DNA from: Micromonospora peucetia
GTDB lineage: Bacteria > Actinomycetota > Actinomycetes > Mycobacteriales > Micromonosporaceae
NCBI RefSeq assembly: GCF_900091625.1
Contig: NZ_FMIC01000002.1
Coordinates: forward strand, 62,001-126,000
DNA length: 64,000 nt
Direction: 5' to 3'
Shown: positions 1-64,000 of the stretch, in pieces
Position numbering within the stretch: position 1 is the first letter of the stretch
Layout of the letters: every line of letters begins with the position of its first letter
Translations under genes and position numbers: made by a program
The notes under the pieces: model-generated
The model's database searches: none
What the model saw: the letters and a program-made list of their open reading frames with translations, nothing else
Told to the model about the DNA's origin: nothing

Positions 1-93
1 TCGCTGTCCGGTGGCGTCCGACGGGGTGCCACCGACCGAATCACCGCGCTGATCGCCCTGGCCTGGTCCAGCGGCGTCGACCTCGACGACTGA
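1..93 (+). CDS. C-terminal end of an unidentified protein (cut by window edge)
   Basis: An open frame runs from base 1 to a TGA at 91-93, giving 30 residues that end in SSGVDLDD. Third codon positions are mostly G or C, as in true genes in this window, and a strong hairpin follows at 102-134, as expected after a gene. Too little is present to name a family. That it is coding is an inference from codon use and context. Confidence 0.4.
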   Translation, partial: SLSGGVRRGATDRITALIALAWSSGVDLDD

Positions 94-101
94 CCGCGAG
101 G

Positions 102-134
102 CCGGGGGCGGCGCGGTAGCCCCGCCGCCCCCGG
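102..134. terminator. Hairpin between convergent genes, probable bidirectional terminator
   Basis: A perfect 12-bp GC stem (CCGGGGGCGGCG with its complement at 123-134) encloses a 9-base loop. It lies exactly between the end of the partial + strand gene and the end of the - strand chitinase. There is no T tract, which is usual for actinomycete terminators. Confidence 0.55.
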
Positions 135-141
135 GTCGGTG

Positions 142-2487
142 TCAGCGCGGTGACGGCAGGCCGGTGTCCACCGCGGACATCAGCGTGCCGGCGGTGGTGT
201 CGCCGGACATCTCCCAGATCATGCCGCCGAGCAGGTTCTGCTGCTTGGCCCAGGTGGTCTTCTGGCCGATCGCCCACGGGTCGTCGAAGGTCCACCACTG
301 CCCGCCGTTGCCGGTGAAGCAGTACGACGAGACCGACTGGGTGTCGTGCTGGACGGTGCAGCCGGGCACCATCGCGAGCAGGTTGGCGTACCCGCGGGTG
401 CCCGCCTCCTCGGCGAACTGGCCGGGTGCCGCCCCGGTGGCGGTCTGCCACTCCCCGTTGGCCGAACCGCCGCCCGGCAGGGTCCCGGCGGCGACCCCCT
501 GCCAGCCTCGGCCGTAGAAGGCGAAGCCGACGGTGAGCTGGCGCGGGTTGACCCCGGCGTCGGTGTACGTCCGCACGGCGCGTTCGACGCTGAACTCGAA
601 CGGGTACGGGTCCTGCGCGTCGCGGTACAGGTTGCCCTGGTGTCCGGTGCGGTTCGGTTCCCACGAGTTGTCGCTGCCGGCGCCGTGGAAGTCGTACCCC
701 TGCACGTTGGCGAAGTCGAGGTAGTCGAAGACGCTCGGCGTGCCGTCGGTGCGGCTGATGTCCCACCCCGCGTCGATCTTCGCCGGATCGGCAGGGGTGA
801 ACGCGGTCAGCAGGTACCGCTTGCCGGTGGTCGCGCCGAGTTCGTCCATCTGCCGGCGGAACTCGGCGAGCAGCGCCGTGTTGTTGGCCTTGTCCTGCGG
901 CCCCCAGTGGTTGCCGGGGTGCCCTTCGGCGCCGGGCCACTCCCAGTCGAGGTCGATGCCGTCGAAGATGCCGGCCGCGGTGCCCGGCCCGCCGGCGTTG
1001 CCGGCTACCGGCAGGTTGCCGCGCAGGTAGATGTCCAGGCACGAGCGGACCAGCTTCTCCCGGCTCGCGGGGGTCGCCGCGGCGTCGGAGAAGTACTTGG
1101 AGTACGTCCATCCGCCGAGCGAGATCAGGATCTTCAGGTGCGGATGCTTGGCCTTGAGCTTCTTGAGCTGGTTGAAGTTGCCGCGCAGCTTCTCCCAGCC
1201 GGTGTCGGCCACGCCGTCCACCGACTGCGCCGCGCTGAACGGTCGGCCGTAGTCGGCGTCGGCGTCACCCGCGCCGGTGCCCTGGTCCGGGTCTTGCGGG
1301 TTCGGGGTGGTGCCCCGGGTGACGCCTTGCAGGCAGGTCAGGTTCACCGGGTCGAGGTTGGCAAAGGCGTAGTTGATGTGGGTCAGCTTCGCTGCGGCGC
1401 CGGACGTGTCCAGGTTCTTCACGAAGTACTGCCGGCCGTAGATTCCCCATTGGACGAAGTAGCCGACCTTGGCGTACCGGCCGGCGCCCATCACGTCGTC
1501 GGTGGTGACGGTGACCGACGCGCTGGCGGGCGAGACGTTGTCGTAGGTGTCACGGGCGCGGACGGTGAACGTGTACGCGGTCAGTGGGGTGAGTCCGCCG
1601 ACGGTGATGCTGGTGCCCGTGCCGTTGACCGTGGCGGCGAGCTGGGTGCCGCGATAGACGTCGTACCCGGCGATGCCGCTGGCGTCGTTGACGGCGTTCC
1701 ACGCGAGCGTGACGCTGGCGGCGGTCACGGCGGTGCTGCGCAGGCCACCGGGTGCCGGCGGGGCGACGGTGTCGTCGGCCGGGTTGAGCGTGGTGGCCGA
1801 CACGGCGGCGCTCGCCGGCGAGACGTTGCCACGGGTGTCCTTGGCCACGACGGCGAAGGTGTACGAGGTGTTCGGCGTCAGCCCGCCGACGGTCGCCGCA
1901 GTGCCGGTGACCGACGCGACGACGGTCCCGCCGCGCAGCACGTCGTACCCCGCGATCGGGAAGTCGGTGGCGGTGGCGGCGGCCCAGGTCAGCGACAGGG
2001 TCTTGGTGGTCCGCCCGCTGACCGTGAGGCCGGTCGGCGTGCCCGGTGCCCGATCGGGGCTGCCGTCGCACTTGTTCCCGTTGACCCGACAGTTCGTCGG
2101 CGCGGCGGCCGTCCCGGTCGCGATGAACCAGAAGCTGTACGGCTCGGTGCTGCCACCGGCCGCGACGGTGCCGTTGTAGTGCGCGTTGACGACCGTGACG
2201 CGGTTGCCGACCCGGGTGACGGTGCCGTGGTAGGCGTTGCCCATGGTCACCCCGGCCGGTAGGTCGAACTCGAGGGTCCACCCGGAGATCGCGGTCGTCG
2301 TCGGGTTGCTGATGACGTACTTGTCCATCCGCCACGAGCCGTTGTCAGATGAGGAGAAGGTGGCGGTGAGACCGGCGGCGGCATGGGCTGCGGTCGACGG
2401 CGCGACGATGGCGCCGACCACGGCCAGCAGGACCGTGACGGCCAGCGGCAGGCGGGTGGATCTTCGCAGACCGGTACGACCACCCAT
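142..2487 (-). CDS. Secreted GH18 chitinase with CBM2-like and two fibronectin III domains
   Basis: A 781-residue endochitinase predicted to hydrolyse beta-1,4-N-acetylglucosamine polymers outside the cell. A Sec signal peptide (about 1-37, ending AHA) is followed by a CBM2-like chitin/cellulose-binding domain (39-140), two fibronectin III modules (about 152-233 and 243-330) and a GH18 barrel (336-778). The barrel has the SLGGW strand and the signature DGIDLDWEWP, in which Glu516 is the proton donor. The layout is that of Streptomyces chitinase C/63-type enzymes. The ATG is preceded by AGGAGG at a good distance. A 21-bp palindrome sits just upstream of that ribosome site and probably controls the gene. 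It stands alone, convergent with the partial gene at the window start. Confidence 0.95.
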   Translation of the reverse strand: MGGRTGLRRSTRLPLAVTVLLAVVGAIVAPSTAAHAAAGLTATFSSSDNGSWRMDKYVISNPTTTAISGWTLEFDLPAGVTMGNAYHGTVTRVGNRVTVVNAHYNGTVAAGGSTEPYSFWFIATGTAAAPTNCRVNGNKCDGSPDRAPGTPTGLTVSGRTTKTLSLTWAAATATDFPIAGYDVLRGGTVVASVTGTAATVGGLTPNTSYTFAVVAKDTRGNVSPASAAVSATTLNPADDTVAPPAPGGLRSTAVTAASVTLAWNAVNDASGIAGYDVYRGTQLAATVNGTGTSITVGGLTPLTAYTFTVRARDTYDNVSPASASVTVTTDDVMGAGRYAKVGYFVQWGIYGRQYFVKNLDTSGAAAKLTHINYAFANLDPVNLTCLQGVTRGTTPNPQDPDQGTGAGDADADYGRPFSAAQSVDGVADTGWEKLRGNFNQLKKLKAKHPHLKILISLGGWTYSKYFSDAAATPASREKLVRSCLDIYLRGNLPVAGNAGGPGTAAGIFDGIDLDWEWPGAEGHPGNHWGPQDKANNTALLAEFRRQMDELGATTGKRYLLTAFTPADPAKIDAGWDISRTDGTPSVFDYLDFANVQGYDFHGAGSDNSWEPNRTGHQGNLYRDAQDPYPFEFSVERAVRTYTDAGVNPRQLTVGFAFYGRGWQGVAAGTLPGGGSANGEWQTATGAAPGQFAEEAGTRGYANLLAMVPGCTVQHDTQSVSSYCFTGNGGQWWTFDDPWAIGQKTTWAKQQNLLGGMIWEMSGDTTAGTLMSAVDTGLPSPR

Positions 2488-2497
2488 GGCGTCCTCC

Positions 2498-2518
2498 TTT
2501 TAGGAAAGTTTCCTAAAA
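2498..2518. promoter_or_regulatory. Perfect palindromic operator upstream of the chitinase
   Basis: TTTTAGGAAA and its exact complement TTTCCTAAAA flank one G, starting 11 bases before the chitinase start codon and overlapping the A-rich side of its Shine-Dalgarno. The AT-rich arms stand out against the GC-rich surroundings. A symmetric site at this position is expected to bind a dimeric repressor, for example of the ROK, LacI or GntR type that controls sugar-polymer hydrolases. The regulator is not in this window. Confidence 0.6.
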
Positions 2519-2622
2519 AATAAATCGGCAGCGATCGATAAGTCAAGGTCCCCGCCTGCCGGGGCCGCCGTGGCGGGATCTGCCCGAGCGGTACGGGCCG
2601 TGGAAAGATGCCGACCGGCCGG

Positions 2623-2628
2623 TAGGGT
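2623..2628 (+). promoter_or_regulatory. -10 box of a leaderless promoter
   Basis: TAGGGT (TANNNT type) lies 7 bases before the GTG at 2636. That is the spacing expected if transcription starts at the start codon itself, a common arrangement in actinobacteria. It supports choosing this GTG over an upstream start with no ribosome site. Confidence 0.4.
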
Positions 2629-2635
2629 CGTCCGC

Positions 2636-3580
2636 GTGGATCTGGACGACACCGCCGCCCGGCTCGGGGTACCCGTCGAGGACGTCGACCGCCTGCACCG
2701 GCTCGCCAGCGACCGGCCGTCGGCTCCGCTGCCCGCCAAGGCCGACGCGCCCGCGATCCTCGACCGGCTCGCCGTGCGGCCGGACGACGCCGCCGAGATC
2801 ATGGCGGGCTGGCCCGATCCCGACTCCTCACTGTGGACTCCGGAGCTGCGCTGGCTGCTCGACCGCTCGATCGCCCTGGTCCGCGCCGATCTCGGGGGCC
2901 ACGGCTGGCTGCCGCCCGGTCCGGCGCTCCCGCGCGAACGGGGCCCCGCCTGGCGGCATCTCTACGTGTACGCGTACCTGGCCCTGGTCGACGTCGTCAC
3001 GGGATACCACCGCGACCACGGCATCGCCGATACCGTGTCGTGGGCGACCCTCGCGGACCTGGGCCGCAACCTCGCGATCGACCGGCGGATGCACCGCGAG
3101 GGCTGGCCGGTCATGCAGAACTGGCTGACGCTGCACGCGCGTGGCGGCATCTACGAGCTGGGCCGGCTGCAGCACCAGCGCGGCGGCACCGCCATCGCCC
3201 TGCACATCCCCGAGTCGGGGCCGATGACCCCGGAGGCGGTCGCGGCGTCGCTCGACGAGGCCCGTACGTTCTTCCCGCGCCATTTTCCCGACGAGCGCTA
3301 CGCGGCGTTCTCCTGCGGCTCGTGGCTGCTCGACCCGCAGTTGCTGGAGTACCTGCCCGGGGACTCCAACATCGTCCGGTTCCAGCGGAGATTCGAACTG
3401 GAGCCCTACCAGGAGCCGGAAGGGCTGGACGCCGACGTCGAGGTGCTGCGGTTCGTGTTCCGCACCCTGACCACGCCGCTCGACCAGCTGCCGCGCCGCA
3501 CCGCGCTCCAGCGCGCGATCGTCGACCACCTGAAGGCCGGCCGCCACTGGCACGTCCGCCGCGGCCACATCCCGATCTAG
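2636..3580 (+). CDS. GNAT-fold acyltransferase domain protein (NAT_N/GNAT_C type)
   Basis: A 314-residue cytoplasmic protein resembling the actinobacterial family with an N-terminal NAT_N region and a GNAT-like C-terminal domain (formerly DUF5596). Matching stretches include GYHRDHGIADTVSWATLADL, the region with LHARGGIYELGRLQ, and HIPESGPMTPEAVAAS near the middle, followed by the conserved FSCGSWLLDPQL segment. Members are annotated as acyltransferases; substrate and physiological role are unknown. The GTG start at 2636 is chosen because a -10 box sits 7 bases upstream, implying a leaderless transcript. An in-frame extension upstream to 2570 is possible but has no ribosome site. It is divergent from the chitinase and has no obvious operon partner. 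Confidence 0.8.
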   Translation: MDLDDTAARLGVPVEDVDRLHRLASDRPSAPLPAKADAPAILDRLAVRPDDAAEIMAGWPDPDSSLWTPELRWLLDRSIALVRADLGGHGWLPPGPALPRERGPAWRHLYVYAYLALVDVVTGYHRDHGIADTVSWATLADLGRNLAIDRRMHREGWPVMQNWLTLHARGGIYELGRLQHQRGGTAIALHIPESGPMTPEAVAASLDEARTFFPRHFPDERYAAFSCGSWLLDPQLLEYLPGDSNIVRFQRRFELEPYQEPEGLDADVEVLRFVFRTLTTPLDQLPRRTALQRAIVDHLKAGRHWHVRRGHIPI

Positions 3581-3713
3581 TGCCGCGGCCTTGAACGTTG
3601 ACCGGGGTTGTCCGCCACGGTGTGCGGCGGCGGAGGATCCACAAGCGGGACAGCGCCATACGACCACCTCCCCCACGGACCGGCTCGGCGGGCCACGGCA
3701 CATGCATGTCGAT

Positions 3714-3744
3714 TTGACCCTGCCCATGGGGCTGGCCTCAGACT
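3714..3744 (+). promoter_or_regulatory. MerR-type promoter with 19-bp spacer
   Basis: TTGACC (3714-3719) and a -10-like CAGACT (3739-3744) are separated by 19 bp, the over-long spacer characteristic of promoters activated by MerR-family proteins. A partial dyad (GCCCC/GGGGC) is centred in the spacer. It lies just before the MerR-like gene at 3752, so autoregulation was likely when that gene was intact. Confidence 0.45.
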
Positions 3745-3751
3745 CGCGGCC

Positions 3752-4319
3752 ATGTCCCGGTTGTTGACCACGGGTGAGTTCGCAACGCAGTCGCGACTGA
3801 GCCTCAAGGCGTTGCGGCTGTACAACGAACGCGGTCTGTTGGATCCGGCGCACGTCGACGCTCGAACCGGCTATCGCTACTACGGCACGGCCGAACTCGA
3901 CCGTGCCCGGCGGATCGCCCTCCTACGCGGGATCGGGGTGCCGCTGGTCGACATCGCCGACGTGCTCGCGCTTCCCGGCCCGCAAGCCGCCAGAGCCGTC
4001 GATTCGTACTGGCGCCGAGTCGAAGCAGACCACGCAGCACGTCGTCCAGTCGATCGGGGTACGCATCGAGCAGGCACACCGCGAGGCATACATCCTGCTC
4101 AGAAAGGCGCAGGCGGCGTACCCATCGATCCTGCAGGCCTACGACGCCGTTGGAGCATGGCTCGACGACCGGGGCCGGACGCTCAGCGCGTCCGCACGGG
4201 AGGTCTACTACCCCCACTGGGCCACAGCCGACGACGAAGACGAATGTGTTGACGTCGCGTTTCCCTTCGACCCCGCGCCCCTGGGCTGGCCTGGTCAGAC
4301 GCAGCACCAAGGCCAGTGA
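3752..4319 (+). pseudogene. MerR-family regulator, broken by frameshift and internal deletion
   Basis: The ATG at 3752 opens a clear MerR DNA-binding domain: LLTTGEFATQSRLSLKALRLY, then ERGLLDPAHVDARTGYRYY and RRIALLRGIGVPL. After about residue 95 (near 4040) the frame loses similarity. A second frame, two bases off and running from about 4041 to 4319, reads like the end of a GyrI-like effector domain (EQAHREAYILL, later DECVDVAFPFDPA). Intact relatives have roughly 100 more residues between these parts, so there is a deletion as well as a frameshift. It is probably non-functional, though a short DNA-binding fragment could still be made. A MerR-type promoter precedes it. A sequencing error alone would not explain the missing middle. 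Confidence 0.75.
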
Positions 4320-4393
4320 ACAACGTTCAGTAAGTGCCGCGAGGCCTCCGGTTCAGGCTTGTTCTCGCCGAACAACCCCTTACCGGAGACCTC

Positions 4394-4417
4394 GCCACAT
4401 CCGGGCGCCGGTGTGGC
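4394..4417. terminator. Weak candidate terminator hairpin
   Basis: GCCACA/TGTGGC and CCGG/CCGG pair around a GCG loop, with a single bulged T. It lies between the end of the MerR remnant and the end of the convergent dehydrogenase gene. The rest of 4320-4502 shows no gene. Confidence 0.3.
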
Positions 4418-4502
4418 CCCACCCGGGCCTCAAAATGCACGCCCTACAGGGAATTTGCGACGCTGCGGCCTGTGGCGTCCCCCGAGCGCTGAGCAACCGC
4501 CA

Positions 4503-5399
4503 TCATGACTTCGCCAACAGCTCGAACAAGCTCGAGAATCCCTGAGCGCCGAAGCCGCCAGCGATCCGGCGATCCATCAGGTCCTTGACCTCTCGCATCC
4601 GCACGGCTTCCACGCCGATGGATTCCCGATGGCTGATCAGGTCGTCCATCAGCGCGGCCTGGACGTTGAGCGAACCAAGATCTGGTGGGTACTCGCCGCT
4701 CTTGACCGCCTTGCCGATCGAGCTCAACAGCGGTGGCAGCGCGGCCACGGAACTGGCGACACGCTCGGCGAACTCCGCCACGTCAGCTCCTTCCGCCTGG
4801 ACCAGCCTCAGCGTGTGCAGGAACCCGATGAGAATCTCGTAGCCCATCGCAACCTGCGCCATGAACTCCACGGCGGCCGAGCCAGCTTCTTCCCCGTGAT
4901 AGACGACAGTGCCCAACTCCCGCAGCAGTGGCTCGTGAGCATCGAACGCGCTGCGGGAACCGCTGAACAGGAACATGACGTTTGGCGTGCCCACGTACGG
5001 CGGATCTCCCATGATCTTGCCATCGAGGTACTCGGCGCCGCGCTCACTCGCCCAGCGCTCATTCGCCCGCGCCTGGCTGGGAGAGCCACTCGTCAGGTTC
5101 ACCAGCACCTTGCCGGTGACCGCAGCATCGACGGAACCCAGCACCTCGTCAACCGCTGTGCTGTCGAGTAGACAGACCACGACGAGCGGGCTCGCAGCCA
5201 CCGCCTCCGCAGCCGTCGTAGCCGCCGTGGCACCGGCGTCGACCAACGGCGCACTCTTGCTAGCGGTCCGGTTCCAGACCGTCGTACGGTATCCGCGGCT
5301 GATGAGCGTCTTGGCGATCGCCGATCCCATGTCACCGAGACCGAGCACGGTGACCTGGCTGGCCCGGTCATTCAGGCCGTCGGTTTTCGTTGTCGTCAT
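4503..5399 (-). CDS. NAD(P)-dependent imine reductase-like dehydrogenase
   Basis: A 298-residue member of the beta-hydroxyacid dehydrogenase/imine reductase superfamily. The N-terminus has the Rossmann motif VTVLGLGDMGSAIAKTL and an NRT segment typical of NADPH-dependent members. The middle contains VNLTSGSPSQA and DGKIMGDPPYVG, and the C-terminal helical domain completes the cofactor cleft in the dimer. Members reduce cyclic imines or beta-hydroxyacids; the substrate here is unknown. Start: an ATG with AGGA five bases upstream at 5399; an earlier GTG at 5420 lacks a ribosome site. It is the last gene of an apparent four-gene operon (SARP regulator, flavoprotein, exporter, this enzyme), so it may modify or detoxify the compound the exporter carries. 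Confidence 0.9.
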   Translation of the reverse strand: MTTTKTDGLNDRASQVTVLGLGDMGSAIAKTLISRGYRTTVWNRTASKSAPLVDAGATAATTAAEAVAASPLVVVCLLDSTAVDEVLGSVDAAVTGKVLVNLTSGSPSQARANERWASERGAEYLDGKIMGDPPYVGTPNVMFLFSGSRSAFDAHEPLLRELGTVVYHGEEAGSAAVEFMAQVAMGYEILIGFLHTLRLVQAEGADVAEFAERVASSVAALPPLLSSIGKAVKSGEYPPDLGSLNVQAALMDDLISHRESIGVEAVRMREVKDLMDRRIAGGFGAQGFSSLFELLAKS

Positions 5400-5438
5400 G
5401 ATGTTCCTTTCGTCATTCACTCAGGTGGTCCAGGTGCG

Positions 5439-7031
5439 TCAGGTGGCGGAGAGCGAGCCCTCAGTCGCCGCCGACGCCTTCCCCGCTGGTGTCGAAGCCT
5501 CGCCTGGCACTACGGCATCGCGATTCCTGCGCAGAATGGTGAACGCGATGGTCGCGCTGATCGCGGCGATGACAGCGCAGGCGAGGCCAATCACGTTGAG
5601 TCCGTTGGTGTAGGCCGTCCCGGCGGCGGACAGCAACTCCGCAGCGGCGTTGGCCGGCAGGTCCTGGGCGACCGTGACAGCACTTTCCATGCTTTCCTCA
5701 GCGGCCCTCGCGGCGGCCGTCGGCGTGCCGTCGGGCACTTCGACCGACCCCCGGTAGACCGCGGCGCCGAGGCTGCCGAGCATGGCGACACCGAGCGCAG
5801 TGCCCAGGTCACCGCCGATCGACGAGAGGGCCGCCGCCGACCCGCCCCGCTCTGGTGGGGCGGATCCGACGACCAGGTTCGTGCCGAGTGCACCGACCGT
5901 GCCGACGCTGATGAAGACGATCACGAAGCCGGCTATCAGCATCGGCCGCCCGCCCGGAGTAACCAGGGCGAGCACCAGGTAGCCGATCGTACCGATGAGC
6001 AGGCTCACCCCGATGACGCTGCCGGGCCGGTACCGCCTGGCGAAGATCGGAGCCAGCTGCGAGGCGATGATCGATGCGATGGCCGCCGGGAGCATCCACA
6101 GACCCGCCTCCAACGGCGAGAGCCGCTCCACCATCTGGAGAAACCCGGTGATGAAGAGGTAGCCGCCACCGGTGCCGATCATCGAGACCAACAGGATCAA
6201 CAACGCAGCGGTGAATGTGCCGACCCTGAAGAGATCCAGGTCCAGAAGCGGATCGGCGAGCTTACGCTGCCGCCACACGAACACCGCGCCGACGGCCACG
6301 CCCACGACGAGCGTGGCGGCTGGCGTCGGCTCAACGCCGTGGCGTGCAAGCTCCTTCAGCCCATGGATGATCAGCAGGATCGATGCCAGCGACAACACGA
6401 CGCTTGGCAGGTCGAGCGGGCCGGCGTTGCGGTCCTTGTACTCCGGCAGTACGACCGGCGCGACGATCAGCAGGGCCACCATGACGGGCACGCCGAGCAG
6501 GAATGCCGAGCCCCACCAGAAGAACTCCAGCAGCGTGCCGCCGATCACCGGACCAAGCGCGGTGCCTCCCATGAAGCAGCCTGCCCACGCAGCGATGGCA
6601 CGGCCGCGCTGGTAAGGGTCGTGGAAGATGTTGTTGATCAGAGCGAGGGTGGACGGCATCAGCGTCGCGGCGGCGATGCCGAGCAACGCTCGGCTGACGA
6701 TGAGCTGCTCGGCGCTGCCAGAGTAGGCCGCCAGCACCGAGGTGACGCCGACGGCCGCGGCACCGATCATCAGGAGCTTGCGCCGGCCGACCCGGTCCCC
6801 CAGCCTGCCCATGGCGACAAGGAAGCCGGCGATCATGAAGCCGTAGATGTCGATGATCCACAACAGCTCGGTGCCGGTGGGGTTCAGCTCCTCAGCGAGG
6901 TGCGGCAGGGCCAGATACAGCACGCTCTGGTCAAGGGCGATCAGCAGGGTGGGCAGGGCGAGCACGGCGAGCCCGAGCCATTCCCTGGCCCCGGCCTTCC
7001 GGGTGTCGGTCTCGAGGGCGTCCGATGACAC
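5439..7031 (-). CDS. DHA2-family (14-helix) MFS multidrug exporter
   Basis: A 530-residue inner membrane proton antiporter of the EmrB/QacA type. Early helices carry LIALDQSVLYLALPHLA and the loop motif GRLGDRVGRRKLLM (motif A). Helix 5 has the antiporter motif GPVIGGTLLEFFWW. About fourteen hydrophobic segments are visible, with a hydrophilic tail rich in Ala/Glu. The GTG at 7031 is preferred because AAGGAG lies eight bases before it; a GTG at 7052 would put that ribosome site inside the gene. Thirty-odd bases separate it from the flavoprotein gene upstream, consistent with one transcript controlled by the SARP regulator. Its likely role is export of a toxic or signalling small molecule handled by the neighbouring redox enzymes. 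Confidence 0.92.
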   Translation of the reverse strand: MSSDALETDTRKAGAREWLGLAVLALPTLLIALDQSVLYLALPHLAEELNPTGTELLWIIDIYGFMIAGFLVAMGRLGDRVGRRKLLMIGAAAVGVTSVLAAYSGSAEQLIVSRALLGIAAATLMPSTLALINNIFHDPYQRGRAIAAWAGCFMGGTALGPVIGGTLLEFFWWGSAFLLGVPVMVALLIVAPVVLPEYKDRNAGPLDLPSVVLSLASILLIIHGLKELARHGVEPTPAATLVVGVAVGAVFVWRQRKLADPLLDLDLFRVGTFTAALLILLVSMIGTGGGYLFITGFLQMVERLSPLEAGLWMLPAAIASIIASQLAPIFARRYRPGSVIGVSLLIGTIGYLVLALVTPGGRPMLIAGFVIVFISVGTVGALGTNLVVGSAPPERGGSAAALSSIGGDLGTALGVAMLGSLGAAVYRGSVEVPDGTPTAAARAAEESMESAVTVAQDLPANAAAELLSAAGTAYTNGLNVIGLACAVIAAISATIAFTILRRNRDAVVPGEASTPAGKASAATEGSLSAT

Positions 7032-7064
7032 AGGTCTTTCTCCTTGGTCCACGGCAGCGGGCTC

Positions 7065-7706
7065 TTAACCGAGCTGGCTGTCGGCGCGGACGGCGGCGAC
7101 AGCGGCTGCCATGCGGGTGAGGCGTGCGCCCTGGAAGCAGGCCATCTCGAGGACAGCTTTGGCGTACTCGGGATCCCGGCTGGCGCGGCTCTCCACCAGG
7201 CTGACGCCGTACGGGTTTCCGCCAGCGGCGTGAGCGGTGTCGTAGTTCAGGTAGCCCGTGGGCAGGATGATCGCCCCCCAGTGGTGGAAGGTCTGGTAGA
7301 GGCTGAGCAGGGTCGCCTCCTGGCCGCCGTGTTCCTCATAGGTGGCGGTGAAGCCGGTCGCCGGCTTGTCGGCCAGTTCCTCCGCCTGCCACGGGGCAGT
7401 CGTGGTGTCGAGAAACTGGCGCAGCTGGGAGCAGACGTTTCCGAAACGGGTCGGCGTGCCGAAGGCGTACCCGTTGGCCCACCGAAGGTCGTCCAGGGTG
7501 GCGAGCGGGATATCGGCAGTGGCGTCGAGATGGGCTCGCCACTGCGGCTTGGCATCGACGACCTGCTCCGGTGCCAACTCTGCCACCCGGCGCAGGCGGA
7601 CCTCCGCGCCGGCGTCGGCGGCTCCGTCGACAAATGCCTGCGCGAGCCGGTGCACGGTGCCGGTGGCGGAGTAATAGATGACGGCGATCCTGGCATCGGT
7701 CTGCAC
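7065..7706 (-). CDS. wrbA: WrbA-like NAD(P)H:quinone oxidoreductase (flavodoxin fold)
   Basis: A 213-residue flavodoxin-fold protein. The FMN phosphate loop is YYSATGTVHRLA near residue 12. The second flavin loop contains GTPTRFGN, with FLDTT a few residues on, as in WrbA proteins, and the C-terminal half has the typical YQTFHHWGAIILPTGY. WrbA enzymes reduce quinones with two electrons and so prevent radical cycling. The GTG start has an AGGAGG directly upstream. The gene begins 50 bases after the SARP regulator and runs straight on to the exporter and the dehydrogenase, suggesting a regulated quinone or redox-active-compound stress operon. Confidence 0.9.
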   Translation of the reverse strand: MQTDARIAVIYYSATGTVHRLAQAFVDGAADAGAEVRLRRVAELAPEQVVDAKPQWRAHLDATADIPLATLDDLRWANGYAFGTPTRFGNVCSQLRQFLDTTTAPWQAEELADKPATGFTATYEEHGGQEATLLSLYQTFHHWGAIILPTGYLNYDTAHAAGGNPYGVSLVESRASRDPEYAKAVLEMACFQGARLTRMAAAVAAVRADSQLG

Positions 7707-7756
7707 GGTTGCCTCCTGAGGTCGGCTCGGTTCTCGGTCAACCGTGCCGAGCAGGC

Positions 7757-10700
7757 TTACCGTTCGCTGACCATCCCCTTACCGACGTCGCTGAGCGCCT
7801 GTTCGTCGAGGTCAAGCTGTGCGCCGCGGCTCATCTCGGCAGCGAGTTCCTGGCTGCCGAGCGCCTCCCGGAGGCGGAAGGTGATGCGCTGGACGTCATG
7901 CTGCTCGCCGGGGGGCAGCGGCGCTCCGGCGGCCTCGCGCAACGTCCGGGCCGCGGCGAGCAGCCGCACGGCGAGGCGATGGCCACCGCCGAGGCTGGTG
8001 GCCCCGGCCAGTCCCTCGAGGGCCAGGGCGACTGCTCGGTGATCTCCGGTGGCACGCGCCGCGTCGAGCGACCCACGGTGCCGGCGCTCGGCGAGGACAG
8101 CATCACCGCGGTGCTCCGCGATGAACCCCAACTCGGCCAGCGCGAGCGCGCAGCCTGGCAGGTAGCCGGCGCGGCGGTTCCAGTCGAGCAGGTCACGCTG
8201 CTGGGTCTCGGCGGCGTCGAGGTCGCCCCGCCGTCGGGCGATCATTGCCAGGCCCGTGCCGGCGAAGGCGGCGGCGGAGCGGCTCGACTGTTCCTGCGCC
8301 ACCTGTAGCGCGCGGTCGTGATTGACGGTGGCCTCGTCGAGGTCGCCGCTCAATATGGCGAGCCGGCCGATGCTTGCCAACTGCCGGGACACCGACGTCC
8401 ACAGCCGCAGGTGTTCGGCGATGCGCAGCGCCTCCCGGTAGCGCGTGGCGGCTTGGTCGTAGTCGCCGTGGATCTCGGCCAGGGTCCCCAACAGGCTCGT
8501 CGGATGCACCTGTCCCCAGCGGTCGCCCAGTTGCCCGAACAGCGACCGACTGGTCTCGCAGTCACGCTGCGCAGCGGGCAGGTCGCTGCGGAGTACGAGC
8601 GCGAGGTCCGCTCGGGTGGCGCAGGCGGCAGCGATGCCCCACCGGTCCCCGTTGGCGCGGAACGCCGCCAGCGCCGCGTTGACCAGGACGGCGGCCTCGT
8701 CCGGATCTCCGGAGCCGAGCATCATGAAGGCGAACAACCACTGCGCGAACGCCTTCTCCGGCCCGTCGGCGTCCTGGTAGCGCTCCAGGATCCGCTGCCG
8801 GGGAGCGGTCGGGTCACCGTCGCGGGTGGCGAGGGCGGTCAGCCACATGTCCGCATTTCGCCGCAGGGCGTCCGGTGCGACGTCGTCCTCGCTCCTCGGG
8901 ACGATGTCCAACGCCGTTCGCAGTGACCGGCTCAGCTCTCCGAACCGACCCCGGAGCAGCCGGTACCAGGACAACGAGGTGGCGAGCGCCAAGCCCACGC
9001 CGGCCTGACCGTCGGTGGCGGCGACGTCGAGCGCCGCCCGGAGGTTTGCGTTCTCGGCGTCGAGTTCGCGTAGCGCGCGACTCTGATCATGACCACGTAG
9101 CCGCCCGGCGGCCTGCTCGGCGAGACCGGCGAAGCACGTGGCGTAACGGCGACGAGTTGCGGGCAGTTCGCCGGCGCTGTCGAGCTGTTCGAGACCGTAG
9201 GCACCCACCGTCTCCGACAGCCGATAGCGTCGCGGACTCTCGTCGTGCCGCACCATGACCAGCGATCGGTCGATCAGGCGTGCCAGCACATCGAGGACCT
9301 CGTCTGATGCCACCGGCCCGCCCGGGCACACCTGCTCGGCGGCTGCCAGGGTGGCGCCGTCGGCGAAGACCGCCAGCCGGCGCAGCACCGCGCGTTCGGG
9401 AGGTGACAGCAACTCCCAACTCCAGTCGAGCATGGCGCGAAGCCCCTGCTGACGCGGGGGCGCGGTACGCCGGCCGGAGGACAGCAGTCGGAAGCGATCG
9501 TCGAGCCGCGCCGCAAGCTCGCTCGGGTCGAGAACGGACAGCCGGGACGCGGCCAGTTCCAGCGCCAGCGGTACGCCGTCGAGACGCCGGCAGATGGTGG
9601 AGATCGTGTCCTTGTTCCGCTGGTCGACGGTGAACCCTGGCTCGGTGGCGCGGGCACGGGCTACGAAAAGCCGAACCGCCGGGGCCCCGGCGATCTGTTC
9701 CGCGGTAGCTCCGGGCTCCGGCAGGGCCAGCGGCGGCACCGGAAGGACGACCTCGCCGGGGATTCCGAGCGGCTCGCGGCTCGTCGCCAGGATGCGCAGG
9801 TTGGCCGCGGCGCCGAGAAGTCTCTCGGTCAGTTGAGCGATCGGCGCCACCACGTGTTCGCAGTTGTCGAGCAGCAACAGCATTCGCCGATCTCGCAGCG
9901 CGGCGACCAGCCGGTCCATCGGCTCACGTGGTCGATCACCGGGCAGGCCGGGCGGGCTGTCGTCCCGGATCTCAAGAGTCGCCGCCACCGTGTCGACTAC
10001 CTCGGTGCAGGTCGCCTGGTCGCCGCAGTGCGGCTGGCCAGCCAGCTCGACGAGCCACACTCCAGCGGGGAACGTGTCGGCCAGCACACGAGCGGCCTCG
10101 AGTGCCAGCCGGCTCTTTCCTACCCCGCCCAGACCGGTCAGGGTGACCAGCCGCTCGTTCGTCAGCCGCTCCCGTACCGCCTCGACGGCCGTGTCGCGCC
10201 CGATCAGTCCGCCGTACGGACCGGGTGACAGAGGTGCCGGCAGGTTGGTTCGGGCCGGAGTCGACGGCGGTGCCGGCGGTTGCAGGGCGGGATCCTGGCG
10301 CAGGATCGCCCGATGCAGCTCGGCCAACTCCTGGCCGGGATCGATGCCAAGTTCGTCGCGCACCTGCCGACGGAACTGCTCGTAGGTGGACAGGGCCTCG
10401 TGCTGGCGTCCCGAGCCGTACAGGGCGCGCAGGTGCGCGGCCCGTAGTCGCTCACGCCACGGGTGGCGGGCGACCAGGTCAGCCAGCTCACCGGCGAGCA
10501 GGTGGTGCTCACCAAGGTCGAGCCGGGCCTCGGCCAGCTCCTCCAGCGCGGCCAGGCGCTGGTCGTTGAGCCGCTCGGCCGCCTGGCGCACGAATCGCTC
10601 GTCACCGAAGTCGGCGTACGGGGAACCGCGCCACAGCGACAGGGCCTCCGTCAGCGCTGCCGCCCGACCGGCTGGCTCCCGCTGCGCACCCGAACGTGCC

Positions 10701-11029
10701 AACAGGGCGGCGAAGCGACCGGCGTCGACCGATTCCGACGACGTCCGCAGCCGGTAGCCGGCGTCACCGGACTCGACCAGCGCACGGCCACCCGCCTCAC
10801 CCGCCCCCAGCGCGCGGCGCAACTGCGACACCTTGGTCTGGAGTGCCCCGAGCGCGTTGCCCGGCGCCTCGTCACCCCAGAGATCCTCGATCAGCCGGTC
10901 GGCGGTCACCGGGCGTCCCTCATGAACCAGCAGGTCAGCCAGGAGACCACGAACCTTCAGGCCGGGCACGGCGACAGGTTTGCCGTCCGACGTCCACACC
11001 GCGATCTCGCCCAGCACTCCGAACCTCAC
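7757..11029 (-). CDS. AfsR/SARP-type regulator with BTAD, NB-ARC ATPase and TPR domains
   Basis: A 1090-residue transcription activator. It begins with an OmpR-like winged helix (MRFGVLGEIAVW to about residue 95, with SQLRRALG), then a bacterial transcriptional activation domain (about 95-245, ending YEQFRRQVRDELGIDPG). An NB-ARC ATPase follows, with Walker A GLGGVGKSRLAL near residue 305 and Walker B RMLLLLDNCEHV near 390, then a long TPR-like helical region to the end. This is the AfsR architecture, in which ATP turnover and partner binding gate DNA binding. It is a large, complete copy with a GTG start. It heads the operon of flavoprotein, exporter and dehydrogenase and is divergent from a second exporter. 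Direct heptamer repeats of the SARP type lie in the shared upstream region. Confidence 0.93.
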   Translation of the reverse strand: MRFGVLGEIAVWTSDGKPVAVPGLKVRGLLADLLVHEGRPVTADRLIEDLWGDEAPGNALGALQTKVSQLRRALGAGEAGGRALVESGDAGYRLRTSSESVDAGRFAALLARSGAQREPAGRAAALTEALSLWRGSPYADFGDERFVRQAAERLNDQRLAALEELAEARLDLGEHHLLAGELADLVARHPWRERLRAAHLRALYGSGRQHEALSTYEQFRRQVRDELGIDPGQELAELHRAILRQDPALQPPAPPSTPARTNLPAPLSPGPYGGLIGRDTAVEAVRERLTNERLVTLTGLGGVGKSRLALEAARVLADTFPAGVWLVELAGQPHCGDQATCTEVVDTVAATLEIRDDSPPGLPGDRPREPMDRLVAALRDRRMLLLLDNCEHVVAPIAQLTERLLGAAANLRILATSREPLGIPGEVVLPVPPLALPEPGATAEQIAGAPAVRLFVARARATEPGFTVDQRNKDTISTICRRLDGVPLALELAASRLSVLDPSELAARLDDRFRLLSSGRRTAPPRQQGLRAMLDWSWELLSPPERAVLRRLAVFADGATLAAAEQVCPGGPVASDEVLDVLARLIDRSLVMVRHDESPRRYRLSETVGAYGLEQLDSAGELPATRRRYATCFAGLAEQAAGRLRGHDQSRALRELDAENANLRAALDVAATDGQAGVGLALATSLSWYRLLRGRFGELSRSLRTALDIVPRSEDDVAPDALRRNADMWLTALATRDGDPTAPRQRILERYQDADGPEKAFAQWLFAFMMLGSGDPDEAAVLVNAALAAFRANGDRWGIAAACATRADLALVLRSDLPAAQRDCETSRSLFGQLGDRWGQVHPTSLLGTLAEIHGDYDQAATRYREALRIAEHLRLWTSVSRQLASIGRLAILSGDLDEATVNHDRALQVAQEQSSRSAAAFAGTGLAMIARRRGDLDAAETQQRDLLDWNRRAGYLPGCALALAELGFIAEHRGDAVLAERRHRGSLDAARATGDHRAVALALEGLAGATSLGGGHRLAVRLLAAARTLREAAGAPLPPGEQHDVQRITFRLREALGSQELAAEMSRGAQLDLDEQALSDVGKGMVSER

Positions 11030-11126
11030 GGCTTCACACTAGCCAGACAGCTGCCCCGCCCCGCGTACGTCCGTCGACCGTCGGCCTGCTCACCGGGACG
11101 CGGCGCCGACGTCACCGACGCGTACG

Positions 11127-11144
11127 TCAGCCGGCCGTCAGCCG
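11127..11144. promoter_or_regulatory. Candidate SARP-binding direct heptamer repeat
   Basis: TCAGCCG occurs at 11127-11133 and again at 11138-11144, so the heptamers are 11 bp apart with a 4-bp gap, the classic SARP operator spacing. A related TCACCG(G/A) pair starts at 11090 and 11112, 22 bp apart. All lie between the divergent AfsR-like gene and the exporter gene starting at 11196. Confidence 0.45.
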
Positions 11145-11195
11145 GCGGTAAGGAACCCCGGTCAGGCTGAACCGAGCCGACACCGGAGGAATGAG

Positions 11196-12419
11196 ATGGA
11201 TCGTCTACAGCCGCGCCGAGCTGCTCACGGCCACAGGCATTTCACATCAGGGCGGGTGGCCACACCCTGGCTCGCCCTGCTGGCCGGTCCGCTGTCGTAC
11301 GGGATTGCCGCACCGGCCCTGCTCCTCGACGACCTGGCGCGCGCAACGGGTACCGGGGAAGAGTCCGCGGCCGCCGGGGTAACCGCCTTCGGCTGGGGGA
11401 TCGCGTTGGGGACGCCGCTGTTGGCGGCGCTGCTGGCCCGTCGCGGCGTACGAGCGGTCCTGACCGTCGCGGCCGCGCTGGTGGCCGCGGGGACGCTCCT
11501 CCTCGTGCTGGTGCCGAGCATGCCGGCGCTGGTGGTCGGTGCGGCGGTGCAGGCACTGGGGTCTGCCGGCCTCACTGTGACGGCGATGAAACTGGCCGAC
11601 TCGGCCCGGCAGATGGGGGTGGTCGCCGCATCGCTGGCGGTCGTCGGGGCTACCGGTCCGCTGACCGGCGCACTGGTTGCCGACATCTCCTCGTGGCAGG
11701 TGGCGCTGGCGTTGCCGCTGCTGGCGGTGCTCGCCGTGCCCGCGGCTCGCCGCGGCTCCACCTCGCCGGACGCGGCGCCGGCGTCGTTCGATCCCCTCGG
11801 CATGGCTCTCCTGGCCATGCTGGTCACCGCAGCCGTCCTCATTCCGCACCGACCGCTGGTGACCGGCCCGGCCACCGTAGCGCTGCTGCTTCTGCTGGTG
11901 ACCTGGATCAAGGTCCGTCCGGACGGCTTCCTGTCTGCCGCGGTGGCACGCAACGGCCGGTTCCTCGCGGCGTGTGTGCTGGCCTTCGCGCTGGGAGTGG
12001 TGAACTTCGCCCTGCTCTACTCCGCGCCGGACCTGCTGCGACAGCACGCGGGGTGGGAGAGCACCCGGAGCGGGATCGTGCTACTGGCGCCGTACCTGCT
12101 CGGCGGCTTCTGCTCCGCGTTCCTGGTCGCGGCGTCCGGGCGGGTGCCACGCCGCGTCACGGCCGCCGCGTTGCTCGCCACCGGCGCCGCCGCGACGCTG
12201 CTGGCGGCGGCTACCACCGCCGTACCGCTGCTGCTCGCGGCGATGGCGCTCGGCTCCCTGGCCGCCGCGACCGGCCAAGGCGTCCTCGCCCTGCATGCGA
12301 CCGGCGTCGTATCCGCCTCCCACCGGGCCGAGGCCCTGGGTCTGTTCAACCTCGCCTACCTGCTCAGCGTCGCGTTCGGACCGGCGATTGCCGTGGCGCT
12401 CTCGCACCCGACCGCCTGA
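11196..12419 (+). CDS. MFS transporter (12-helix, DHA1/Cmx-like)
   Basis: A 407-residue membrane transporter with about twelve hydrophobic segments. The first membrane segment is PWLALLAGPLSYGIAAPALL, and a shortened motif A region (ARRGVRAVL) follows the second helix. Helix 5 contains VVGATGPLTGALVADIS, resembling the antiporter motif of drug exporters. The ATG has GGAGG six bases upstream. It is transcribed away from the AfsR-like regulator across a 166-bp region holding SARP-like repeats, so it is probably under the same control. Export of a drug-like compound is inferred from family; the substrate is unknown. Confidence 0.92.
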   Translation: MDRLQPRRAAHGHRHFTSGRVATPWLALLAGPLSYGIAAPALLLDDLARATGTGEESAAAGVTAFGWGIALGTPLLAALLARRGVRAVLTVAAALVAAGTLLLVLVPSMPALVVGAAVQALGSAGLTVTAMKLADSARQMGVVAASLAVVGATGPLTGALVADISSWQVALALPLLAVLAVPAARRGSTSPDAAPASFDPLGMALLAMLVTAAVLIPHRPLVTGPATVALLLLLVTWIKVRPDGFLSAAVARNGRFLAACVLAFALGVVNFALLYSAPDLLRQHAGWESTRSGIVLLAPYLLGGFCSAFLVAASGRVPRRVTAAALLATGAAATLLAAATTAVPLLLAAMALGSLAAATGQGVLALHATGVVSASHRAEALGLFNLAYLLSVAFGPAIAVALSHPTA

Positions 12420-13053
12420 TCACCTGAGGTGCGGTTCAGCGTCGGGCCGCCTCATCGGTGACCTCGACGATCACTCCGGCGGTCAACCGTGATCCGTCGC
12501 CGGTCCTGACCCGTGGCCCAGAGCGTCCATCTCGGCATTGCGCGGCAATGGCTCACCCCGGATCGCCCGAACGCTCGGCCGACTCCTGCCAGTTGGCGTC
12601 CGTGGAGGCCCTGTCCCCCCTCGACCCATGCCCACACCTCGGGAGAAGATCCGGCGCGAACAGCCAAAAAGCGCAGTGCAGCATATCGATACGTATTCAC
12701 TATCGTCAATCGCATGGCGAGGTCGCCTATCTGACACCTCGCGGGGTCGCCGTCGCATCGTATGCTGCGTGAACGCGATGTCCTTGGTCTGACACATGCG
12801 TTGACTCGCGCCACGAATCGTCGTTGACATTGAGTCGTTCGTACTCCGATCCGAGTACTGCGACCTACCGACGGGGGCCTGGTTCGGTGGAGAGTTGCTC
12901 TCCGTGCACCCATGACGGCACGTCGCCAGTGAGCGGGCGCCGCCTGCGGAGACGCGTGTCACGTGATCCTTGTTCCGATTCCGTCGCGATCATTCTGTAT
13001 CGATGTCGCGTGCAGGTAAACGGCCGGCCGAAAGCAACGATCAGGGAGGTAAC
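12420..13053. other. Gene-free region with nested inverted repeats
   Basis: No convincing gene. A two-tier fold is possible: GCAGCATA (12678-12685) pairs with TATGCTGC (12761-12768), and inside it GCGAGGT (12717-12723) pairs with ACCTCGC (12736-12742). This part is more AT-rich than its surroundings. An 18-bp palindrome, GTACTC-cgatcc-GAGTAC, lies at 12841-12858 with TTGACA at 12824-12829 before it. On the - strand, a short frame near 12436-12550 with good codon use (ending VIVEVTDEAARR) may be the relic of a gene. Confidence 0.35.
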
Positions 13054-14632
13054 GTGTTTCACCGCCATCTTCGCCACCCACGTACAGGGGTGGCTGCCAT
13101 CGCGGTTGCATTACTGACCGCCGCGGCACCGCTGTCCGTACCCGCACACGCTGCCCCGGAGGCGCACCGGCAGGTCGCTGACGATGCCAGCCTCACGGTC
13201 AAGACAACCATCGGCATCCGAGGGGACGACCTCGATCGGCTGCGCGCCCAGGGGCAGCAGTTCGGTGCGCCGACGCCGGCCCGGCCGACCGATCCCCAGC
13301 CCGCAGAGCGCGCCGATCGGTACGACCAGCGGCAGCGGGTGCCGGCGCTGTCGCTGCTCGACGCGCAGCAGGAGGCCAACCGGCAGATTGCGGCGCACCC
13401 GGAGCCCGCCAGGCCCGCGTCCGAGGCGTCGTCGCCGCGCACCATGGTCGCCGCGCCGATCGGCGAACAGCCCGCCGCCAGCCACGTCAAGGAATGTTTC
13501 GACGCCGGCGGCGCCGACCGCGGCATCGGTCGTGTCCACAACCGGTTCACCTACTGTGCCAAAATCAAAATGACGGCCGAGTACTGGGAGATCGACAAAC
13601 AAGGGCATTCCCATCGAAAAGGAAGGCACCACGACGGCGAATTTGGAGGTCTTCACCCAGAGCGACGACAAGGAGCGCAGAGTACGGGTGTTCTCCAGGC
13701 TCGAGAGAGACTCGGTCGACTACGACTGGGGACCGATCGACAACATCTTCGTCGCACCCTACGTGCCCTTGAGCCTGATCTCCCATTGCAGCGAGGAATT
13801 CGAGATCTGCCACGCCTCCCGGGGCCCGGCGACGATGGCCTGGATAACGTGGGACAACAACACCCGCTGGTACTACTGGGACGTTTACAACCACGAGGTG
13901 GTGACCGCCGGCCGGGACAAGCTGTCATTCAATCGCTGGTACGTGTCGGCCTTCACGGACTCCAGGGAGTACCGCACGATCCGGCCAGGCAACAGCGCAC
14001 CGCGGCTCGTGCGCTGCGACTCGGCCACATACTTCCAGAGGTTCGGCACGCGCTACCCGAAGGCATGCATATTCGCGGAGACCATCCCGCACCTGACCTA
14101 CGATCTGGTGTCGGACTACACCGACGTGTCGCTGCACATCTGGAGAGCTCAGAACGACCCGAACGACACCTATCCGATGCTGGCGCCGGACGGCGTTCCA
14201 TGGCCGCGTGACAAGAGCATTCCGGGCAAGTTCTTCCCCGGCAACAACACCGCGCCGGCGCTGCACAGAATTACGCAGGAACTACACCCGACGCTGGTGC
14301 AGGCGAACAGCGACCATAAGAACGGCGCCTGCTACGGCTTGCCGCCGTACGGGCACATGTACCAGCTGACCGGGCTGCCCGTGCCGCCCAAGACCCCTGA
14401 GGAGCAGTGCGACGAGTACCCGTTCGCCTCGACCCTGGAGGGCGCGGGACATCCCGACCCGGAGAATCCCGATTTCAACTTCTCGGTCGAGGCGGTCAAG
14501 CAACACGACAACAGCGTCGCTGGCGGCAAGCTGATCGCCTACTACGTCGACGATAGGATCCTGGCCTGGGACGCTGGCCTTGACCAGCCGTTCGAGGTCA
14601 ACGACAAGTTCTACGTCAATATCCGAGGCTGA
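13054..14632 (+). pseudogene. Secreted NucA/NucB-type deoxyribonuclease, frameshifted
   Basis: A GTG start at 13054 follows GGGAGG and opens a signal peptide (to about residue 34, ending AHAAP). A long linker and a conserved block, YCAKIKMTAEYWEIDKQG, come next. The frame then fails near 13602-13605: the +1 frame continues smoothly with IPIEKEGTTTANLEVF and runs to the TGA at 14630-14632. The C-terminal part carries QCDEYPFASTLEGAG, the core of NucA/NucB nucleases, which degrade DNA outside the cell. The whole would be about 525 residues, the usual size in actinomycetes. A single extra G in an AAGGG run explains the break, so this is either a recent mutation or a sequencing error. All other conserved segments look intact. 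Confidence 0.75.
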
Positions 14633-14639
14633 CGAGCCC

Positions 14640-14669
14640 GGTGGGGCCTCGCGGCCACGAGGCTCCACC
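14640..14669 (+). terminator. Probable terminator after the nuclease
   Basis: GGTGGGGCCTCG pairs with CGAGGCTCCACC over 12 positions (one G-T wobble) around a 6-base loop, starting 8 bases after the nuclease stop codon. Confidence 0.5.
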
Positions 14670-14684
14670 GCCCGGAGGTCACCC

Positions 14685-15260
14685 ATGCCGGAACCGCTCA
14701 ACCTCAACCAGGCGCTCGGCGAAGGGTGGTGCATCACCGTCACTCCTCTCCGTGCCGAGGAGACACTCCAGCGCATGGGTGTGGCTCAGCCCCGCGACAT
14801 TCCCGACGCGGTGCAGCTGGTCGCCGATCGGCTCTCCGCGCGGCGGGCGGATGATCGGTCGGTGCTGCTACTGGCGAAACAGCTGACCCCGCAGTGGACG
14901 ATCGCCCTTGAACTGGAGGCGACGACCGGCTGGGTCGGCCTGGACCAGGCCGTGCTCTCCCAACTCTCCGCCGCAGGCGGCGCCGCCTGCTCCGTCATGT
15001 CCGACCCGAACCAGGTCAACGCGACGTTCGCCGTGGACGGGCACGTGAACGCGACGATCGACCTGATCACCGGCAGAGTCTGGGGAACGCCACCCGAGCC
15101 CGTCGTCGCCACGTTCGGTGTCGGCGGACCTCGTTCCCGCACCGACCTGACCTTTTCGCAACGCGCCGCCGCGGTGCTGGAGACGATGACCGGCGTACCG
15201 GTCGACGCCTCCCTCTTCTTCGAAGGCCTCTGGAAGGGCGGGCTGACCGGCGGCTCGTGA
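14685..15260 (+). CDS. DUF6461-like protein
   Basis: A 191-residue soluble protein with no signal peptide or membrane segment. It resembles the actinobacterial DUF6461 family: an early WCITVTPLRAEETLQRMG segment, a central strand-rich part with WTIALELEATTGWVGLD, and a C-terminal TGVPVDASLFFEGLWKGG. These proteins are often found near toxins, peptidases or secretion loci, but no function is established. The ATG at 14685 has GGAGG upstream. It follows the broken nuclease by 52 bases across a hairpin, so it could be an associated (for example immunity-like) protein; that link is only a guess from position. Confidence 0.7.
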   Translation: MPEPLNLNQALGEGWCITVTPLRAEETLQRMGVAQPRDIPDAVQLVADRLSARRADDRSVLLLAKQLTPQWTIALELEATTGWVGLDQAVLSQLSAAGGAACSVMSDPNQVNATFAVDGHVNATIDLITGRVWGTPPEPVVATFGVGGPRSRTDLTFSQRAAAVLETMTGVPVDASLFFEGLWKGGLTGGS

Positions 15261-15549
15261 CTTTCACAGCGAAGCGCAGTCCCACCTGATGCCCGGCATG
15301 ATTCTCAAGCGGCGTCGCGGAGGCCCTCACGGCCCGCGACGGGCCGCATCGGAGTAGGCCGGAACGCCCTGGAGAACAGGAAGCTCTCCAAGCCGATGGT
15401 GTGTGCCGACGGCCGGAATCGACCGGCCGCTCAGCGGAAGTGCCGCTCGCCGGTCAGGTTTCGACAACCCGCCCGCGGGCAGGGCCGCTGTCGTGCCCCT
15501 GCGCTGAACCTCTACACCCACCGATCCGACGGGCGGGACCAGCGCATCC

Positions 15550-15996
15550 GTGGGGCGTTCGCTGACGATCCGCTGTTTTCCAACGACGACTAGCGATGAG
15601 ATCAGCAGAGGCATCCCGTTCTGGGCCTCGATCAGCCTGGGCTTCACCGATGAGCACTACCATCTCAGCTGCCCACACTGCGCGACCCGTCTAGCGATCG
15701 TCATCGGCGAATACGGCCACTACTCGGCGATCCGCGACCACAACAACGGCGACATCAGCCGCCTTCCGCTCGACCCCATCACCGCACAGGACCTGACGGG
15801 GATCGGTCGGTGGATGTACGACACCGCAGCCGCTGGCGGCGACACGGCTCTCGCCCACGGCCTCACATACCTGTTCGGCCGGGCCAGATGCGGTATGTGC
15901 GGCAGCAGGTTCAAACTCGCCGACTGGTTCGAAGCCGAGAACAGCCCCGCCCAGCCCATCGACCCGATCCTGCCACCAACCGACCGCTCGACCTGA
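15550..15996 (+). CDS. Zinc-ribbon-like hypothetical protein, probably N-terminally truncated
   Basis: About 148 residues with two Cys pairs, CPHC near residue 41 and CGMCG near residue 116, which could form one zinc ribbon. The conserved-looking core includes LSCPHCATRLAIVIGEYGHY, then DLTGIGRWMYDTA and AHGLTYLFGRARCGMCG. No start codon has a convincing ribosome site, and the first 20 residues look unlike the rest. Just upstream, a different frame ends in NLYTHRSDGRDQRIRG and FADDPLFSNDD before a TAG near 15591, with good codon use. The gene may therefore have lost its front end or be split by a frameshift. Function unknown. The gap 15261-15549 otherwise shows nothing. Confidence 0.5.
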   Translation: MGRSLTIRCFPTTTSDEISRGIPFWASISLGFTDEHYHLSCPHCATRLAIVIGEYGHYSAIRDHNNGDISRLPLDPITAQDLTGIGRWMYDTAAAGGDTALAHGLTYLFGRARCGMCGSRFKLADWFEAENSPAQPIDPILPPTDRST

Positions 15997-16042
15997 CACC
16001 TGCCGGGTCAGTTGGCATGGCGCCGGTCTTCGACGGTGCCAG

Positions 16043-16414
16043 TCAGCGGGTCTTCTTCGTCGCCCGTTTGCGGGGTGGCGTCAACAGTTCGGCGATCGCC
16101 GCGATCGCGGACGGCACCAGGCGGTAGTACGCCCAGACACCGCGCTTCTCGCGCTCGAGCAGGCCGGCCTCGGTGAGGATCCGAAGGTGATGACTCACGG
16201 TCGGCTGGGAGAGCCCAAGCGGCGCGGTGAGGTCACTCACGGACGCCTCGCCCTCCGGAGCGGACTGGATCAGACTGAGCAGTCGCAGCCGGGCCGGGTC
16301 GGCGAAGGCCTTCAAAACTCCCGCGAGCCGTTCGGCATCGGCGCGCTTGATCGGCTCGCCAGCAAGCGGCGAGATGGCAGGCATCGCAGTTTCCGCAGTT
16401 CCCACGTCTTGCAT
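16043..16414 (-). CDS. ArsR/SmtB-family regulator lacking the metal-site cysteines
   Basis: A 123-residue winged-helix repressor. The DNA-recognition helix is LSQPTVSHHLRIL and the wing is EREKRGVWAYYRLV. In arsenite-sensing ArsR proteins the helix before it has the motif CVCDL; here it reads SVSDL, and no cysteine occurs anywhere in the protein. It may therefore sense something else, use a different site, or be constitutive. The ATG at 16414 is chosen; Met at 16378 is an alternative. A small palindrome, GTTGC-A-GCAAC, lies at 16416-16426, immediately before the start. It sits downstream of arsC and ACR3 on the same strand, but a 118-bp gap separates it from arsC. Confidence 0.88.
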   Translation of the reverse strand: MQDVGTAETAMPAISPLAGEPIKRADAERLAGVLKAFADPARLRLLSLIQSAPEGEASVSDLTAPLGLSQPTVSHHLRILTEAGLLEREKRGVWAYYRLVPSAIAAIAELLTPPRKRATKKTR

Positions 16415-16532
16415 CGTTGCAGCAACACCACCGGTAGGCCGTGAAACGAGGGCTGGATCACGGTGAGTTCGCCGGTAGGGAGCCTTCTGCACCCGTCCGG
16501 TCGGCTCGGCGTGACGATCTGCTGATGAGGGC

Positions 16533-16940
16533 TCAGGTGATGGGGCGTAGCTCGGCGAGGAGCGTCTCCACCCGGGTACGGATCTCGTCGCGGATCGGCC
16601 GGACGGCTGCGACGCCCTTGCCGGCGGGGTCGTCGAGCTTCCAGTCCTCGTAGCGCTTGCCGGGGAAGACCGGGCAGGCGTCGCCGCAGCCCATGGTGAC
16701 GATGACGTCGGACGACTCGGCGGTGGCGTACTCCAACAGTTTGGGGGTCTGGTCGGTGATGTCGATGCCGACCTCGCGCATGGCTTCGACGGCGGCGGGG
16801 TTGACCGCCTCGGCGGGGGCGGAGCCGGCAGAGCGGACCTCGACGGTGTCGCCGGCGAGGTGGCGCAGCCAGCCGGCGGCCATCTGGGAGCGGCCGGCGT
16901 TGTGGACGCAGACGAACAGGACGCTGGGCTTGTCGCTCAT
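16533..16940 (-). CDS. arsC: Arsenate reductase, low-molecular-weight phosphatase type
   Basis: A 135-residue enzyme that reduces arsenate to arsenite in the cytoplasm. The N-terminal P-loop CVHNAGRS (Cys11-x5-Arg17) is the anion-binding and nucleophile motif. Further cysteines occur in MGCGDACPVFPG, as in thioredoxin- or mycothiol-linked relatives, and the C-terminal part contains YEDWKLDDPAGKG. The ATG at 16940 lies 17 bases after the ACR3 gene stop, and GGGAAA precedes it. It is co-transcribed with the arsenite pump: ArsC makes the arsenite that ACR3 expels. Confidence 0.95.
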   Translation of the reverse strand: MSDKPSVLFVCVHNAGRSQMAAGWLRHLAGDTVEVRSAGSAPAEAVNPAAVEAMREVGIDITDQTPKLLEYATAESSDVIVTMGCGDACPVFPGKRYEDWKLDDPAGKGVAAVRPIRDEIRTRVETLLAELRPIT

Positions 16941-16957
16941 GGTGGTTTCCCTACCGG

Positions 16958-18061
16958 TCAGGCGTGGGCTGCATCGGATGAGGTGGAGGTGAAGAAGCGG
17001 CGGCGCGCCCAGAGGGAGACGTAGACCAGTCCGACGAGGACGGGTACCTCGATCAGTGGGCCGACGACTCCGGCGAGGGCTTGGCCGGAGGTGACGCCGA
17101 AGGTGCCGATGGCGACGGCGATGGCGAGTTCGAAGTTGTTGCCGGCGGCGGTGAAGGCCAGGGTGGTGGTGCGTTCGTAGCCGAGGCCGATGGCGCGGCC
17201 GAGCGCGTAGGAGCCGGCCCACATGAGGGCGAAGTACACCAGCAGGGGCAGGGCGATGCGGACCACGTCGAGGGGGTGGCTGGTGATGGCGTCGCCCTGC
17301 AGGGCGAACAGGATCACGATGGTGAACAGCAATCCGTAGAGGGCGGTCGGGCCGATCCTGGGCAGGAAGCGGGCCTCGTACCAGTCGCGGCCCTTGGCGC
17401 GTTCGCCGAGGCGGCGGGTGAGGTAGCCGGCGAGCAGTGGGATGCCGAGGAAGATGAGCACGTTGCGGGCGATGTCCCAGGCCGAGATGGTCAAGTCGGC
17501 GCCGGAGAGCCCCAGCCAGTCGGGAAGTACGGAGAGGTAGAACCAGCCGAGCAGGCCGAAGGCGAGGACCTGGAAGACGGAGTTGAGCGCGACCAGGACG
17601 GCTGCGGCTTCGCGGTCGCCGCAGGCGAGGTCGTTCCAGATGATGACCATGGCGATGCAGCGGGCCAGGCCGACGATGATCAGGCCGGTGCGGTACTCGG
17701 GCTGGTCGGCCAGGAAGATCCAGGCCAGGGCGAACATCACGGCGGGGCCGACGAGCCAGTTGATGACCAGTGAGGAGATCAGCAGTCGGCGGTCGCCGGT
17801 GACGGTGTCGAGCCGGTCATAGCGGACCTTCGCCAGCACCGGGTACATCATGATCAGCAGGCCGATCGCGATCGGTAGGGAGATCCCAGCCACCTTCACC
17901 GAGTCCAGCGCGCTGTTCAGGCCGGGAATGAGCCGGCCGAGGAGCAGTCCGGCGATCATGGCCAGCCCGATCCAGATCGGCAGGAACTGGTCGAGTCGGG
18001 ACAGGCGGCCGACGACGGCACTTTCGCCCGGGTCGGTCTGGGAGGTGGTGCTGGTACTCAC
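16958..18061 (-). CDS. acr3: ACR3-family arsenite efflux permease
   Basis: A 367-residue membrane protein with about ten helices that exports arsenite using the proton motive force. Hallmarks are the segment LARCIAMVIIWNDLACGDR, whose first Cys is required in ACR3 proteins, and FTAAGNNFELAIAVAIGTFG in a later helix. The N-terminal MSTSTTSQTDPGESAVVGRL is a short cytoplasmic leader. The GTG at 18061 has GGAAG six bases upstream. It follows the ArsR gene starting at 18563 on the same strand with a 124-bp gap and is followed by arsC, so the regulator-pump-reductase order is classical. Confidence 0.95.
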   Translation of the reverse strand: MSTSTTSQTDPGESAVVGRLSRLDQFLPIWIGLAMIAGLLLGRLIPGLNSALDSVKVAGISLPIAIGLLIMMYPVLAKVRYDRLDTVTGDRRLLISSLVINWLVGPAVMFALAWIFLADQPEYRTGLIIVGLARCIAMVIIWNDLACGDREAAAVLVALNSVFQVLAFGLLGWFYLSVLPDWLGLSGADLTISAWDIARNVLIFLGIPLLAGYLTRRLGERAKGRDWYEARFLPRIGPTALYGLLFTIVILFALQGDAITSHPLDVVRIALPLLVYFALMWAGSYALGRAIGLGYERTTTLAFTAAGNNFELAIAVAIGTFGVTSGQALAGVVGPLIEVPVLVGLVYVSLWARRRFFTSTSSDAAHA

Positions 18062-18185
18062 AAGCGCTTCCGTCCATTTCAGCGGTCGTTCTCGTCGAAC
18101 ACCCTGCGCGGCATCGGCCGCGACGCCACCCACGTCGTCACCGGCTTGGCCGAGGGCCTGCACGGCGCGGGGCGTCAGCCACGGC

Positions 18186-18563
18186 TTACGCGGCGGCGGC
18201 CGGTTCGACGGTGAGCAGTGCGGCGAGTTGGCGCAGGATGGCGGGCCGGGCCCGGTAGTACACCCAGGTGCCCCGCCGCTCGGCATCGACGAGGCCTGCC
18301 TCGCGCAGCGTCTTGAGGTGATGCGAGATGGTCGGCCCGGTCAGGTCGAATGCGGGGGTCAGGTCACAGACGCACGCCTCCCCGCCCTCGGCGGAAGCGA
18401 TCATCGACATCAACTGCAACCGCACCGGGTCACCGAGTGCCTTGAACGCTGGCGCGAGAACGGCGGCGGTCTCGGCCGGCACCCGGCGCTGCGCCAGCGG
18501 CGGGCAGCACGGCGTGTCTGCGGTGAGGTCGATGACGGGAAGCGACGCCGCTTGCTTTGACAT
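18186..18563 (-). CDS. arsR: Arsenite-responsive ArsR repressor
   Basis: A 125-residue winged-helix repressor with the arsenite site motif EACVCDLTPAFDL before the recognition helix TGPTISHHLKTL, and an additional N-terminal TPCCPPL. Both are typical of actinobacterial ArsR proteins, in which three thiolates bind As(III) and release DNA. It starts at 18563 and reads towards the pump and reductase genes. On the other side the divergent genes for two small cysteine-containing proteins and an M28 peptidase begin, so one ArsR site could control both directions. Confidence 0.92.
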   Translation of the reverse strand: MSKQAASLPVIDLTADTPCCPPLAQRRVPAETAAVLAPAFKALGDPVRLQLMSMIASAEGGEACVCDLTPAFDLTGPTISHHLKTLREAGLVDAERRGTWVYYRARPAILRQLAALLTVEPAAAA

Positions 18564-18574
18564 TCCTCTAGGTT

Positions 18575-18584
18575 GACAGATGTC
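18575..18584. promoter_or_regulatory. Short dyad in the divergent ars promoter region
   Basis: GACA-ga-TGTC forms a 10-bp palindrome 12 bases upstream of the ArsR start, in the interval shared with the divergent small-gene operon. The surrounding TTGACA could serve as a -35 box for the + strand. It is a candidate ArsR operator only. Confidence 0.35.
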
Positions 18585-18648
18585 TAAGCAGCGTGCAAAT
18601 CTTTGCTTCGACGGACGTCAAGACAGGCGTCGCGGGAAGGGGATCCTC

Positions 18649-18798
18649 ATGTTCGGCAGGGCTCGGCGGTCAGCGGCAGCCCGGGCGGGAGTGCGGTTCT
18701 GCGATTCCTGCGCCGAGGTGTCCACCGCGGCGCAGCGGATGCAGCGTCGCTACGACCGCGCCCGGACCAGCGTCTACACCCTGATGAGCCTTCGTTAA
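18649..18798 (+). CDS. Small CxxC protein in the ars island
   Basis: A 49-residue basic protein starting MFGRARRSAAARAG. It has one FCDSCAEV motif (Cys-x2-Cys) around residue 18 and a helical, Arg-rich C-terminal half ending VYTLMSLR. GAAGGGGAT lies upstream of the ATG at a workable distance. The frame keeps high GC at third positions. Its position at the head of the + strand ars operon and its thiol pair suggest metal or arsenite binding, or simply a small redox protein. No family is recognised with certainty. Confidence 0.55.
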   Translation: MFGRARRSAAARAGVRFCDSCAEVSTAAQRMQRRYDRARTSVYTLMSLR

Positions 18799-18821
18799 CC
18801 CCCTGGTCGAAAGGACGTTTG

Positions 18822-19082
18822 ATGAGCGAGAACACCCAGACCACCCCCGCGTTGACGGGCGGGTTCGCCGGAGATCCGGCCGCCGCCCTGGCCGTGACGG
18901 GCTCCGGTTCCTGCTGCGGGAGCCCGGCTGCGGCAGTCGGCTCGATCCTTCCGCCCGCTGGCCAGGCGGCAGCCGCGGGACCGTGCTGCGGCACTCAGCA
19001 GGCCTCCGAAGCGGCGGGCTCCTGCTGCGGCACCGAGGCGAGGGCCGAGGCCGTGAACGCGGGTCAGGGGTGCTGCGGATGA
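18822..19082 (+). CDS. Small peptide with four Cys-Cys-Gly motifs
   Basis: An 86-residue protein whose only cysteines are four vicinal pairs, each followed by glycine: Cys31-32, 55-56, 68-69 and 84-85, the last forming the very C-terminus. The rest is Ala/Gly/Ser/Thr/Pro-rich with no charged core, so it is probably unstructured. AAGGACG precedes the ATG. Its stop overlaps the start of the M28 peptidase gene by four bases (ATGA), so the two are translationally coupled. Vicinal thiols bind trivalent arsenic well, and the flavoprotein gene at 21244 has the same motif in its tail. Possible roles: arsenite-buffering peptide, chaperone, or precursor of an arsenic-binding product. These are inferences; no homologue of known function is recognised. 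Confidence 0.75.
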   Translation: MSENTQTTPALTGGFAGDPAAALAVTGSGSCCGSPAAAVGSILPPAGQAAAAGPCCGTQQASEAAGSCCGTEARAEAVNAGQGCCG

Positions 19083-20335
19083 CCTCGGCATCGGGATCAT
19101 CCGCCCACCTGGAGGCGATCCTCGCGAGAGTGTCACCCGGGCGGATGCTCGCCACCGTCACCACTCTCTCCTCGGATGACTTCACCGGCCGTCGGGTCGG
19201 CACGGCAGGCGGGGCCGCCGCCCGCGCCTGGCTCACCGAGTGCCTCGCCGGCCTCGGCGCGACGGTCGCGACGGACGATTTCCCGGTCCGTGCCGTGCCC
19301 GACGTGTACGCGGCGCCCACGGTCATGTGGGGCGAGGGCGAGACCTCGACAGTGTTGGCCTTCGGCCGCGAGGTCGCGGTCCACTCGGCCTCGGCCGACA
19401 CCGTCGAGGCCAGGCGCGGCCCGTTGGGCGTGGCCGGCAGCAGTGACCCGACCGGCCGGTGGCTGGTGGCGCCCACGGGCATGAATCTGTTCGACGCCTA
19501 CCGTGACGCCCAGGGCGCCGCGGGCCTGCTGGTGAGCCGGGCTGTCGACGCAGACGGCTGGCAGTACACGGCCCTCGCCGGCCCGAACCCGGGACCCCTG
19601 CCCATCCTGACCCTCGACGCGGGCACCCACCGCGCTGCTCTCGCCGCCGCTGCCACCGATGCGGGGTGGTTGAGCGGAAACACCCCGCTGCGCCGTCGCG
19701 ACGTCACCGGCGCCAACATTCATGCCGCCTTACAGGCGGCGTCGCCGGGCGGGGTCGAGGTGTTGCTGACCGCCCACTACGACGGTGTCGGCGATCATCC
19801 GGGCCTGCGCCAGCCCGGCGCGGCGGACAACGCCAGCGGCGTCGCGGTGATCCTGGAAGCCGCCCGGATCCTGTCCACCGCGCGGCCCCCGGGGGTGGGG
19901 CTGTCCGTCGCGCTGCTCGACGCCGAGGAGGTCGGCGCGCTGGGCTCCGCCCACCACAGCCAGCGGCTACGTACCACCGACGCCCGTCCGCTGATCATCA
20001 ACGTCGACGGCGCCGGCCTCCTCGACCAGGCCGCCGCGGTCGAGGCTGGCGGGCCGGCCCACGCGCTACTCGCCCTGCTCGACCAGGCCGGCCGGCACAC
20101 CGGCGTTCCCCTCGTCGCCGGACCGGTCGCCTCCGACAACCGCCGCTACGCAGCCGCCGGCCTCGCGGCAGTCGGCATCGGCGCCGGGATGGGCGGCTAC
20201 CACAGCCCCGCCGACACCCCGGACCGCGTCGACCCGCACACCCTGGCGGCCGTCGCCCGACTGGTTGTCGCGGCCGTGTCTCTCGCCGCTTCCGCACCCG
20301 CTACACTTCCATCGCCAATCGGCGATAAACGATAG
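19079..20335 (+). CDS. M28-family zinc metallopeptidase
   Basis: A 418-residue enzyme of the M28 (aminopeptidase Y/S) type. The two-zinc site residues are visible in order: His in LLTAHYDGVG, the bridging Asp in GAADNASGVA, Glu-Glu in LLDAEEVGALG, Asp in IINVDGAG and a final His in GGYHSPADTPD. A PA-like insert (about 100-200) precedes the catalytic half. No signal peptide is seen, so it should act in the cytoplasm. It starts at an ATG overlapping the stop of the CCG peptide gene by four bases. A peptidase is not a standard ars component. It may trim the CCG peptide, recycle arsenic-loaded thiol peptides, or release amino acids for thiol synthesis; none of these is shown. Confidence 0.9.
   Translation: MTSASGSSAHLEAILARVSPGRMLATVTTLSSDDFTGRRVGTAGGAAARAWLTECLAGLGATVATDDFPVRAVPDVYAAPTVMWGEGETSTVLAFGREVAVHSASADTVEARRGPLGVAGSSDPTGRWLVAPTGMNLFDAYRDAQGAAGLLVSRAVDADGWQYTALAGPNPGPLPILTLDAGTHRAALAAAATDAGWLSGNTPLRRRDVTGANIHAALQAASPGGVEVLLTAHYDGVGDHPGLRQPGAADNASGVAVILEAARILSTARPPGVGLSVALLDAEEVGALGSAHHSQRLRTTDARPLIINVDGAGLLDQAAAVEAGGPAHALLALLDQAGRHTGVPLVAGPVASDNRRYAAAGLAAVGIGAGMGGYHSPADTPDRVDPHTLAAVARLVVAAVSLAASAPATLPSPIGDKR
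20311..20326. promoter_or_regulatory. Candidate ArsR operator at the end of the peptidase gene
   Basis: ATCGCC-aatc-GGCGAT is a perfect 12-of-12 dyad with a 4-bp centre, lying inside the last codons of the M28 gene and 22 bases before the GTG of the next ArsR gene. Its position and symmetry fit autoregulation of the ArsR-ArsN pair from an internal promoter. Confidence 0.45.
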
Positions 20336-20347
20336 AAGGGGGCGGGT

Positions 20348-20674
20348 GTGGACGAGCTGCTCGACCGGGCGACCGCTCAGCGGTATGCGTCGTGGTTCCG
20401 GGCCCTCGCGGACCCGACTCGGGTGCAGATCGTCGAGTACCTCGCCCGCCATGCCAGGCCGATGAGTGTCGGGGAGATCGTCGCCGCCGTCGGCCTGGCC
20501 CAGTCCACCGTCTCCCAGCACCTGAAGATCCTCACCGAGGTGCGGTTCGTCCTCGTCGACCCGGTCGGCACGGCCCGGCACTACCGCATCAACGACGCCT
20601 GCGTCGGCTGCTTCCCCTCCGCCGCCGACGTCGTCATGGGCCGACCCGCTCCCCACCCGAACGGAGCCTGCTGA
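20348..20674 (+). CDS. ArsR-family repressor with C-terminal cysteine site
   Basis: A 108-residue winged-helix protein, the third ArsR in the island. The recognition helix is LAQSTVSQHLKIL. Instead of a CVCDL motif it has cysteines at the end: ACVGCFPSAAD and the terminal NGAC, the arrangement of actinobacterial ArsR proteins that bind As(III) through C-terminal thiols. It starts at a GTG just after the operator-like dyad, and its TGA overlaps the ATG of the acetyltransferase gene. It probably controls arsN, the flavoprotein and the MFS pump. Confidence 0.9.
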   Translation: MDELLDRATAQRYASWFRALADPTRVQIVEYLARHARPMSVGEIVAAVGLAQSTVSQHLKILTEVRFVLVDPVGTARHYRINDACVGCFPSAADVVMGRPAPHPNGAC

Positions 20675-21171
20675 TGGCCGACATCACCGTCCGTCCCATG
20701 GCGGCCGACGACGCCGCGCGGGTCCTCGCCATTTACCAGGCGGGCCTCGATGGCGGGCACGCCAGCTTCGAGACCAGCGCACCCACCTGGGCGGCGTTCG
20801 ACGCCGCAAAGCTGCCCGCGCACCGCTTCGTGGCCGTCGACGGCGACGACCTCGTCCTCGGCTGGATCGCCGTCTCGCCCACTTCGACGCGCGCCGTCTA
20901 CGCCGGCGTGGTGGAGCACTCCGTCTACATCGATCCCGCCGCCCACGGCCGAGGCGCCGGCCGGCTACTCCTCGACGCGGTGATCGCCTCCACCGAAGCC
21001 GCCGGCATCTGGACCCTCCAGTCCGGCGTCTTCCCCGAGAACACCGCCAGCCTGACCCTGCACCAGCGCGCCGGCTTCCGGATCATCGGCACCCGCGAAC
21101 GCGTCGGGTGCCACGACGGCCGATGGCGCGACGTCGTCCTCCTCGAACGACGCAGCCCCGCCATCACCTGA
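20674..21171 (+). CDS. arsN: ArsN-type GNAT acetyltransferase
   Basis: A 165-residue N-acetyltransferase of the phosphinothricin/arsinothricin class. The start ITVRPMAADDAARV is typical. The acetyl-CoA pyrophosphate loop is HGRGAGRLLLDAVI, and VFPENTASLTLHQRAGFRIIGTRERVG is the characteristic C-terminal part, here covering residues of the substrate pocket. In ars operons this family (ArsN1) detoxifies arsinothricin, an arsenic-containing glutamate analogue antibiotic. Its gene overlaps the ArsR stop codon by one base. It could instead acetylate phosphinothricin or methionine sulfoximine; context favours the arsenical. Confidence 0.88.
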   Translation: MADITVRPMAADDAARVLAIYQAGLDGGHASFETSAPTWAAFDAAKLPAHRFVAVDGDDLVLGWIAVSPTSTRAVYAGVVEHSVYIDPAAHGRGAGRLLLDAVIASTEAAGIWTLQSGVFPENTASLTLHQRAGFRIIGTRERVGCHDGRWRDVVLLERRSPAIT

Positions 21172-21243
21172 CCAACCCCAGCCCAGGCAGAGCGCCCGTC
21201 CACCTACCTGATCTGACAGTTTTCAATACAAAGGAGTTGTCTG

Positions 21244-22662
21244 ATGAGCACCCTGACCGAACTGCCCGTCGTGGTGATCGGCGCCGGCCCGGTCGGTCTG
21301 GCCGCCGCCGCGCACCTGTACGAACGCGGCATCACTTTCACCGTCCTCGAAGCCGGCGACACCCCCGGCGCCGCGGTCCGGCAGTGGGGGCACGTGCGGG
21401 TCTTCTCCCCGTGGCGATACAACATCGACCCCGCCGCCCGCCGGCTCCTGGACGAGGCCGGCTGGGTCGCCCCCGACCTGGAAGCCCTACCCGCCGGCGC
21501 GGAACTCGTCACCGACTACCTTCAGCCCCTCGCGGAACTGCCGCAGCTCAAGCCCCACCTGCGCTACGGCACCCGCGTCGAGGCGATCAGCCGGCTCGGC
21601 CTGGACCGCCTGCGAACCGCCGGGCGCGAGACCACCCCGTTCCTCATCCGCCTCGCCGACGGCGAGGAGATCCTGGCCCGGGCGGTCATCGACGCCTCCG
21701 GCACCTGGGGCACCCCGAACGTCCTCGGCGCCTCCGGTCTCCCCGCCCGCGGTGAGCGGGACGTAGCCAGGCACCTGGAGCACGCGCTGCCGGACGTCCT
21801 CGGCGCCGACCGGGACCGGTTCGCCGGCCGGCACACCCTCGTCGTCGGCGCCGGCCACTCCGCTGCCAACACACTGCTCTCCCTCGCCGAACTGGCCGCC
21901 GACCAGCCAGGCACCGAGGTGACCTGGGCGATCCGGACCTCCTCGCCGGCACGCACCTACGGCGGCGGCGACGCCGACGCCCTACCAGCGCGCGGCGCAC
22001 TCGGCTCGCGGCTGCGCGACCACGTCGACGCCGGCCGGATCCGGCTGCTCACCGGCTTCTCCGTGCACGCCCTCACCCCGACCGACGGCCGGGTCACCGT
22101 GGTCGTCCGGCACGCCGACGGCAGCGAGGAGCCCATCACCGTGGACCGCATCGTCGCGGCCACCGGCTTCCGCCCCGACCACACCATCGCCGCCGAACTG
22201 CGCCTGGACCTCGACCCGATCATGGGCGCCACGCGCGCCCTCGCCCCACTGATCGACCCCAACGAGCACTCCTGCGGCACCGTCCCCCCGCACGGCGTCG
22301 ACGAGCTCACCCACCCCGAGGTCGGCTACTACGCCGTCGGCATGAAGAGCTACGGCCGCGCCCCCACCTTCCTCATGGCCACCGGCTACGAGCAGGTCCG
22401 CTCCGTCGTCGCCGCCCTCGCCGGCGACTGGCAGGCAGCCCGCGACGTCCAGCTCGACCTGCCCGAAACCGGCGTGTGCAACAGCAACCCGGACGACTCG
22501 GCGACCAGCGACAGCTGCTGCGGGCCGGCGCCGGCCGCCGAGCCGGCGGGACGAGGGCTGGCCACCGGCATCTCCGGTGGGCTGCTGGCCGCGCCGTTAC
22601 AGCTGGTCACTCTCAACGCCGTACCCGCTGGCGCTCAGGCTGGCGGCTGCTGCGGCAGCTGA
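21244..22662 (+). CDS. ArsO-like flavoprotein monooxygenase with a Cys-Cys-Gly tail
   Basis: A 472-residue NAD(P)/FAD two-dinucleotide-domain protein. The FAD motif is VVVIGAGPVGLAAAAHL at residue 8, the NADPH motif VVGAGHSAANTLLSL is near residue 200, and a conserved ATGFRPDHTI lies near 310. It resembles ArsO-type flavin monooxygenases reported from actinomycete ars operons. After the catalytic fold ends (about residue 410) comes an unusual 60-residue tail with SDSCCGPAP and a C-terminal GGCCGS, matching the motifs of the peptide at 18822. AAGGAG precedes the ATG. Its TGA overlaps the MFS start. The tail may deliver or receive trivalent arsenic for oxidation or transport; this is inferred. 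Confidence 0.88.
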   Translation: MSTLTELPVVVIGAGPVGLAAAAHLYERGITFTVLEAGDTPGAAVRQWGHVRVFSPWRYNIDPAARRLLDEAGWVAPDLEALPAGAELVTDYLQPLAELPQLKPHLRYGTRVEAISRLGLDRLRTAGRETTPFLIRLADGEEILARAVIDASGTWGTPNVLGASGLPARGERDVARHLEHALPDVLGADRDRFAGRHTLVVGAGHSAANTLLSLAELAADQPGTEVTWAIRTSSPARTYGGGDADALPARGALGSRLRDHVDAGRIRLLTGFSVHALTPTDGRVTVVVRHADGSEEPITVDRIVAATGFRPDHTIAAELRLDLDPIMGATRALAPLIDPNEHSCGTVPPHGVDELTHPEVGYYAVGMKSYGRAPTFLMATGYEQVRSVVAALAGDWQAARDVQLDLPETGVCNSNPDDSATSDSCCGPAPAAEPAGRGLATGISGGLLAAPLQLVTLNAVPAGAQAGGCCGS

Positions 22663-23921
22663 TGCCCACCACCACGACAGTGCCCGCCGACCCCACGGTC
22701 GGCGGGCACCACGCCCACGGCTGGCGGATCGTCGCCGCCCTCGCCGTCACCTCGACCATCGGCTACGGCACGCTCTACTACGCCTACGCGGTCCTGCTGA
22801 ACCCGATGGCCGCCACCCTCGGCGTCTCCACCACCGCCGTCACCGGCGCGCTCACCGCCTCCGTCCTCGCTGGCGCACTCTCGGCCATCCCCGTTGGCCG
22901 GTGGCTCGACCACCACGGCGGACGTGCCCTCATGACCACTGGTTCGCTCGCCGCCACCGCCCTGCTCGTGGCCTGGTCACAGGTCCACACCATCGGCCAG
23001 CTCTACGCCGTCATGATCGGCATCGGGATCACCGGCGCGATGGTCCTCTACGAACCCGCCTTCGCCGTCATCGTCTCCTGGTTCACCCCTGACCGACGCA
23101 CCACCGCCCTGCTGGCGGTCACGGTCGTGGCCGGGTTCGCCAGCACCATCTTCATGCCCCTGACCGGCCTGCTCGACGCATATCTCGGCTGGCGCGACAC
23201 GCTGCTCGTCCTCGCCGCCATCCACGGACTGGTCACCGTGCCCCTACACGCGCTCACCATCCGCCGCCCCCAGCCGACAACGACGACTGCACCCGCCCAC
23301 ACCACACGACCCGAGCACACCCACCGGCGCGCGGTCGTCACGGCCGCGATGCGCGACGCCCGGTTCTGGATCCTCGCCGGCAGCCTCGTCGCCCACGGCG
23401 CGGCCACCAGCACCATGACCGTGCACCTCATCGGCTACCTCGTCAGCCGTGGGCACCCCGCCACCTTCGCCGCCACCGCCGCCGGCCTGCTCGGCGTCCT
23501 GTCCGTCACCGGCAGGCTCGTCCTCACCGCCGCCCGCCGACACCTGCAGGTCACCACCATCGTCGCCGCCGTCTTCGCCACCCAGGCCGCCGCCGTCCTC
23601 GCGATGCCCCTGCTCGCCGACACCCGCACCGGCGCGATCGCGACCATCGTCGGCTTCGGACTCGGCTTCGGCATCACCAGCCTCGCCACTCCCGCCCTGC
23701 TCGCCGACCGGTACAGCACCGCCGCCTACGCCACCATCGCCGGGCGACTCGCCGCCCCCGTCACCATCGCCAAAGCCGCCGCACCCCTCGCCGCCGCCAC
23801 GCTCCTGCACACCGCCGCGGGGTACGTGCCGCTGCTCACCGCCGTCGCTGGATGTTGCGCCCTCGCCGCCACCTGCATGCTCACCCGCGCCACCACCACA
23901 CCACCCAACCCCGCCGGCTGA
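22662..23921 (+). CDS. MFS transporter of the arsenic island
   Basis: A 419-residue, roughly twelve-helix major facilitator. The first helix contains STIGYGTLYYAYAVLLNPM, resembling the oxalate/formate and monocarboxylate-like MFS group. Loop 2-3 has GRWLDHHGGRALM, and helix 4-5 has YEPAFAVIVSWF. The central loop is hydrophilic and Thr/His-rich. The ATG overlaps the stop of the flavoprotein gene, so it is coupled to it. By context it may export an oxidised or acetylated arsenical made by the two preceding enzymes, in the manner of ArsJ or ArsP-type pumps, though it belongs to neither by sequence as far as I can judge. Confidence 0.9.
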   Translation: MPTTTTVPADPTVGGHHAHGWRIVAALAVTSTIGYGTLYYAYAVLLNPMAATLGVSTTAVTGALTASVLAGALSAIPVGRWLDHHGGRALMTTGSLAATALLVAWSQVHTIGQLYAVMIGIGITGAMVLYEPAFAVIVSWFTPDRRTTALLAVTVVAGFASTIFMPLTGLLDAYLGWRDTLLVLAAIHGLVTVPLHALTIRRPQPTTTTAPAHTTRPEHTHRRAVVTAAMRDARFWILAGSLVAHGAATSTMTVHLIGYLVSRGHPATFAATAAGLLGVLSVTGRLVLTAARRHLQVTTIVAAVFATQAAAVLAMPLLADTRTGAIATIVGFGLGFGITSLATPALLADRYSTAAYATIAGRLAAPVTIAKAAAPLAAATLLHTAAGYVPLLTAVAGCCALAATCMLTRATTTPPNPAG

Positions 23922-24039
23922 GACGGAAACCACCCGGCACCTGCGGGCCCGCACGAGCCGAACAGGTAGCGCCCCCTCTACCGATCTCCAGGCGAGGATT
24001 GACAAACCGACCCACCGCCCTGGCTGAACGGCATTGCCC

Positions 24040-25593
24040 TTAGTGGGGAGCGCTGCCGAAGGCGCTGGAGAGGTACGCCCGGGAGTCGGCGATGGCGCCC
24101 TCGATGATCCGGGCAGCCTCGCGGGCCTCCTCGGGATGGTGCCCGGCCTGCACCTGAAGCCGGAACCGGGACGAGCCGGTCGGGGTCACCGGGAACTCGA
24201 CCATGAATGCCAACACCCCTCGGTCGAAGAGCAGGCGGTTCGCCGTCCGCGCCAGCTTCTCGTTGCCGATCAGTAGCGGCACGATCGGTGACGGCTCACC
24301 CATGCAGGTCAGGCCCCGGCCGGTCAGTTCGTCGCGCAGGGCGTGGATCGCGGTGAAGAGCCGGGCCCGCAGCACGTCCCCCTCGGCCGACCGGATGATC
24401 CTGGTGGCCTCCCGTACCACCGCGGTCTGCACCGGTGACAGCGCGTTGGAGAAGAAGTGCGAGCCGCCGAACATCTTGATGTACTGCTTCAACGCTGGCG
24501 AGTTGGAAGCCACGAAGCCACCGTTGGAGCAGAACGTCTTGGAAAAGGCGCCCATCACGATGTCGACGCTGCCGAGCAGGTCCTGCATCCCCAGCACGCC
24601 CGTGCCGCCGGGCCCCATCGAGCCCAGGTCGTGCGCCACATCGACCAGCAGCGTGGCGTCGTGTTCCCGGCAGACGCGTTGCAGGGTGACGAGGTCCGGC
24701 CAGTCCGCGTCCACCGAGAAGAGCCCGTCGGTGACCACCAGAATGCCGTTGCGGGTGTCCGTGGCCCGGATCTCGGTCAGGTGCCGGCGTACCGCCTCGA
24801 CGTTGAGGTGCTCGTAGCGGACCACGTTCCGGGTGGCCGCCCGTGCCCCCTGCTGGAGGCAGGAGTGGGCCAGCCGGTCGATCACGATATGGTCGGACTG
24901 CCGGACCAGACCGACGACCGCGCCGAAGCCGGCCGCCCATCCGGTCGGAAAGAGCGTCACGTGGTCGAGCCCGACCAGGTCGCCGAGGGCCGCCTCCAGA
25001 TCGTCGGAGATGCGGGTGTTGCCGAGCACCATCGGCGAGCCGGCGCTGTGCGGCCCGTAGTCGTGCATCGCCTTGGCCGCCGCCTCCCGGATTGCCGGGT
25101 GGGTGTTGAACGACAGGTAGTCCTGGGAGTTGAAGTTGATCCCTCGGGCCCGCCGGCCCAGGTCGTTGGTGATCTGGGCGACGCTGTCCGGTGCCGCCTC
25201 CAGCACCCGGGAGTACTGCCACGTCTCCGTGCGGCGACGGGCCTGCACCCAGCCGTAGAAGTCCTCGGTGCGGGTCAGCAGGTTGCAGCCGGCGGGTCGG
25301 TAGAAGTCGTACGCGTTCTTGTCCAGGGCGTACTCCTCGTCGGGGTCGACGGGGTTGCGCAGGTGGGCCGGCTCCCACATCTCGGTGAGGTCGGCGACCA
25401 CCTGGGCCAGCTCGTCGTCGGCACCTTCGAGCGACGCGAGGTCGTCCCATGGAATGTGAGTGGCCCAGTTGCGGGTCATCTCGGAGACCTCGGTCGCGGT
25501 ACGCGCCATGGTCTCGAAGTCCCGGCAGTTTGCCGCCTTGAGGATGATCCCGATCAGTTCGCCGTCTTCACGCTGGTCGAGCTCGGTGGTCAC
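24040..25593 (-). CDS. Alpha-oxoamine synthase (PLP enzyme) with N-terminal extension
   Basis: A 517-residue fold-type I PLP enzyme of the AONS/ALAS/KBL family, which joins an acyl thioester to an amino acid with loss of CO2. The core begins near residue 155 (INFNSQDYLSFNTHP). The Schiff-base lysine is in VMGAFSKTFCSNGG, the cofactor Asp is in LLVDVAHDLGSMG, and FGGSHFFSNALSPVQ follows. The first 150 residues are extra compared with the roughly 390-400-residue family norm and contain no obvious carrier-protein serine. The GTG at 25593 has GGGAG upstream; an ATG at 25617 overlaps the preceding stop codon and is an alternative. It pairs with the FAD enzyme 24 bases upstream, suggesting a small natural-product pathway. 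Confidence 0.88.
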   Translation of the reverse strand: MTTELDQREDGELIGIILKAANCRDFETMARTATEVSEMTRNWATHIPWDDLASLEGADDELAQVVADLTEMWEPAHLRNPVDPDEEYALDKNAYDFYRPAGCNLLTRTEDFYGWVQARRRTETWQYSRVLEAAPDSVAQITNDLGRRARGINFNSQDYLSFNTHPAIREAAAKAMHDYGPHSAGSPMVLGNTRISDDLEAALGDLVGLDHVTLFPTGWAAGFGAVVGLVRQSDHIVIDRLAHSCLQQGARAATRNVVRYEHLNVEAVRRHLTEIRATDTRNGILVVTDGLFSVDADWPDLVTLQRVCREHDATLLVDVAHDLGSMGPGGTGVLGMQDLLGSVDIVMGAFSKTFCSNGGFVASNSPALKQYIKMFGGSHFFSNALSPVQTAVVREATRIIRSAEGDVLRARLFTAIHALRDELTGRGLTCMGEPSPIVPLLIGNEKLARTANRLLFDRGVLAFMVEFPVTPTGSSRFRLQVQAGHHPEEAREAARIIEGAIADSRAYLSSAFGSAPH

Positions 25594-25616
25594 GGTGTCG
25601 TCTCCCTGGTGGATCA

Positions 25617-26939
25617 TCAGGCGAAGAGGTTCTGCTGGTAGCTGCGGGAGGTCTCCGCGAAGTCCTCGAAGACCGCGTGGTCGGCGGAGGACTCCTTCGC
25701 GGCGTCGTTGAGCAGGAAGAGGTTGGAGGCCTGGAAGAACTCCGACACGGGCGCGACGTCGGCGTGTGTGGCGATGAACCGGTCGGTCTCCTGCTGGTTG
25801 CCCCGCAACGCGACGAACAGTTGCAGCTCGTCGTGCCGATACGGGCGCATCTCGGCAAGGGTGCAGACGTAGTCGTGGTAGGCGGCAGCGTTCTGGCTTC
25901 GGCGGCGGTCCCCGTAGGCGGTCATCGCCTCGTCGATCGACGCGTCACCGCGGAGCCACCGGTCGAGTGCGGCGCTGACCAGCTCGGCGTCACGGAAGGC
26001 ATGGGTAATGCCGATCGCGGTGCACTGGTCCTTGGCCGACTCGGCGTCACCGACGAGCACCCACCCGGGCCCGTGCAGTGGCCGGAGGAAAGCTGACTGG
26101 TCCAGGGTGCCGTAGATGCGTTCCTCCCTGGTCCCCTTGGTCCGCACCACGTCGCCCAGCTCCGGACTGACGAAGTCCAACGCCTTCTGGTAGTTGCCCG
26201 GCACGTCACCGCGAAACTCCCGCGACCACTCACTCGGCCCCCAGACCAGGACCATGTTCTGGTTGAAGTTGGTCGGCGCCACCGCGCAGGCCAGCCGGCC
26301 GCGCCGGTGCAGTTGTGCCGGACCGAGGTCGAAGCCGGACCAGTAGCTCCAGTAGGCGAACGTGCAGCGGGGCCGCTCGTCGTACTTCGGCAGCGCGAGG
26401 GTGCGGGCGACGAACGAATTCCGGCCGTCGGCACCAACCACGATCCGGGCCCGCTCTTCGACCAGCTGTCCGTCGACCGCACGCCCCCGGATACCGATGA
26501 CCTGCCCGTTCTCGACGATCAGCTCACGAACGGTGAAGTTGGTGCGCACCTCGGCACCGGCCTTGGCGGCCGCGCCGACCAGGATCTCGTCGAGCACCCG
26601 GCGCCGCACGGACGCATAGCTCTGCACCACGCCCGAGTCGTCGCCGTGCAGGTCCCGGAAGTACTCGTGCAGTAGCTCGGTCGGCACCGAGCCGGTCAGC
26701 GAGATACCGTCGTTGACCACCTCGACCGTGGTGTGCGCCGGAGTGACCGCCAGGACCTCATCCAGCAGTCCCCACCGGTTCAGGTAGGACATCCCGTGCG
26801 GCCAGAGGAAGTGCGTCGAGATGACGTCGCTGGGGAACGAGGAGCGGTCCACCACCAGCACCCGGTGTCCACGCCGGGCGAGCAACAGGGCGGTGGACGC
26901 ACCCGAACAGCGGGCGCCGATGACGATCGCGTCGTACAA
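25617..26939 (-). CDS. FAD-dependent monooxygenase/reductase of the halogenase-like group
   Basis: A 440-residue flavoprotein with the FAD motif YDAIVIGARCSGASTALLLA at the N-terminus, the RRRVLDEILV arginine segment, and the second FAD-binding motif VLVGDAESAKDQCTAIGITH near residue 300. No tryptophan-halogenase WxWxIP motif is seen, so it is more likely a hydroxylase or oxidase of the p-hydroxybenzoate hydroxylase or geranylgeranyl reductase type. The TTG at 26939 is chosen because GAAGGA lies nine bases before it and the conserved FAD motif begins directly. It is followed almost directly by the oxoamine synthase gene. The product could be oxidation of the aminoketone or its precursor. Confidence 0.85.
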   Translation of the reverse strand: MYDAIVIGARCSGASTALLLARRGHRVLVVDRSSFPSDVISTHFLWPHGMSYLNRWGLLDEVLAVTPAHTTVEVVNDGISLTGSVPTELLHEYFRDLHGDDSGVVQSYASVRRRVLDEILVGAAAKAGAEVRTNFTVRELIVENGQVIGIRGRAVDGQLVEERARIVVGADGRNSFVARTLALPKYDERPRCTFAYWSYWSGFDLGPAQLHRRGRLACAVAPTNFNQNMVLVWGPSEWSREFRGDVPGNYQKALDFVSPELGDVVRTKGTREERIYGTLDQSAFLRPLHGPGWVLVGDAESAKDQCTAIGITHAFRDAELVSAALDRWLRGDASIDEAMTAYGDRRRSQNAAAYHDYVCTLAEMRPYRHDELQLFVALRGNQQETDRFIATHADVAPVSEFFQASNLFLLNDAAKESSADHAVFEDFAETSRSYQQNLFA

Positions 26940-27361
26940 CTGAATCGATCCTTCGTTGATGTGGCGGTGGCGGTGGCGGCGCAGGCAGCGGCGGCGGGAA
27001 GTCCGCCCAAGAGCGGCCCCGGGGTCCGCGGATCGCCGCAGGTCACCCGGGTTGCGTTCGGCGTCGGCCACCGTTGCCGGTGGCTGCCTCCGCCGCACGC
27101 ACCGGTCGAGTCGGCAGGCCCGGCGGAGAGCGTAGCCTACGTCCACAATGGATTGAAACCGCTCGGTGGCGCCCCAAGCAGCCGCTCTGAGCGGCTCCCG
27201 GAGTGACGGTCCTTCTCACCACTCAGCAGCTGGGCATGTTGCCGCCCGCTGGTGGATGTTCGCCGCGGATGCTGCCGCCGGGCCGTCGGGTGACCGGGGC
27301 AAGGCCGGCGTAGGCGGGCGCCCCAACAACTGCCTCCAGCCTGCGAGGAGACCACTGAACT
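26940..27361. other. Region without recognisable gene
   Basis: A simple GGTGGC-type repeat lies near 26960-26985. A stretch of high GC with no ribosome site leads to the transposase remnant. The in-frame - strand continuation upstream of the FAD enzyme (to 27146) is Arg/Gln-rich and not protein-like. Nothing else can be supported. Confidence 0.4.
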
Positions 27362-27574
27362 TCACGTTTCGAGCGCGAGGCAACCGGTACGCCATCCGCC
27401 CGCCGCACCAAGCATCCGCTCGTTCAACTGCGACAACAGCCGCCACGCGGTCGGGTCGGAGGCGACCGGCCCGAACAGGGCGCACTGGTCACGCAGCACC
27501 GCCAGGTCGGCGATCGCCTCACCACCGTCGGCGAGCATCACCGCCAGATCCACGGCGATGCGATCAGAAGGCAC
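27362..27574 (-). pseudogene. IS1380-family transposase fragment
   Basis: A 70-residue frame reads DRIAVDLAVMLADGGEAI, then LAVLRDQCALFGPVASDPTAWRLL, closely matching the N-terminal third of actinobacterial IS1380-type transposases. The catalytic DDE region is absent and similarity ends at the stop. This is a remnant of an insertion next to the oxoamine synthase locus; no terminal inverted repeats are recognisable. Confidence 0.75.
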
Positions 27575-27624
27575 TTCTTTGCTATCTGACCGCCCCTTGG
27601 ACAGCCCTCAACGAAGGGCCGAGG

Positions 27625-28380
27625 CTAGTGCCGCAGCGCGCGGAAGGTCCAGTTGTCGCTACTGGGGCCGGGTGCGGCGTCGCCGTAGTCGGCGGTCACG
27701 GTGACATCGGTGAAGCCGGCATCGACCAGCAGCTGTCTGAACTCCGCGATACTCCAGAGCTGCAGCCGGAACAGCTGTAGTTCGCTGCCGACCAGGGCGC
27801 CGTCGTGCCACTTGTCATACCGCAGCCATTCGGTCCTCTGGTTGGTCGCCCGGTCGTACTCGACTCGCAGCGTCTGGAGCGTCCAGACGTAGTCATCCCT
27901 GCGCCAGTAGCGCATCGGCGCGGCGTCCGTGGCCATGTCGGGAGCCGGTACGTCGATCAGCAAGCAGCCGCCAGGCTCAAGGTTCTGATGAAAATTCGCC
28001 AGTGCGCGGGCGGTGGCCTCCCTTCCGTCCAGGAGCACGATGGAGCCCGCCGGAATGATCACAGCCGAATATGCTCCGGGGCGGAGGAAGTCGGCCATGT
28101 CGGCGTGATGCAGGACCGGGGCAAGATCCCGGCTCGCGCACTCGGCACGGCACAGAGCGAGCATGTCAGCGGAGGTATCACACCCTTCGACCCGTAGACC
28201 AGACTCCAGCAGCGGAACCAGCACCCGGCCGGTGCCGACCGCGGGCTCCAACACGGATCCCTCGATGCCGCCGAGCTGGCGTCGGTAGTACTCGACGTCG
28301 CCGAACGAGTGCCCGATCGGTTTGTCGAGGTTGTAGACCTCGGTGGACAGCGGGCCGTAGTTCCACCCCAACGCGTGCAT
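27625..28380 (-). CDS. Class I SAM-dependent methyltransferase
   Basis: A 251-residue methyltransferase. The SAM motif is VLEPAVGTGRVLVPLLE near residue 43, followed by VEGCDTSADMLALC, and AGSIVLLDG plus LEPGGCLLIDVPAP (post I and motif III regions). The C-terminal half is beta-rich, as in small-molecule methyltransferases. The ATG at 28380 is preferred: an upstream in-frame ATG at 28452 would have to translate through a perfect 17-bp hairpin. A Shine-Dalgarno-like TCAGGAG abuts the start with no gap, so initiation may be weak or controlled by that hairpin. It lies upstream of the transposase fragment, the FAD enzyme and the oxoamine synthase on the same strand, so it may belong to the same pathway. 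Confidence 0.85.
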   Translation of the reverse strand: MHALGWNYGPLSTEVYNLDKPIGHSFGDVEYYRRQLGGIEGSVLEPAVGTGRVLVPLLESGLRVEGCDTSADMLALCRAECASRDLAPVLHHADMADFLRPGAYSAVIIPAGSIVLLDGREATARALANFHQNLEPGGCLLIDVPAPDMATDAAPMRYWRRDDYVWTLQTLRVEYDRATNQRTEWLRYDKWHDGALVGSELQLFRLQLWSIAEFRQLLVDAGFTDVTVTADYGDAAPGPSSDNWTFRALRH

Positions 28381-28398
28381 CTCCTGACTGATCGTGAC

Positions 28399-28437
28399 CG
28401 GAGTGCCGCCGCCCGCCGTACGGGCGGCGGCACTCCG
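28399..28437. repeat. Perfect 17-bp inverted repeat before the methyltransferase
   Basis: CGGAGTGCCGCCGCCCG and its exact complement flank a 5-base loop (CCGTA). The hairpin ends 18 bases before the methyltransferase ATG, in its likely leader. It could be a terminator, an attenuator or part of a degraded insertion element; there is no T tract on either side. Confidence 0.6.
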
Positions 28438-28461
28438 ACCGGCCGGTCGCATCCTAATTGC

Positions 28462-28579
28462 CCGCCCGACGGATCAGCCGCGTTGACCGTCGCCGAGATC
28501 CGCCGACTCCTCAACGCCTTCGTCCTCGCCCTGCCACCAACCACCAGCGCACACCCTGCGCTGGTCCACCTGGCGATGA
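28462..28579 (+). pseudogene. C-terminal remnant of a DDE transposase
   Basis: The + strand reads GSAALTVAEIRRLLNAFVLA and then, after a one-base shift near 28555, LRWSTWR followed by a stop. This pattern (TVxEIRRLL, then WSxWRR) matches the end of IS701/IS4-like transposases in actinomycetes. It is a decayed fragment; the family assignment is tentative. Confidence 0.4.
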
Positions 28580-28862
28580 ACATCCGGGTTGGTGACAGGC
28601 CGGGCGGCGTCCGTTTCAGACCAGGTGGGGCGGTTGGGAGCGGGCCGCCCCGGTTCTGAACCTGCCCGGCGGGGCCGAGCCGGCTTCGGACGGCTCGGCC
28701 ACGCTTTCGGTTTGTCAGGGGGTCACTCGGGTGGCAGGGCTGTCGCCCGGCAGGCCCGACATGTTGGCCTCGACCAACGGCAACGCGAGAAGCGCTCAAG
28801 CGCCTCGGTGACTCCCTCAGCCGCTGACGCCACTGCTGTACTTCACTGCTGCACGACAGCAG

Positions 28863-28896
28863 AAAGGCCACCTCCCAAGACTGGGAAGTGGCCTTT
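28863..28896 (-). terminator. Intrinsic terminator of the tRNA-Val gene
   Basis: AAAGGCCACTTCCCA and TGGGAGGTGGCCTTT pair over 15 positions (one mismatch) around a 4-base loop, 9 bases beyond the tRNA 3' end. On the - strand the stem ends in TTT followed by CTGCTGT. This is one of the few hairpins here with a U-rich edge. Confidence 0.75.
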
Positions 28897-28904
28897 GACC
28901 TGCG

Positions 28905-28976
28905 TGGGCGATGCTGGTATCGAACCAGCGACCTCTTCGGTGTGAACGAAGCGCTCTCCCACTGAGCTAATCGCCC
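28905..28976 (-). tRNA. tRNA-Val (anticodon CAC)
   Basis: The - strand folds as a 72-nt cloverleaf. The acceptor pairs GGGCGAT/ATCGCCC, a D arm contains TAGCTCAGTGGGAGAGC, and the anticodon stem CTTCG/CGAAG encloses TTCACAC with CAC at 34-36. The T arm is GCTGG-TTCGATA-CCAGC. CCA is not encoded. A terminator follows. It stands between transposase remnants and the conserved sporulation-linked genes, a typical border for inserted DNA. Confidence 0.93.
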
Positions 28977-29059
28977 TCAGCGCCGCTGACTCTACCCGAT
29001 CGAGGGACCGGACCGGAAATCCGGGGCCCGCGCGCCACGGAGCGGCCCAGACGCCGGGG

Positions 29060-29635
29060 TCAGTGCGTCGCCAGGTAGTGCAGCGCCTCAGCGACCACGT
29101 CGATGCCGAAGCTGTACTTCAGTGACAGCCAGACCACCGAGCCGACGAAGACCAGGCCGACGGAGCCGAGCAGGCAGCGTACGGCCAGTGAACGGTCCTT
29201 CACCCACTGCGTCCAGCTGTGCACGTGCCGGCGGGTGAAGCCGAGCAGCCGGCGGGCCCAGTGGAACTCGACGGCCCAGATGCCGAGGCCGGCGATCACG
29301 AGCAGCCAGCCCGGCCCGGGCAGCGGGATGAGGGCGATACCGATGGTGACGACGAGGGCGCCGGCGATGGCGACGAAAATCTTGAGGGTGACGCGTCCGG
29401 TCGGGTTGGCCCGGATCAGGGCGAGGGTGGTGCTGAGCCGCTGCCGCCAGCGCGGTCGCTGCCGCCGTTCGGCCAGCGCCGTACCGCCGGCGCCACCCCG
29501 CTCGGACGCCGGCCGACCAGGCCGGTCGTGCTGTTCCGTCGGCACCCCGTACCCCCGCCTTTCGGCCGTCCGGGCCGCGACATTCGGCGGGCCCGGCGCT
29601 GCCATCGGATCCACTGAGGATCGTTTCGTGGTCAT
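29060..29635 (-). CDS. TIGR02611/PGPGW-family membrane protein
   Basis: A 191-residue actinobacterial membrane protein. After about 75 hydrophilic residues come two close hydrophobic helices around LIPLPGPGWLLVIAGLGI, which contains the signature PGPGW. A loop WARRLLGFTRRHVHSWTQWV and a third hydrophobic segment (LLGSVGLVFVGSVVWLSL) follow. The function of the family is unknown. It is divergent from the SsgB-like gene, with a 273-bp interval that shows no other gene. Confidence 0.88.
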   Translation of the reverse strand: MTTKRSSVDPMAAPGPPNVAARTAERRGYGVPTEQHDRPGRPASERGGAGGTALAERRQRPRWRQRLSTTLALIRANPTGRVTLKIFVAIAGALVVTIGIALIPLPGPGWLLVIAGLGIWAVEFHWARRLLGFTRRHVHSWTQWVKDRSLAVRCLLGSVGLVFVGSVVWLSLKYSFGIDVVAEALHYLATH

Positions 29636-29908
29636 TTCCTCCCCCAGTGTGGCTCTCGCCCGTCACTGGAATGGACGACTGGACGTTACCGGAGTAAGTC
29701 GACGACTGAACCACCCGATGCCGGGCGGGATCACGCACTGGGCAGAACCGGAAATCCTACATGAATCTTCACATTCACGCGGCTTTTCCGACCCCCTTCC
29801 CACCACTGGGTGAAGTCAGCGTATGGCGGAGCGTAGCCAGGAGTAGCACCTGAGTATGGGAAAAGCGGGACACGCGCGTTCCGCAGCGGTGCCGGGGGGA
29901 GATCGTCC

Positions 29909-30340
29909 ATGAGTGTCATCCGACCGACGACCGTAGAGGTCGAGACGTCGCTAAGGCTCGTCGCACCTGACGCCACCGCCTTGCCGGTGCGTGCCAGTCT
30001 GCGTTACGACCCTGCTGATCCGTATGCGGTCCATGTCCTGTTCCACGCCGAATCCGCCGGCGGCGAGGCGGTCAGCTGGTCGTTCGCCCGGGAACTGCTG
30101 GTCACCGGCCTCGACGAGCCGGCCGGCATCGGCGACGTGCGGGTCTGGCCCTGGGCCACCCCGCGCGGGGACTTCGTCGCACTGGCGCTGTCGTCGCCCG
30201 ACGGCAACGCCCTCTTCGAGGTGCCGCGCAGCGTACTGGTGCGCTTCCTGCGGCGCACCTACGTCGTCGTCCCACGAGGCCGCGAGGCCGAGCACCTGGA
30301 CGTCGACACCGCGGTGAGCCGGCTGCTCGCCGGTCGCTGA
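29909..30340 (+). CDS. ssgB: SsgB-like sporulation and cell-division regulator
   Basis: A 143-residue SsgA-like protein. Typical blocks are LRYDPADPYAVHVLFH, WSFARELLVTGLDEPAGIGD, VRVWPWATPRGDFVALALSS and the C-terminal HLDVDTAVSRLL. Such proteins occur only in morphologically complex actinomycetes. SsgB positions FtsZ at sporulation septa, and its size and lack of extra tail fit SsgB best. GGGGGGAG lies before the ATG. Which SsgA-like paralogue it is cannot be settled without a tree. Confidence 0.88.
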   Translation: MSVIRPTTVEVETSLRLVAPDATALPVRASLRYDPADPYAVHVLFHAESAGGEAVSWSFARELLVTGLDEPAGIGDVRVWPWATPRGDFVALALSSPDGNALFEVPRSVLVRFLRRTYVVVPRGREAEHLDVDTAVSRLLAGR

Positions 30341-30443
30341 ACCACCGGCCACAACGGTCGCCCGAGGCCGCGCGGATCTGCCGAGTCCGCGCGGCTCCGG
30401 CCCACCAGGGGGTACGCGCACCGCCTCCCGCCCCACGCCGGGC

Positions 30444-31220
30444 TCAGCCATGGGTGGTGATGCCGCCGTCGACCGGGATCACCGCACCGGTGAGGTACGC
30501 CCCGGCGCGCGACGACAGGTAGATCGCGGTGCCGGCCATGTCCTCCGGCCGGCCGATCCGACCCAGCGGCACCTGCCCCTCGATGGCGGCCCGGGACGCG
30601 GGGTCGTCCAGCGCGAACGCCATCATCTTGCTCTCGAACGGCCCCGGCGCGATCGCGTTGACGGTGATCTGCTCGCCGGCGAGCTGGTGGGCCAGGCTGC
30701 GGGTGAGCATGTGCACGGCGGCCTTGGTCGCCGAGTACGCGTACACCTCCATCGTTGGCACCCGGATGCCGTCGATGGAGCCGATGTTGATCACGCGGGC
30801 CGGGTCGTCGGCGCTGGCGGACGCGCGCAGCGCGGGCAGCAGCGCGGTGGTGAGCCGGAAGACGGCCTTGACGTTGACCGCCCAGAGCTTGTCGAACGCG
30901 CTCTCCGGGTACGACTCCAGCGGTGCTCCCCAGGTCGCGCCCGCGTTGTTGACCAGCACGTCGAGGCGGTCGACGCGCTCCCGGACGGCGGCGGCCAGGC
31001 CCTCGGCGCCGGCGTCGTCCCCGAGGTCGGCGGGGATGGCCTCGCAACGCCCCTCGGCGGAGAGTTCCTTGGCCACGGCCTCGCAGACGTCCGCCTTGCG
31101 GGACGAGATGATCACGTTTGCGCCGGCCCGGACGAAGCCCTGGGCGATCATCAGGCCGATCCCCCGCGAGCCGCCGGTGACCAGGACCGTCTTGCCTTCG
31201 ACCGAGAACAGATCCGTCAT
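30444..31220 (-). CDS. Short-chain dehydrogenase/reductase (SDR)
   Basis: A 258-residue NAD(P)-dependent oxidoreductase. The cofactor motif TGGSRGIG is near residue 17, NNAG near 90 and the catalytic Ser in INIGSIDG. The YAYSATK motif contains the catalytic Tyr and Lys, and the C-terminus VDGGITTHG is typical of classical SDRs close to 3-oxoacyl-ACP reductases and gluconate or polyol dehydrogenases. The Arg after the first beta strand (SSRKAD) suggests NADP. The ATG at 31220 is chosen; one four codons upstream (31232) is possible. A small palindrome about 95 bases upstream may bind its regulator. The substrate is unknown. Confidence 0.92.
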   Translation of the reverse strand: MTDLFSVEGKTVLVTGGSRGIGLMIAQGFVRAGANVIISSRKADVCEAVAKELSAEGRCEAIPADLGDDAGAEGLAAAVRERVDRLDVLVNNAGATWGAPLESYPESAFDKLWAVNVKAVFRLTTALLPALRASASADDPARVINIGSIDGIRVPTMEVYAYSATKAAVHMLTRSLAHQLAGEQITVNAIAPGPFESKMMAFALDDPASRAAIEGQVPLGRIGRPEDMAGTAIYLSSRAGAYLTGAVIPVDGGITTHG

Positions 31221-31314
31221 GTCCCATCCCATCGCGAGTCGGCCGGGGCTGCCGGGGCGCGGGCGACCCGACCGGCGCGGACCGGTGCCGGCCGACGCCG
31301 CGACCGGACGGCGC

Positions 31315-31326
31315 TACCGTTCGGTA
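31315..31326. promoter_or_regulatory. TetR-like palindrome upstream of the SDR gene
   Basis: TACCG-tt-CGGTA is a perfect 12-bp dyad, 95 bases before the SDR start, in a less GC-rich spot. Sites of this shape are common TetR-family operators. No TetR gene is adjacent. Confidence 0.35.
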
Positions 31327-31482
31327 ACGTAGCCCGCCCCCAACGACCTCGACAACCCCTTCCGGGTCGGCCCGCCCAGGCCGCGCGGTGCCGCCCGAGG
31401 ACCACCGCCAGCCCCCGGCTCGGGCGACCCCGCGCCGCGTCCGGGATGCGTTGATCGTCGCGCCGGGCTACCGTCGCAGGCA

Positions 31483-32385
31483 ATGGTCTCTTCCGGTCAG
31501 CTCTCCCCCGCTCCGCTTGGCACCGCGGCGACCGCCCCCGCCGAGATCGACACGGTCGCCCTCGGTGACCTCGCCTCCGACCCGCGCTGGCGACGTCCGG
31601 TGCTGCTGGGCAAGGACCTGCTCGTGCTGACCACGGGCGGACACGGCACCGCCGAGCTGGACTTCCGCGCGCTGCCCTGCCGGCCCGGCACGCTGCTGCG
31701 GGTGCGTGCCGGCCAGGTGCTGCGCTGTGCCGGCCCGCAACTCGACGCGACGGTGGTGCGCTGGGAGGCGGCGGCGCTGCGCGGGGTCGACGTCGACCCG
31801 GACGCGATCCCGGCCCGGATCCAGCTCGCCGGCGAGGACGAGGACGCGGTCATCACCGAGGTGAGCCAACTGGTGGTGGACTGCCAGCGGCACCAGGGGG
31901 TGGCCGCCGCCCGCGGCCTGCTACGTCACCAGCTCGCCGTGCTGCTGCTGCGGCTGTCGCTGCTGCCCGGATGCGACCACCGGGCGACCCGGGCGGAGGC
32001 GGCCACCTTCCACCGGCTCTGCCGGGAGGTCGAACGCGGCTACCAGCACACCCGCCGCGTCGAGGACTACGCCGCCCGGCTGGACTGCTCGGTGCGTACG
32101 CTCACCCGGGCCTGCCTGGCGGTGACCGGGCGCAGCGCCAAGCAGGTGGTCGACGAGCGGGTGGCCCTCCAGGCGAGCCGGCTGCTGGCTGCCACCGACG
32201 AGCCGATCGCCCGGATCGGCCGGCGGTTGGGCTTCTCCGAGCCGACGAACTTCGGCCGGTTCTTCACCCGCGAGGTCGGGGTGAGCCCGGGCGTGTTCCG
32301 CGCGGCCCGTGAGCAGCCGGTACCCGGGCCGGTCGTCCGGCCCCGGCCGCCCGCCGACGCCACCGGCCGCCCACGCGGGGCATGA
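31483..32385 (+). CDS. AraC-family transcriptional regulator
   Basis: A 300-residue regulator with an N-terminal cupin-like effector domain (about 20-150) and a C-terminal double helix-turn-helix (about 190-285). Recognition segments are VEDYAARLDCSVRTLTRAC and IARIGRRLGFSEPTNFGRFF, the latter the AraC signature. A TACCGT box 8 bases before the ATG suggests a leaderless transcript. It is divergent from the SDR gene, so SDR is a plausible target. The C-terminal tail is Pro-rich and unstructured. Confidence 0.92.
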   Translation: MVSSGQLSPAPLGTAATAPAEIDTVALGDLASDPRWRRPVLLGKDLLVLTTGGHGTAELDFRALPCRPGTLLRVRAGQVLRCAGPQLDATVVRWEAAALRGVDVDPDAIPARIQLAGEDEDAVITEVSQLVVDCQRHQGVAAARGLLRHQLAVLLLRLSLLPGCDHRATRAEAATFHRLCREVERGYQHTRRVEDYAARLDCSVRTLTRACLAVTGRSAKQVVDERVALQASRLLAATDEPIARIGRRLGFSEPTNFGRFFTREVGVSPGVFRAAREQPVPGPVVRPRPPADATGRPRGA

Positions 32386-32392
32386 TGGCGGG

Positions 32393-32848
32393 GTGCAGAT
32401 CTCCGCGCGCGGCGACTACGCGGTACGGGCGACCCTGAGCCTCGCCACCGCGTACCCCCGCCTGATGTCCACCCAGGCCATCGCCGCGGAGCAGGACATG
32501 CCGCGCAAGTTCCTGGAGGCCGTCCTGGCCGACCTGCGACGGGCCGGCATCGTCCGGGCGCAGCGCGGCGCCGAGGGCGGCTACACGCTTGCCCGGCCGC
32601 CGCGCGAGGTGACCGTCGGCGCGGTGCTGCGCGCGGTGGAGGGTCCGCTGGCCGGGGTCCGCGGGCTGCGCCCGGAGGAGACCCGTTACGAGGGCGCGGC
32701 GGAGAACCTGCCCGGGCTCTGGGTCGCGGTACGGGCCGCCGTGCGGCGGGTGGTCGACGAGGTGAGCCTCGCGGAGATTGTCAGCGGCCGGCTGCCCGCC
32801 CACGTCCGCAGGTTGACGGCTCTGCCCGACGCCTGGGAGCCGCGCTGA
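32393..32848 (+). CDS. Rrf2-family regulator without cluster cysteines
   Basis: A 151-residue winged-helix protein starting MQISARGDYAVRATLSLA, the Rrf2 family opening. The recognition segment is AEQDMPRKFLEAVLADLRRA and the wing is RGAEGGYTLARPP. IscR and NsrR need three cysteines around residues 90-110 for their iron-sulfur cluster; this protein has no cysteine at all, so it must sense something else or nothing. The GTG at 32393 is inferred from a -10-like CATGAT a few bases upstream. It overlaps the following acetyltransferase start (TGATG). Confidence 0.9.
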   Translation: MQISARGDYAVRATLSLATAYPRLMSTQAIAAEQDMPRKFLEAVLADLRRAGIVRAQRGAEGGYTLARPPREVTVGAVLRAVEGPLAGVRGLRPEETRYEGAAENLPGLWVAVRAAVRRVVDEVSLAEIVSGRLPAHVRRLTALPDAWEPR

Positions 32849-33360
32849 TGCCCACTCCCACCCTGCACACCGACCGCCTGCTGCTGGAGCCCTACCGGCC
32901 GGACGACGCCAAGGACTTCATAGCCCTGCTCACCGACCCGGAGGTGGGCCGGTTCATGGGCGACGGCCCGCTGACCGCCGACGAGGCCGGCGCCCTCTTC
33001 GGACGGGTGTTCACCAAGGTCTACGCGGACGACCTCTTCGACGTGTGGGCGGTGCGCCGGGATGGTCACTACGTCGGGCACGCCGAGCTCAAGCGCACGG
33101 ACCAGGTCGACGGCCACGAGATCATCTACGCGCTGGCGAAGCCGGCCTGGGGCGCCGGTCTCGGCACCGAACTGGCCCGGGCCCTGGTCCGCCACGGCTT
33201 CGACACCCTCGGCCTGCCCCGGGTGTACGCGACGGTCGCCGAGGCCAACCACGCCTCGCTGGCGCTGCTGGGCAGGCTCGGCTTCGTCCACGAGCGCGAC
33301 ATCGCCGAGGCCGACGGCACGGTCACCCGCGTCTTGGTCGTCAACCGCGCCCCCGCCTGA
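32848..33360 (+). CDS. GNAT N-acetyltransferase, RimJ/RimL type
   Basis: A 170-residue acetyltransferase. LHTDRLLLEPYRPDDAKDF is the RimJ/RimL-like start. The acetyl-CoA loop is WGAGLGTELARALVRHGF, and VYATVAEANHASLALLGRLGF is the family's C-terminal block. Such enzymes acetylate protein N-termini, ribosomal proteins or small amines. It is translationally coupled to the Rrf2 regulator upstream, which may control it. Confidence 0.9.
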   Translation: MPTPTLHTDRLLLEPYRPDDAKDFIALLTDPEVGRFMGDGPLTADEAGALFGRVFTKVYADDLFDVWAVRRDGHYVGHAELKRTDQVDGHEIIYALAKPAWGAGLGTELARALVRHGFDTLGLPRVYATVAEANHASLALLGRLGFVHERDIAEADGTVTRVLVVNRAPA

Positions 33361-33400
33361 CGCCGCCCACTCCGGATCGGCGCCGGCCGACATCGAGGTG

Positions 33401-33497
33401 AACCCCTGTCCCGGCGGGCGGGGCCACGGGGCGCGGGCCGGGTTCTGCGGGGTTGCCCCGGTCCTTGGCACCGTCCATGCCGGACGGGACAGGGGTT
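33401..33497. repeat. 97-bp element bounded by a 13-bp perfect inverted repeat
   Basis: AACCCCTGTCCCG (33401-33413) is repeated in inverted orientation at 33485-33497. The interior is GC-rich with no gene. It lies in the leader of the DUF4236 gene and may be a structured RNA or a small repeat element. Confidence 0.3.
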
Positions 33498-33566
33498 TCG
33501 CGATTCGGCGATCCGGGCATGTTCGGGTTCGACAGGGCAGGGAAGGGACTCGAAGGGAGCACGACG

Positions 33567-33746
33567 ATGGGTCTGATGTTTCGCAAGCGCAAGAAGTACG
33601 GCCCGATCATCCTGAACTTCACCGAGAACGGCTTCTCGTCCTGGAGCATCAAGATCGGTCGCTGGTCCTGGAACTCCCGAGCCAAGGCGCACCGGGTCGA
33701 CCTGCCGGGTCCGCTGTCCTGGAAGCAGGACAAGTCCCGGGCGTGA
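33567..33746 (+). CDS. DUF4236 small protein
   Basis: A 59-residue basic protein: MGLMFRKRKKYGPIILNFT, then SSWSIKIGRWSWNSRAKAH and VDLPGPLSWKQDK. The alternating strand pattern and the final LPGxLSW block fit DUF4236, a small domain often found at the N-terminus of larger bacterial proteins but stand-alone in many actinomycetes. AAGGGAG lies upstream of the ATG. A strong hairpin follows at once. Function unknown. Confidence 0.8.
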   Translation: MGLMFRKRKKYGPIILNFTENGFSSWSIKIGRWSWNSRAKAHRVDLPGPLSWKQDKSRA

Positions 33747-33759
33747 GGTCCCGAGGTCT

Positions 33760-33792
33760 AGCGGGGTGCCGGTGCTTCACCGGCACCCCGCT
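33760..33792. terminator. Strong terminator hairpin
   Basis: AGCGGGGTGCCGGTG and its exact complement form a 15-bp stem with a CTT loop, 13 bases after the DUF4236 stop and ahead of the convergent gene ending at 33840. Likely bidirectional. Confidence 0.7.
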
Positions 33793-33839
33793 CGGCGTCT
33801 GCGTCAGAAGCCGACTCTCCATCGTGAGGCGCGGATGCG

Positions 33840-34730
33840 TCAGGAGGCCGGCCCGGTGTCCCGTGCGGAGATGACCACGTCGCCGCCGAGCCGGCCGTGT
33901 TCCGGGTCGCGGGCCGCCTCCCCCGCGTCGAGCAGCCCGGTCAACGCCCGGACGGCGTCGGACGACCGGTAGACGGTCTCGGTGAGGGCGTGCCGGCGAA
34001 GCTCGGTGACCGTACGCGGGCCGGAGCGCGCCAGCTCGGCCAGCAACTCGCGGTGCAGCGGGCCGGGCTCGGGGCCCCCGACGACGTCGTGCAGCCGTCC
34101 GGCCGGGTCGCGGTAGCGCACGCCGGCGGCCCCGTCGACCGCCCAGAGCGCCTCCTTGAACGCCTCCAGGCTCTTGCCCGACCCGGTCGCGAAGGCGAAC
34201 AGCCGCCCGGGGGCGCCGTCGGCGGGCACCACCTCCACCTCGGTCGTCAGCGGGAACCCGGCGTCGGCGAGGGCGACGCGCGCGGCCGTTCCGGGGGCGG
34301 TGGCGAGCAGCATGTCCGCCGGCTTACCGGCCGCCGCGGCGGTCAGCACCGCGGGGTCGGCGGCATCGTCGTCCACGACGGACAGCAGGGGCGCGCCGGC
34401 CGCACCGGCCGCCTTCACCGCCACCGGTAACCGGGCCGGGCCGCCGGGCACGAGGTGCACGGCGACGCCTGCCGGCAGTTCCGCCTCCACGGCGCCGAGC
34501 CGGGCCGGCAGTTCCTCGGTGCCGTCGGCGAGCACCAGCACGGTGAGCTGGCGACCCCGCAGCCGGTCGGCGTGTCCGGCGACCACCCGCAGCGCGGCCT
34601 CCGCGGAGCCGGCGTCGCCACCGGCGTACGCCAGGGCGAGGGTGGCCCGGCGGGCGCGGTGCAGCGCGCCCGGTAGCCAGGTATCCAGGTGTCGGACGAG
34701 CAGCTCGCGCAGGACGGCGTCGGTCGGCAT
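33840..34730 (-). CDS. Hypothetical protein with C-terminal winged-helix-like region
   Basis: A 296-residue soluble protein, Ala/Leu-rich, with no signal or membrane segment. Residues 1-200 look alpha/beta (alternating strands such as QLTVLVLADGTEELPARLG and PLLSVVDDDAADPAVL). The last 90 residues (LHRELLAELARSGPRTVTEL, then RALTGLLDAGEAARDPEHG) resemble a winged helix as in the C-terminus of three-Cys-motif partner proteins, though no cysteine motif is present. The family is not recognised with confidence. It may be transcribed alone from an ATG at 34730. Confidence 0.75.
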   Translation of the reverse strand: MPTDAVLRELLVRHLDTWLPGALHRARRATLALAYAGGDAGSAEAALRVVAGHADRLRGRQLTVLVLADGTEELPARLGAVEAELPAGVAVHLVPGGPARLPVAVKAAGAAGAPLLSVVDDDAADPAVLTAAAAGKPADMLLATAPGTAARVALADAGFPLTTEVEVVPADGAPGRLFAFATGSGKSLEAFKEALWAVDGAAGVRYRDPAGRLHDVVGGPEPGPLHRELLAELARSGPRTVTELRRHALTETVYRSSDAVRALTGLLDAGEAARDPEHGRLGGDVVISARDTGPAS

Positions 34731-34882
34731 GCTGCCGTTCTACCGCACGCCCGCCCCGGCCGGGTCAGCTCCCCCGCCCAGACGGGGCGTCGCGGTGCCC
34801 CGGTCGGGGCGTCGCGGCACCTGGTGGGGGCGTCGCGGTGCCCCGGGTCGGGTCCGGACGGGGCTGGCGGTGCCCGGTCGGG

Positions 34883-35404
34883 TCACGCCGGGACGGAGAT
34901 GCCCACCCCGCCGCGGGTCTGGCCGCCGTAGCGCCGCCGCTCGGCGTCCAGGTCGAGCCGGCCGATCCGCTTGCGCGCGGCCAGGGCGGCGTCGTCGAGC
35001 CGGTCGGCGGGCACCAGCCAGACGATCTCGAACTCCAGCCCGTCCGGGTCCTGGCCGTAGAGGCTCTTGGTGGTGCCGTGGTCGGAGGCACCGACCAGGG
35101 CTCCGGCGGCGGTGAGCCGCTGCGCGGTGACCTCCAACTCGTCGAGGGTGTCGACCTCCCAGGCCAGGTGGTAGAGCCCGACGGTGCCGCGACCGGCGGT
35201 GGAGCGGCCGGTGCCCGCGCCCATCTCGAACAGGCCCAGGTCGTGGTCGTTGGTGGAGCCGGGCGCCTGGAGGAAGGCGGCGCCCCGGAAGCCGTCCGGA
35301 GTCATCGGGATCGGCCGGAAGCCCAGCACGTCGCGGTAGAAGGCGACGCTGCGGGCGAGCTCACTGACGTAGAGCACGGCGTGGTTGAGGCGGTGGATTC
35401 CCAT
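34883..35404 (-). CDS. VOC-family (glyoxalase/ring-cleavage dioxygenase-like) protein
   Basis: A 173-residue metal-dependent VOC protein made of two beta-alpha-beta-beta-beta modules. Metal ligands are likely His8 (RLNHAVLYVS), His in GLYHLAWEV and Glu in DPDGLEFEIVW. It resembles single-domain catechol dioxygenase-like proteins that act on aromatic or electrophilic compounds. The ATG at 35404 is preceded by TAGCGT (6 bases) and TTGAAT 17 bp further up, so the transcript is probably leaderless. It is divergent from a MarR gene and shares an operator with it. Confidence 0.9.
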   Translation of the reverse strand: MGIHRLNHAVLYVSELARSVAFYRDVLGFRPIPMTPDGFRGAAFLQAPGSTNDHDLGLFEMGAGTGRSTAGRGTVGLYHLAWEVDTLDELEVTAQRLTAAGALVGASDHGTTKSLYGQDPDGLEFEIVWLVPADRLDDAALAARKRIGRLDLDAERRRYGGQTRGGVGISVPA

Positions 35405-35463
35405 GCCCCGACGCTAGCGTGATTTCGTTGAGCATTCAACTATATGACGTATGATGGACGTCA
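35402..35463. promoter_or_regulatory. Shared MarR operator and two divergent leaderless promoters
   Basis: GTTGA-gcat-TCAAC (35427-35440) is a perfect dyad. On the + strand its TTGAGC (35428) is the -35 box for TATGAT at 35450, 7 bases before the MarR ATG at 35463. On the - strand its TTGAAT (35434-35439) is the -35 box, 17 bp from TAGCGT (35411-35416), 6 bases before the VOC ATG at 35404. One MarR dimer would block both promoters. Confidence 0.7.
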
Positions 35464-35915
35464 TGACCCGCTGGCTGGATCCCGACGAGCAACGCACCTG
35501 GCGCGCCTACCTGACCTCCTCCCGCGCCCTGATGGAGACGCTGGACCGGGAGCTGCAACGCGAAGCCGGGATGCCGCACGCCTACTACGAGATCCTGGTC
35601 CGGCTCTCCGAGGCGCCGCAGCGGCGGTTGCGGATGAGCGACCTGGCCGAGGCGAGCGGCTCCTCGCGCAGCCGGCTCTCGCACGCCGTGGCCCGGCTGG
35701 AGGCGGCCGGCTGGGTCCGCCGCGAGGAGTGCCCCACCGACCGGCGCGGGCAGATCGCGGTCCTGACCGACGACGGATTCGCCACCCTCGCCGCCGCCGC
35801 GCCCGGCCACGTCGAGGGGGTACGCCGGCATCTGTTCGACGCGTTGAGCCCGGCCCAGGTGGACCAGTTGCGCCGGATCAGCGAGACGCTCGCCGCACAC
35901 CTGACCGGTTCCTGA
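35463..35915 (+). CDS. MarR-family transcriptional regulator
   Basis: A 150-residue winged-helix repressor. The recognition part is MSDLAEASGSSRSRLSHAVARLEAAGWVRRE and the wing is CPTDRRGQIAVLTDDG. The long N- and C-terminal helices form the dimer interface. Its ATG at 35463 fits a leaderless transcript; an upstream in-frame ATG at 35451 would fall inside the -10 box. It almost certainly controls itself and the divergent VOC gene through the palindrome between them, with an aromatic or electrophilic ligand as inducer. Confidence 0.92.
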   Translation: MTRWLDPDEQRTWRAYLTSSRALMETLDRELQREAGMPHAYYEILVRLSEAPQRRLRMSDLAEASGSSRSRLSHAVARLEAAGWVRREECPTDRRGQIAVLTDDGFATLAAAAPGHVEGVRRHLFDALSPAQVDQLRRISETLAAHLTGS

Positions 35916-35972
35916 CCAATCCACCCCTGTCCGGGTCTTGTACTTACCGTCGTCGGATGAGCACGATGGGGC

Positions 35973-37523
35973 GTGCCTTCCGGCTTCGGTGAACTGACTG
36001 ACCAGGCGCACCACCTGGTTTCCGCCGGCGACCTCGCCGGCGCCCAACGGCTGCTCGCCGACGCGCTGACCGACGCCGACCCGCGTCCGGCCAACGCCAC
36101 GCCCGAGCTGGCCGAGGCCGCCAGCCTCCAGGCCCGCGTGCTGGTCGCCCTCGGCGAGCCGCACTCCGCGCGGGGCTGGGCCGCGTTCGCGTACGCGGCC
36201 ACAACCCGGTTGTACGGGCGCTGCGACCAGCGCACCGTGGCCGCCGCGGCCACCCTCGCGGCAGTGCTGCACCGGGTCGGCAGCTGGTCCCGCGCCGCCC
36301 GGCTCTACCAGGAAGTGATCATCGAGCTGACCGCGCTGGACGGTCCCGAGTCACTGCGGGTGCTCGCCGCCCACGCAGACCTGGCCACCGTGGAGTACGC
36401 GCGCGGCCAGTGCCCGGTGGCCCGCGACCGGTTGCAGGACGCCTGGGAGCTGCACCGCGAGGTCTACGGTGACGGGCACCCCAGCGGGATCAAGATGCTG
36501 GCCCGGCTCGGGGCGATGCAGCGCGACTGCGGGCAGTTCGTCGAGGCGCACGACAACCTGGCGCTCGCCAGGGAGCTGTGCCGGCAGCACCTGCCGGCCG
36601 ACGATCCGCTGGCGGCGCAGGTGGCGGTGCTGGCCCGGGCGGCGGCCAACCCGGACCACGTCTGCGCCGACACCGCCCCCGTCGGCCGGGACGACCCGAT
36701 CGTGCCGTCCGCGCGTACCCCGCCCCCGGGCGACGGGCCGTCGACGGCGTACCACCCCTCGCAGCCGGGTTACCGCCCGACGGAGCCGGACCCGTACGCC
36801 GGGCCGCCGTACGTGGTGCCGACACCCCGACAACCGGCGGAGGACCCGCCACCCGGCTGGTGGCCCCCCGAGGCCGCCGCCGAGGACGCGCCGGCCGACA
36901 GCGCCGTGCCGCCGGCTGTCGTCCCCCTGGCCGGCGGCGCCAACGAGGAGGCCGACGGGGTACACCGGGTCCGCCAGCACGGCGCACCCGAGGAGCCCTA
37001 CCAGCCGTCGCGGCTGCTGCCGGTGCCGGTGCACCGCGCCCCGCCCCGGCGCGGCAACCGGCTGCTGCCGCTCGTCGTCGGTGGCGTCGCGGTGGTGCTG
37101 CTGGGCACGGCGGCGGTGATCGCCGGAGTGGCCGGGGTGGACGGTGACTCCGACCCGGCGCCCCCGGTGGCGACCGGCGGACCGGCCTCCGCAGCGGCCG
37201 GCACGGTCACCCCGCCCGCCGCCGGCCCGACAACCGGTGCCGTGGCCTCCCCCGGCAGCCCGCCGAGCTCGGTGACGCTGCGCGACAACCGTGACAACGT
37301 GGCGCTGCGCTGGGCTTACCCGGCCGGCGGGGAGGGCCCGGTGGTCATCTCGGGCGGCCGGGTCGGCCAGGCGCAGACGGCCTTCGCCAACCTGCCCGCC
37401 GGCACCACCGCCTTCGTCGTCTACGGCCTGAACCGCAGCACCGACTACTGCTTCACGGTCGCGGTCGTCTGGTCGACCGACACGATCGCCCGGGCACCGG
37501 AGGTCTGCACCCGCCGCAGCTGA
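35973..37523 (+). CDS. TPR membrane protein with extracellular fibronectin III domain
   Basis: A 516-residue single-pass protein. Residues 1-230 form TPR-like helical hairpins (for example LASLQARVLVALGEP-type repeats and VGSWSRAARLYQEVIIEL). A Pro/Glu-rich linker (230-350) leads to one transmembrane helix (LLPLVVGGVAVVLLGTAAVI, about 362-382). Outside are a Pro/Thr linker and a fibronectin III-like domain to residue 516 with two cysteines (DYCFTVAVVW and EVCTRRS) that may pair. The layout suggests a scaffold linking cytoplasmic partners to the cell surface. GTG start at 35973. No enzymatic domain is visible. Confidence 0.85.
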   Translation: MPSGFGELTDQAHHLVSAGDLAGAQRLLADALTDADPRPANATPELAEAASLQARVLVALGEPHSARGWAAFAYAATTRLYGRCDQRTVAAAATLAAVLHRVGSWSRAARLYQEVIIELTALDGPESLRVLAAHADLATVEYARGQCPVARDRLQDAWELHREVYGDGHPSGIKMLARLGAMQRDCGQFVEAHDNLALARELCRQHLPADDPLAAQVAVLARAAANPDHVCADTAPVGRDDPIVPSARTPPPGDGPSTAYHPSQPGYRPTEPDPYAGPPYVVPTPRQPAEDPPPGWWPPEAAAEDAPADSAVPPAVVPLAGGANEEADGVHRVRQHGAPEEPYQPSRLLPVPVHRAPPRRGNRLLPLVVGGVAVVLLGTAAVIAGVAGVDGDSDPAPPVATGGPASAAAGTVTPPAAGPTTGAVASPGSPPSSVTLRDNRDNVALRWAYPAGGEGPVVISGGRVGQAQTAFANLPAGTTAFVVYGLNRSTDYCFTVAVVWSTDTIARAPEVCTRRS

Positions 37524-37547
37524 CGAGCCGGCGTCGGCCCCTTCCAG

Positions 37548-39035
37548 TCAGGGGCGCTCCGGGTCGGGCAGGGCCGGCAGCAGCAGCCGCACCCGCAGCC
37601 CCGGACCGCCGGCCCGGCCGGGATGCGCGTCGGCCAGGTCGATGCCGCCGCCGGCCCGGCGGACCAGCTCGCGCACGATGGCCAGGCCGAGGCCGGCACC
37701 GCCGTCGTCCCGGGCCCGGGCGTCGTCCAGCCGGGTGAACCGGCCGAAGACCCGCTCCCGGTCCGCAACCGGGACACCCGGCCCGTCGTCGGTCACCGTC
37801 ACCAGGTGGTACGCCGTCGCGCCGACACCACTGCCGTCGCTCTTTCCCCGGCCGGTGGGCGGCCCGACGGCCAGCACCACCTCGCCGTGGGCGTGCCGGA
37901 CCGCGTTGTCGACCAGGTTGGTCAGGATCCGTCGCAGCTCGTCGGAGTCGCCTTCGGTCCACAACGGCACCGTTGGCGCGTCGAGGCGCACCGGCGGCGA
38001 CGGGTACCGGGCCGCCACCGCCGCCAGCAGGGCACCCAGCTCGACCGGCCCGGTGGCCCGCGCCGGTGGCCCCTCGTCGAGCCGGGCCAGCAGCAGCAGG
38101 TCGTCGACGAGCCGGCCGAGCCGCTCGGTGTCGGCGAGCAGGTTCGCCGACACCGCCGTCCAGTCCGTCCGGTCGGCCAGCCGCCGGGCCACCTCCAGCT
38201 CGGTACGGATGTTCGTCAGCGGGCTGCGCAGCTCGTGCGCCGCGTCGGCGACGAACGCCCGTTGCCGGTCCCGGGCGGACTCCAGCCGGCCCAGCATCCC
38301 GTTGAGCGTGACCGCCAGCCGGTGGATCTCGTCCTGTGAAGCCGGTACGGGCAGCCGCCCGCCGCCGTCCCGCCCGGTGATCTCCTCGGCGCCCCGGCGC
38401 AACCCCTCCACCGGGCGCAGGGTCGCCCCCACCACCCGCCAGGCCACGGCGGCGAGCACCGCCACCAGCAGCGGGAAGCTCACCAGCAGGATGGTCCGGA
38501 CGACATGCGCGCTGTGCCGTACGTCCGCCAGTGACCGGGCCACCAGGACGGTGCGCGGATCGGCGGCGGTGCCCGCCGGTACGGCCACCACCCGGACCGG
38601 CCCGGCCAGGCCGACCCGCTCCCCCGACACCGTCAGCCGCTGCCGGGCGCCGGCGTCGATCCGTTTCGGCGACACCATCGGCACCAACCGGTCGGCGTCG
38701 ATCGAGGCGGCCCGCACCCTCCCCGCGGCGTCGATCACCTGCACCCGGACCTGTCCCCCGGCCACCGGCAGCGGGTCGGGCAGGACCTCCTCGGCGGCGA
38801 GCAGCGCGACCGCGTCGGCGGTCCGGAACGCCTCGGTGTCCACGGCGCGTTGCAGGGCCCAGCCCAGCACCGCGAGCAGGACGAGCCCGCCGACGGCCAG
38901 TCCCCCCGAGACGCCGAGCACCCCGACCGCCATCAGGCGCCCGCGCAACCCGAGCGCGCCCCGCAGCCGCCGCGACAGGAAGGGCCTCTTCCTGTCGCCT
39001 GGGCGACCGGAAGGGGCCCTTCCCTCGCCTGTCAC
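37548..39035 (-). CDS. Sensor histidine kinase (HAMP-HisKA-HATPase)
   Basis: A 495-residue membrane kinase. The first helix (LMAVGVLGVSGGLAVGGLVL) and second (TILLVSFPLLVAVLAAVAWR) enclose a roughly 120-residue extracellular sensor. HAMP follows, then the phospho-acceptor His in AFVADAAHELRSPLTNIRTE, the N box NLVDNAVRHA, and G boxes DDGPGVP and GAGLGLAIV. The GTG at 39035 overlaps the stop of the response regulator gene by four bases. The first 30 residues are encoded by palindromic DNA and look unlike family members, which often start closer to the first helix. It pairs with the upstream response regulator. The signal is unknown; the divergent LolA-like protein suggests the cell envelope. 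Confidence 0.93.
   Translation of the reverse strand: MTGEGRAPSGRPGDRKRPFLSRRLRGALGLRGRLMAVGVLGVSGGLAVGGLVLLAVLGWALQRAVDTEAFRTADAVALLAAEEVLPDPLPVAGGQVRVQVIDAAGRVRAASIDADRLVPMVSPKRIDAGARQRLTVSGERVGLAGPVRVVAVPAGTAADPRTVLVARSLADVRHSAHVVRTILLVSFPLLVAVLAAVAWRVVGATLRPVEGLRRGAEEITGRDGGGRLPVPASQDEIHRLAVTLNGMLGRLESARDRQRAFVADAAHELRSPLTNIRTELEVARRLADRTDWTAVSANLLADTERLGRLVDDLLLLARLDEGPPARATGPVELGALLAAVAARYPSPPVRLDAPTVPLWTEGDSDELRRILTNLVDNAVRHAHGEVVLAVGPPTGRGKSDGSGVGATAYHLVTVTDDGPGVPVADRERVFGRFTRLDDARARDDGGAGLGLAIVRELVRRAGGGIDLADAHPGRAGGPGLRVRLLLPALPDPERP
38971..39030. repeat. REP-like palindrome cluster inside the kinase start
   Basis: GCGACAGGAAG and CTTCCTGTCGC form an 11-bp stem with a 5-base loop (about 38971-38997), followed by GGAAGGG-G-CCCTTCC (39009-39023). 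The motif looks like the GAAGGGGCCC-type palindromes common in this group. Here it encodes the variable N-terminus of the kinase. Confidence 0.5.
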
Positions 39036-39688
39036 GGGGCGAGCCGGTAGCCGGCGCCCCGGACCGTCTCCAGGCGCTCCCGGCCGATCTTGCGCCGCAG
39101 GTATCCGACATAGACCTCGACCGCGTTGGGCGCCGTCTCGACGCTGGCGTCCCAGACGTGGTCCAGCAGCTCGGTCTTGGAGACCACCTCGCCGCAACGC
39201 CGCATCAGGTAGTCCAGCAGCGCGAACTCACGGCTGGTCAACGCGACCTCGACGTCGGCCCGGGTCACCCGCCGCCGGGCCGGGTCGAGCCGCAGGTCGC
39301 CGACCGCGAGCACCGTGGGGCGCTCGGGGGCACCACGGCGCAGCAGGGCCCGCAGCCGGGCCAGCAGCACGACGTACGAGAAGGGCTTGGTCAGGTAGTC
39401 GTCGGCTCCGCAGTCCAGTCCGTCGGCCTGGTCGTACTCGCCGTCCTTGGCCGAGAGCATGAGCACCGGGAGCCAGTGCTCCTCGGCGCGCAGCCGGCGA
39501 ACCAGTTCGTAGCCGGAGAGGCCGGGCAGCATCACGTCGAGGATCATCGCGTCGTACCCGCCGTGCCGGGCCGCGTCGAGCCCCTCCGGGCCGGTAGCCG
39601 CCACGTCCACCGCGAAGCCCTCGGCCTGCAGGCCCCGTTGCAGCGCGGACGCCAGCCGCGACTCGTCCTCCACCACCAACAACCGCAC
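39032..39688 (-). CDS. OmpR-family response regulator
   Basis: A 218-residue regulator. Receiver residues are Glu7-Asp8, the phospho-acceptor Asp51 in MILDVMLPG, and Lys in DYLTKPFSY. The C-terminal winged helix has SREFALLDYLMRRCGEVVSKTELLDHVW and ends YVGYLRRKIG and GAGYRLAP. GTG start at 39688. It is the first gene of a two-gene operon with the kinase and is divergent from the LolA-like gene, a probable target. Confidence 0.94.
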   Translation of the reverse strand: MRLLVVEDESRLASALQRGLQAEGFAVDVAATGPEGLDAARHGGYDAMILDVMLPGLSGYELVRRLRAEEHWLPVLMLSAKDGEYDQADGLDCGADDYLTKPFSYVVLLARLRALLRRGAPERPTVLAVGDLRLDPARRRVTRADVEVALTSREFALLDYLMRRCGEVVSKTELLDHVWDASVETAPNAVEVYVGYLRRKIGRERLETVRGAGYRLAP

Positions 39689-39783
39689 GGGTCAAGGGTG
39701 CCACCCCCGGACGAGGGGTCGTACCGTCGTCCTCAGCACCCTCACAGCGTCGAGGGGGCAGGATGTCCGGCAGGAGGTGTCAC

Positions 39784-40890
39784 ATGTCCGTCCTGAAGAG
39801 CCGTCCCGTCCTACGCTGGCTGGTCCCGGTGACCGCCGTCGTGACCGTCATTGGCGGCGGCGCCGCGCTCGGCACGTTCGCCGCCCAGGCCGAGCCGAGC
39901 CTGCCGCCGCGTACCGCCGCCCAACTCCTGGTCGACCTGCAGACCTCCCGGCTGGAGGGGCTCTCCGGCACGGTCGTGCAGCGCGCCGACCTGGGTCTGC
40001 CGCCGCTGGCCGGCCTGGTCGGCGGCGACGGCCTGACCGGCCTGCTGACCGGCACCCACACGCTGCGGGTCTGGCATTCCGGGCCCGACCGGCAGCGCGT
40101 CGCCCTGATGGACACGCTCGGCGAGCGGGACGTCATCCGCAACGGCCGGGACGTGTGGATCTGGAACAGCCGGTCCAACACCGCCACCCACCGCACCCTG
40201 CCCGAGCACACCGCCGGGGCGGACGCCCCGGAACTGCCGGCCACCCCCGGGGAGGCGGCCGACCGGGCCCTGGCAGCGATCGACCCGAGCACCGAGGTGA
40301 GCGTCGGACGGTCCGCCACGGTCGCCGGCCGGGACGCGTACGAGCTGGTGCTCGCGCCACGCGACGCCGCCTCGCTGGTGCACCAGGTGCGCATCGCCAT
40401 CGACGCGCGCGAGCACGTGCCGCTGCGCTTCGAGGTCTTCGCCGACGGCAGCGACAAGCCGGCCTTCGAGCTGGCCTTCACCCAGGTGTCGTACGCCCGG
40501 CCGGACGCCGACCAGTTCAACTTCAACCCGCCGCCCGGGGTGAAGGTGACCGAGGAGACCGCCGGGAAGCGGCCCGCCGCCGCGCCCGGGAAGCAGCCCA
40601 CCGAGCGGCCGGACGTGCGTACCGTCGGCGAGAGCTGGACCACGGTGGTGGTCGCGCGCCTCGACGGCGCCGGAGCGCCCGACCGGGCCGGGGCCGCGCC
40701 CGAGCGGGCCGGAAAGGAAGCGACCGGCGACCCGGCGGCGCTGCTCGGCGCGCTGCCTGCGGTCAGCGGCGACTGGGGCAGCGGCCGGCTGCTGACCGGA
40801 AAACTGTTCAGCGCGCTGCTCACCGACGACGGTCGGCTGATCGCTGGAGCGGTGACGCCGGAGCGGCTCTACGAGGTGGCCAGGGGCTGA
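39784..40890 (+). CDS. Exported LolA/RseB-like protein
   Basis: A 368-residue protein with an N-terminal signal or anchor (VLRWLVPVTAVVTVIGGGAA, cleavage after about residue 35). A beta-rich domain resembling outer-membrane lipoprotein carrier LolA and the sensor domain of RseB/MucB follows: VVQRADLGLPPL, VWHSGPDRQRVALMDTLGE, DVWIWNSRSNTATH and DADQFNFNPPPGV are typical. AGGAGG precedes the ATG at 39784. In actinobacteria such proteins often sit beside sigma factors or two-component systems and may bind lipid or sense envelope stress. It is divergent from the response regulator with 96 bp between. Confidence 0.85.
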   Translation: MSVLKSRPVLRWLVPVTAVVTVIGGGAALGTFAAQAEPSLPPRTAAQLLVDLQTSRLEGLSGTVVQRADLGLPPLAGLVGGDGLTGLLTGTHTLRVWHSGPDRQRVALMDTLGERDVIRNGRDVWIWNSRSNTATHRTLPEHTAGADAPELPATPGEAADRALAAIDPSTEVSVGRSATVAGRDAYELVLAPRDAASLVHQVRIAIDAREHVPLRFEVFADGSDKPAFELAFTQVSYARPDADQFNFNPPPGVKVTEETAGKRPAAAPGKQPTERPDVRTVGESWTTVVVARLDGAGAPDRAGAAPERAGKEATGDPAALLGALPAVSGDWGSGRLLTGKLFSALLTDDGRLIAGAVTPERLYEVARG

Positions 40891-40933
40891 CCCGCCGACG
40901 GTCCGGGGGCTCGCCACGGCGGGCCCCCGCTGT

Positions 40934-40978
40934 CTGCGCGGGGACGGCCTGTGGCTCTGCGCGGGGACGGCCTGTGGC
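40934..40978. repeat. Two-copy tandem repeat (23-bp period)
   Basis: A 22-bp unit beginning CTGCGCGGGGACGG occurs at 40934-40955 and identically at 40957-40978, separated by one T. It lies upstream of the structured leader of the helicase gene. Confidence 0.7.
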
Positions 40979-41015
40979 GTGGCCCGGCGCGCTTGGTGAG
41001 GACGGCCGGGGCGCG

Positions 41016-41080
41016 GTATCTTTCTCAGTTCAGGGCAACAAAAAAGAACGGCTGTCGAAAGCCGTTCTTGAGAAGGATAC
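41016..41080 (+). ncRNA. Structured leader RNA of the HelD-family gene
   Basis: GTATCTTTCTC (41016-41026) pairs with GAGAAGGATAC (41070-41080), one wobble in 11. Inside, AAGAACGGCT (41044-41053) pairs perfectly with AGCCGTTCTT (41060-41069). The two right-hand arms are contiguous, so the stems can stack. On the opposite strand the inner hairpin is followed by six T residues. It ends 19 bases before the TTG start and resembles an attenuator or ligand-responsive leader. It is the most AT-rich spot in the neighbourhood. Confidence 0.5.
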
Positions 41081-41099
41081 TAACCAATTGGGAGACGGC

Positions 41100-43394
41100 T
41101 TGTCAAGGCATTCCGCCGATTCCGCTGAATTGCAGCCCGATGACGAGATCGGCGGCGAACAGGAATACGTCTCGATGCTCTACCGCCGGCTGGACGAGCT
41201 GCGTGAACAGGCCGCCGACCGGTTGACCGACGAGCTGCGGGCGACCGGCGGCACCCTCCAGGCCCGCTCCCAGCGCGACAGCGCGGTGCGGATGCACGCC
41301 GACCAGGTCGAGCAGTTCTCCGCCGTGGAGAGCGGCCTCTGCTTCGGTCGGCTCGACACCGACGGCGGCGACCCCCACTACATCGGCCGGATCGGGATCT
41401 TCGACACCAGTGGCGACTACGACCCGCTGTTGATGGACTGGCGCGCCCCGGCGGCCCGTGCCTTCTACCTCGCCACCGCGGCCAACCCCCAGGGGGTCCG
41501 TCGCCGCCGGCACCTGCGCACCCGGGAACGAAAGGTGGTCGCGCTCAACGACGAGGTGCTGGACCTGGCCACCGCCTCCCCCACCGCACACGAGGAGCTG
41601 ACCGGCGAGGCGTCGCTGCTCGCCGCGCTCAACGCCGGCCGCACCGGCCGGATGCGCGACATCGTCGAGACCATCCAGGTCGAGCAGGACCGGATCATCC
41701 GCGCCGACCTGCCGGGCGTGCTGGTGGTGCAGGGTGGCCCGGGCACCGGCAAAACCGCGGTCGCGCTGCACCGCGCGGCGTACCTGCTCTACACCCACCG
41801 GGATCAGCTCTCCACCCGGGGCGTACTCATGGTCGGTCCGAACGCCACGTTCCTGCGCTACATCTCCCAGGTGCTCCCGGCGCTGGCGGAGACGGGCGTG
41901 TTACTGCGCACCCCGGGCGACCTCTTCCCCGGGGTCAGCGCCCGCCGCAGCGAGCCCGCCGCGACGGCCGCGCTGAAGGGCCGCGCGGTGATGGTCGACG
42001 TGCTGGCCGCCGCCGTCCGGGACCGGCAGTGGGTGCCCGACGAGCCGCTGGAGATCGAGCTGCCGCAGCAGGAGGTGCTACGGCTCGACCCGGAGACCGT
42101 CCGCGCCGCCCGGGACCGGGCCCGTCGGTCCGACCGGCCGCACAACCTGGCCCGGGCGCTCTTCGACGTCGAGATCGTCCACGCCCTCGCGGCCCAGGTG
42201 GCCGAGCGGATCGGTGCCGACCCGCTGGGCGGGGAGAACCTGCTCGACGAGGCCGACGTGGCGGAGATCCGCCGCGAGCTGCGCGAGGAGCCCGAGGTGC
42301 AGGCCGTGCTGGACCGGCTCTGGCCGGTGCTCACCCCGCAGCGCCTGCTCGCCGACCTGTACGCCGCCACCGACCGGCTCGCCGTCGCCGCGCCCATGCT
42401 CACCGACGCCGAGCGGGCCATGCTGCACCGCGAGCCGGGCGGCTGGACGCCGGCCGACGCACCCCTGCTGGACGAGGCGGCCGAGCTGCTCGGCGAGGAC
42501 GAGCGGGCCGCCACCGCCCGTCGGGAGCGGATCCGGGCCATGCAACGGGAGTACGCCGAGGGCGTGCTGGAGATCGCCCGGGGCTCCCGCTCCATCGACG
42601 TCGAGGACGAGGCCGAAGGCGGTGAGATCCTCGGCGTGACCGACCTGATCGACGCCGACCGACTGCTGGAACGACAGGAGGAGGCGGACCGGCTGACCAC
42701 CGCGCAGCGGGCCGCCGCCGACCGGGGCTGGGCGTTCGGGCACGTGATCGTCGACGAGGCGCAGGAGCTGTCGCCGATGGCATGGCGGCTACTGATGCGC
42801 CGCTGCCCGAGCCGTTCGATGACGATCGTCGGGGACGTGGCGCAGACCGGCGCCCTGGCCGGCACCCCGTCCTGGGCGGACGCGCTGGAGCCGTACGTGG
42901 CGCAGCGGTGGCGGCTGGAGGAGCTGACCGTCAGCTACCGCACCCCGGCCGAGATCATGGCTGTCGCCGCCGAGGTGCTGGCCGAGATCGACCCAGCGCT
43001 GCGCCCACCCCGCTCCGTACGCTCCAGCGGGTTGCCGCCGTGGGATCGCGCGGTGCCGCCGCAGCGGCTGACGGCGGAGCTGGTGGCCGCCGCGACCCGG
43101 GAGGCGGCCGGCCTGGACGACGGCCGGCTCGGGGTGATCGTGCCGGCCGGCCGGGTCGACGAGTTGGGCGCCGCGCTCACCGCCGCCCTGCCCGAGGCGG
43201 CCGTCGGCGAGGACCCGGAGCTGGAGAGCCGGGCGGTGGTGCTGACCGTCGACCAGGCCAAGGGCCTCGAATTCGACTCGGTCCTCCTGGTCGACCCCGA
43301 CCGCATCGTGGCGGAGTCACCGCGGGGCCGCAGCGACCTCTACGTCGCCCTCACCCGCGCCACCCAACGCCTGGGCATCCTCCGCCCCACCTGA
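41100..43394 (+). CDS. helD: HelD-family RNA polymerase recycling ATPase (UvrD/Rep-like)
   Basis: A 764-residue superfamily 1 ATPase. The N-terminal coiled-coil arm (YVSMLYRRLDELREQAADRL) is the part that probes the RNA polymerase channel in HelD. Walker A is VVQGGPGTGKTAVALHRAAY, Walker B is HVIVDEAQELSP, followed by SMTIVGDVAQTG, and the C-terminal motifs are DQAKGLEFDSVLLVDP and LYVALTRATQRLGIL. HelD/HelR proteins clear stalled or rifamycin-bound RNA polymerase from DNA. The TTG at 41100 has GGGAG five bases upstream; no ATG fits. The structured leader suggests regulated expression. Identity is firm; whether it confers rifamycin tolerance is inference. Confidence 0.9.
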   Translation: MSRHSADSAELQPDDEIGGEQEYVSMLYRRLDELREQAADRLTDELRATGGTLQARSQRDSAVRMHADQVEQFSAVESGLCFGRLDTDGGDPHYIGRIGIFDTSGDYDPLLMDWRAPAARAFYLATAANPQGVRRRRHLRTRERKVVALNDEVLDLATASPTAHEELTGEASLLAALNAGRTGRMRDIVETIQVEQDRIIRADLPGVLVVQGGPGTGKTAVALHRAAYLLYTHRDQLSTRGVLMVGPNATFLRYISQVLPALAETGVLLRTPGDLFPGVSARRSEPAATAALKGRAVMVDVLAAAVRDRQWVPDEPLEIELPQQEVLRLDPETVRAARDRARRSDRPHNLARALFDVEIVHALAAQVAERIGADPLGGENLLDEADVAEIRRELREEPEVQAVLDRLWPVLTPQRLLADLYAATDRLAVAAPMLTDAERAMLHREPGGWTPADAPLLDEAAELLGEDERAATARRERIRAMQREYAEGVLEIARGSRSIDVEDEAEGGEILGVTDLIDADRLLERQEEADRLTTAQRAAADRGWAFGHVIVDEAQELSPMAWRLLMRRCPSRSMTIVGDVAQTGALAGTPSWADALEPYVAQRWRLEELTVSYRTPAEIMAVAAEVLAEIDPALRPPRSVRSSGLPPWDRAVPPQRLTAELVAAATREAAGLDDGRLGVIVPAGRVDELGAALTAALPEAAVGEDPELESRAVVLTVDQAKGLEFDSVLLVDPDRIVAESPRGRSDLYVALTRATQRLGILRPT

Positions 43395-43471
43395 CTCACC
43401 CACCCTCCCCCAGCTCGGCCTCGGCCCCCGGCCCCGGCCCCCCGCACCCGGCCCCCGGCCCCCGCGCCCGG

Positions 43472-43528
43472 CGATCATGAGGTTGGCGGCGATGTGGATC
43501 TCCGCGACTGCCGCCAACCTCATGATCG
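43472..43528. repeat. Palindromic repeat family A, copy 1
   Basis: CGATCATGAGGTTGGCGGC (43472-43490) and its perfect complement (43510-43528) form a 19-bp stem around a 19-base loop. A second copy with the same arms is at 58301-58361. It lies after the helicase gene and before a convergent gene, so it may also terminate transcription. Confidence 0.8.
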
Positions 43529-43585
43529 ACTCGGAAGGGCCAGGGCCGGAGGGCCCAGCGGGGCGGGGAAGGTGGGTTCAGTGGG

Positions 43586-43999
43586 TCAGTCCGGGGTGAA
43601 GTCGCCGATCTGGCTGGCGCTACTGGACTGGTCGCTGGTGGAGCCGCCCGCCGGGGTACTCAGGCCGCCGGTGGTGGCGTCGCCCGTGGTGGTCGGCGCC
43701 ACCTTGCCTGGGTGCCGCTCCGGTTGCCGCGCCAACCGGCGCACGCTGGCCGGGCCGGCGGTGCCGCCGGTCGTGGTGACCGCGCCCTGCCCTCGGGTCG
43801 GTCCCCCGTCCCGCAGCACCTCCGGGTCGATCGGGACGTGGGCCGGGTCGTCCGGGTCCTCGTCCTGAATGACCCGCTGCACATCGGTACGGGGCACGGT
43901 CACCTCGTCCAGGGCGCCCTCGCCGTACACGCCACCGGCGATCCGGTCCTCGGCCCGCCGGGCGGCATCCTGTCGCATGTCGTCCTCACGCACGTCCAT
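43586..43999 (-). CDS. Hypothetical hydrophilic, probably disordered protein
   Basis: A 137-residue protein beginning MDVREDDMRQDAARRAEDR. The first 80 residues are charged, with VTVPRTDVQRVIQDEDPDDP, and the C-terminal half is Thr/Gly/Ser-rich and low complexity (TTTGDATTGG and SSSASQIGDFTPD). No cysteine, signal or membrane segment. The ATG at 43999 has GCGAGGTG upstream; longer in-frame extensions look like non-coding sequence. It is not a family I recognise. Confidence 0.65.
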   Translation of the reverse strand: MDVREDDMRQDAARRAEDRIAGGVYGEGALDEVTVPRTDVQRVIQDEDPDDPAHVPIDPEVLRDGGPTRGQGAVTTTGGTAGPASVRRLARQPERHPGKVAPTTTGDATTGGLSTPAGGSTSDQSSSASQIGDFTPD

Positions 44000-44321
44000 C
44001 ACCTCGCAGAAGTGTCGGTCCGGATGCGTGCCCGGCGGCCGGGCCGGCAAACCCGCCCCGGCGGTGAGCCGACTGCGGGTCGTCAGGACGGCGTACCCCG
44101 TGCGGGCCACGCCCCGCCCCGGGCCGGCCGCACCACACCCGGTGGCAGGACCGGGGGCCGGGTGGGGCCGTATTTTTCCGATCGCCGTGGGTGTTACTGC
44201 CTCCGCCGGCTCGGGTAGACGGCGGGTGCCCCCGCCATGAACGCGAACCGTGCCGTGGCCGACACGCGGTAGCGGGGCGAGGGAACGCAGGTACGACTCA
44301 TCGCATCCTGAGGAGGACAAG

Positions 44322-44699
44322 ATGAGCACGCAGGCTGCTTCCACCAGGCCGATGAACCGACCGACGCAGGACGCGCAGAACCGCGCGATGCAGGAGGCGC
44401 CCACCCGTCCCATGCCGACGATGGGTGACGGGCACCGGGAGCAGATGCCGTCGCCGGGGACGGAGACCAAGCAGTCGTTCCTGACGACGGAGTTCTGGAT
44501 CTACGCCGCCGCGGTCGCGGTCGTGGTGATCGCCGCGTTCTGGCGCGGTCCCGCCACCAACGGGCTGAACATCAACAACCCGAACCAGGCCTGGTGGTAC
44601 CTGACCATCCTGACCGTCGGTTACCTGGGCAGCCGGGGCCTGGCCAAGGCCGGTAGCGCCCGACGGTCCGGCGCCGAGCGAAGCATGCGCCGGCGCTGA
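44322..44699 (+). CDS. Small membrane protein with two helices
   Basis: A 125-residue protein. The first 65 residues are hydrophilic and Gln/Met/Pro-rich with repeated RPM motifs (STRPMNRPT, PTRPMPTMG). Two transmembrane helices follow: FWIYAAAVAVVVIAAFW and AWWYLTILTVGYLGSRGL, joined by a loop containing NGLNINNPN. Its C-terminus is basic. GAGGAGG precedes the ATG. Similar proteins are widespread in actinomycetes without known function. A strong terminator follows. Confidence 0.8.
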   Translation: MSTQAASTRPMNRPTQDAQNRAMQEAPTRPMPTMGDGHREQMPSPGTETKQSFLTTEFWIYAAAVAVVVIAAFWRGPATNGLNINNPNQAWWYLTILTVGYLGSRGLAKAGSARRSGAERSMRRR

Positions 44700-44714
44700 C
44701 CATCCGGCAACGTG

Positions 44715-44750
44715 ACGGTGGCCTCCGGGATACGTCCCGGAGGCCACCGT
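44715..44750. terminator. Bidirectional terminator between convergent genes
   Basis: ACGGTGGCCTCCGGGA and its exact complement form a 16-bp stem with a TACG loop, starting 16 bases after the small membrane protein gene and ahead of the convergent Spo0M gene. Confidence 0.75.
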
Positions 44751-44810
44751 TGCATGCTGTCGAACAGAACCGTCTGCGACATCACCGCCGACGGACCATT
44801 CGCGGTTGCC

Positions 44811-45788
44811 CTACTCCTCGAAACCGCCGAAGTCCTCACCGGAGTCGCCCTCGAAGGCATCGCCGATCATGTCACCGACGATCATGCCCCCTACGGCTCC
44901 CAACGCGGCACCGGCGACGACGCCGCCCATGCCGACGCCCCGGCCGTGCCCGTGCCCATGCCCGCCGAACTTGTGGCCCTGACCGCCGAAGCCGTGGCCG
45001 CCGCGCAGGCTGCCGTAGCGGGACGTGGTCTCCCGCAGCCAGCCGTCGACCACCTGCGCCCAGTCCGTCCGGCCGGCCTCGTCGTGCGAGACCCGGTAGT
45101 GGCCGAAGGCATCGTGCCCAGGGGCCAGGAACCCGCCGCGCTTGTCGCACTCGAGGATGACCTCGAGCCCGTGCGGGCTGGTGACGAAGGTCAGCTCGAC
45201 CTCCTTGATGGTGCTCGCGTACTGCGGCGAGGCGAAGAACTCGATCTCCTGGTAGAACGGCAGCGTCTGCTGCGTGCCGCGGATGTGGCCGCGCTCCAGG
45301 TCGGCGTGCTTGAACCGGAAGCCGAGCTGCTGGAACGCCTCCAGGATCCGCTCGTGCACCGGCAACGGGTGCACGTTGACCTGGTCCAGGTCACCCTTGT
45401 CCACCGCGCGGGCGATGGCCAGCTCGGTGCGCAGCCCCATCGTCATGCCGCGCAGCCGCTGCCCGTAGACGTCGGTGATCGGGGTCTCCCACGGCACCGG
45501 AAGCTGGAAGGGGATGGCGAGCTGCTGCTTCGGGGCGAGCTGGAGCGGGCCGCTGACCTGCATCCGGTGGAACTCCATGACGCCGGCGTACTCCGCGTCG
45601 TGGCCCTCGATCTCGACCCGGGTGACCAGGCCGAGGACGACCTGCTCGATCTTGGCCGGCGCGTCGCCGCCGAGCAGGTTCACCTGCCCCTCAAGGGTCA
45701 GGCCGGGTCGGGTGTTCGGGTTGGCCAGGACGGTGTCGACGCTTGGGCCGCCCACGCCGAATGCGCTCAACATCTTCTTGAAGACCAT
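44811..45788 (-). CDS. spo0M: Spo0M (sporulation-control) family protein
   Basis: A 325-residue protein with the arrestin-like Spo0M domain over the first 240 residues: MVFKKMLSAFGVGGPSVDTV at the start, EIEGHDAEYAGVMEFHRMQV, PFQLPVPWETPITDVYGQ and LPFYQEIEFFASPQYA. The C-terminus is Gly/His-rich (GGHGHGHGRG), followed by a glycine-zipper-like AGAALGAVGGMIVGDMIGD and an acidic end, which may bind metal or membrane. Spo0M proteins influence sporulation and cell division in Bacillus and actinomycetes. GGGAG lies before the ATG at 45788. Confidence 0.9.
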   Translation of the reverse strand: MVFKKMLSAFGVGGPSVDTVLANPNTRPGLTLEGQVNLLGGDAPAKIEQVVLGLVTRVEIEGHDAEYAGVMEFHRMQVSGPLQLAPKQQLAIPFQLPVPWETPITDVYGQRLRGMTMGLRTELAIARAVDKGDLDQVNVHPLPVHERILEAFQQLGFRFKHADLERGHIRGTQQTLPFYQEIEFFASPQYASTIKEVELTFVTSPHGLEVILECDKRGGFLAPGHDAFGHYRVSHDEAGRTDWAQVVDGWLRETTSRYGSLRGGHGFGGQGHKFGGHGHGHGRGVGMGGVVAGAALGAVGGMIVGDMIGDAFEGDSGEDFGGFEE

Positions 45789-45974
45789 CGGAACTCCCGC
45801 GCAAAGACACCGCGCTCCACCCTGGAGCCGGTAGCTGACTACCCGGGACCTTATCGAGGACCGCTGTGAAGTGTCTGTGAGGGCACGCCGTGGCGAGAGG
45901 AACACCGCAGGTGGGCCGGCGTATCCCGCCGTTTCGCGCGGCGGCTCGCTGCTGCCGTCCCCGTTGGCGCGGGG

Positions 45975-46118
45975 CAGCGCCGCCCCGGTTGGCAGGCAGC
46001 GCCGCCCCGGTTGGCAGGCAGCGCCGCCCCGGTTGGCGCAGGCGGTGCCGGCCCGCTTGGCGCAGGCGGTGCCGGCCCGCTTGGCGCAGGCGGTGCCGCC
46101 GTTGGCACAGGCGGTGCC
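45975..46118. repeat. Minisatellite of 21-24 bp units
   Basis: Six units and a partial seventh: two identical 22-bp units (cagcgccgccccggttggcagg-type, 45975-46018), a 24-bp variant, two identical 24-bp units (46043-46090) and a 21-bp unit, all sharing TTGGC(A/G). The array lies upstream of Spo0M and has no spacer-repeat alternation, so it is not CRISPR. Confidence 0.8.
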
Positions 46119-46201
46119 GGGCGCGGCGACAGGGGCAGCTTGACCTCAAGCGCGGTTCAGCTCGAAGACTGTCGCAGGTCGAGAAGATCGGAGCCGACCG
46201 A

Positions 46202-46280
46202 CTGATCACGCCCTCAAACGGTGATCAGGACACCATGGACCCTAAGACAGCCGGGTAACGTCCATGACGTCCTGATCACC
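46202..46280. repeat. Large imperfect palindrome with alternative pairings
   Basis: Positions 46220-46240 (GGTGATCAGGAC then CCATGGAC) pair with 46260-46280 in 19 of 21 positions around a 19-base loop. The left arm could instead pair with CTGATCAC at 46202-46209. The rest of 45789-46455 holds the minisatellite and a short tandem repeat and no gene. Confidence 0.65.
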
Positions 46281-46281
46281 T

Positions 46282-46323
46282 GCGCCCGCGCGTCTCCGCC
46301 CGGCGCCCGCGCGTCTCCGCCCG
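46282..46323. repeat. 21-bp tandem duplication
   Basis: The unit gcgcccgcgcgtctccgcccg occurs twice in direct succession (46282-46302, 46303-46323), followed by a degraded third start. It adjoins the large palindrome. Confidence 0.7.
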
Positions 46324-46455
46324 GCGCTCGCGGGAGGCGGCGCTAGGCGGTTGGCGTCACACAGTGCCGCCAGGCTGCTGTCACTACTTTTCGTGACTTG
46401 CGTCCGGCGGGCATCGGGAGTGGGGCTGGCCGCCCGTACGCCCGCAGTGCATTGC

Positions 46456-47055
46456 TCAGGAGGCGGTGATGGCGGGGAAGCCGTCGAAGAGTGCGCCCAT
46501 CGCCCGCCGGATCCGGGTCTCTGCCGCCGAGTCGGTTCCGTCGGTGACTGCGACGTGGTGCAGCACGCCGACCACCGCCAGGGCCAGGGCCTCCGTGTCG
46601 GCGCCTGCGGCCACCCGTCCGAGTTGCTGCTCGGCGGCCAGGTAGCCGGCGACTGCATGCTCGACCGCTTGCAAGCCGGCGGTCCCGCCGCCCAGTACGG
46701 TCTCGACCTTTGCCACCAGGTCAGGCCGGATGGCCATCAGCCGGGTCAACGCCAGCAGTGTGTCCAGCGGCGTTGCCAGGATGGCCTGGTTCAGGTTTCC
46801 GGCAACCGTGCCGGACCCCGCGCGCTCCGAGAGGCCGGCCACCTCGCCGGAGATGTGAAAGGTCCGGTCGATGGCATATCCGACCAGGAAGTCGTCGAAG
46901 TTCGCGAAGTGTGCGTAGAGCAGCCCGGTGGCGACGCCAGCCTCGCGCGTCACGGCCCGGCCGGTGAGCCGGCTCGGCCCGTCTCCCGCGATCAACCGCT
47001 CGACGGCAGCGAAGAGTTGCTGCCGAACTTGTGGGATGGCTACTCCGCGCGGCAT
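46456..47055 (-). CDS. TetR-family repressor
   Basis: A 199-residue regulator. The helix-turn-helix is LTGRAVTREAGVATGLLYAHFANFDDFL (residues 30-57). The C-terminal ligand domain is helical with a Leu/Ala-rich dimer interface. It is divergent from an FAD monooxygenase gene, with two palindromic sites between them, the usual repressor-target arrangement. It probably responds to the monooxygenase substrate, perhaps an antibiotic or aromatic compound. Confidence 0.92.
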   Translation of the reverse strand: MPRGVAIPQVRQQLFAAVERLIAGDGPSRLTGRAVTREAGVATGLLYAHFANFDDFLVGYAIDRTFHISGEVAGLSERAGSGTVAGNLNQAILATPLDTLLALTRLMAIRPDLVAKVETVLGGGTAGLQAVEHAVAGYLAAEQQLGRVAAGADTEALALAVVGVLHHVAVTDGTDSAAETRIRRAMGALFDGFPAITAS

Positions 47056-47098
47056 GCCTGAAGTCTAGGCGGTGCCGCCGGTCCTCGTTGCGTCAGAA

Positions 47099-47134
47099 TG
47101 AACAGTCGCTCATACTAGTTTGAGCGAACGCTCA
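47099..47134. promoter_or_regulatory. Twin TetR operator sites
   Basis: TGAGCG-aa-CGCTCA (47121-47134) is a perfect dyad. TGAACA-gt-CGCTCA (47099-47112) is a weaker copy, centred 22 bp (two helical turns) away. Both lie between the divergent TetR and monooxygenase genes, so two dimers could bind side by side. Confidence 0.6.
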
Positions 47135-47155
47135 TTCTTACCGTGGGAGTGCTGG

Positions 47156-48310
47156 ATGAAACGTGCAGTGATCGTGGGAGCGGGCATCGCAGGGCTGGCC
47201 ACCGCACTGCGACTCGGACAAGACGGGTGGCAGACGGTCGTGGTGGAACGCGCCCCGGCCCGACGCAGCAGCGGCTACCTGGTCAACCTGCTCGGACCGG
47301 GCTACGACGCCGCCGAGCGCCTCGGCCTGCTCACCGCGCTGTCCGCCCACGACCTCGGTCTGTTCACCACCGTGCTGGTCCGCGCCGACGGACGACCCAA
47401 GTTCACCGTGCCGTCCGCCATCGCCGAGGCCGCCCTCGGCAAACGGGTCATGTCGGTGTTCCGCGGCGACCTGGAGTCCACGCTGTACGACGCGGTGCGT
47501 GATCGCACCGAGATCCGCTTCGGCACCACCGTCACCTCCATGGACCAGGACACCGGCCGGGTACGGGTGGCGTTGAGCGACGGCACCACGGAAGACGCCG
47601 ACCTGCTGGTCGGCGCCGACGGAGTGCACTCCGCCACCCGGACGGCCGTGTTCGGCTCCAGCTTCCGGGTCGACCTGCCGTACGTTGTGGGCGCCTTTCC
47701 CCTGCCCCATCCGGTGGCAGACGTGCCGGGGTCGTCCGGCACCACGTTCATCGGTCCGGGGCGCACAGCGGCGATCGTCAACCTGGGCCCGCAACGGTCA
47801 TCGGCGTTCTTCACGTACCGATGCGAGGACCCGGCCGCCGAGCTGGGGCGCGGACCGGTGGACGCGCTCGGCGTGGCGTTCGGGGATCTGGGCGGGGGCG
47901 TTCCCGATGCGATTCGCCACCTCGAGAAAGACCCGGCCGGCGCCTACTTCGACACGGTCAGCCAGGTGGTCATGCCGCGCTGGAGCACCGGTCGGGTCGC
48001 GCTGCTCGGGGACGCAGCCTGGTGCGTCACGCTCTTCGCCGGACACGGGGCGGCTCTCGCGCTCGCCGGAGCAGACCAACTCGGTGCCGCCCTGCAGCGG
48101 CACGACGACGTCCCGACGGCACTGACCGAGTGGGAAACAGGACTGCGCCCGGAAGCCACCAAACGGCAGGCACTCGCCCGCCGCGGAATGCTCCAGTACG
48201 CGCCACCCAGCCGGTTCCATGTGTGGATGAGCGACCTGACTGTCCGGGCGATCACGCTCCCAGGTGTTCGCGGTCTCGTCCGGCGCGGCATCGACCGCGC
48301 AAACCGCTGA
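47156..48310 (+). CDS. FAD-dependent aromatic monooxygenase
   Basis: A 384-residue group A flavin monooxygenase. The N-terminal FAD motif is VIVGAGIAGLATALRLGQDG, the DG motif is LLVGADGVHSATRTAVFG, and the GD motif is GRVALLGDAAWCVTLFAGHG. The size and GSGYLVNLLGPGYDAAERLG region fit the TetX/PHBH-like group that hydroxylates aromatic compounds and tetracycline-type drugs. GGGAG precedes the ATG at 47156. Control by the divergent TetR suggests an inducible detoxifying enzyme. Confidence 0.9.
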   Translation: MKRAVIVGAGIAGLATALRLGQDGWQTVVVERAPARRSSGYLVNLLGPGYDAAERLGLLTALSAHDLGLFTTVLVRADGRPKFTVPSAIAEAALGKRVMSVFRGDLESTLYDAVRDRTEIRFGTTVTSMDQDTGRVRVALSDGTTEDADLLVGADGVHSATRTAVFGSSFRVDLPYVVGAFPLPHPVADVPGSSGTTFIGPGRTAAIVNLGPQRSSAFFTYRCEDPAAELGRGPVDALGVAFGDLGGGVPDAIRHLEKDPAGAYFDTVSQVVMPRWSTGRVALLGDAAWCVTLFAGHGAALALAGADQLGAALQRHDDVPTALTEWETGLRPEATKRQALARRGMLQYAPPSRFHVWMSDLTVRAITLPGVRGLVRRGIDRANR

Positions 48311-48364
48311 CAGGGCGCACGGTCAGCGGCACGAACGGGCGCACGTCGCGCACCGCAACCGACA

Positions 48365-49291
48365 TCACCGGGCTTGGCGCCACCAGAGGCGTTCGACGAT
48401 GAGTTCCTCGAGATCACGGATATTGTCGGCAACCAGCTGTGCGGGAGCGCCGGGACGTTGGAGCGCGATGCGGAGGTCGGCGGCGAGATAGCTCGCCTCG
48501 CGAACCTCGCACTGCGCCCGGAGGGTGCTCAGGGGCGTCGTTGTCGCGTGGGCGATGACGTCGAGAACGGTCTCCAGGTGCGGGCCACTGAACCGGGCCA
48601 GGAAGAACCAGTCATCGACCGGTTCGCCGAAGCGAGCCCACTCGAAATCCAGCAGCGCGGTCACACTTCGATCACAGGCGAGCCAGTTGCCCCAGTGACA
48701 GTCCGCGTGGACCGGGACGACCACCCGGGCGTGCGCCGGCGCGCGCTCCGCTATCGCCGTCAGACCATCGAGCAGGCGGCGAGGGACGATTCCGTCCCGG
48801 TCCAGGGCGGCGAGGCTTTCCACCTCGGCGAAGAGCGCCGCCTGGCTGACGAACCCGCCGTGGTCGAGAGCTTCTCCCAACGTCTGCTCGGCGTCAGCCG
48901 TGGGCGTCCAGCTGTGCAGTCCGTGCAGCCGCTGGACTGCCTCCTCGGCCAACAGGCGCGCGGTCACCCCGTCCACACCAGGCATGCCCATGCCGGGAGT
49001 CGCCCCCGGCATACGGGCGTAGCAGGCGTAACGGACCTCGCGCGTCTCCAGTTGGTGGCGCCCGCTGTCGAGCAGGGGAGCCGTGACACCGGTGGGCAGG
49101 TGGGGCGCGAGGGCGATCTCCCGGCTCAGCCGCGAGTGGCCGGCGGCGTCGATGATCTTCACGACGACGTTCGAACTGACGTAGACGTGGTGGGAGCTGC
49201 TGTCGACGGTGGTCATCGGGCCGGGGTCGCGACCCAGGGCCGCCAACGCGATGGCGTGGGCTGCGTCGCGGGCTTGCCGCAGGTCGGTCAT
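48365..49291 (-). CDS. Aminoglycoside phosphotransferase (APH)-family kinase
   Basis: A 308-residue kinase-fold protein. The ATP-binding Lys is in NVVVKIIDAAG, the catalytic loop is VPVHADCHWGNWLACD (His-x-Asp-x4-Asn) and the metal Asp-x-Glu motif is ALLDFEWARFGEPVDD. It belongs to the broad APH/choline kinase group, which phosphorylates small hydroxylated molecules, including antibiotics. The start is uncertain: ATG at 49291 begins just before the conserved region, while one at 49351 would add 20 residues. No ribosome site is clear at either. It is convergent with the monooxygenase. Substrate unknown. Confidence 0.85.
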   Translation of the reverse strand: MTDLRQARDAAHAIALAALGRDPGPMTTVDSSSHHVYVSSNVVVKIIDAAGHSRLSREIALAPHLPTGVTAPLLDSGRHQLETREVRYACYARMPGATPGMGMPGVDGVTARLLAEEAVQRLHGLHSWTPTADAEQTLGEALDHGGFVSQAALFAEVESLAALDRDGIVPRRLLDGLTAIAERAPAHARVVVPVHADCHWGNWLACDRSVTALLDFEWARFGEPVDDWFFLARFSGPHLETVLDVIAHATTTPLSTLRAQCEVREASYLAADLRIALQRPGAPAQLVADNIRDLEELIVERLWWRQAR

Positions 49292-49876
49292 CAGCGGTCG
49301 CAGGACGGCGGGGCCGACGTCATGGAGGGGTTCATTTGAGTATCCGCACATGAGCGCATGTCGCGAACACTCTATCTCTCCATCCGGTGTTCGGTGGGTC
49401 GCGTGGCGCCCGCGAGATTCTCCGGAATTCCTTCGGCGCGGATGTCGAGACCGAAGTGCTGGGCCCTGACCACGAGCCTGCCCGAGCAGCGGTACCTGCT
49501 GATGCGCGCCGCCCGGTTGGCCACCGGACCGACCGAGCGCTGACGGGGCACGACACGGCGTAGGCACGTGCGGACGCTGTCGAGCTGCCCGCACGGATGG
49601 GGCAGGGAGTTCCGGATCCGTGGCGACTGGCGGTCTCATGGACGGGGCAGGGAGTTCCGGGGCCCTGGCGACTGGCGGTCTCATGGACGGGGCAGTTCGA
49701 CAGCGTGCACGGGAAGCGCCCGCGGGCCGGTCGCCTCGCCCTGCGGCGGCCGGTCACCCCGCACCGGCGAAACCCGCCGTCCCTCCGCCGCCCGTTCGGA
49801 ACCGCCGCTATCCGTGGACGCCACGAGGGAGGTGGCCGGGCCCGTGCGGACCCGGCCACCGGTGGTACGACGGACC
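49292..49876. other. Intergenic region with a 45-bp tandem repeat
   Basis: A 45-bp unit starting GGGGCAGGGAGTTCCGG lies at 49599 and 49644, with a partial third from 49689 to about 49695. The rest, including a stretch near 49420-49545 with some coding-like codon use ending RYLLMRAARLATGPTER, shows no gene that can be supported. Confidence 0.5.
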
Positions 49877-51265
49877 TCAGCTCGCGGTGCAGGTCACCGC
49901 CGGCGTGGCGTTGGTGCCGTTCCAGCTGGCGATGAAGCCGAAGCTGGTGCTGGCCCCGGCGCCGAGCCGGCCGTTCCAGTCCGCGTTGCGGGCGGTGACA
50001 ATCGACCCGCTGCTGCTCAGAGCGGTGCTCCAGGACTGGCTGACCGACTGGCCGTTGGCAAACGTCCACCTCGTCGTCCAGCCGGTGATCGCCGCCGAGC
50101 CGGCGGTCACCTTGACCTCACCCTGGAAGCCACCCTGCCACTGGTTGACCACCGTGTACGTCGCGGTGCAGCCGGCGCCCGGCGGCGGAGTGGTCGGCGG
50201 GGGTGTCGTGGGCGGCGGAGTGGTCGGTGGCGGAGTGCTGGGCGGCGGCGTGCTGGGCGGCGGCGTGGTCGGCGGGGTACTGGCGTAGACCGTCGCCTCC
50301 CTCGCGGTGGCCTTGATCCCGTTCGCCCCGTTGAAGAGGCGCTGGCCCCACGTGGTCAGGGCGGCGGGGTTGAAGTTGGTGACCATGTCGAGGTACTCGA
50401 CGCCACCGCCGTTGCCGCTCCACGACCAGCCCAGGTAGCCGATCCCGTTGGCCTGGCTGTAGGACAGGATGGTGTCCTCGTCCGGGTTGCCGTCGGAGTG
50501 GTCGAAGCCGAACTCACCCACCACGATCGGCAGCTTGGCGGCGCGGAACCGGCCGAGGTAGTCACTGATCTCGGCGGCGGTGTCGAAGACGCCGTACATG
50601 TGGATGGAGAAGACCGTGTTCTTCTGTGGGTCGGCAGCGAAGACCGACGCCGCGTTGTCGCGCATGGTGAACGACCAGTCCTGGCCCCAGTTCGGGGCGT
50701 CGACCATGATGGTGTGCGTCAGGCCGCCCGCGCGCAGCCGCTTGATCGCGTTGGCGGAGTCGGTCGCCCAGGTGCCGTAGCCCTGGTTGCCGTACGGCTC
50801 GTTGCCGATGTTGACGATGACGTACTTCTCCTGGCCGGCGAGGGCGCTGGAGACGCTGAGCCAGTAGTCGACCGCCTGGTCCAGGGTGGCCGCCCCGCTC
50901 TGCTCGCCGTACCCGGTGGTGTCGTGCACCTCCAGCACGCAGATCAGCCGGTTGGCCTTGCACAGCGAGATGACGTTGGCGACGTCGGCGGTGTCGTTCT
51001 TCGCCCACCGTTGGCCGCTGGCCAGCACCACCCGGACCGTGTTCGCCCCGAGCGCCTTGATGTTGGCGAAGGAGCTGGTCTGCTGCTGGTACCAGGTGTG
51101 CGCGTGGTTGACCCCGCGCATGATGAACTCGCTGCCGTTGGCGTCGTAGAGCTTGCCGTCGGCGACGGAGAAGCCGGTCGCGGCCCGTGCGGGCTGACCG
51201 AACGCCAGCACGGCGACCAGCAACGCGAGCAGGGCCGCACCGGCGGCGGAGAGTCTCTTCTTCAT
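49877..51265 (-). CDS. Secreted GH5 endo-beta-mannanase with CBM2
   Basis: A 462-residue secreted hydrolase. A signal peptide (1-28, ending ARA) is followed by a GH5 barrel (about 30-320) like actinomycete beta-mannanases of subfamily 8: IMRGVNHAHTWYQQQTSSFA is diagnostic. The acid/base Glu is in IVNIGNEPYGN and the nucleophile Glu in PIVVGEFGFDHSD. A Pro/Thr-rich linker of TPPP repeats leads to a CBM2 cellulose-binding module (about 362-462) with WNGRLGAGASTSFGFIASWN. GAGGAAGG precedes the ATG. It would cut mannan in plant cell walls while anchored to cellulose, complementing the chitinase at 142. Confidence 0.94.
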   Translation of the reverse strand: MKKRLSAAGAALLALLVAVLAFGQPARAATGFSVADGKLYDANGSEFIMRGVNHAHTWYQQQTSSFANIKALGANTVRVVLASGQRWAKNDTADVANVISLCKANRLICVLEVHDTTGYGEQSGAATLDQAVDYWLSVSSALAGQEKYVIVNIGNEPYGNQGYGTWATDSANAIKRLRAGGLTHTIMVDAPNWGQDWSFTMRDNAASVFAADPQKNTVFSIHMYGVFDTAAEISDYLGRFRAAKLPIVVGEFGFDHSDGNPDEDTILSYSQANGIGYLGWSWSGNGGGVEYLDMVTNFNPAALTTWGQRLFNGANGIKATAREATVYASTPPTTPPPSTPPPSTPPPTTPPPTTPPPTTPPPGAGCTATYTVVNQWQGGFQGEVKVTAGSAAITGWTTRWTFANGQSVSQSWSTALSSSGSIVTARNADWNGRLGAGASTSFGFIASWNGTNATPAVTCTAS

Positions 51266-51437
51266 GGCCTTCCTCAAGGGAGGACCCCCGCTGCCCAGGT
51301 GGGGGTGGGACGTCACAGGGGATGGCGGCTGTAGCCCGACAGCCGCCGCCCGGCTCCCGGCGGCGCAGGGATCAGCGTAGGCCGGTCGCGCCGACCATGC
51401 AATGAACCGGTTAAGCAGTGGGCGCCCGAGGGTTGAC

Positions 51438-51469
51438 CGGATCACCCCCGGGTATCCGGGGGTGATCCG
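51438..51469. promoter_or_regulatory. Perfect 14-bp palindrome before the F420 enzyme gene
   Basis: CGGATCACCCCCGG and its exact complement flank GTAT, ending 21 bases before the ATG and just before GGAAGGAG. It could be an operator, or an RNA hairpin controlling translation of the F420-dependent enzyme. Confidence 0.55.
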
Positions 51470-51490
51470 CCCGGGTCGGAAGGAGACACC

Positions 51491-52453
51491 ATGGTCAAGG
51501 TCGGCTACACCCTGATGTGCGAGCAGGCCGGTCCCAAGCAACTGGTCGACTACGCGGTACGGGCGGAGGCGGCCGGCTTCGACCAGCTCGTCATCTCCGA
51601 CCACTACTACCCGTGGCTGGAGTCCCAGGGCCACTCCCCGTACGCCTGGTCGGTGCTCGGCGCGGTCGCGCACGCCACCTCGCGGGCGGAGCTGATGTCC
51701 TTCGTCACCTGCCCGATCCGCCGCTACCACCCGGCGGTCGTGGCACAGAAGGCCAGCACCGTCGGGGTGCTCTCGGACGGTCGGTTCACCCTCGGGCTGG
51801 GTGCCGGTGAGAACCTCAACGAGCACGTGGTCGGCGGCTGGCCGCACGTGCAGCAGCGGCACGAGATGTTCGAGGAGGCGCTCCAGATCATCCGGCCGCT
51901 GCTCGACGGGGAGACGCTGACCTTCTCTGGCAACCACTACGACGTGCCCGACGCCCACGTGTGGGACCGGCCCGCCCAGCCCGTGCCGATGGCTGTCGCC
52001 GCCTCCGGCCGCCAGTCGGTCACCCTCGCCGCCGAGTACGCCAACGGCCTCGTCTCCACCGAGCCGGACCCGCACATCATCGAGATGTACGACGAGGCCG
52101 GCGGCGCCGGGCAGCCCCGCTACGGTCAGGTGGCCATCTGCTACGGGCCGGACGAGGCCGAGTGCCGCAAGATCGTGCACGACCAGTTCCGCTGGTTCGG
52201 GATGGGCTGGAAGGTCAACGCGGACCTGCCCGGGCCGGAGTCGTTCGCCGCCGCCACCCAGTTCGTCCGCGAGGAGGACGTGGCCGAGGGGATCTCCTGC
52301 GGGCCCGACGTGGACCGGCACGTCGAGGCGTTCCGGAAGTTCGTCGAGGCCGGCTTCACCCACGTGGCGCTCGTGCAGGTGGGCGGCGACACGCAGCCGA
52401 TGTTCCTGGACTGGGCGCAGGAACAGCTCCTGCCGAGGCTGCGCGAGCTGTGA
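51491..52453 (+). CDS. LLM-class F420-dependent oxidoreductase (TIGR03557-like)
   Basis: A 320-residue luciferase-like (TIM barrel) enzyme using coenzyme F420. Characteristic parts are VKVGYTLMCEQAGPKQLVDY, QLVISDHYYPW, GRFTLGLGAGENLNEHVVGG and PVPMAVAASGRQSVTLAAEY. It resembles the F420-dependent glucose-6-phosphate dehydrogenase group, though the members of TIGR03557 have undefined substrates. GGAAGGAG precedes the ATG. It is divergent from the mannanase with a 225-bp interval that includes the palindrome. Confidence 0.92.
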   Translation: MVKVGYTLMCEQAGPKQLVDYAVRAEAAGFDQLVISDHYYPWLESQGHSPYAWSVLGAVAHATSRAELMSFVTCPIRRYHPAVVAQKASTVGVLSDGRFTLGLGAGENLNEHVVGGWPHVQQRHEMFEEALQIIRPLLDGETLTFSGNHYDVPDAHVWDRPAQPVPMAVAASGRQSVTLAAEYANGLVSTEPDPHIIEMYDEAGGAGQPRYGQVAICYGPDEAECRKIVHDQFRWFGMGWKVNADLPGPESFAAATQFVREEDVAEGISCGPDVDRHVEAFRKFVEAGFTHVALVQVGGDTQPMFLDWAQEQLLPRLREL

Positions 52454-52615
52454 GGGTGGTCCCGGTCCGGCAGCCCTACCGTGCTGGTGCACGGATTGAC
52501 GGTCCCGCACCGCCAACCAATCCCGCCCGCACCCGCCCCGGCCCGGCTCTTGCTGCGGCCCGGCAGGCTGCGGCCCGGCTCGCCGTGGCCCAGACCTCGA
52601 CGAACAGGTGATCGC

Positions 52616-52735
52616 ATGCGCATCGGCAACACGGAGATCCGGCCGGCCGGCGGCGGCGTGGGCTGCCTGCTGATGATCCTCTTCTCGATCGTCGCCTCGA
52701 TCGTCCTGACCGTCCTCCTCAACCTGCTCCTATAG
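52616..52735 (+). CDS. Tiny membrane protein
   Basis: A 39-residue frame MRIGNTEIRPAGGGVGCLLM ends in one hydrophobic helix (LFSIVASIVLTVLLNLLL). AACAGGTG lies upstream of the ATG. It follows the F420 enzyme gene by 160 bases and is followed by a perfect palindrome likely to terminate the transcript. Similar very short single-helix proteins are common in actinomycete genomes. Function unknown. Confidence 0.6.
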   Translation: MRIGNTEIRPAGGGVGCLLMILFSIVASIVLTVLLNLLL

Positions 52736-52750
52736 CCGCCCCGCCCCGCG

Positions 52751-52802
52751 GAGATCTTGGTACGAAACGGCCCCTGGAGGGGCCGTTTCGTACCAAGATC
52801 TC
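52751..52802. repeat. Palindromic repeat family B, copy 1 (perfect 25-bp arms)
   Basis: A left arm starting GAGATCTTGGTACG and ending ACGGCCCCT (52751-52775) and its exact complement (52778-52802) flank GG. A diverged copy is at 61908-61959. It sits between convergent genes and could terminate both. Confidence 0.85.
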
Positions 52803-52821
52803 ACCGCTCGCCACACCCAAT

Positions 52822-53562
52822 TCAGCGACGCAGGCCGAGGGCCGTCAGCGCCTCGCGAGTTGCCTGACGGACCGGATCCGCCACAGCCCGGCGCACCCAG
52901 CGGACCGCTGGCGACACCGTCGCCCGCCACGCGGCGGCGATCGCCCGCCCCGCCGGACGCACCGCGTGCCGCCACAGCCAGCCCGCCCCGAGCACGAACG
53001 GCCGCAGCGTGAACACGTAGCACCACCACAGCAGGCGGCCGGCCGCCCACCACGCCCACCCGAGCACGTGCAGCAGCACCCGGCCCACCGCCGCCAGCCA
53101 CCGGCCGACCACCGCGAGCCCCGCCACGAGCAGGCGTCCCAGCGGGGCGAGCAGCCGGGCCAGCCAGCGCACCGGCAGCCAGATCAGGTGGTACGCCAGC
53201 CAGGCCAGCGGCACCCACACCACCGTCCGGGCCAGCCAGGCGAGGCCCCGACACAACCACACCAGCGGCACCCACACCAGCATCCGGCTCAGCCAGCCCA
53301 GCCCTCGGCCGAGCCACACCAGCGGCACCCACAGCAGGTGCCGCAGCAGCCAGCCCAGCGGGCGCAGCAGCCAGCGGGCGAGGAACCTGCCGGTCGGCGC
53401 GAGCAACCAGCGGTGCAGCCAGCGGCCGACGGCGGCGGCCAACTCCCAGGCCAGCCGCAGGGGCACCACCACGATCAGCGCGATGCCCCGGGCGACGACG
53501 ACGAGCAGCGGGGCGGGCGGGGGCCCGGCGGTCTGCGGGGCCGGGGGCGGCGGGTCGAGCAC
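52822..53562 (-). CDS. Trp-rich membrane protein with 19-residue repeats
   Basis: A 246-residue protein with roughly two dozen tryptophans. After a Pro-rich start and a hydrophobic segment, residues about 77-135 contain three near-identical 19-residue units with the core LVWVPLVWLxRGLxWLxR, followed by weaker repeats (WLPVRWLARLLAPLGRLL). Spaced Arg residues flank Trp/Leu-rich stretches, so the units could form short amphipathic or re-entrant helices lying in the membrane. No known family is recognised. The first ATG in frame (53562) is used; a GC-rich leader separates it from the endonuclease gene. Likely membrane-associated; role unknown. Confidence 0.7.
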   Translation of the reverse strand: MLDPPPPAPQTAGPPPAPLLVVVARGIALIVVVPLRLAWELAAAVGRWLHRWLLAPTGRFLARWLLRPLGWLLRHLLWVPLVWLGRGLGWLSRMLVWVPLVWLCRGLAWLARTVVWVPLAWLAYHLIWLPVRWLARLLAPLGRLLVAGLAVVGRWLAAVGRVLLHVLGWAWWAAGRLLWWCYVFTLRPFVLGAGWLWRHAVRPAGRAIAAAWRATVSPAVRWVRRAVADPVRQATREALTALGLRR

Positions 53563-53757
53563 CGGCTCACGGTAGTCGGCGTCGCCAATCGAGCGCCGTT
53601 CCGGTGGCCGGCCAGCTCACCGACTCCCGCACCCCCGACGGCGCGGGCTGGCCCGGCAGCGCACCGGTCCACCCCCGACGGGCCCTCCGGCCAAGGCCAC
53701 GAACCCGGGCCCGCAGCCGGCCGGCACGGCGGGAGGGGAGGCCGGTCGTGGCCGGGC

Positions 53758-54576
53758 TCAGGCGGGGTGCAGGTCCAGATCCGCGACGACCGGGTAGTGG
53801 TCGGAGGCGTACTCGCTCTCGCCGCCCCGGAGCACCCGGCAGTCCCGCAGCCGGCCGGCGAGCGCCGCCGTGCCGAGCAGGTAGTCCAGCCGCATCCCGG
53901 AGAACTCCGCCCCGCCACCGTGCCGGGTGGGCGCGGTCAGCCCGGCATCCGCCGTGCCGCCGTTCGGCAGGTGGGCCGCCGCGTACAGGTCGACCAGGCC
54001 GGCGGCGAGCAGCCGGGCCACCGCCCGGGTCTCCACCGTCCGCCCGTCCCGGCGCAGGTGACGACGGCGGTACGCGGCCGGCAGCCGGGCGATCCGTTCG
54101 GAGTGGTCGGCCAGCGGGTCGAGGGTGTTGAGGTCCCCGGCCAGCAGCCCCAGCTTCCCCGGTGCGCGGCGCAGTGCGGCGGCGGCCCAGCCCGCCTCGA
54201 CGCGCCGCCGCAGCCCCGAGTACGGGTCGAGGTGCACGCTCAGCACGGTCAGCGGGCCGGCGCTGGTCGCCACGGTGACCCGCTGCGCGGCGTGGTGGAA
54301 CGGCCGGCGTACCCGGGTCGCGGCGAGAGCCCGCAGCGGCGGCCGGAGCAGCACCGCCACCGGCTGGCCGAAGCAGGACCGGGCCAGGTGGGGACGCATC
54401 CCCACCTGGCGCGCGAAGTCGACGAGCACGGCACCGGAGTCGAAACCCCGCAGCTCCTGAAGGGCCAGCAGGTCCGGTCGTTCGGCGGCGACGACCCGGA
54501 CCAGCAGGTCGCGGCGGTCGGCGCCGCCCCGGTCCCGTCCTCCGGTCCTGATGTTCCAGGTCATCGCCCGCAGCAT
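53758..54576 (-). CDS. Endonuclease/exonuclease/phosphatase-family protein
   Basis: A 272-residue four-layer phosphoesterase. The catalytic landmarks are TWNIRTGG, Glu in LLALQELRGF, His in LSVHLDP, GDLNTLDPLAD and the final YASDHYPVVADLDL, i.e. the Asn, Glu, His, Asp-x-Asn and Asp-His set of the EEP family. Members cut DNA or dephosphorylate inositol lipids and sphingomyelin. It starts 8 bases after the PAP2 gene stop, so it belongs to that membrane-lipid operon. A lipid or phosphodiester substrate is therefore likelier than DNA; it has no signal peptide. Confidence 0.9.
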   Translation of the reverse strand: MLRAMTWNIRTGGRDRGGADRRDLLVRVVAAERPDLLALQELRGFDSGAVLVDFARQVGMRPHLARSCFGQPVAVLLRPPLRALAATRVRRPFHHAAQRVTVATSAGPLTVLSVHLDPYSGLRRRVEAGWAAAALRRAPGKLGLLAGDLNTLDPLADHSERIARLPAAYRRRHLRRDGRTVETRAVARLLAAGLVDLYAAAHLPNGGTADAGLTAPTRHGGGAEFSGMRLDYLLGTAALAGRLRDCRVLRGGESEYASDHYPVVADLDLHPA

Positions 54577-54584
54577 CGGCGGCG

Positions 54585-56075
54585 TCAGTCCGACCGACTG
54601 GCCTTGGCCAGCTCGTCGTCGAGGGTGTGCACGTCCTCGGACTCGATGCTCGGCTGGTTGCCCTCACGCACGTCCTCGTTGGGGCGGATCACCCAGTAGA
54701 GCAGCCCGATCCAGAGGGCGGTGAGGATGATCGCTCCCATGAAGTCGGTGGGGTGGTGCATCCCCCGGTACATCCGGCTGACCGCCACGCCGGTCGGCAT
54801 CACCACCGCCGCCGCCACGAAGAGCCACCGCCACCACCGGTCGGTACGTGGGAAGACGATGACCGCGATCGCCACCCAGACGCAGAGCGTGGCGGCGATG
54901 TGGCCGGACGGGAAGGAGGAGGTCGGCATCGGCCCGTCGAGGTTGCCCACCGGCGGTCGCGGCCGGTCGACCGCGGCGGCGGAGGCGAGGAAGAGGCTCA
55001 GCTCGCCGAACATGGTAAGCGCCACGAAGAGCACCGGCCGCCAGCGCCGCCACACGGCGAGCACGATCGGGCAGAAGACCAGCGTGATGAGCAGGATGGC
55101 GTGGGTGTCGCCGACCTTGCTCCACCAGTGGCTGAAGTCGTCCCGGCCGGGGGTGCGGTGCTCGGCGAACCACCTCGGCACGTCCGTGTCCAGGGTGGCG
55201 AAGAAGGTGCCGCCGGCGTGGTAGCTGACGAACATGCCGAAGCCGTAGAGCGCGCCGAGGATCAGCACCCAGCCGACGATCAGTTCGAACACGGCGGCCC
55301 GGGGGTGCGGCAGCAGATGCGCCTCGTCGGGGGCGGGCGCCACGTCGTGCGCGGCCTCCGGCTCCAGCCCCTCGCTCAATGCCGGGACCGGACGGCCGCG
55401 CTCCAACCGCCAGAGCTGAAAGGCGTACGCGGTGACGCCGAGCCAGGCGGCGCCGAGCAGCCAGGCCCCGAGCACGTCCGAGACGAAGTGCACGCCCAGC
55501 GCGATGCGGGTCAGGCCGATGAGGAACACGACGACGGCGACCAGGCCGATCGCGGGCTTGCGCCAGCGGCGCGACATGGCCGGCAGGAAGACCAGCAGCA
55601 GCGCCCCGTACGCGACCATCGAGCCGAGCGCGTGCCCGCTGGGGAAGCTGTCCCCGGCGTAGGTGCCGATGGGCACCTCCACCTCGGGGCGCAGCCGGTC
55701 GACCAGCGTCTTGAGCGCCGGGTCGAGGACGAGCGCGCCGACGCCGGTGACGATCAGGAAGACCGCGAGCCGGCCCTGCCGGCGGATCAGCAGGCCGATC
55801 ACGGCGACCGACACCAGCCAGACGATGACTGCCCGTCCACCGAGGTCGGTGAGCGCGTTGAGCACGGTCACCAGCGGCCCGTGCGGGGCGACCAGCTCGT
55901 TGAGCCAGGCGGCCACGCCGTGGTCGACGTCGTAGAGCGGGGACCACCGCGTCCGGACCAGCACGAGGAGCACCCCGAAACCGGCCCCGGCACCGAGCAC
56001 GATCGCCAGGCCGGCGAGCGTACGCTCGGTGAAGTGACCCAAGGGTCGTCGCAACGCCTCTTTGACCGCGCCCAC
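54585..56075 (-). CDS. Double PAP2 phosphatase membrane protein
   Basis: A 496-residue membrane protein with two complete PAP2-like units. Unit 1 has KTLVDRLRPEVE, SFPSGHALGSMVAY and GVHFVSDVLGAWL (the three PAP2 motifs). Unit 2 has AAVDRPRPPVG, SFPSGHIAATLCV and RGMHHPTDFMGAI; its first motif lacks the usual Lys. Each unit has about five or six helices, joined by a hydrophilic linker near 235-265. PAP2 enzymes remove phosphate from phosphatidic acid or undecaprenyl pyrophosphate. The duplicated arrangement may give one chain two active sites. It heads directly into the endonuclease/phosphatase gene. Confidence 0.92.
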   Translation of the reverse strand: MGAVKEALRRPLGHFTERTLAGLAIVLGAGAGFGVLLVLVRTRWSPLYDVDHGVAAWLNELVAPHGPLVTVLNALTDLGGRAVIVWLVSVAVIGLLIRRQGRLAVFLIVTGVGALVLDPALKTLVDRLRPEVEVPIGTYAGDSFPSGHALGSMVAYGALLLVFLPAMSRRWRKPAIGLVAVVVFLIGLTRIALGVHFVSDVLGAWLLGAAWLGVTAYAFQLWRLERGRPVPALSEGLEPEAAHDVAPAPDEAHLLPHPRAAVFELIVGWVLILGALYGFGMFVSYHAGGTFFATLDTDVPRWFAEHRTPGRDDFSHWWSKVGDTHAILLITLVFCPIVLAVWRRWRPVLFVALTMFGELSLFLASAAAVDRPRPPVGNLDGPMPTSSFPSGHIAATLCVWVAIAVIVFPRTDRWWRWLFVAAAVVMPTGVAVSRMYRGMHHPTDFMGAIILTALWIGLLYWVIRPNEDVREGNQPSIESEDVHTLDDELAKASRSD

Positions 56076-56153
56076 GGCAGCCTCCCTCTCGCTTCTGGCG
56101 TGCCGCAGTACCCGATCCGGGCCCCGCGTACACCGAGAAGTGTCTGATGTGGG

Positions 56154-57155
56154 CTACAGCGAGGTCATCTCGCCCGTGTCGTGGATCTCCTCGCGCTCGG
56201 CCTCGGGCTCCCAGAGGTCGGGCTGCGCGGGCTCCCGCACCCCGATCCGCAGCGCCTCCAACTGGGCGGCGAAGGACAGGCCGCCGAAGAGCGCCATGCC
56301 GGTCAGGTTGGCCCAGAGCAGCAGCGCCATCATCCCGGTCAGCGCCCCGTACGTCTGACCGAACCCGCCGCTGAACCGCACGTACGCCGCGAGCAGCAGG
56401 CTGGCCACCCACCACAGCACGGTGGCGATGCCGGCGCCGAAGAAGAGCCAGGACAGGCCGGGCTGTTTGCGGCGGGGGGCGTGCCGGAAGATCACCGCGA
56501 CGGCGAGGACGGTCAGGCCCAGGCTGAGCGGCCAGCGCACCACGTCCCAGACGCTGTTGGCGATCTCGCCCCAGGCGTAGTGCCGCTGCACCGAGTCGCC
56601 CATCGGGCCGCCACCGACGAGGATCAGGAACCCGGTGAGCGCCGGTACGCCGGCGATCAGGGCGAGGACGGTGGCGCGGACGTACTTCCACAGCGCGGGC
56701 CGGTCCCGTTCCACGCCGTAGATCCGGTTGGCGCCGCGCTCGATCTGGGCCATGGTGCTGGTCAGCGCGACCAGGCCGGTGAACAGGCCGAGGCCGAGCG
56801 CCAACTCTCCGGCGCGTTCGGTGCGGTCGCCCTCGCCGAGCAGCTCGGCCACCATCGGCTCGCTGGCCCCGGGGGTGAGCGCGAGCACCGTGTCGGCGAC
56901 GACCCGGCCGCCCTCCGCCACGCCGAGCTCGCTGATCAGGCCGGTCAGCGCGATCAGGAACGGCACCACGGCCAGGCAGAGTTGCAGCGCGAAGGCGCGG
57001 GAGTGGCTGAACCCGTCGCCGTAGCGGAACCGGATGAACGCATCCCGCAGCAGGTGCCAGCCGCCCTGCCGGCGCAGTGTGTGCCAGGCGTCGTCGGCGT
57101 TGAGTTCCTCGTCCGACATCAGCCGGGTCTCCGGCACGATCCGGGTGCTACTCAC
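56154..57155 (-). CDS. YihY/BrkB-family inner membrane protein
   Basis: A 333-residue protein with six hydrophobic helices: SRAFALQLCLAVVPFLIALT, ALGLGLFTGLVALTSTMAQI, VRATVLALIAGVPALTGFL, WPLSLGLTVLAVAVIFRHAP and LFFGAGIATVLWWVASLLLAAY, then the family's final block YGALTGMMALLLWANLTGMA. An early RFRYGDGFSHS and the NRIYGVER loop are typical. The acidic tail ends GEMTSL. Function of YihY proteins is unclear; lipid or efflux roles have been proposed. The GTG at 57155 overlaps the end of the lipid kinase gene by eight bases. Confidence 0.9.
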   Translation of the reverse strand: MSSTRIVPETRLMSDEELNADDAWHTLRRQGGWHLLRDAFIRFRYGDGFSHSRAFALQLCLAVVPFLIALTGLISELGVAEGGRVVADTVLALTPGASEPMVAELLGEGDRTERAGELALGLGLFTGLVALTSTMAQIERGANRIYGVERDRPALWKYVRATVLALIAGVPALTGFLILVGGGPMGDSVQRHYAWGEIANSVWDVVRWPLSLGLTVLAVAVIFRHAPRRKQPGLSWLFFGAGIATVLWWVASLLLAAYVRFSGGFGQTYGALTGMMALLLWANLTGMALFGGLSFAAQLEALRIGVREPAQPDLWEPEAEREEIHDTGEMTSL

Positions 57156-58152
57156 GGCGCGCTTCCTCGACGAGCTGCTCACCGCGCTCGGAGGCCGCCT
57201 GCGCGTCCTCGGCCAGGTCGGGATCCTGCGCCGGCTGCGGCACACAGAGCCACAGCGCCCGACGCCGGATCTCGGCCTTCAGGGTGCGGCCCGGCTCGAT
57301 GAGATCGCCGTCGAGCTCCCGGGGCTGCGCCCGGTTGCTGGTGATCTCCACCCGCCTGGCCCGGAAGACCTCCATCCGGGGCACCCGGTCCTGCCGGCGT
57401 ACGACCGCCCAGCCGAGCGCGAGCCAGTGCCGCAACGTACGCGGGGTGAGCACCGCCACGTCGAGGTAGCCGTCGTCCGGTTCGGCGTCGTTGAGCAGGC
57501 GCACCCCGCCCTGGAGGCGGCCGACGTTGGCGACGAGGACGGAGCGGGCCCGGCGGCGGATCGGCTGCTGGTCGTCGATCCGGATGGAGACCTTCATCGG
57601 CCGGTCGCGCAGGTGCCGGGCGGCTCCCACGACGTACGCCGGCCAGCCGATCCGCCTCTTGGTGGTCTCCGAGGTGTCGGCGAGCATCTGGGCGTCGAAG
57701 CCCATGCCGGCCATCACCGTGAAGTAGTGGTCCTCGACCGCGCCGACGTCGAGCAGCCGGCGGCCACGCTCGACGGCGATCTCCAGCCCGGCGGCCAGGT
57801 CACCCGACAGGCCCAGGTTGGCCGCGAGCAGGTTGCCGGTGCCCTGGGGCAGCACGGCGAGTGCCACATCGGTGCCGACCAGGGCGCTGACGCAGGCCAT
57901 CACGGTACCGTCGCCGCCGCAGGCGAAGACGACCTCCACGCCGGCCTCGACCGCCTCCGCCGTCTGGCCGCGGCCCGGGTCCTCGGCGGTGGTCTCGAAC
58001 CACAGCGGCTCGGGCCAGCCGGCCGCGCCCAGGGCGTCGTGGACCGTACGACGCAGCTCGTCGAGGTCGGCCACCTTCACCGGGTTGACCACCACGGCGG
58101 AGCGCAGACCGCCGTGGTGCCCCGCGTGTCGCTTGTCCTGTCGAGCATCCAC
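57148..58152 (-). CDS. Diacylglycerol kinase-like lipid kinase
   Basis: A 334-residue DAGK catalytic-domain protein. The glycine-rich nucleotide loop is VVFACGGDGTVMACVSAL, then LAVLPQGTGNLLAANLGL, and the C-terminal DAEPDDGYLDVAVLTP and GDLIEPG segments are typical. It phosphorylates diacylglycerol or a similar lipid with ATP at the membrane. The GTG at 58152 starts VDARQDKRHAG just before the conserved core SAVVVNPVKVADLDEL. It is the first gene of a four-gene run (kinase, YihY, PAP2, endonuclease/phosphatase) that looks like a lipid-phosphate cycling operon: one member adds and another removes phosphate. Confidence 0.92.
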   Translation of the reverse strand: MDARQDKRHAGHHGGLRSAVVVNPVKVADLDELRRTVHDALGAAGWPEPLWFETTAEDPGRGQTAEAVEAGVEVVFACGGDGTVMACVSALVGTDVALAVLPQGTGNLLAANLGLSGDLAAGLEIAVERGRRLLDVGAVEDHYFTVMAGMGFDAQMLADTSETTKRRIGWPAYVVGAARHLRDRPMKVSIRIDDQQPIRRRARSVLVANVGRLQGGVRLLNDAEPDDGYLDVAVLTPRTLRHWLALGWAVVRRQDRVPRMEVFRARRVEITSNRAQPRELDGDLIEPGRTLKAEIRRRALWLCVPQPAQDPDLAEDAQAASERGEQLVEEARRE

Positions 58153-58300
58153 GGCGCCAGTGTGCAGCAGATCCGGCACGGCAGCGACCCGGCGGCGCGG
58201 TGACGTTACGCGCAGCGAAAACAGGTTTGCGAACACCACCCACCGCCCCCACACCCCCCGCCCCAACCCCACCGCCACCAGCGCGGGAGCCGGGTTCCTC

Positions 58301-58361
58301 GTTGATCATGAGGTTGGCCCGGGTTTCAGAGATCAATCTCGCCGCCAACCTCATGATCGAC
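58301..58361. repeat. Palindromic repeat family A, copy 2
   Basis: GTTGATCATGAGGTTGGC (58301-58318) and GCCAACCTCATGATCGAC (58344-58361) pair with one mismatch around a 25-base loop. The arms match copy 1 at 43472-43528; the loops differ. It lies between the start of the lipid kinase gene and the end of the Clp-domain gene, 26 bases before the latter's stop codon. Confidence 0.8.
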
Positions 58362-58386
58362 GGCAGGGGTGGGGGTGGGGGTGGGA

Positions 58387-58965
58387 TCAGGCCGGCGTGC
58401 GGAGGGCCGTGGTCACCCGGTTGCGTAGGTCGTCGAGGTCGGCTCCGGCCTCGGTGAGCACCAGTGCGCCCAGCCCCTGCCCCTCGCGGAGCACGCCGAG
58501 CAGGATGTGCTCGGTGCCGATGTGGCGGTGGCGCAGCCGCAGCGCCTCCCGCAGCGCCAACTCCAGCACCTTCTTGGCGCGGGGCGAGAAGGTGCCGCCC
58601 GCGTACCGCCGGCGACCCCAGCGGCGGCGCGGCGCCGGCGCGGCCTCGCGCAGCGCGTCCGGGCCGAAGGACTCCTCGATCCGGGTCACGATGGCGGCCA
58701 GGTCGATGCCGATCTCGCGCAGGGCGGCGGCGTCGGCGTCGGCGAGGCCGGTGGCTCCCCGCTCGGTGTGCCGACGGACGCGGGCCCGCAGGTCGTCGGC
58801 GCGGAGGCCGGCCTCGGCGAGCACCCGGGCGGCGAGGCTGTCGCCGTCGGCGAGCAGGGCGAGCAGCAGGTGCTCGGTGCCGATGGGCCGTTGGCCCTCG
58901 GACCGGGCCTCGTCCCGGGCATCCCGCACGACCGTGCGGGCCCGGTCGGTGAACCGTTCGAACAT
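58387..58965 (-). CDS. Stand-alone Clp N-terminal (substrate/adaptor) domain protein
   Basis: A 192-residue protein consisting of two Clp-N repeats as in ClpC but without ATPase modules: MFERFTDRARTVVRDARDEA, GTEHLLLALLADGD for the first, and FSPRAKKVLELALREALRLR with GTEHILLGVLREGQG for the second, joined by a basic linker. Such proteins may act as anti-adaptors or substrate sensors for ClpC proteases, or as repressor partners. The ATG at 58965 overlaps the stop of the small HTH gene, so the two are translationally coupled and probably act together. Confidence 0.9.
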   Translation of the reverse strand: MFERFTDRARTVVRDARDEARSEGQRPIGTEHLLLALLADGDSLAARVLAEAGLRADDLRARVRRHTERGATGLADADAAALREIGIDLAAIVTRIEESFGPDALREAAPAPRRRWGRRRYAGGTFSPRAKKVLELALREALRLRHRHIGTEHILLGVLREGQGLGALVLTEAGADLDDLRNRVTTALRTPA

Positions 58966-59201
58966 CACGCCTCCCAGGAGGATCCGACCGCCGGACGCCC
59001 GGCGTGCTTCTTGTGGACCGCCTGCCGGCTGACCTCGAGCTCGTCGGCGATCTCCTGCCAGGACCAGCCCTGTCGACGGGCGTTGTCCACCTGGACCACC
59101 TCGAGCCGTTCGAGCAACCGGCGCAGCGCGCGGACGGCGCGCAGCCCGACCCGGGGGTCGGTGCTGCCGGCTGCCGCCGCGAGTTCCGTTGCCTGACTCA
59201 T
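58965..59201 (-). CDS. Small helix-turn-helix regulator coupled to the Clp-domain gene
   Basis: A 78-residue protein with a recognisable HTH: GWSWQEIADELEVSRQAVHKKH, preceded by a helical AVRALRRLLERLEVVQVDNAR and followed by a short tail (GRPAVGSSWEA). The first helix suits dimerisation. A promoter with TTGACA, a 17-bp spacer, TAAGTT and a start codon six bases on implies a leaderless transcript, and four half-sites overlap it. Autoregulation is therefore likely. It resembles the HTH partner often found next to stand-alone Clp-N proteins in actinobacteria. Confidence 0.88.
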   Translation of the reverse strand: MSQATELAAAAGSTDPRVGLRAVRALRRLLERLEVVQVDNARRQGWSWQEIADELEVSRQAVHKKHAGRPAVGSSWEA

Positions 59202-59204
59202 GCC

Positions 59205-59248
59205 GTCAACTTACGTTGACATCACGGCATTGTCAACCCACATTGACA
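59205..59248 (-). promoter_or_regulatory. Leaderless promoter overlapped by four TTGAC half-sites
   Basis: On the - strand TTGACA (59231-59236) and TAAGTT (59208-59213) are 17 bp apart and the ATG follows six bases later. Half-sites GTCAAC (59205-59210), GTTGACA (59215-59221), TGTCAAC (59231-59237) and TTGACA (59243-59248) alternate in orientation, forming overlapping palindromes such as GTTGACA-N9-TGTCAAC. Confidence 0.7.
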
Positions 59249-59267
59249 CCCGCACACCCGCCTGTGG

Positions 59268-59435
59268 GTTCTCAGCGAAGTTGATCTGTTCTCGCTGTCG
59301 GCGCCTGCCGCCACGTCCGGATTCGTGGTCGGGTACGTCGGCCCGGACGGGCGGGAGCGCCGGGACGACATGGGCGCGGCGGTCGGGGTGGCATTCGAAC
59401 TGACGCTGACGTGCATCACGTCGATCTGCGGGTGA
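59268..59435 (+). pseudogene. Possible gene fragment without a start codon
   Basis: A 55-residue frame with strong high-GC codon use runs from a stop near 59243 to a TGA at 59433-59435 and reads SGFVVGYVGPDGRERRDDMG in the middle, ending TLTCITSICG. There is no ATG, GTG or TTG at its beginning. It looks like the end of a decayed gene; no family is recognised. Confidence 0.25.
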
Positions 59436-59471
59436 GCAAGGGCTTCTACAGGTCGGCAACCGCGACATCAG

Positions 59472-59564
59472 CAGTGGCGAGACCTGGCTACCCGCTACGC
59501 CAAACTCGCATCCCTCTACCGGGCCAGCCTCGTCCTCATCGCCGCCATCATCCGGCTTCCATGA
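59472..59564 (+). pseudogene. C-terminal remnant of an IS5-family transposase
   Basis: The frame reads QWRDLATRYAKLASLYRASL, then VLIAAIIRLP before a TGA at 59562-59564. The (R)WRxLATRYxKxAxxY pattern is the conserved end of IS5-type transposases. Only the last 31 residues remain. It abuts the restored stop of the frameshifted DinB gene, suggesting the insertion or its removal damaged this spot. Confidence 0.6.
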
Positions 59565-60151
59565 TCAACAGGAAACCTGGTTGCTGCGTTTGCTGGCGTC
59601 GAGGGCAGCCTGCTCCACTCGCTGGCGGTGGTCCAGCCACCATGACTCGTCGGCGGGGGCAGGTTGTCGTTCCTGGGCAGCAGCCCGGCCGCGCCGTCGA
59701 TGAGTTCGCGCACGATGTCAGCGTGGCCGGCGTGCCGTTGTGTCTCCGCGATGACGTGGACCAGAACGTGGTGCAACGTGACCGCTGCATCGCCCCACCA
59801 CGGCACGCGGCCGACCTCATCCAGCGCAAGGGTTTCAATGGTGGTGTCGGCGTGGGCGATCGCGCGACGGTACAGTCCGACGATTTCCTCGCGGGTCTCA
59901 TCCGCGGTCGCCCACATGTCGGCATTGGTCTCCGCTGCGTCGCCGACGTACGGCAACTCCTGCTCGAAGGGTCGGCCGAACACGACGCCGAAGTAGAGGA
60001 TCTCCATGGCCGTCGAGTGCTTCACCAGACCGAGCAAGTTGGTTGCGGTCCGGGTCAACGGACGCCGAACATCGTATTCGCTGAGCCCGTCGAGTTTCCA
60101 CAGCAGCGCGTCACGGCCGCCCTTCAAGTAACTGTGCAGGTCTGCCTTCAT
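59516..60151 (-). CDS. DinB-family protein with frameshifted C-terminus
   Basis: A four-helix DinB/DUF664 protein, 211 residues as read. Metal-ligand His positions lie in LLGLVKHSTAMEI, LHHVLVHVIAETQRHAGHADI and similar segments. Members include mycothiol-dependent S-transferases and maleylpyruvate isomerases. Relatives end NLPPxDExWW plus about 15 residues. Here the reading frame shifts by one base near 59650-59660: the alternative frame gives DESWWLDHRQRVEQAALDAS and stops at 59565, while the frame as read adds about 45 unrelated residues over the IS5 remnant. The catalytic part is complete, so activity may survive. The ATG at 60151 is chosen; the upstream extension is unlike protein. Confidence 0.8.
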   Translation of the reverse strand: MKADLHSYLKGGRDALLWKLDGLSEYDVRRPLTRTATNLLGLVKHSTAMEILYFGVVFGRPFEQELPYVGDAAETNADMWATADETREEIVGLYRRAIAHADTTIETLALDEVGRVPWWGDAAVTLHHVLVHVIAETQRHAGHADIVRELIDGAAGLLPRNDNLPPPTSHGGWTTASEWSRLPSTPANAATRFPVDHGSRMMAAMRTRLAR

Positions 60152-60272
60152 CACGGCACTATGGCATCCGGTCGGGTGCCGGCGCTGCCCGGACGATCCA
60201 CGGAGCTCATGATCGGCAGTACACCTGGTCAGGCGCTGCCCGGGGGCGGGCGGGGGCACTATCGTTCTGGCC

Positions 60273-60770
60273 GTGCACATCCGTTTTGACATCCCAGCCG
60301 ATCCCGCCTACCCAGGGCGCGTGGCCGCTGCGCTCAGCAGTGTTCGGTTGCGCAAGTTCAGTTATGTCGGCGCGGTGCTGGCGGCGGTCGGGGCGATCGG
60401 TTTCGCCGTCTCGCGGGGGTTCGCGTGGGGCGACCAGATCTCGTCGTTGTGCATGGCGATGGTCGTGGGTGGCCTGCTGTCGATGCTGTACTCGCCGTGG
60501 GTGCGGTGGCGCGCCCGGCGCCGCTCCAGTCGCTACGCCGTCGAGGGCGCCTACGACATCACCGACGACAACATCATGATGCGCAGCGGCTCGGAGTCCG
60601 GCGGCATCGCCTGGGACGGGGTCACCCAGGTAAGGGACACCGCTGAGTTCTGGATCGTGTACGTCGGTCGGATGCCGGCAACCGTGATCCCACGCCGCTT
60701 GATGTCCGCCGAGGACGCCGAGACCCTGCGAGCCCACATGGCCGAACGTGGGCTGCTCCAGCTTCGGTGA
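60273..60770 (+). CDS. YcxB-like two-helix membrane protein
   Basis: A 165-residue protein with two adjacent helices (YVGAVLAAVGAIGFAVS and MAMVVGGLLSMLYSPW, residues about 32-75) and a C-terminal beta-rich domain: YDITDDNIMMRSGSESGGIA, TAEFWIVYVGRMPATVIPRR and AEDAETLRAHMAERGLL, the YcxB-like pattern. GTG start at 60273. Function unknown. It is convergent with the secreted transglycosylase-like gene across a strong hairpin. Confidence 0.82.
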   Translation: MHIRFDIPADPAYPGRVAAALSSVRLRKFSYVGAVLAAVGAIGFAVSRGFAWGDQISSLCMAMVVGGLLSMLYSPWVRWRARRRSSRYAVEGAYDITDDNIMMRSGSESGGIAWDGVTQVRDTAEFWIVYVGRMPATVIPRRLMSAEDAETLRAHMAERGLLQLR

Positions 60771-60812
60771 ACTCATCTGCCGCGAGGCCGGGCGGGCAGC
60801 CCGGCCCGACGG

Positions 60813-60865
60813 GCAGACGCCGCTGGCCGGCACCCCGGGTAGGGGTGCCGGCCAGCGGCGTCTGC
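60813..60865. terminator. Perfect 24-bp hairpin terminator
   Basis: A left arm starting GCAGACGCCGCTGG and ending GGCACCCC (60813-60836) and its exact complement (60842-60865) flank GGGTA. It lies between the ends of two convergent genes and should stop transcription from both sides. Confidence 0.8.
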
Positions 60866-60878
60866 TCACTTGTGTGGG

Positions 60879-61475
60879 TCAGCTGTTCCAGTGCTTGGCG
60901 ACCAGGTCGGCGGCCAGCTGCTCCCACTGGGCGTAGTGGTCGGGGTACGCCGACACCTGCACGGTCTGGGCGGCCTTGGTCAGCGGCATGTCCTGCCAGC
61001 CGTCGACCTGCTTCAGACCCTTCAGGAACGCCGTCGTCGAGTACTCCGGGTCGGTGATCTGCTCGACCGTGCCCCAACCACTCGACGGGCGCTGCTGGAA
61101 CAGACCCTGCGAGTCGTGGTCGTTACGGTCACCCAGATGACCCAGGTTCTCCAACTTCGACTCCTGCAACGCCGTCGCGATCGACACCACGGCGGCCCGC
61201 TCGTCCATACCGGCCTTCTTCGTCGCCGCGATGATCGCCTTGGTGTTGGCGACCTGCTCGTCCGACAGGTCGATCCGGGACTGCGCGCCCTGCACACCAT
61301 GCGGGATCAGCTTGCCGGTGTCGACGGCCGGCTTGTCGGCCTGCACCGCCACGGCAGCGACGGGCGTGGTGTCCACGGTCGGGGTGTGGGTGTCGGTCAG
61401 CGGGCCGGCAGCCACACCACCAGCGAACGCGAGACCGGCGATACCAAGAACGCTGTTACGGATGATCGAGTTCAT
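60879..61475 (-). CDS. Secreted transglycosylase-like cell-wall protein
   Basis: A 198-residue exported protein. A signal peptide (NSVLGIAGLAFAGGVAAG) is followed by a linker and a lysozyme-like domain with AGMDERAAVVSIATALQESK (catalytic Glu likely in LQES), LGDRNDHDSQGLFQQRPSSG and AYPDHYAQWEQLAADLV. The domain occurs in actinomycete cell-wall hydrolases, often fused to NlpC/P60, which is absent here. It would cut or bind peptidoglycan at growth or septation. The ATG at 61475 has GGAG upstream. The long leader contains repeated GTAAC boxes. Confidence 0.85.
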   Translation of the reverse strand: MNSIIRNSVLGIAGLAFAGGVAAGPLTDTHTPTVDTTPVAAVAVQADKPAVDTGKLIPHGVQGAQSRIDLSDEQVANTKAIIAATKKAGMDERAAVVSIATALQESKLENLGHLGDRNDHDSQGLFQQRPSSGWGTVEQITDPEYSTTAFLKGLKQVDGWQDMPLTKAAQTVQVSAYPDHYAQWEQLAADLVAKHWNS

Positions 61476-62077
61476 GAGGATGCTCCATTCGGGGGTTGGC
61501 ACCCGCACACCCGAGGGGGACCGGGTACACGCGGATGCAAGCACCGTCCGGCGCTCAACAAACTGGGGGAACTCCGGCACACTCGCCGAAGGAAAGATCA
61601 GGCCGACCCGGGTGGGCCGGAAAGCCAGGCTCTTGGCGGGGGATGCCCGCACGTCGGCCGGGACCATGTGTAACGACCGGCGGCCCGCCACCATTCCGGG
61701 GCCCGTACACCGCCTGTCGGCGTGGCCTTGCTCGGTCGTACGCATGGTGTAACGACTCCGGGCCGGCCACGATTCCGCCCCCACGATGCCCCCGGTCACA
61801 CCCCGAAACCGGACACCCGTCGCTCATCGAAGCCCAACCGACGAACCGAACCCGACAGACATCATATTTTGGTGCATTTCATCCAGACGACGTGCCGGCA
61901 CGCAACCGAGATCTTGGTGCCAAACGGCCCCTGAAGGGGGCATCTTTTACCAAGATCTCAAGGCAGGGTGAGGCCGGGGACGGCGCATGACCGTCGGCGC
62001 GATCCCGCCCCACCGTGGTACCGGCGGGACTAGCCTCGACAGCAGGGCCCGGCGCGACGCCTGCGGAGGTGATTCGG
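61476..62077. other. Leader and intergenic region with GTAAC repeats
   Basis: Two 30-bp imperfect direct repeats with the core GTGTAACGAC and ending ATTCCG begin near 61668 and 61747, 79 bp apart. GTAAC boxes resemble binding sites of MtrA, which controls cell-wall hydrolase genes in actinobacteria. AT-rich sequence is present at 61855-61885. Repeat family B copy 2 follows. No gene is visible. Confidence 0.45.
61908..61959. repeat. Palindromic repeat family B, copy 2
   Basis: The left arm (GAGATCTTGGTGCC to ACGGCCCCT, 61908-61932) differs from copy 1 at two positions. The right arm (61935-61959) keeps the outer CCAAGATCTC but has drifted inside. The 25-2-25 layout matches copy 1 at 52751-52802. 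Confidence 0.75.
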
Positions 62078-63088
62078 ATGGCCGCAGCCAGCGACGCGGC
62101 GATTTTGGTCGGGCTCGGCGCGGAGCGCAACCTGCCGGTGGTCAGGCTGGCGGCGCAGGAGGCCGCCGCGCACGGTCGTCCGCTGTGCCTGCTGCACGCG
62201 TTCAACTGGACGGCCGCGCTGGAGGCCCCGTCGATCGCGGGGCCGCGCGCCGACGCCGAGGAGCTGATCGCCCGGGCCGCGGAGATCGCCAACGAGGTTG
62301 AGCCGGGGCTGCCGGTCAGCGGTGAGATTGTCGAGGGTGCCCCGGTCGCCACCCTGGTCCGCCGGTCGGAGTCGGCGTTCCTGCTCGCCGTCGGGGACGG
62401 CGGCATGGCGGCCTGCGACGACTGCGTACCGGCTGAGGCGCCGGCGGTGCAGCTCGCCGCCCGGGCCGGTTGCCCGGTCCTGGTGGTCCGCCGGGAACCG
62501 CCGCCACAGGGTCCGGTGCTGGTCGGCGTGGACGGTTCCGACAGCTCGCGGGCCGCGCTGGAGTTCGCGTTCGACTGCGCGGCCCGGCGGGAAGTACGGC
62601 TGCTCGCGGTCCGGGTCGTCGAGCCGGAGGATGGCGCCGAGGATCCCGAACTGCTGGTCGGGATGGTGGCAAGGGCTTCGCGCCGCTTCCCGTCGGTGGC
62701 CACGGAGTGTCACACGTTGCACGGCGATCCCGGCACCGTTCTGGTGGAGCAGTCCCGCTCGGCGCAGCTGGCGCTGGTCGCCGCCCGGGGCGACGAGCCG
62801 TGGCGGGGCATGCTCGGCGCGGTGAGCCAGGCGCTGCTCTACCACTCCCCCGCGCCGCTGATCGTGGTGCGCGGGGGACGGGGGTGCCGGTGGACGGGCG
62901 CAATGCCCACGGCGCGGGGGACCAACGGCCCTGATCCACACCGGCGCCGACCGGGGAAACTGAGACCGGCCCGGACGAATCCGCGCTCCGAGGATGCAGG
63001 ATTCCCCTATCCGCGAGAGGCTCATGCAGATGGACACCGCTCTCGACCTGCACAGCCCCCTGACCGAAGACGAGCTGCGCCGGCTTGA
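62078..63088 (+). CDS. Universal stress protein with two UspA domains and an odd tail
   Basis: A 336-residue protein with tandem UspA folds: residues 1-145 ([20 protein letters not shown] to CPVLVVRRE) and about 150-275 ([20 protein letters not shown] to [10 protein letters not shown]). The second has the GxDGSxxS nucleotide motif, and the first lacks the usual G-2x-G-9x-G loop, having [10 protein letters not shown] instead. Relatives stop after VVRGGR; here about 58 extra Arg/Pro-rich residues follow and overlap the next gene by 65 bases, suggesting a lost stop or frameshift near 62880. GGAGGTG precedes the ATG. It probably responds to hypoxia or stress alongside the phosphoketolase. Confidence 0.85.
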
Positions 63089-64000
63089 CGCCTACTGGCG
63101 GGCGGCGAACTACCTGACCGTCGGGCAGATCTACCTGCTGGACAATCCGCTGCTCCGCGAGCCGCTGACAGCCGAGCACGTCAAGCCGCGCCTGCTCGGG
63201 CACTGGGGCACCAGTCCCGGCCTGAACCTGCTCTACGCCCATCTCAACCGGGTCATCGTCGCCCGTGACCTGTCCGCCATGTTCGTCACCGGCCCTGGCC
63301 ACGGCGGCCCGGCGATCGTCGCCAACACCTGGCTGGAGGGCACCTGGAGCGAGGTGTACCACCACATCGGCCGCGACGAGGCCGGCATGGCCCGGCTGTT
63401 CCGCCAGTTCTCCTTCCCCGGCGGCATCCCCAGCCACGTGGCGGCGGAGGTGCCGGGTTCGATCCACGAGGGCGGCGAGCTGGGGTACGCGCTCAGCCAC
63501 GCCTACGGCGCGGCGTTCGACAATCCTGACCTGCTGGTGGCCTGCGTCATCGGCGACGGGGAGGCGGAGACCGGCCCGCTGGCCGGGAGCTGGCTCTCCG
63601 ACGTCTTCCTCAACCCGGCCCGCGACGGCGCGGTGCTGCCCATCCTGCACCTCAACGGCTACAAGATCGCCAATCCGACGGTGCTGGACCGGATCCCCGA
63701 GGACGATCTGCTCGCCATGATGCGCGGCTTCGGCTACCAGCCGTACGTGGTCGCCGGCGACGACCCGGCGACGGTGCACCAGGCCCTCGCCGGCACACTG
63801 GACCGGGCGTTGGACGAGATCGCCGCCATCCAGCGGCGGGCCCGCTCGGGCGGCGCCGTCGAACGCCCCCGCTGGCCGATGATCGTCCTGCGTACGCCGA
63901 AGGGCTGGACCGGGCCGCGGGACGTCGACGGCAAGCGGGTCGAGGGCACCTACCGCGCGCACCAGGTGCCGCTGTCCGAGGTACGCAAGAACCCGGAGCA
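63024..64000 (+). CDS. xfp: Phosphoketolase (xylulose-5-P/fructose-6-P), cut by window end
   Basis: The first 325 residues of a ThDP-dependent phosphoketolase, which splits xylulose-5-phosphate or fructose-6-phosphate with phosphate to give acetyl phosphate. Diagnostic segments are [80 protein letters not shown] and the ThDP motif [16 protein letters not shown]. The ATG at 63024 is used; the next Met is two codons on. The frame is still open at 64000. Full-length enzymes have about 790-800 residues, so more than half lies outside. It overlaps the universal stress protein frame. Confidence 0.95.

Follow-up and report, generated by a model that had tools for sequence, protein, structure and literature searches.

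As described in PMC12608789, the ArsD metallochaperone carries three vicinal cysteine pairs, and PMC9917255 presents phytochelatins as cysteine-rich peptides for thiol-loving metal(loid)s. The peptide examined here, referred to as the CCG peptide for its Cys-Cys-Gly motifs, resembles ArsD in its small size, its vicinal cysteine pairs and its place in an arsenic operon. It differs in lacking an ArsD domain, in having no related solved structure that a structure search could find, and in having an M28 peptidase as its constant partner; a profile search of the genome gave no ArsD match. Like phytochelatins and bacterial metallothioneins it is cysteine-rich, but it is ribosomally made, paired with a peptidase and built on a CC pattern. 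The patterns of those other molecules are Cys-X-Cys (bacterial metallothioneins) or gamma-Glu-Cys (phytochelatins). The ArsI/CadI C-As lyases have C-terminal CC(G) tails similar to the motifs of the CCG peptide; there, CC(G) is the tail of an enzyme, whereas here it belongs to a free protein with an additional GGF part and its own peptidase. A literature search, whose coverage left out most subscription papers, returned no description of the CCG peptide-M28 pair. The occurrence of this peptide with an overlapping M28 gene in or near the ars genes of soil actinobacteria suggests an undescribed way to carry or neutralise arsenic.

The window, the whole stretch of DNA analysed, comprises 64,000 nucleotides of Micromonospora peucetia, and the features of its arsenic island are collected in Table 1.

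Table 1. Features of the arsenic island, with coordinates in the window and the basis of each assignment.
Feature	Coordinates	Strand	Basis
ArsR-family regulator 1	16043..16492	-	Domain scans
ArsC-like, LMWP-type arsenate reductase	16533..16943	-	PF01451, above cut-off; best NCBIfam match 105.9 bits, below cut-off of 215
Acr3 arsenite efflux ORF (true start inside)	16958..18286	-	TIGR00832, 446.5 bits, above cut-off of 282.8
Divergent ArsR-family regulator 2, N-terminal CC pair (DTPCCPPL)	18186..18563	-	Domain scan, locus comparison
Small ORF, 49 aa, FCDSC motif, between ArsR2 and CCG peptide	18649..18798	+	Conservation, dN/dS
CCG peptide, 86 aa, N-terminal GGFxGDPxxAL motif followed by four CCG motifs	18822..19082	+	Homology searches, alignment
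M28 metallopeptidase, 418 aa, ATGA overlap with CCG peptide	19079..20335	+	PF04389, alignment, structure comparison
ATCG-N8-CGAT palindrome within 3' end of M28, just upstream of ArsR3	20311..20326	+	Pattern search
ArsR-family regulator 3	20348..20674	+	NF033788, 79.7 bits, cut-off 55
GNAT acetyltransferase, ArsN1-like	20674..21171	+	NF040503, 128.8 bits, below cut-off of 170
ArsO-like flavoprotein, tail (~residues 409-472) with Cys412 and two CCG motifs	21244..22662	+	NF040505 (weak match), structure model
MFS transporter, ArsK-like	22662..23921	+	NF033733, 192.3 bits, below cut-off of 400

The CCG peptide represents a real, conserved gene family. A single-sequence search recovers at least 80 homologues and a profile search 533, and the family alignment shows hardly any variation in the four CC pairs. 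The dN/dS of the gene is 0.14-0.48 and falls below 1 in all eight comparisons; together with the many homologues, this rules out a chance or frame artefact. All eight cysteines lie within the CCG motifs, at residues 31, 55, 68 and 84, and the stop codon overlaps the M28 start as ATGA, which bears out the initial annotation of an 86-residue peptide with every cysteine in four CCG motifs and a four-base overlap with the peptidase gene. Domain scans of the window's peptide give no Pfam and no NCBIfam match, and the ArsD domain PF06953 is absent from it and from the 18 family members scanned. Four of those 18 have a weak galaxin repeat match (best E 0.00056), which is taken as a match to CC composition. 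Three true neighbours missed by tblastn (L036, L070, L071) were recovered via CC-rich frames. Weak matches with E >1e-4 (L090, L109-L113) were left out; neither L109-L113 nor the enlarged loci L116-L119, which cover four of these sites, yielded a CCG-type peptide when screened for CC-rich frames.

The M28 peptidase scores above the cut-off for PF04389 (E 8.1e-29; 101.2 bits against 21.3). In the window gene, H233, D250, E283, E284, D310 and H375, which comprise the metal ligands (H, D, E, D, H) and the catalytic Glu, are all kept. The full two-zinc site originally assigned to it thus stands for this gene but not for every relative: among the 79 with an aligned residue there, 42 have Gln in place of the last metal-ligand His, so that ordinary aminopeptidase chemistry is not assured. 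This substitution, the location in ars islands, the tie to one peptide and the lack of a signal sequence, as judged by eye, distinguish it from the BSAP/YwaD and AM-1 type aminopeptidases. Its nearest solved structures include the Flavourzyme leucine aminopeptidase A proenzyme and PaAP, the latter an enzyme kept inactive by a pro-segment, and they point to a PA-type insert domain. An in-frame stop lies within the aligned segment in 9 of 80 M28 matches. One M28 dN/dS value, 1.20 for L158, is probably an alignment artefact from such a stop and was set aside.

The pairing was counted across 80 actinobacterial loci found by the M28 gene alone. The CCG peptide lies directly upstream in 79, and the identical four-base overlap is present in 74. 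Gap counts vary with the start codons permitted and disagree on L036, L225, L232 and L233; when only an ATG or GTG at the precise overlap position is accepted, the count is once more 74 of 80. An Acr3, ArsC or ArsO-like gene is nearby in 71 loci. All three are unseen in nine, and no ars marker whatever is seen in four at looser thresholds, some loci ending near contig ends. The co-conservation of peptide and peptidase near ars genes, on which the original proposal depended, is therefore strongly upheld. Judged from those homologues of the window's genes that pass score limits, the remaining ars genes change their arrangement from locus to locus while the pair stays, and because the neighbours are reshuffled, inheritance of whole islands is unlikely to be the cause of the linkage. 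In an even sampling of the phylum (396 genomes, E 1e-20) the window's own M28 is the only match; a scan of one genome per species finds the M28 in many genera, which rules out an oddity confined to Micromonospora. One search yielded 60 genomes with M28, with the locus of G174 left out. The strictness of the pairing makes a role of the peptidase in arsenic resistance directly testable with two purified proteins.

The CC pattern extends to the enzymes of these islands. The window's flavoprotein is similar to the flavin monooxygenase ArsO in being an ars-island flavoprotein with a weak match to NF040505, but at 59.8 bits it is far below the cut-off of 425, and it has a CC tail. The extra tail with two CCG motifs that the initial annotation reported is present, its CC pairs lying at 425 and 469. 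In a structure model with a mean pLDDT of 72, the tail has low confidence throughout and is probably disordered; as it has no structure there, the model is uninformative on docking. In four genomes of Micromonospora, a shortened CCG peptide is fused to the flavoprotein. CC(G) tails are found both on ArsO-like flavoproteins and on the C-As lyase ArsI: all 27 ArsI tails recognised by the search pattern have at least one CC, and in two genomes the ArsI tail is similar to the C-terminal part of the CCG peptide. Of the proposed arsenic carrier, then, the arsenic role and the flavoprotein link gain support from CC(G) stretches fused to ArsO-like proteins and ArsI.

The pairing, the gene overlap, the CC pairs, the ars setting, the fusions and the loss of GGF in most peptides lacking M28 are the observations from which a mechanism can be drawn. 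A plausible reading, though one short of probable, is that the CCG peptide, made on the ribosome, carries trivalent arsenic on its thiols, that a dedicated M28 acts on its N-terminal part, and that hand-off to the flavoprotein and export follow. Host cells use mycothiol. As a flexible carrier, the peptide would bind As(III) through its CCG pairs or, more probably, organoarsenicals that favour dithiols, for example methylarsenite. Next, the loaded carrier may dock on the ArsO-like flavoprotein and pass on its load, with the CC tail serving as the receiving arm, and the ArsK-like MFS pump would export the product. M28, coupled and seemingly cytosolic, could recognise the N-terminal GGFxGDPxxAL motif and trim or remove it, such that carrier, load and turnover would be set together.

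More tentative is the wider proposal of an unrecognised peptide-peptidase arsenic relay, widespread in actinobacteria. Here, a gene-encoded CCG carrier would take up trivalent (organo)arsenicals, M28 would read the GGF end to mature or recycle the carrier, and CC-tailed ArsO-like proteins or ArsI would unload it, using a CC arm of the same type. If so, the arsenic islands of many actinobacteria encode a carrier for arsenic that has escaped notice, together with a peptidase devoted to it, the CC(G) tails of ArsI and ArsO-like enzymes share a meaning as arsenic-docking arms, and the relay would be a protein counterpart to phytochelatin with a dedicated protease.

Cases in which the two partners occur apart bear on the alternatives. 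The CCG peptide is retained without M28 in seven genomes, four of which represent one fusion type, so that the seven amount to about four independent events; M28 is therefore not essential to CCG function. This persistence is consistent with a passive store, as is a short, cysteine-dense peptide for which no fold family was found. In such a case the peptide would hold trivalent arsenicals in the manner of a metallothionein or phytochelatin, and M28 would only recycle it or arsenic-damaged peptides, with no flavoprotein hand-off. A store alone leaves the conserved GGF motif unexplained, however, and delivery to enzymes is suggested by the peptide-flavoprotein fusions and by the CC(G)-tailed ArsO-like proteins and ArsI. 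We consider this explanation possible, if doubtful.

The GGF motif itself is lost in six of the seven M28-less peptides; in one of these genomes (G1370), GGF is gone and the following GDLAAAL is kept. Counting DGF as kept, the motif is present in 77 of 79 peptides with M28 and one of seven without (Fisher p 4e-7), a result that is not relied on because the lineages are not independent. The loss of GGF where M28 is missing supports action of M28 on the peptide, and so lends some weight to the suggestion of a peptidase-trimmed precursor, but does not show it. The same loss would also fit an arsenic-controlled switch, in which the peptide acts as an inhibitory pro-segment encoded apart from M28, arsenic bound by its CCG pairs frees or activates the peptidase, and the true target of the peptidase is another molecule, for instance a toxic peptide containing arsenic. 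Co-translation would set the peptide:M28 ratio, the closest folds include the proenzyme and PaAP noted above, and the sole full-length M28 without a CCG peptide away from a contig end (L069) has, by alignment, lost D250, E283 and E284. The peptide nevertheless outlives M28, which is unexpected for a pure inhibitor, and this arrangement appears unlikely. A further locus, L043, is a broken island with only an M28 fragment (~residues 299-387) and no CCG peptide seen.

A further alternative is a RiPP-like precursor, from which M28 would cut the leader; the mature product, modified and rich in cysteine, would then be exported to bind arsenic as a metallophore. A small precursor does adjoin a peptidase and an MFS exporter, yet no RiPP-type modifying enzyme is present among the window's island genes (relatives were searched with the window's own genes only, so that others could be missed), neither the CCG peptide nor M28 has a signal sequence by eye, and CC stretches also occur as enzyme tails, making this very unlikely. 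Supply of zinc by the peptide to M28, with no arsenic handling, would explain why a zinc enzyme is so constant a companion but is highly improbable given the ars setting, the CC tails on arsenic enzymes and the survival of the peptide without M28.

Several smaller observations concern the rest of the island. No ArsA is found among the ten island proteins scanned; PF02374 has matches elsewhere in the genome, which are not diagnostic of ArsA because all 14 controls match it too. The small FCDSC ORF is kept in Micromonospora and some relatives, with a dN/dS of 0.21-0.68 in eight comparisons. The palindrome is likely an operator, as judged from its pattern, which recurs ahead of ArsR3 in all 23 relatives among the matches listed.

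The 86-residue CCG peptide and the metallopeptidase gene (M28) directly downstream of it overlap by four bases, as the initial annotation had claimed, with ATGA serving as both the peptide stop and the M28 start. The island that holds them lies in a 7.4 Mb genome, in which the window spans positions 62001-126000 of contig C2. Its parts belong to known families, the peptide excepted. Of the NCBIfam models, those for Acr3 and for ArsR in general are the only ones matched here above a curated cut-off; the names ArsC, ArsN1, ArsO and ArsK fall below these cut-offs and denote likenesses. A search of the same genome found no ArsD.

Features of the arsenic island and its surroundings, with plus-strand genes in their order along the strand
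Feature	Coordinates	Strand	Remark
ArsR		-
LMWP-type ArsC-like gene		-
Acr3		-
ArsR2	18186-18563	-	divergent ArsR
49-residue ORF	18649-18798	+	between ArsR2 and peptide; FCDSC motif
CCG peptide	18822-19082	+
M28	19079-20335	+
Palindrome ATCG-N8-CGAT	20311-20326		within last codons of M28, upstream of third ArsR
ArsR3	20348-20674	+	third ArsR
ArsN1-like acetyltransferase		+
ArsO-like flavoprotein (ArsOL)	21244-22662	+
ArsK-like MFS protein		+
Aminotransferase I/II family PLP enzyme, FAD-dependent oxidoreductase, methyltransferase	24040-28452	-	downstream of island; perhaps part of a secondary-metabolite cluster

The pairing was followed through three overlapping sets, many genomes occurring in more than one. 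In the window's family, M28 is present in 60 of 300 genomes, and the peptide lies directly upstream in 29/29 non-window loci among the matches listed. A second set of 53 rows, mostly wider loci with two places counted twice, contains the peptide in 51 and the four-base overlap in 48; the exceptions without peptide are a locus at a contig end (L100) and L069, whose M28 has lost D250, E283 and E284 in the alignment. For the third set, one genome per species was scanned with M28 alone and the best 80 of 89 matching places were kept. The peptide is found at 79 of these best 80 (the exception, L187, is truncated by a contig end), with the overlap at 74. At least one ars marker is nearby at 76 of the best 80 when ArsR-type regulators are counted, Acr3, ArsC or ArsOL at 71, and Acr3 or ArsC at 60. 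The proposed co-conservation of peptide and M28 near ars genes is thus borne out. The genera include Micromonospora, Plantactinospora, Asanoa, Dactylosporangium, Actinoplanes, Virgisporangium, Nonomuraea, Streptosporangium, Herbidospora, Amycolatopsis, Actinophytocola, Kribbella, Antribacter and Streptomyces. Among 74 loci with sufficient flank, ArsR3 follows M28 in 30, and in 38 ArsOL is found no more than 2.5 kb downstream; peptide and M28 are therefore linked more tightly than the rest of the island. Three loci, from Antribacter and two Streptomyces (L231, L232 and L233), carry the pair where a search of the locus recognised neither Acr3 nor ArsC nor ArsOL; its use there may therefore differ. 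In 42 of 79 relatives (L188-L231 except L193 and L206), Gln replaces the last zinc ligand of M28, His at position 375, the metal site being otherwise intact.

The peptide itself forms a family of at least 80 homologues by single-sequence search, with relatives in Micromonospora, Dactylosporangium, Actinoplanes and Plantactinospora, and of at least 533 by profile search. Four CC pairs are invariant across 36 aligned members. Among the 166 members retrieved from the matches listed, 162 contain four CC pairs exactly, every cysteine belongs to a pair in 163, and 159 carry an N-terminal GGF, in a region reading GGFxGDPxxAL. Neither the window's peptide nor its profile found a Pfam, NCBIfam or PDB family, weak galaxin-repeat matches in 4 of 18 members excepted.

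CC motifs recur on two enzymes. The flavoprotein tail has at least one CC in 63/63 relatives within score and start limits (counting L202, where the CC follows an apparent frameshift), and 34 of these have at least two; in the window's predicted model, pLDDT is below 50 along the whole tail. An ArsI with a CC-bearing tail is encoded elsewhere in the same genome. ArsI is described, in the portion of PMC6514093 consulted, as carrying out methylarsenite demethylation and dearylation of aromatic arsenicals. Across genomes of the window's order, 27 ArsI tails were recognised by pattern in 34 loci; all 27 contain CC, and 20 contain two or more. Two genomes from another family encode an ArsI whose tail contains three CC motifs, and the words that space them resemble those in the C-terminal part of the peptide. 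Matching solved ArsI constructs end before the tail. We favour, tentatively and at slightly under even chances, a mechanism in which the peptide would be a thiol carrier of arsenic, M28 would be the carrier's own peptidase, handling the peptide, and the carrier would dock on CC-tailed enzymes. That the peptide acts as a passive sink seems unlikely. Immediately before the flavoprotein CC tail is a conserved LPETG-VC stretch resembling a sortase motif; as no signal sequence is seen by eye in this protein, the likeness is probably coincidence.

The fate of the peptide where M28 is missing bears on the proposed handling. In the window's genus, the peptide was matched in 37 of 160 genomes. In a tally across several searches, 28 of these also have M28 (some with broken frames), two have M28 remnants only (G239 and G1381), and seven lack it (G168, G221, G1370, G203, G1378, G265 and G1348). 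When the whole genomes of the seven were checked, the M28-like matches were all distant, none scoring above 48.9 bits. Losses in the genus are one-sided: the peptide is kept where M28 is gone. GGF is present in 76 of 79 peptides adjoining M28, with DGF in one more, and is gone in six of the seven. In G203, G1378, G265 and G1348, the peptide is shortened, lacking both GGF and the first CCG, and forms one open frame with the flavoprotein; G1370 still has GDLAAAL, which follows the GGF position, and G221 retains DGFAGDP, followed by a gap of one residue. This pattern is consistent with an action of M28 on the N-terminal part of the peptide and a separate use for the CCG part. The seven cases represent only about four independent events, so no probability is based on them. 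An arsenic-controlled peptidase switch is a reading less probable still than the passive sink, and ranks below the carrier. Separately, islands L084, L099, L146 and L150 show peptide-M28 deletions or remnants, which suggests repeated M28 loss within the genus.

The pair is classed as a putative arsenic-resistance accessory module. No counterpart was found in the protein families and literature searched; that the system is a kind of its own is a genuine possibility, though less likely than not.

Regulation of the island may be divided. The palindrome lies just 5' of ArsR3 in 23/23 relatives printed and is likely an ArsR operator; the peptide-M28 pair may thus be transcribed as one unit and the downstream genes as another, controlled by two ArsR proteins. 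The 49-residue ORF, for which no Pfam or NCBIfam family was found, is under constraint (dN/dS 0.21-0.68). Its conservation extends from Micromonospora to several related genera. In the database protein P0079 a similar ORF runs through into a CCG peptide.
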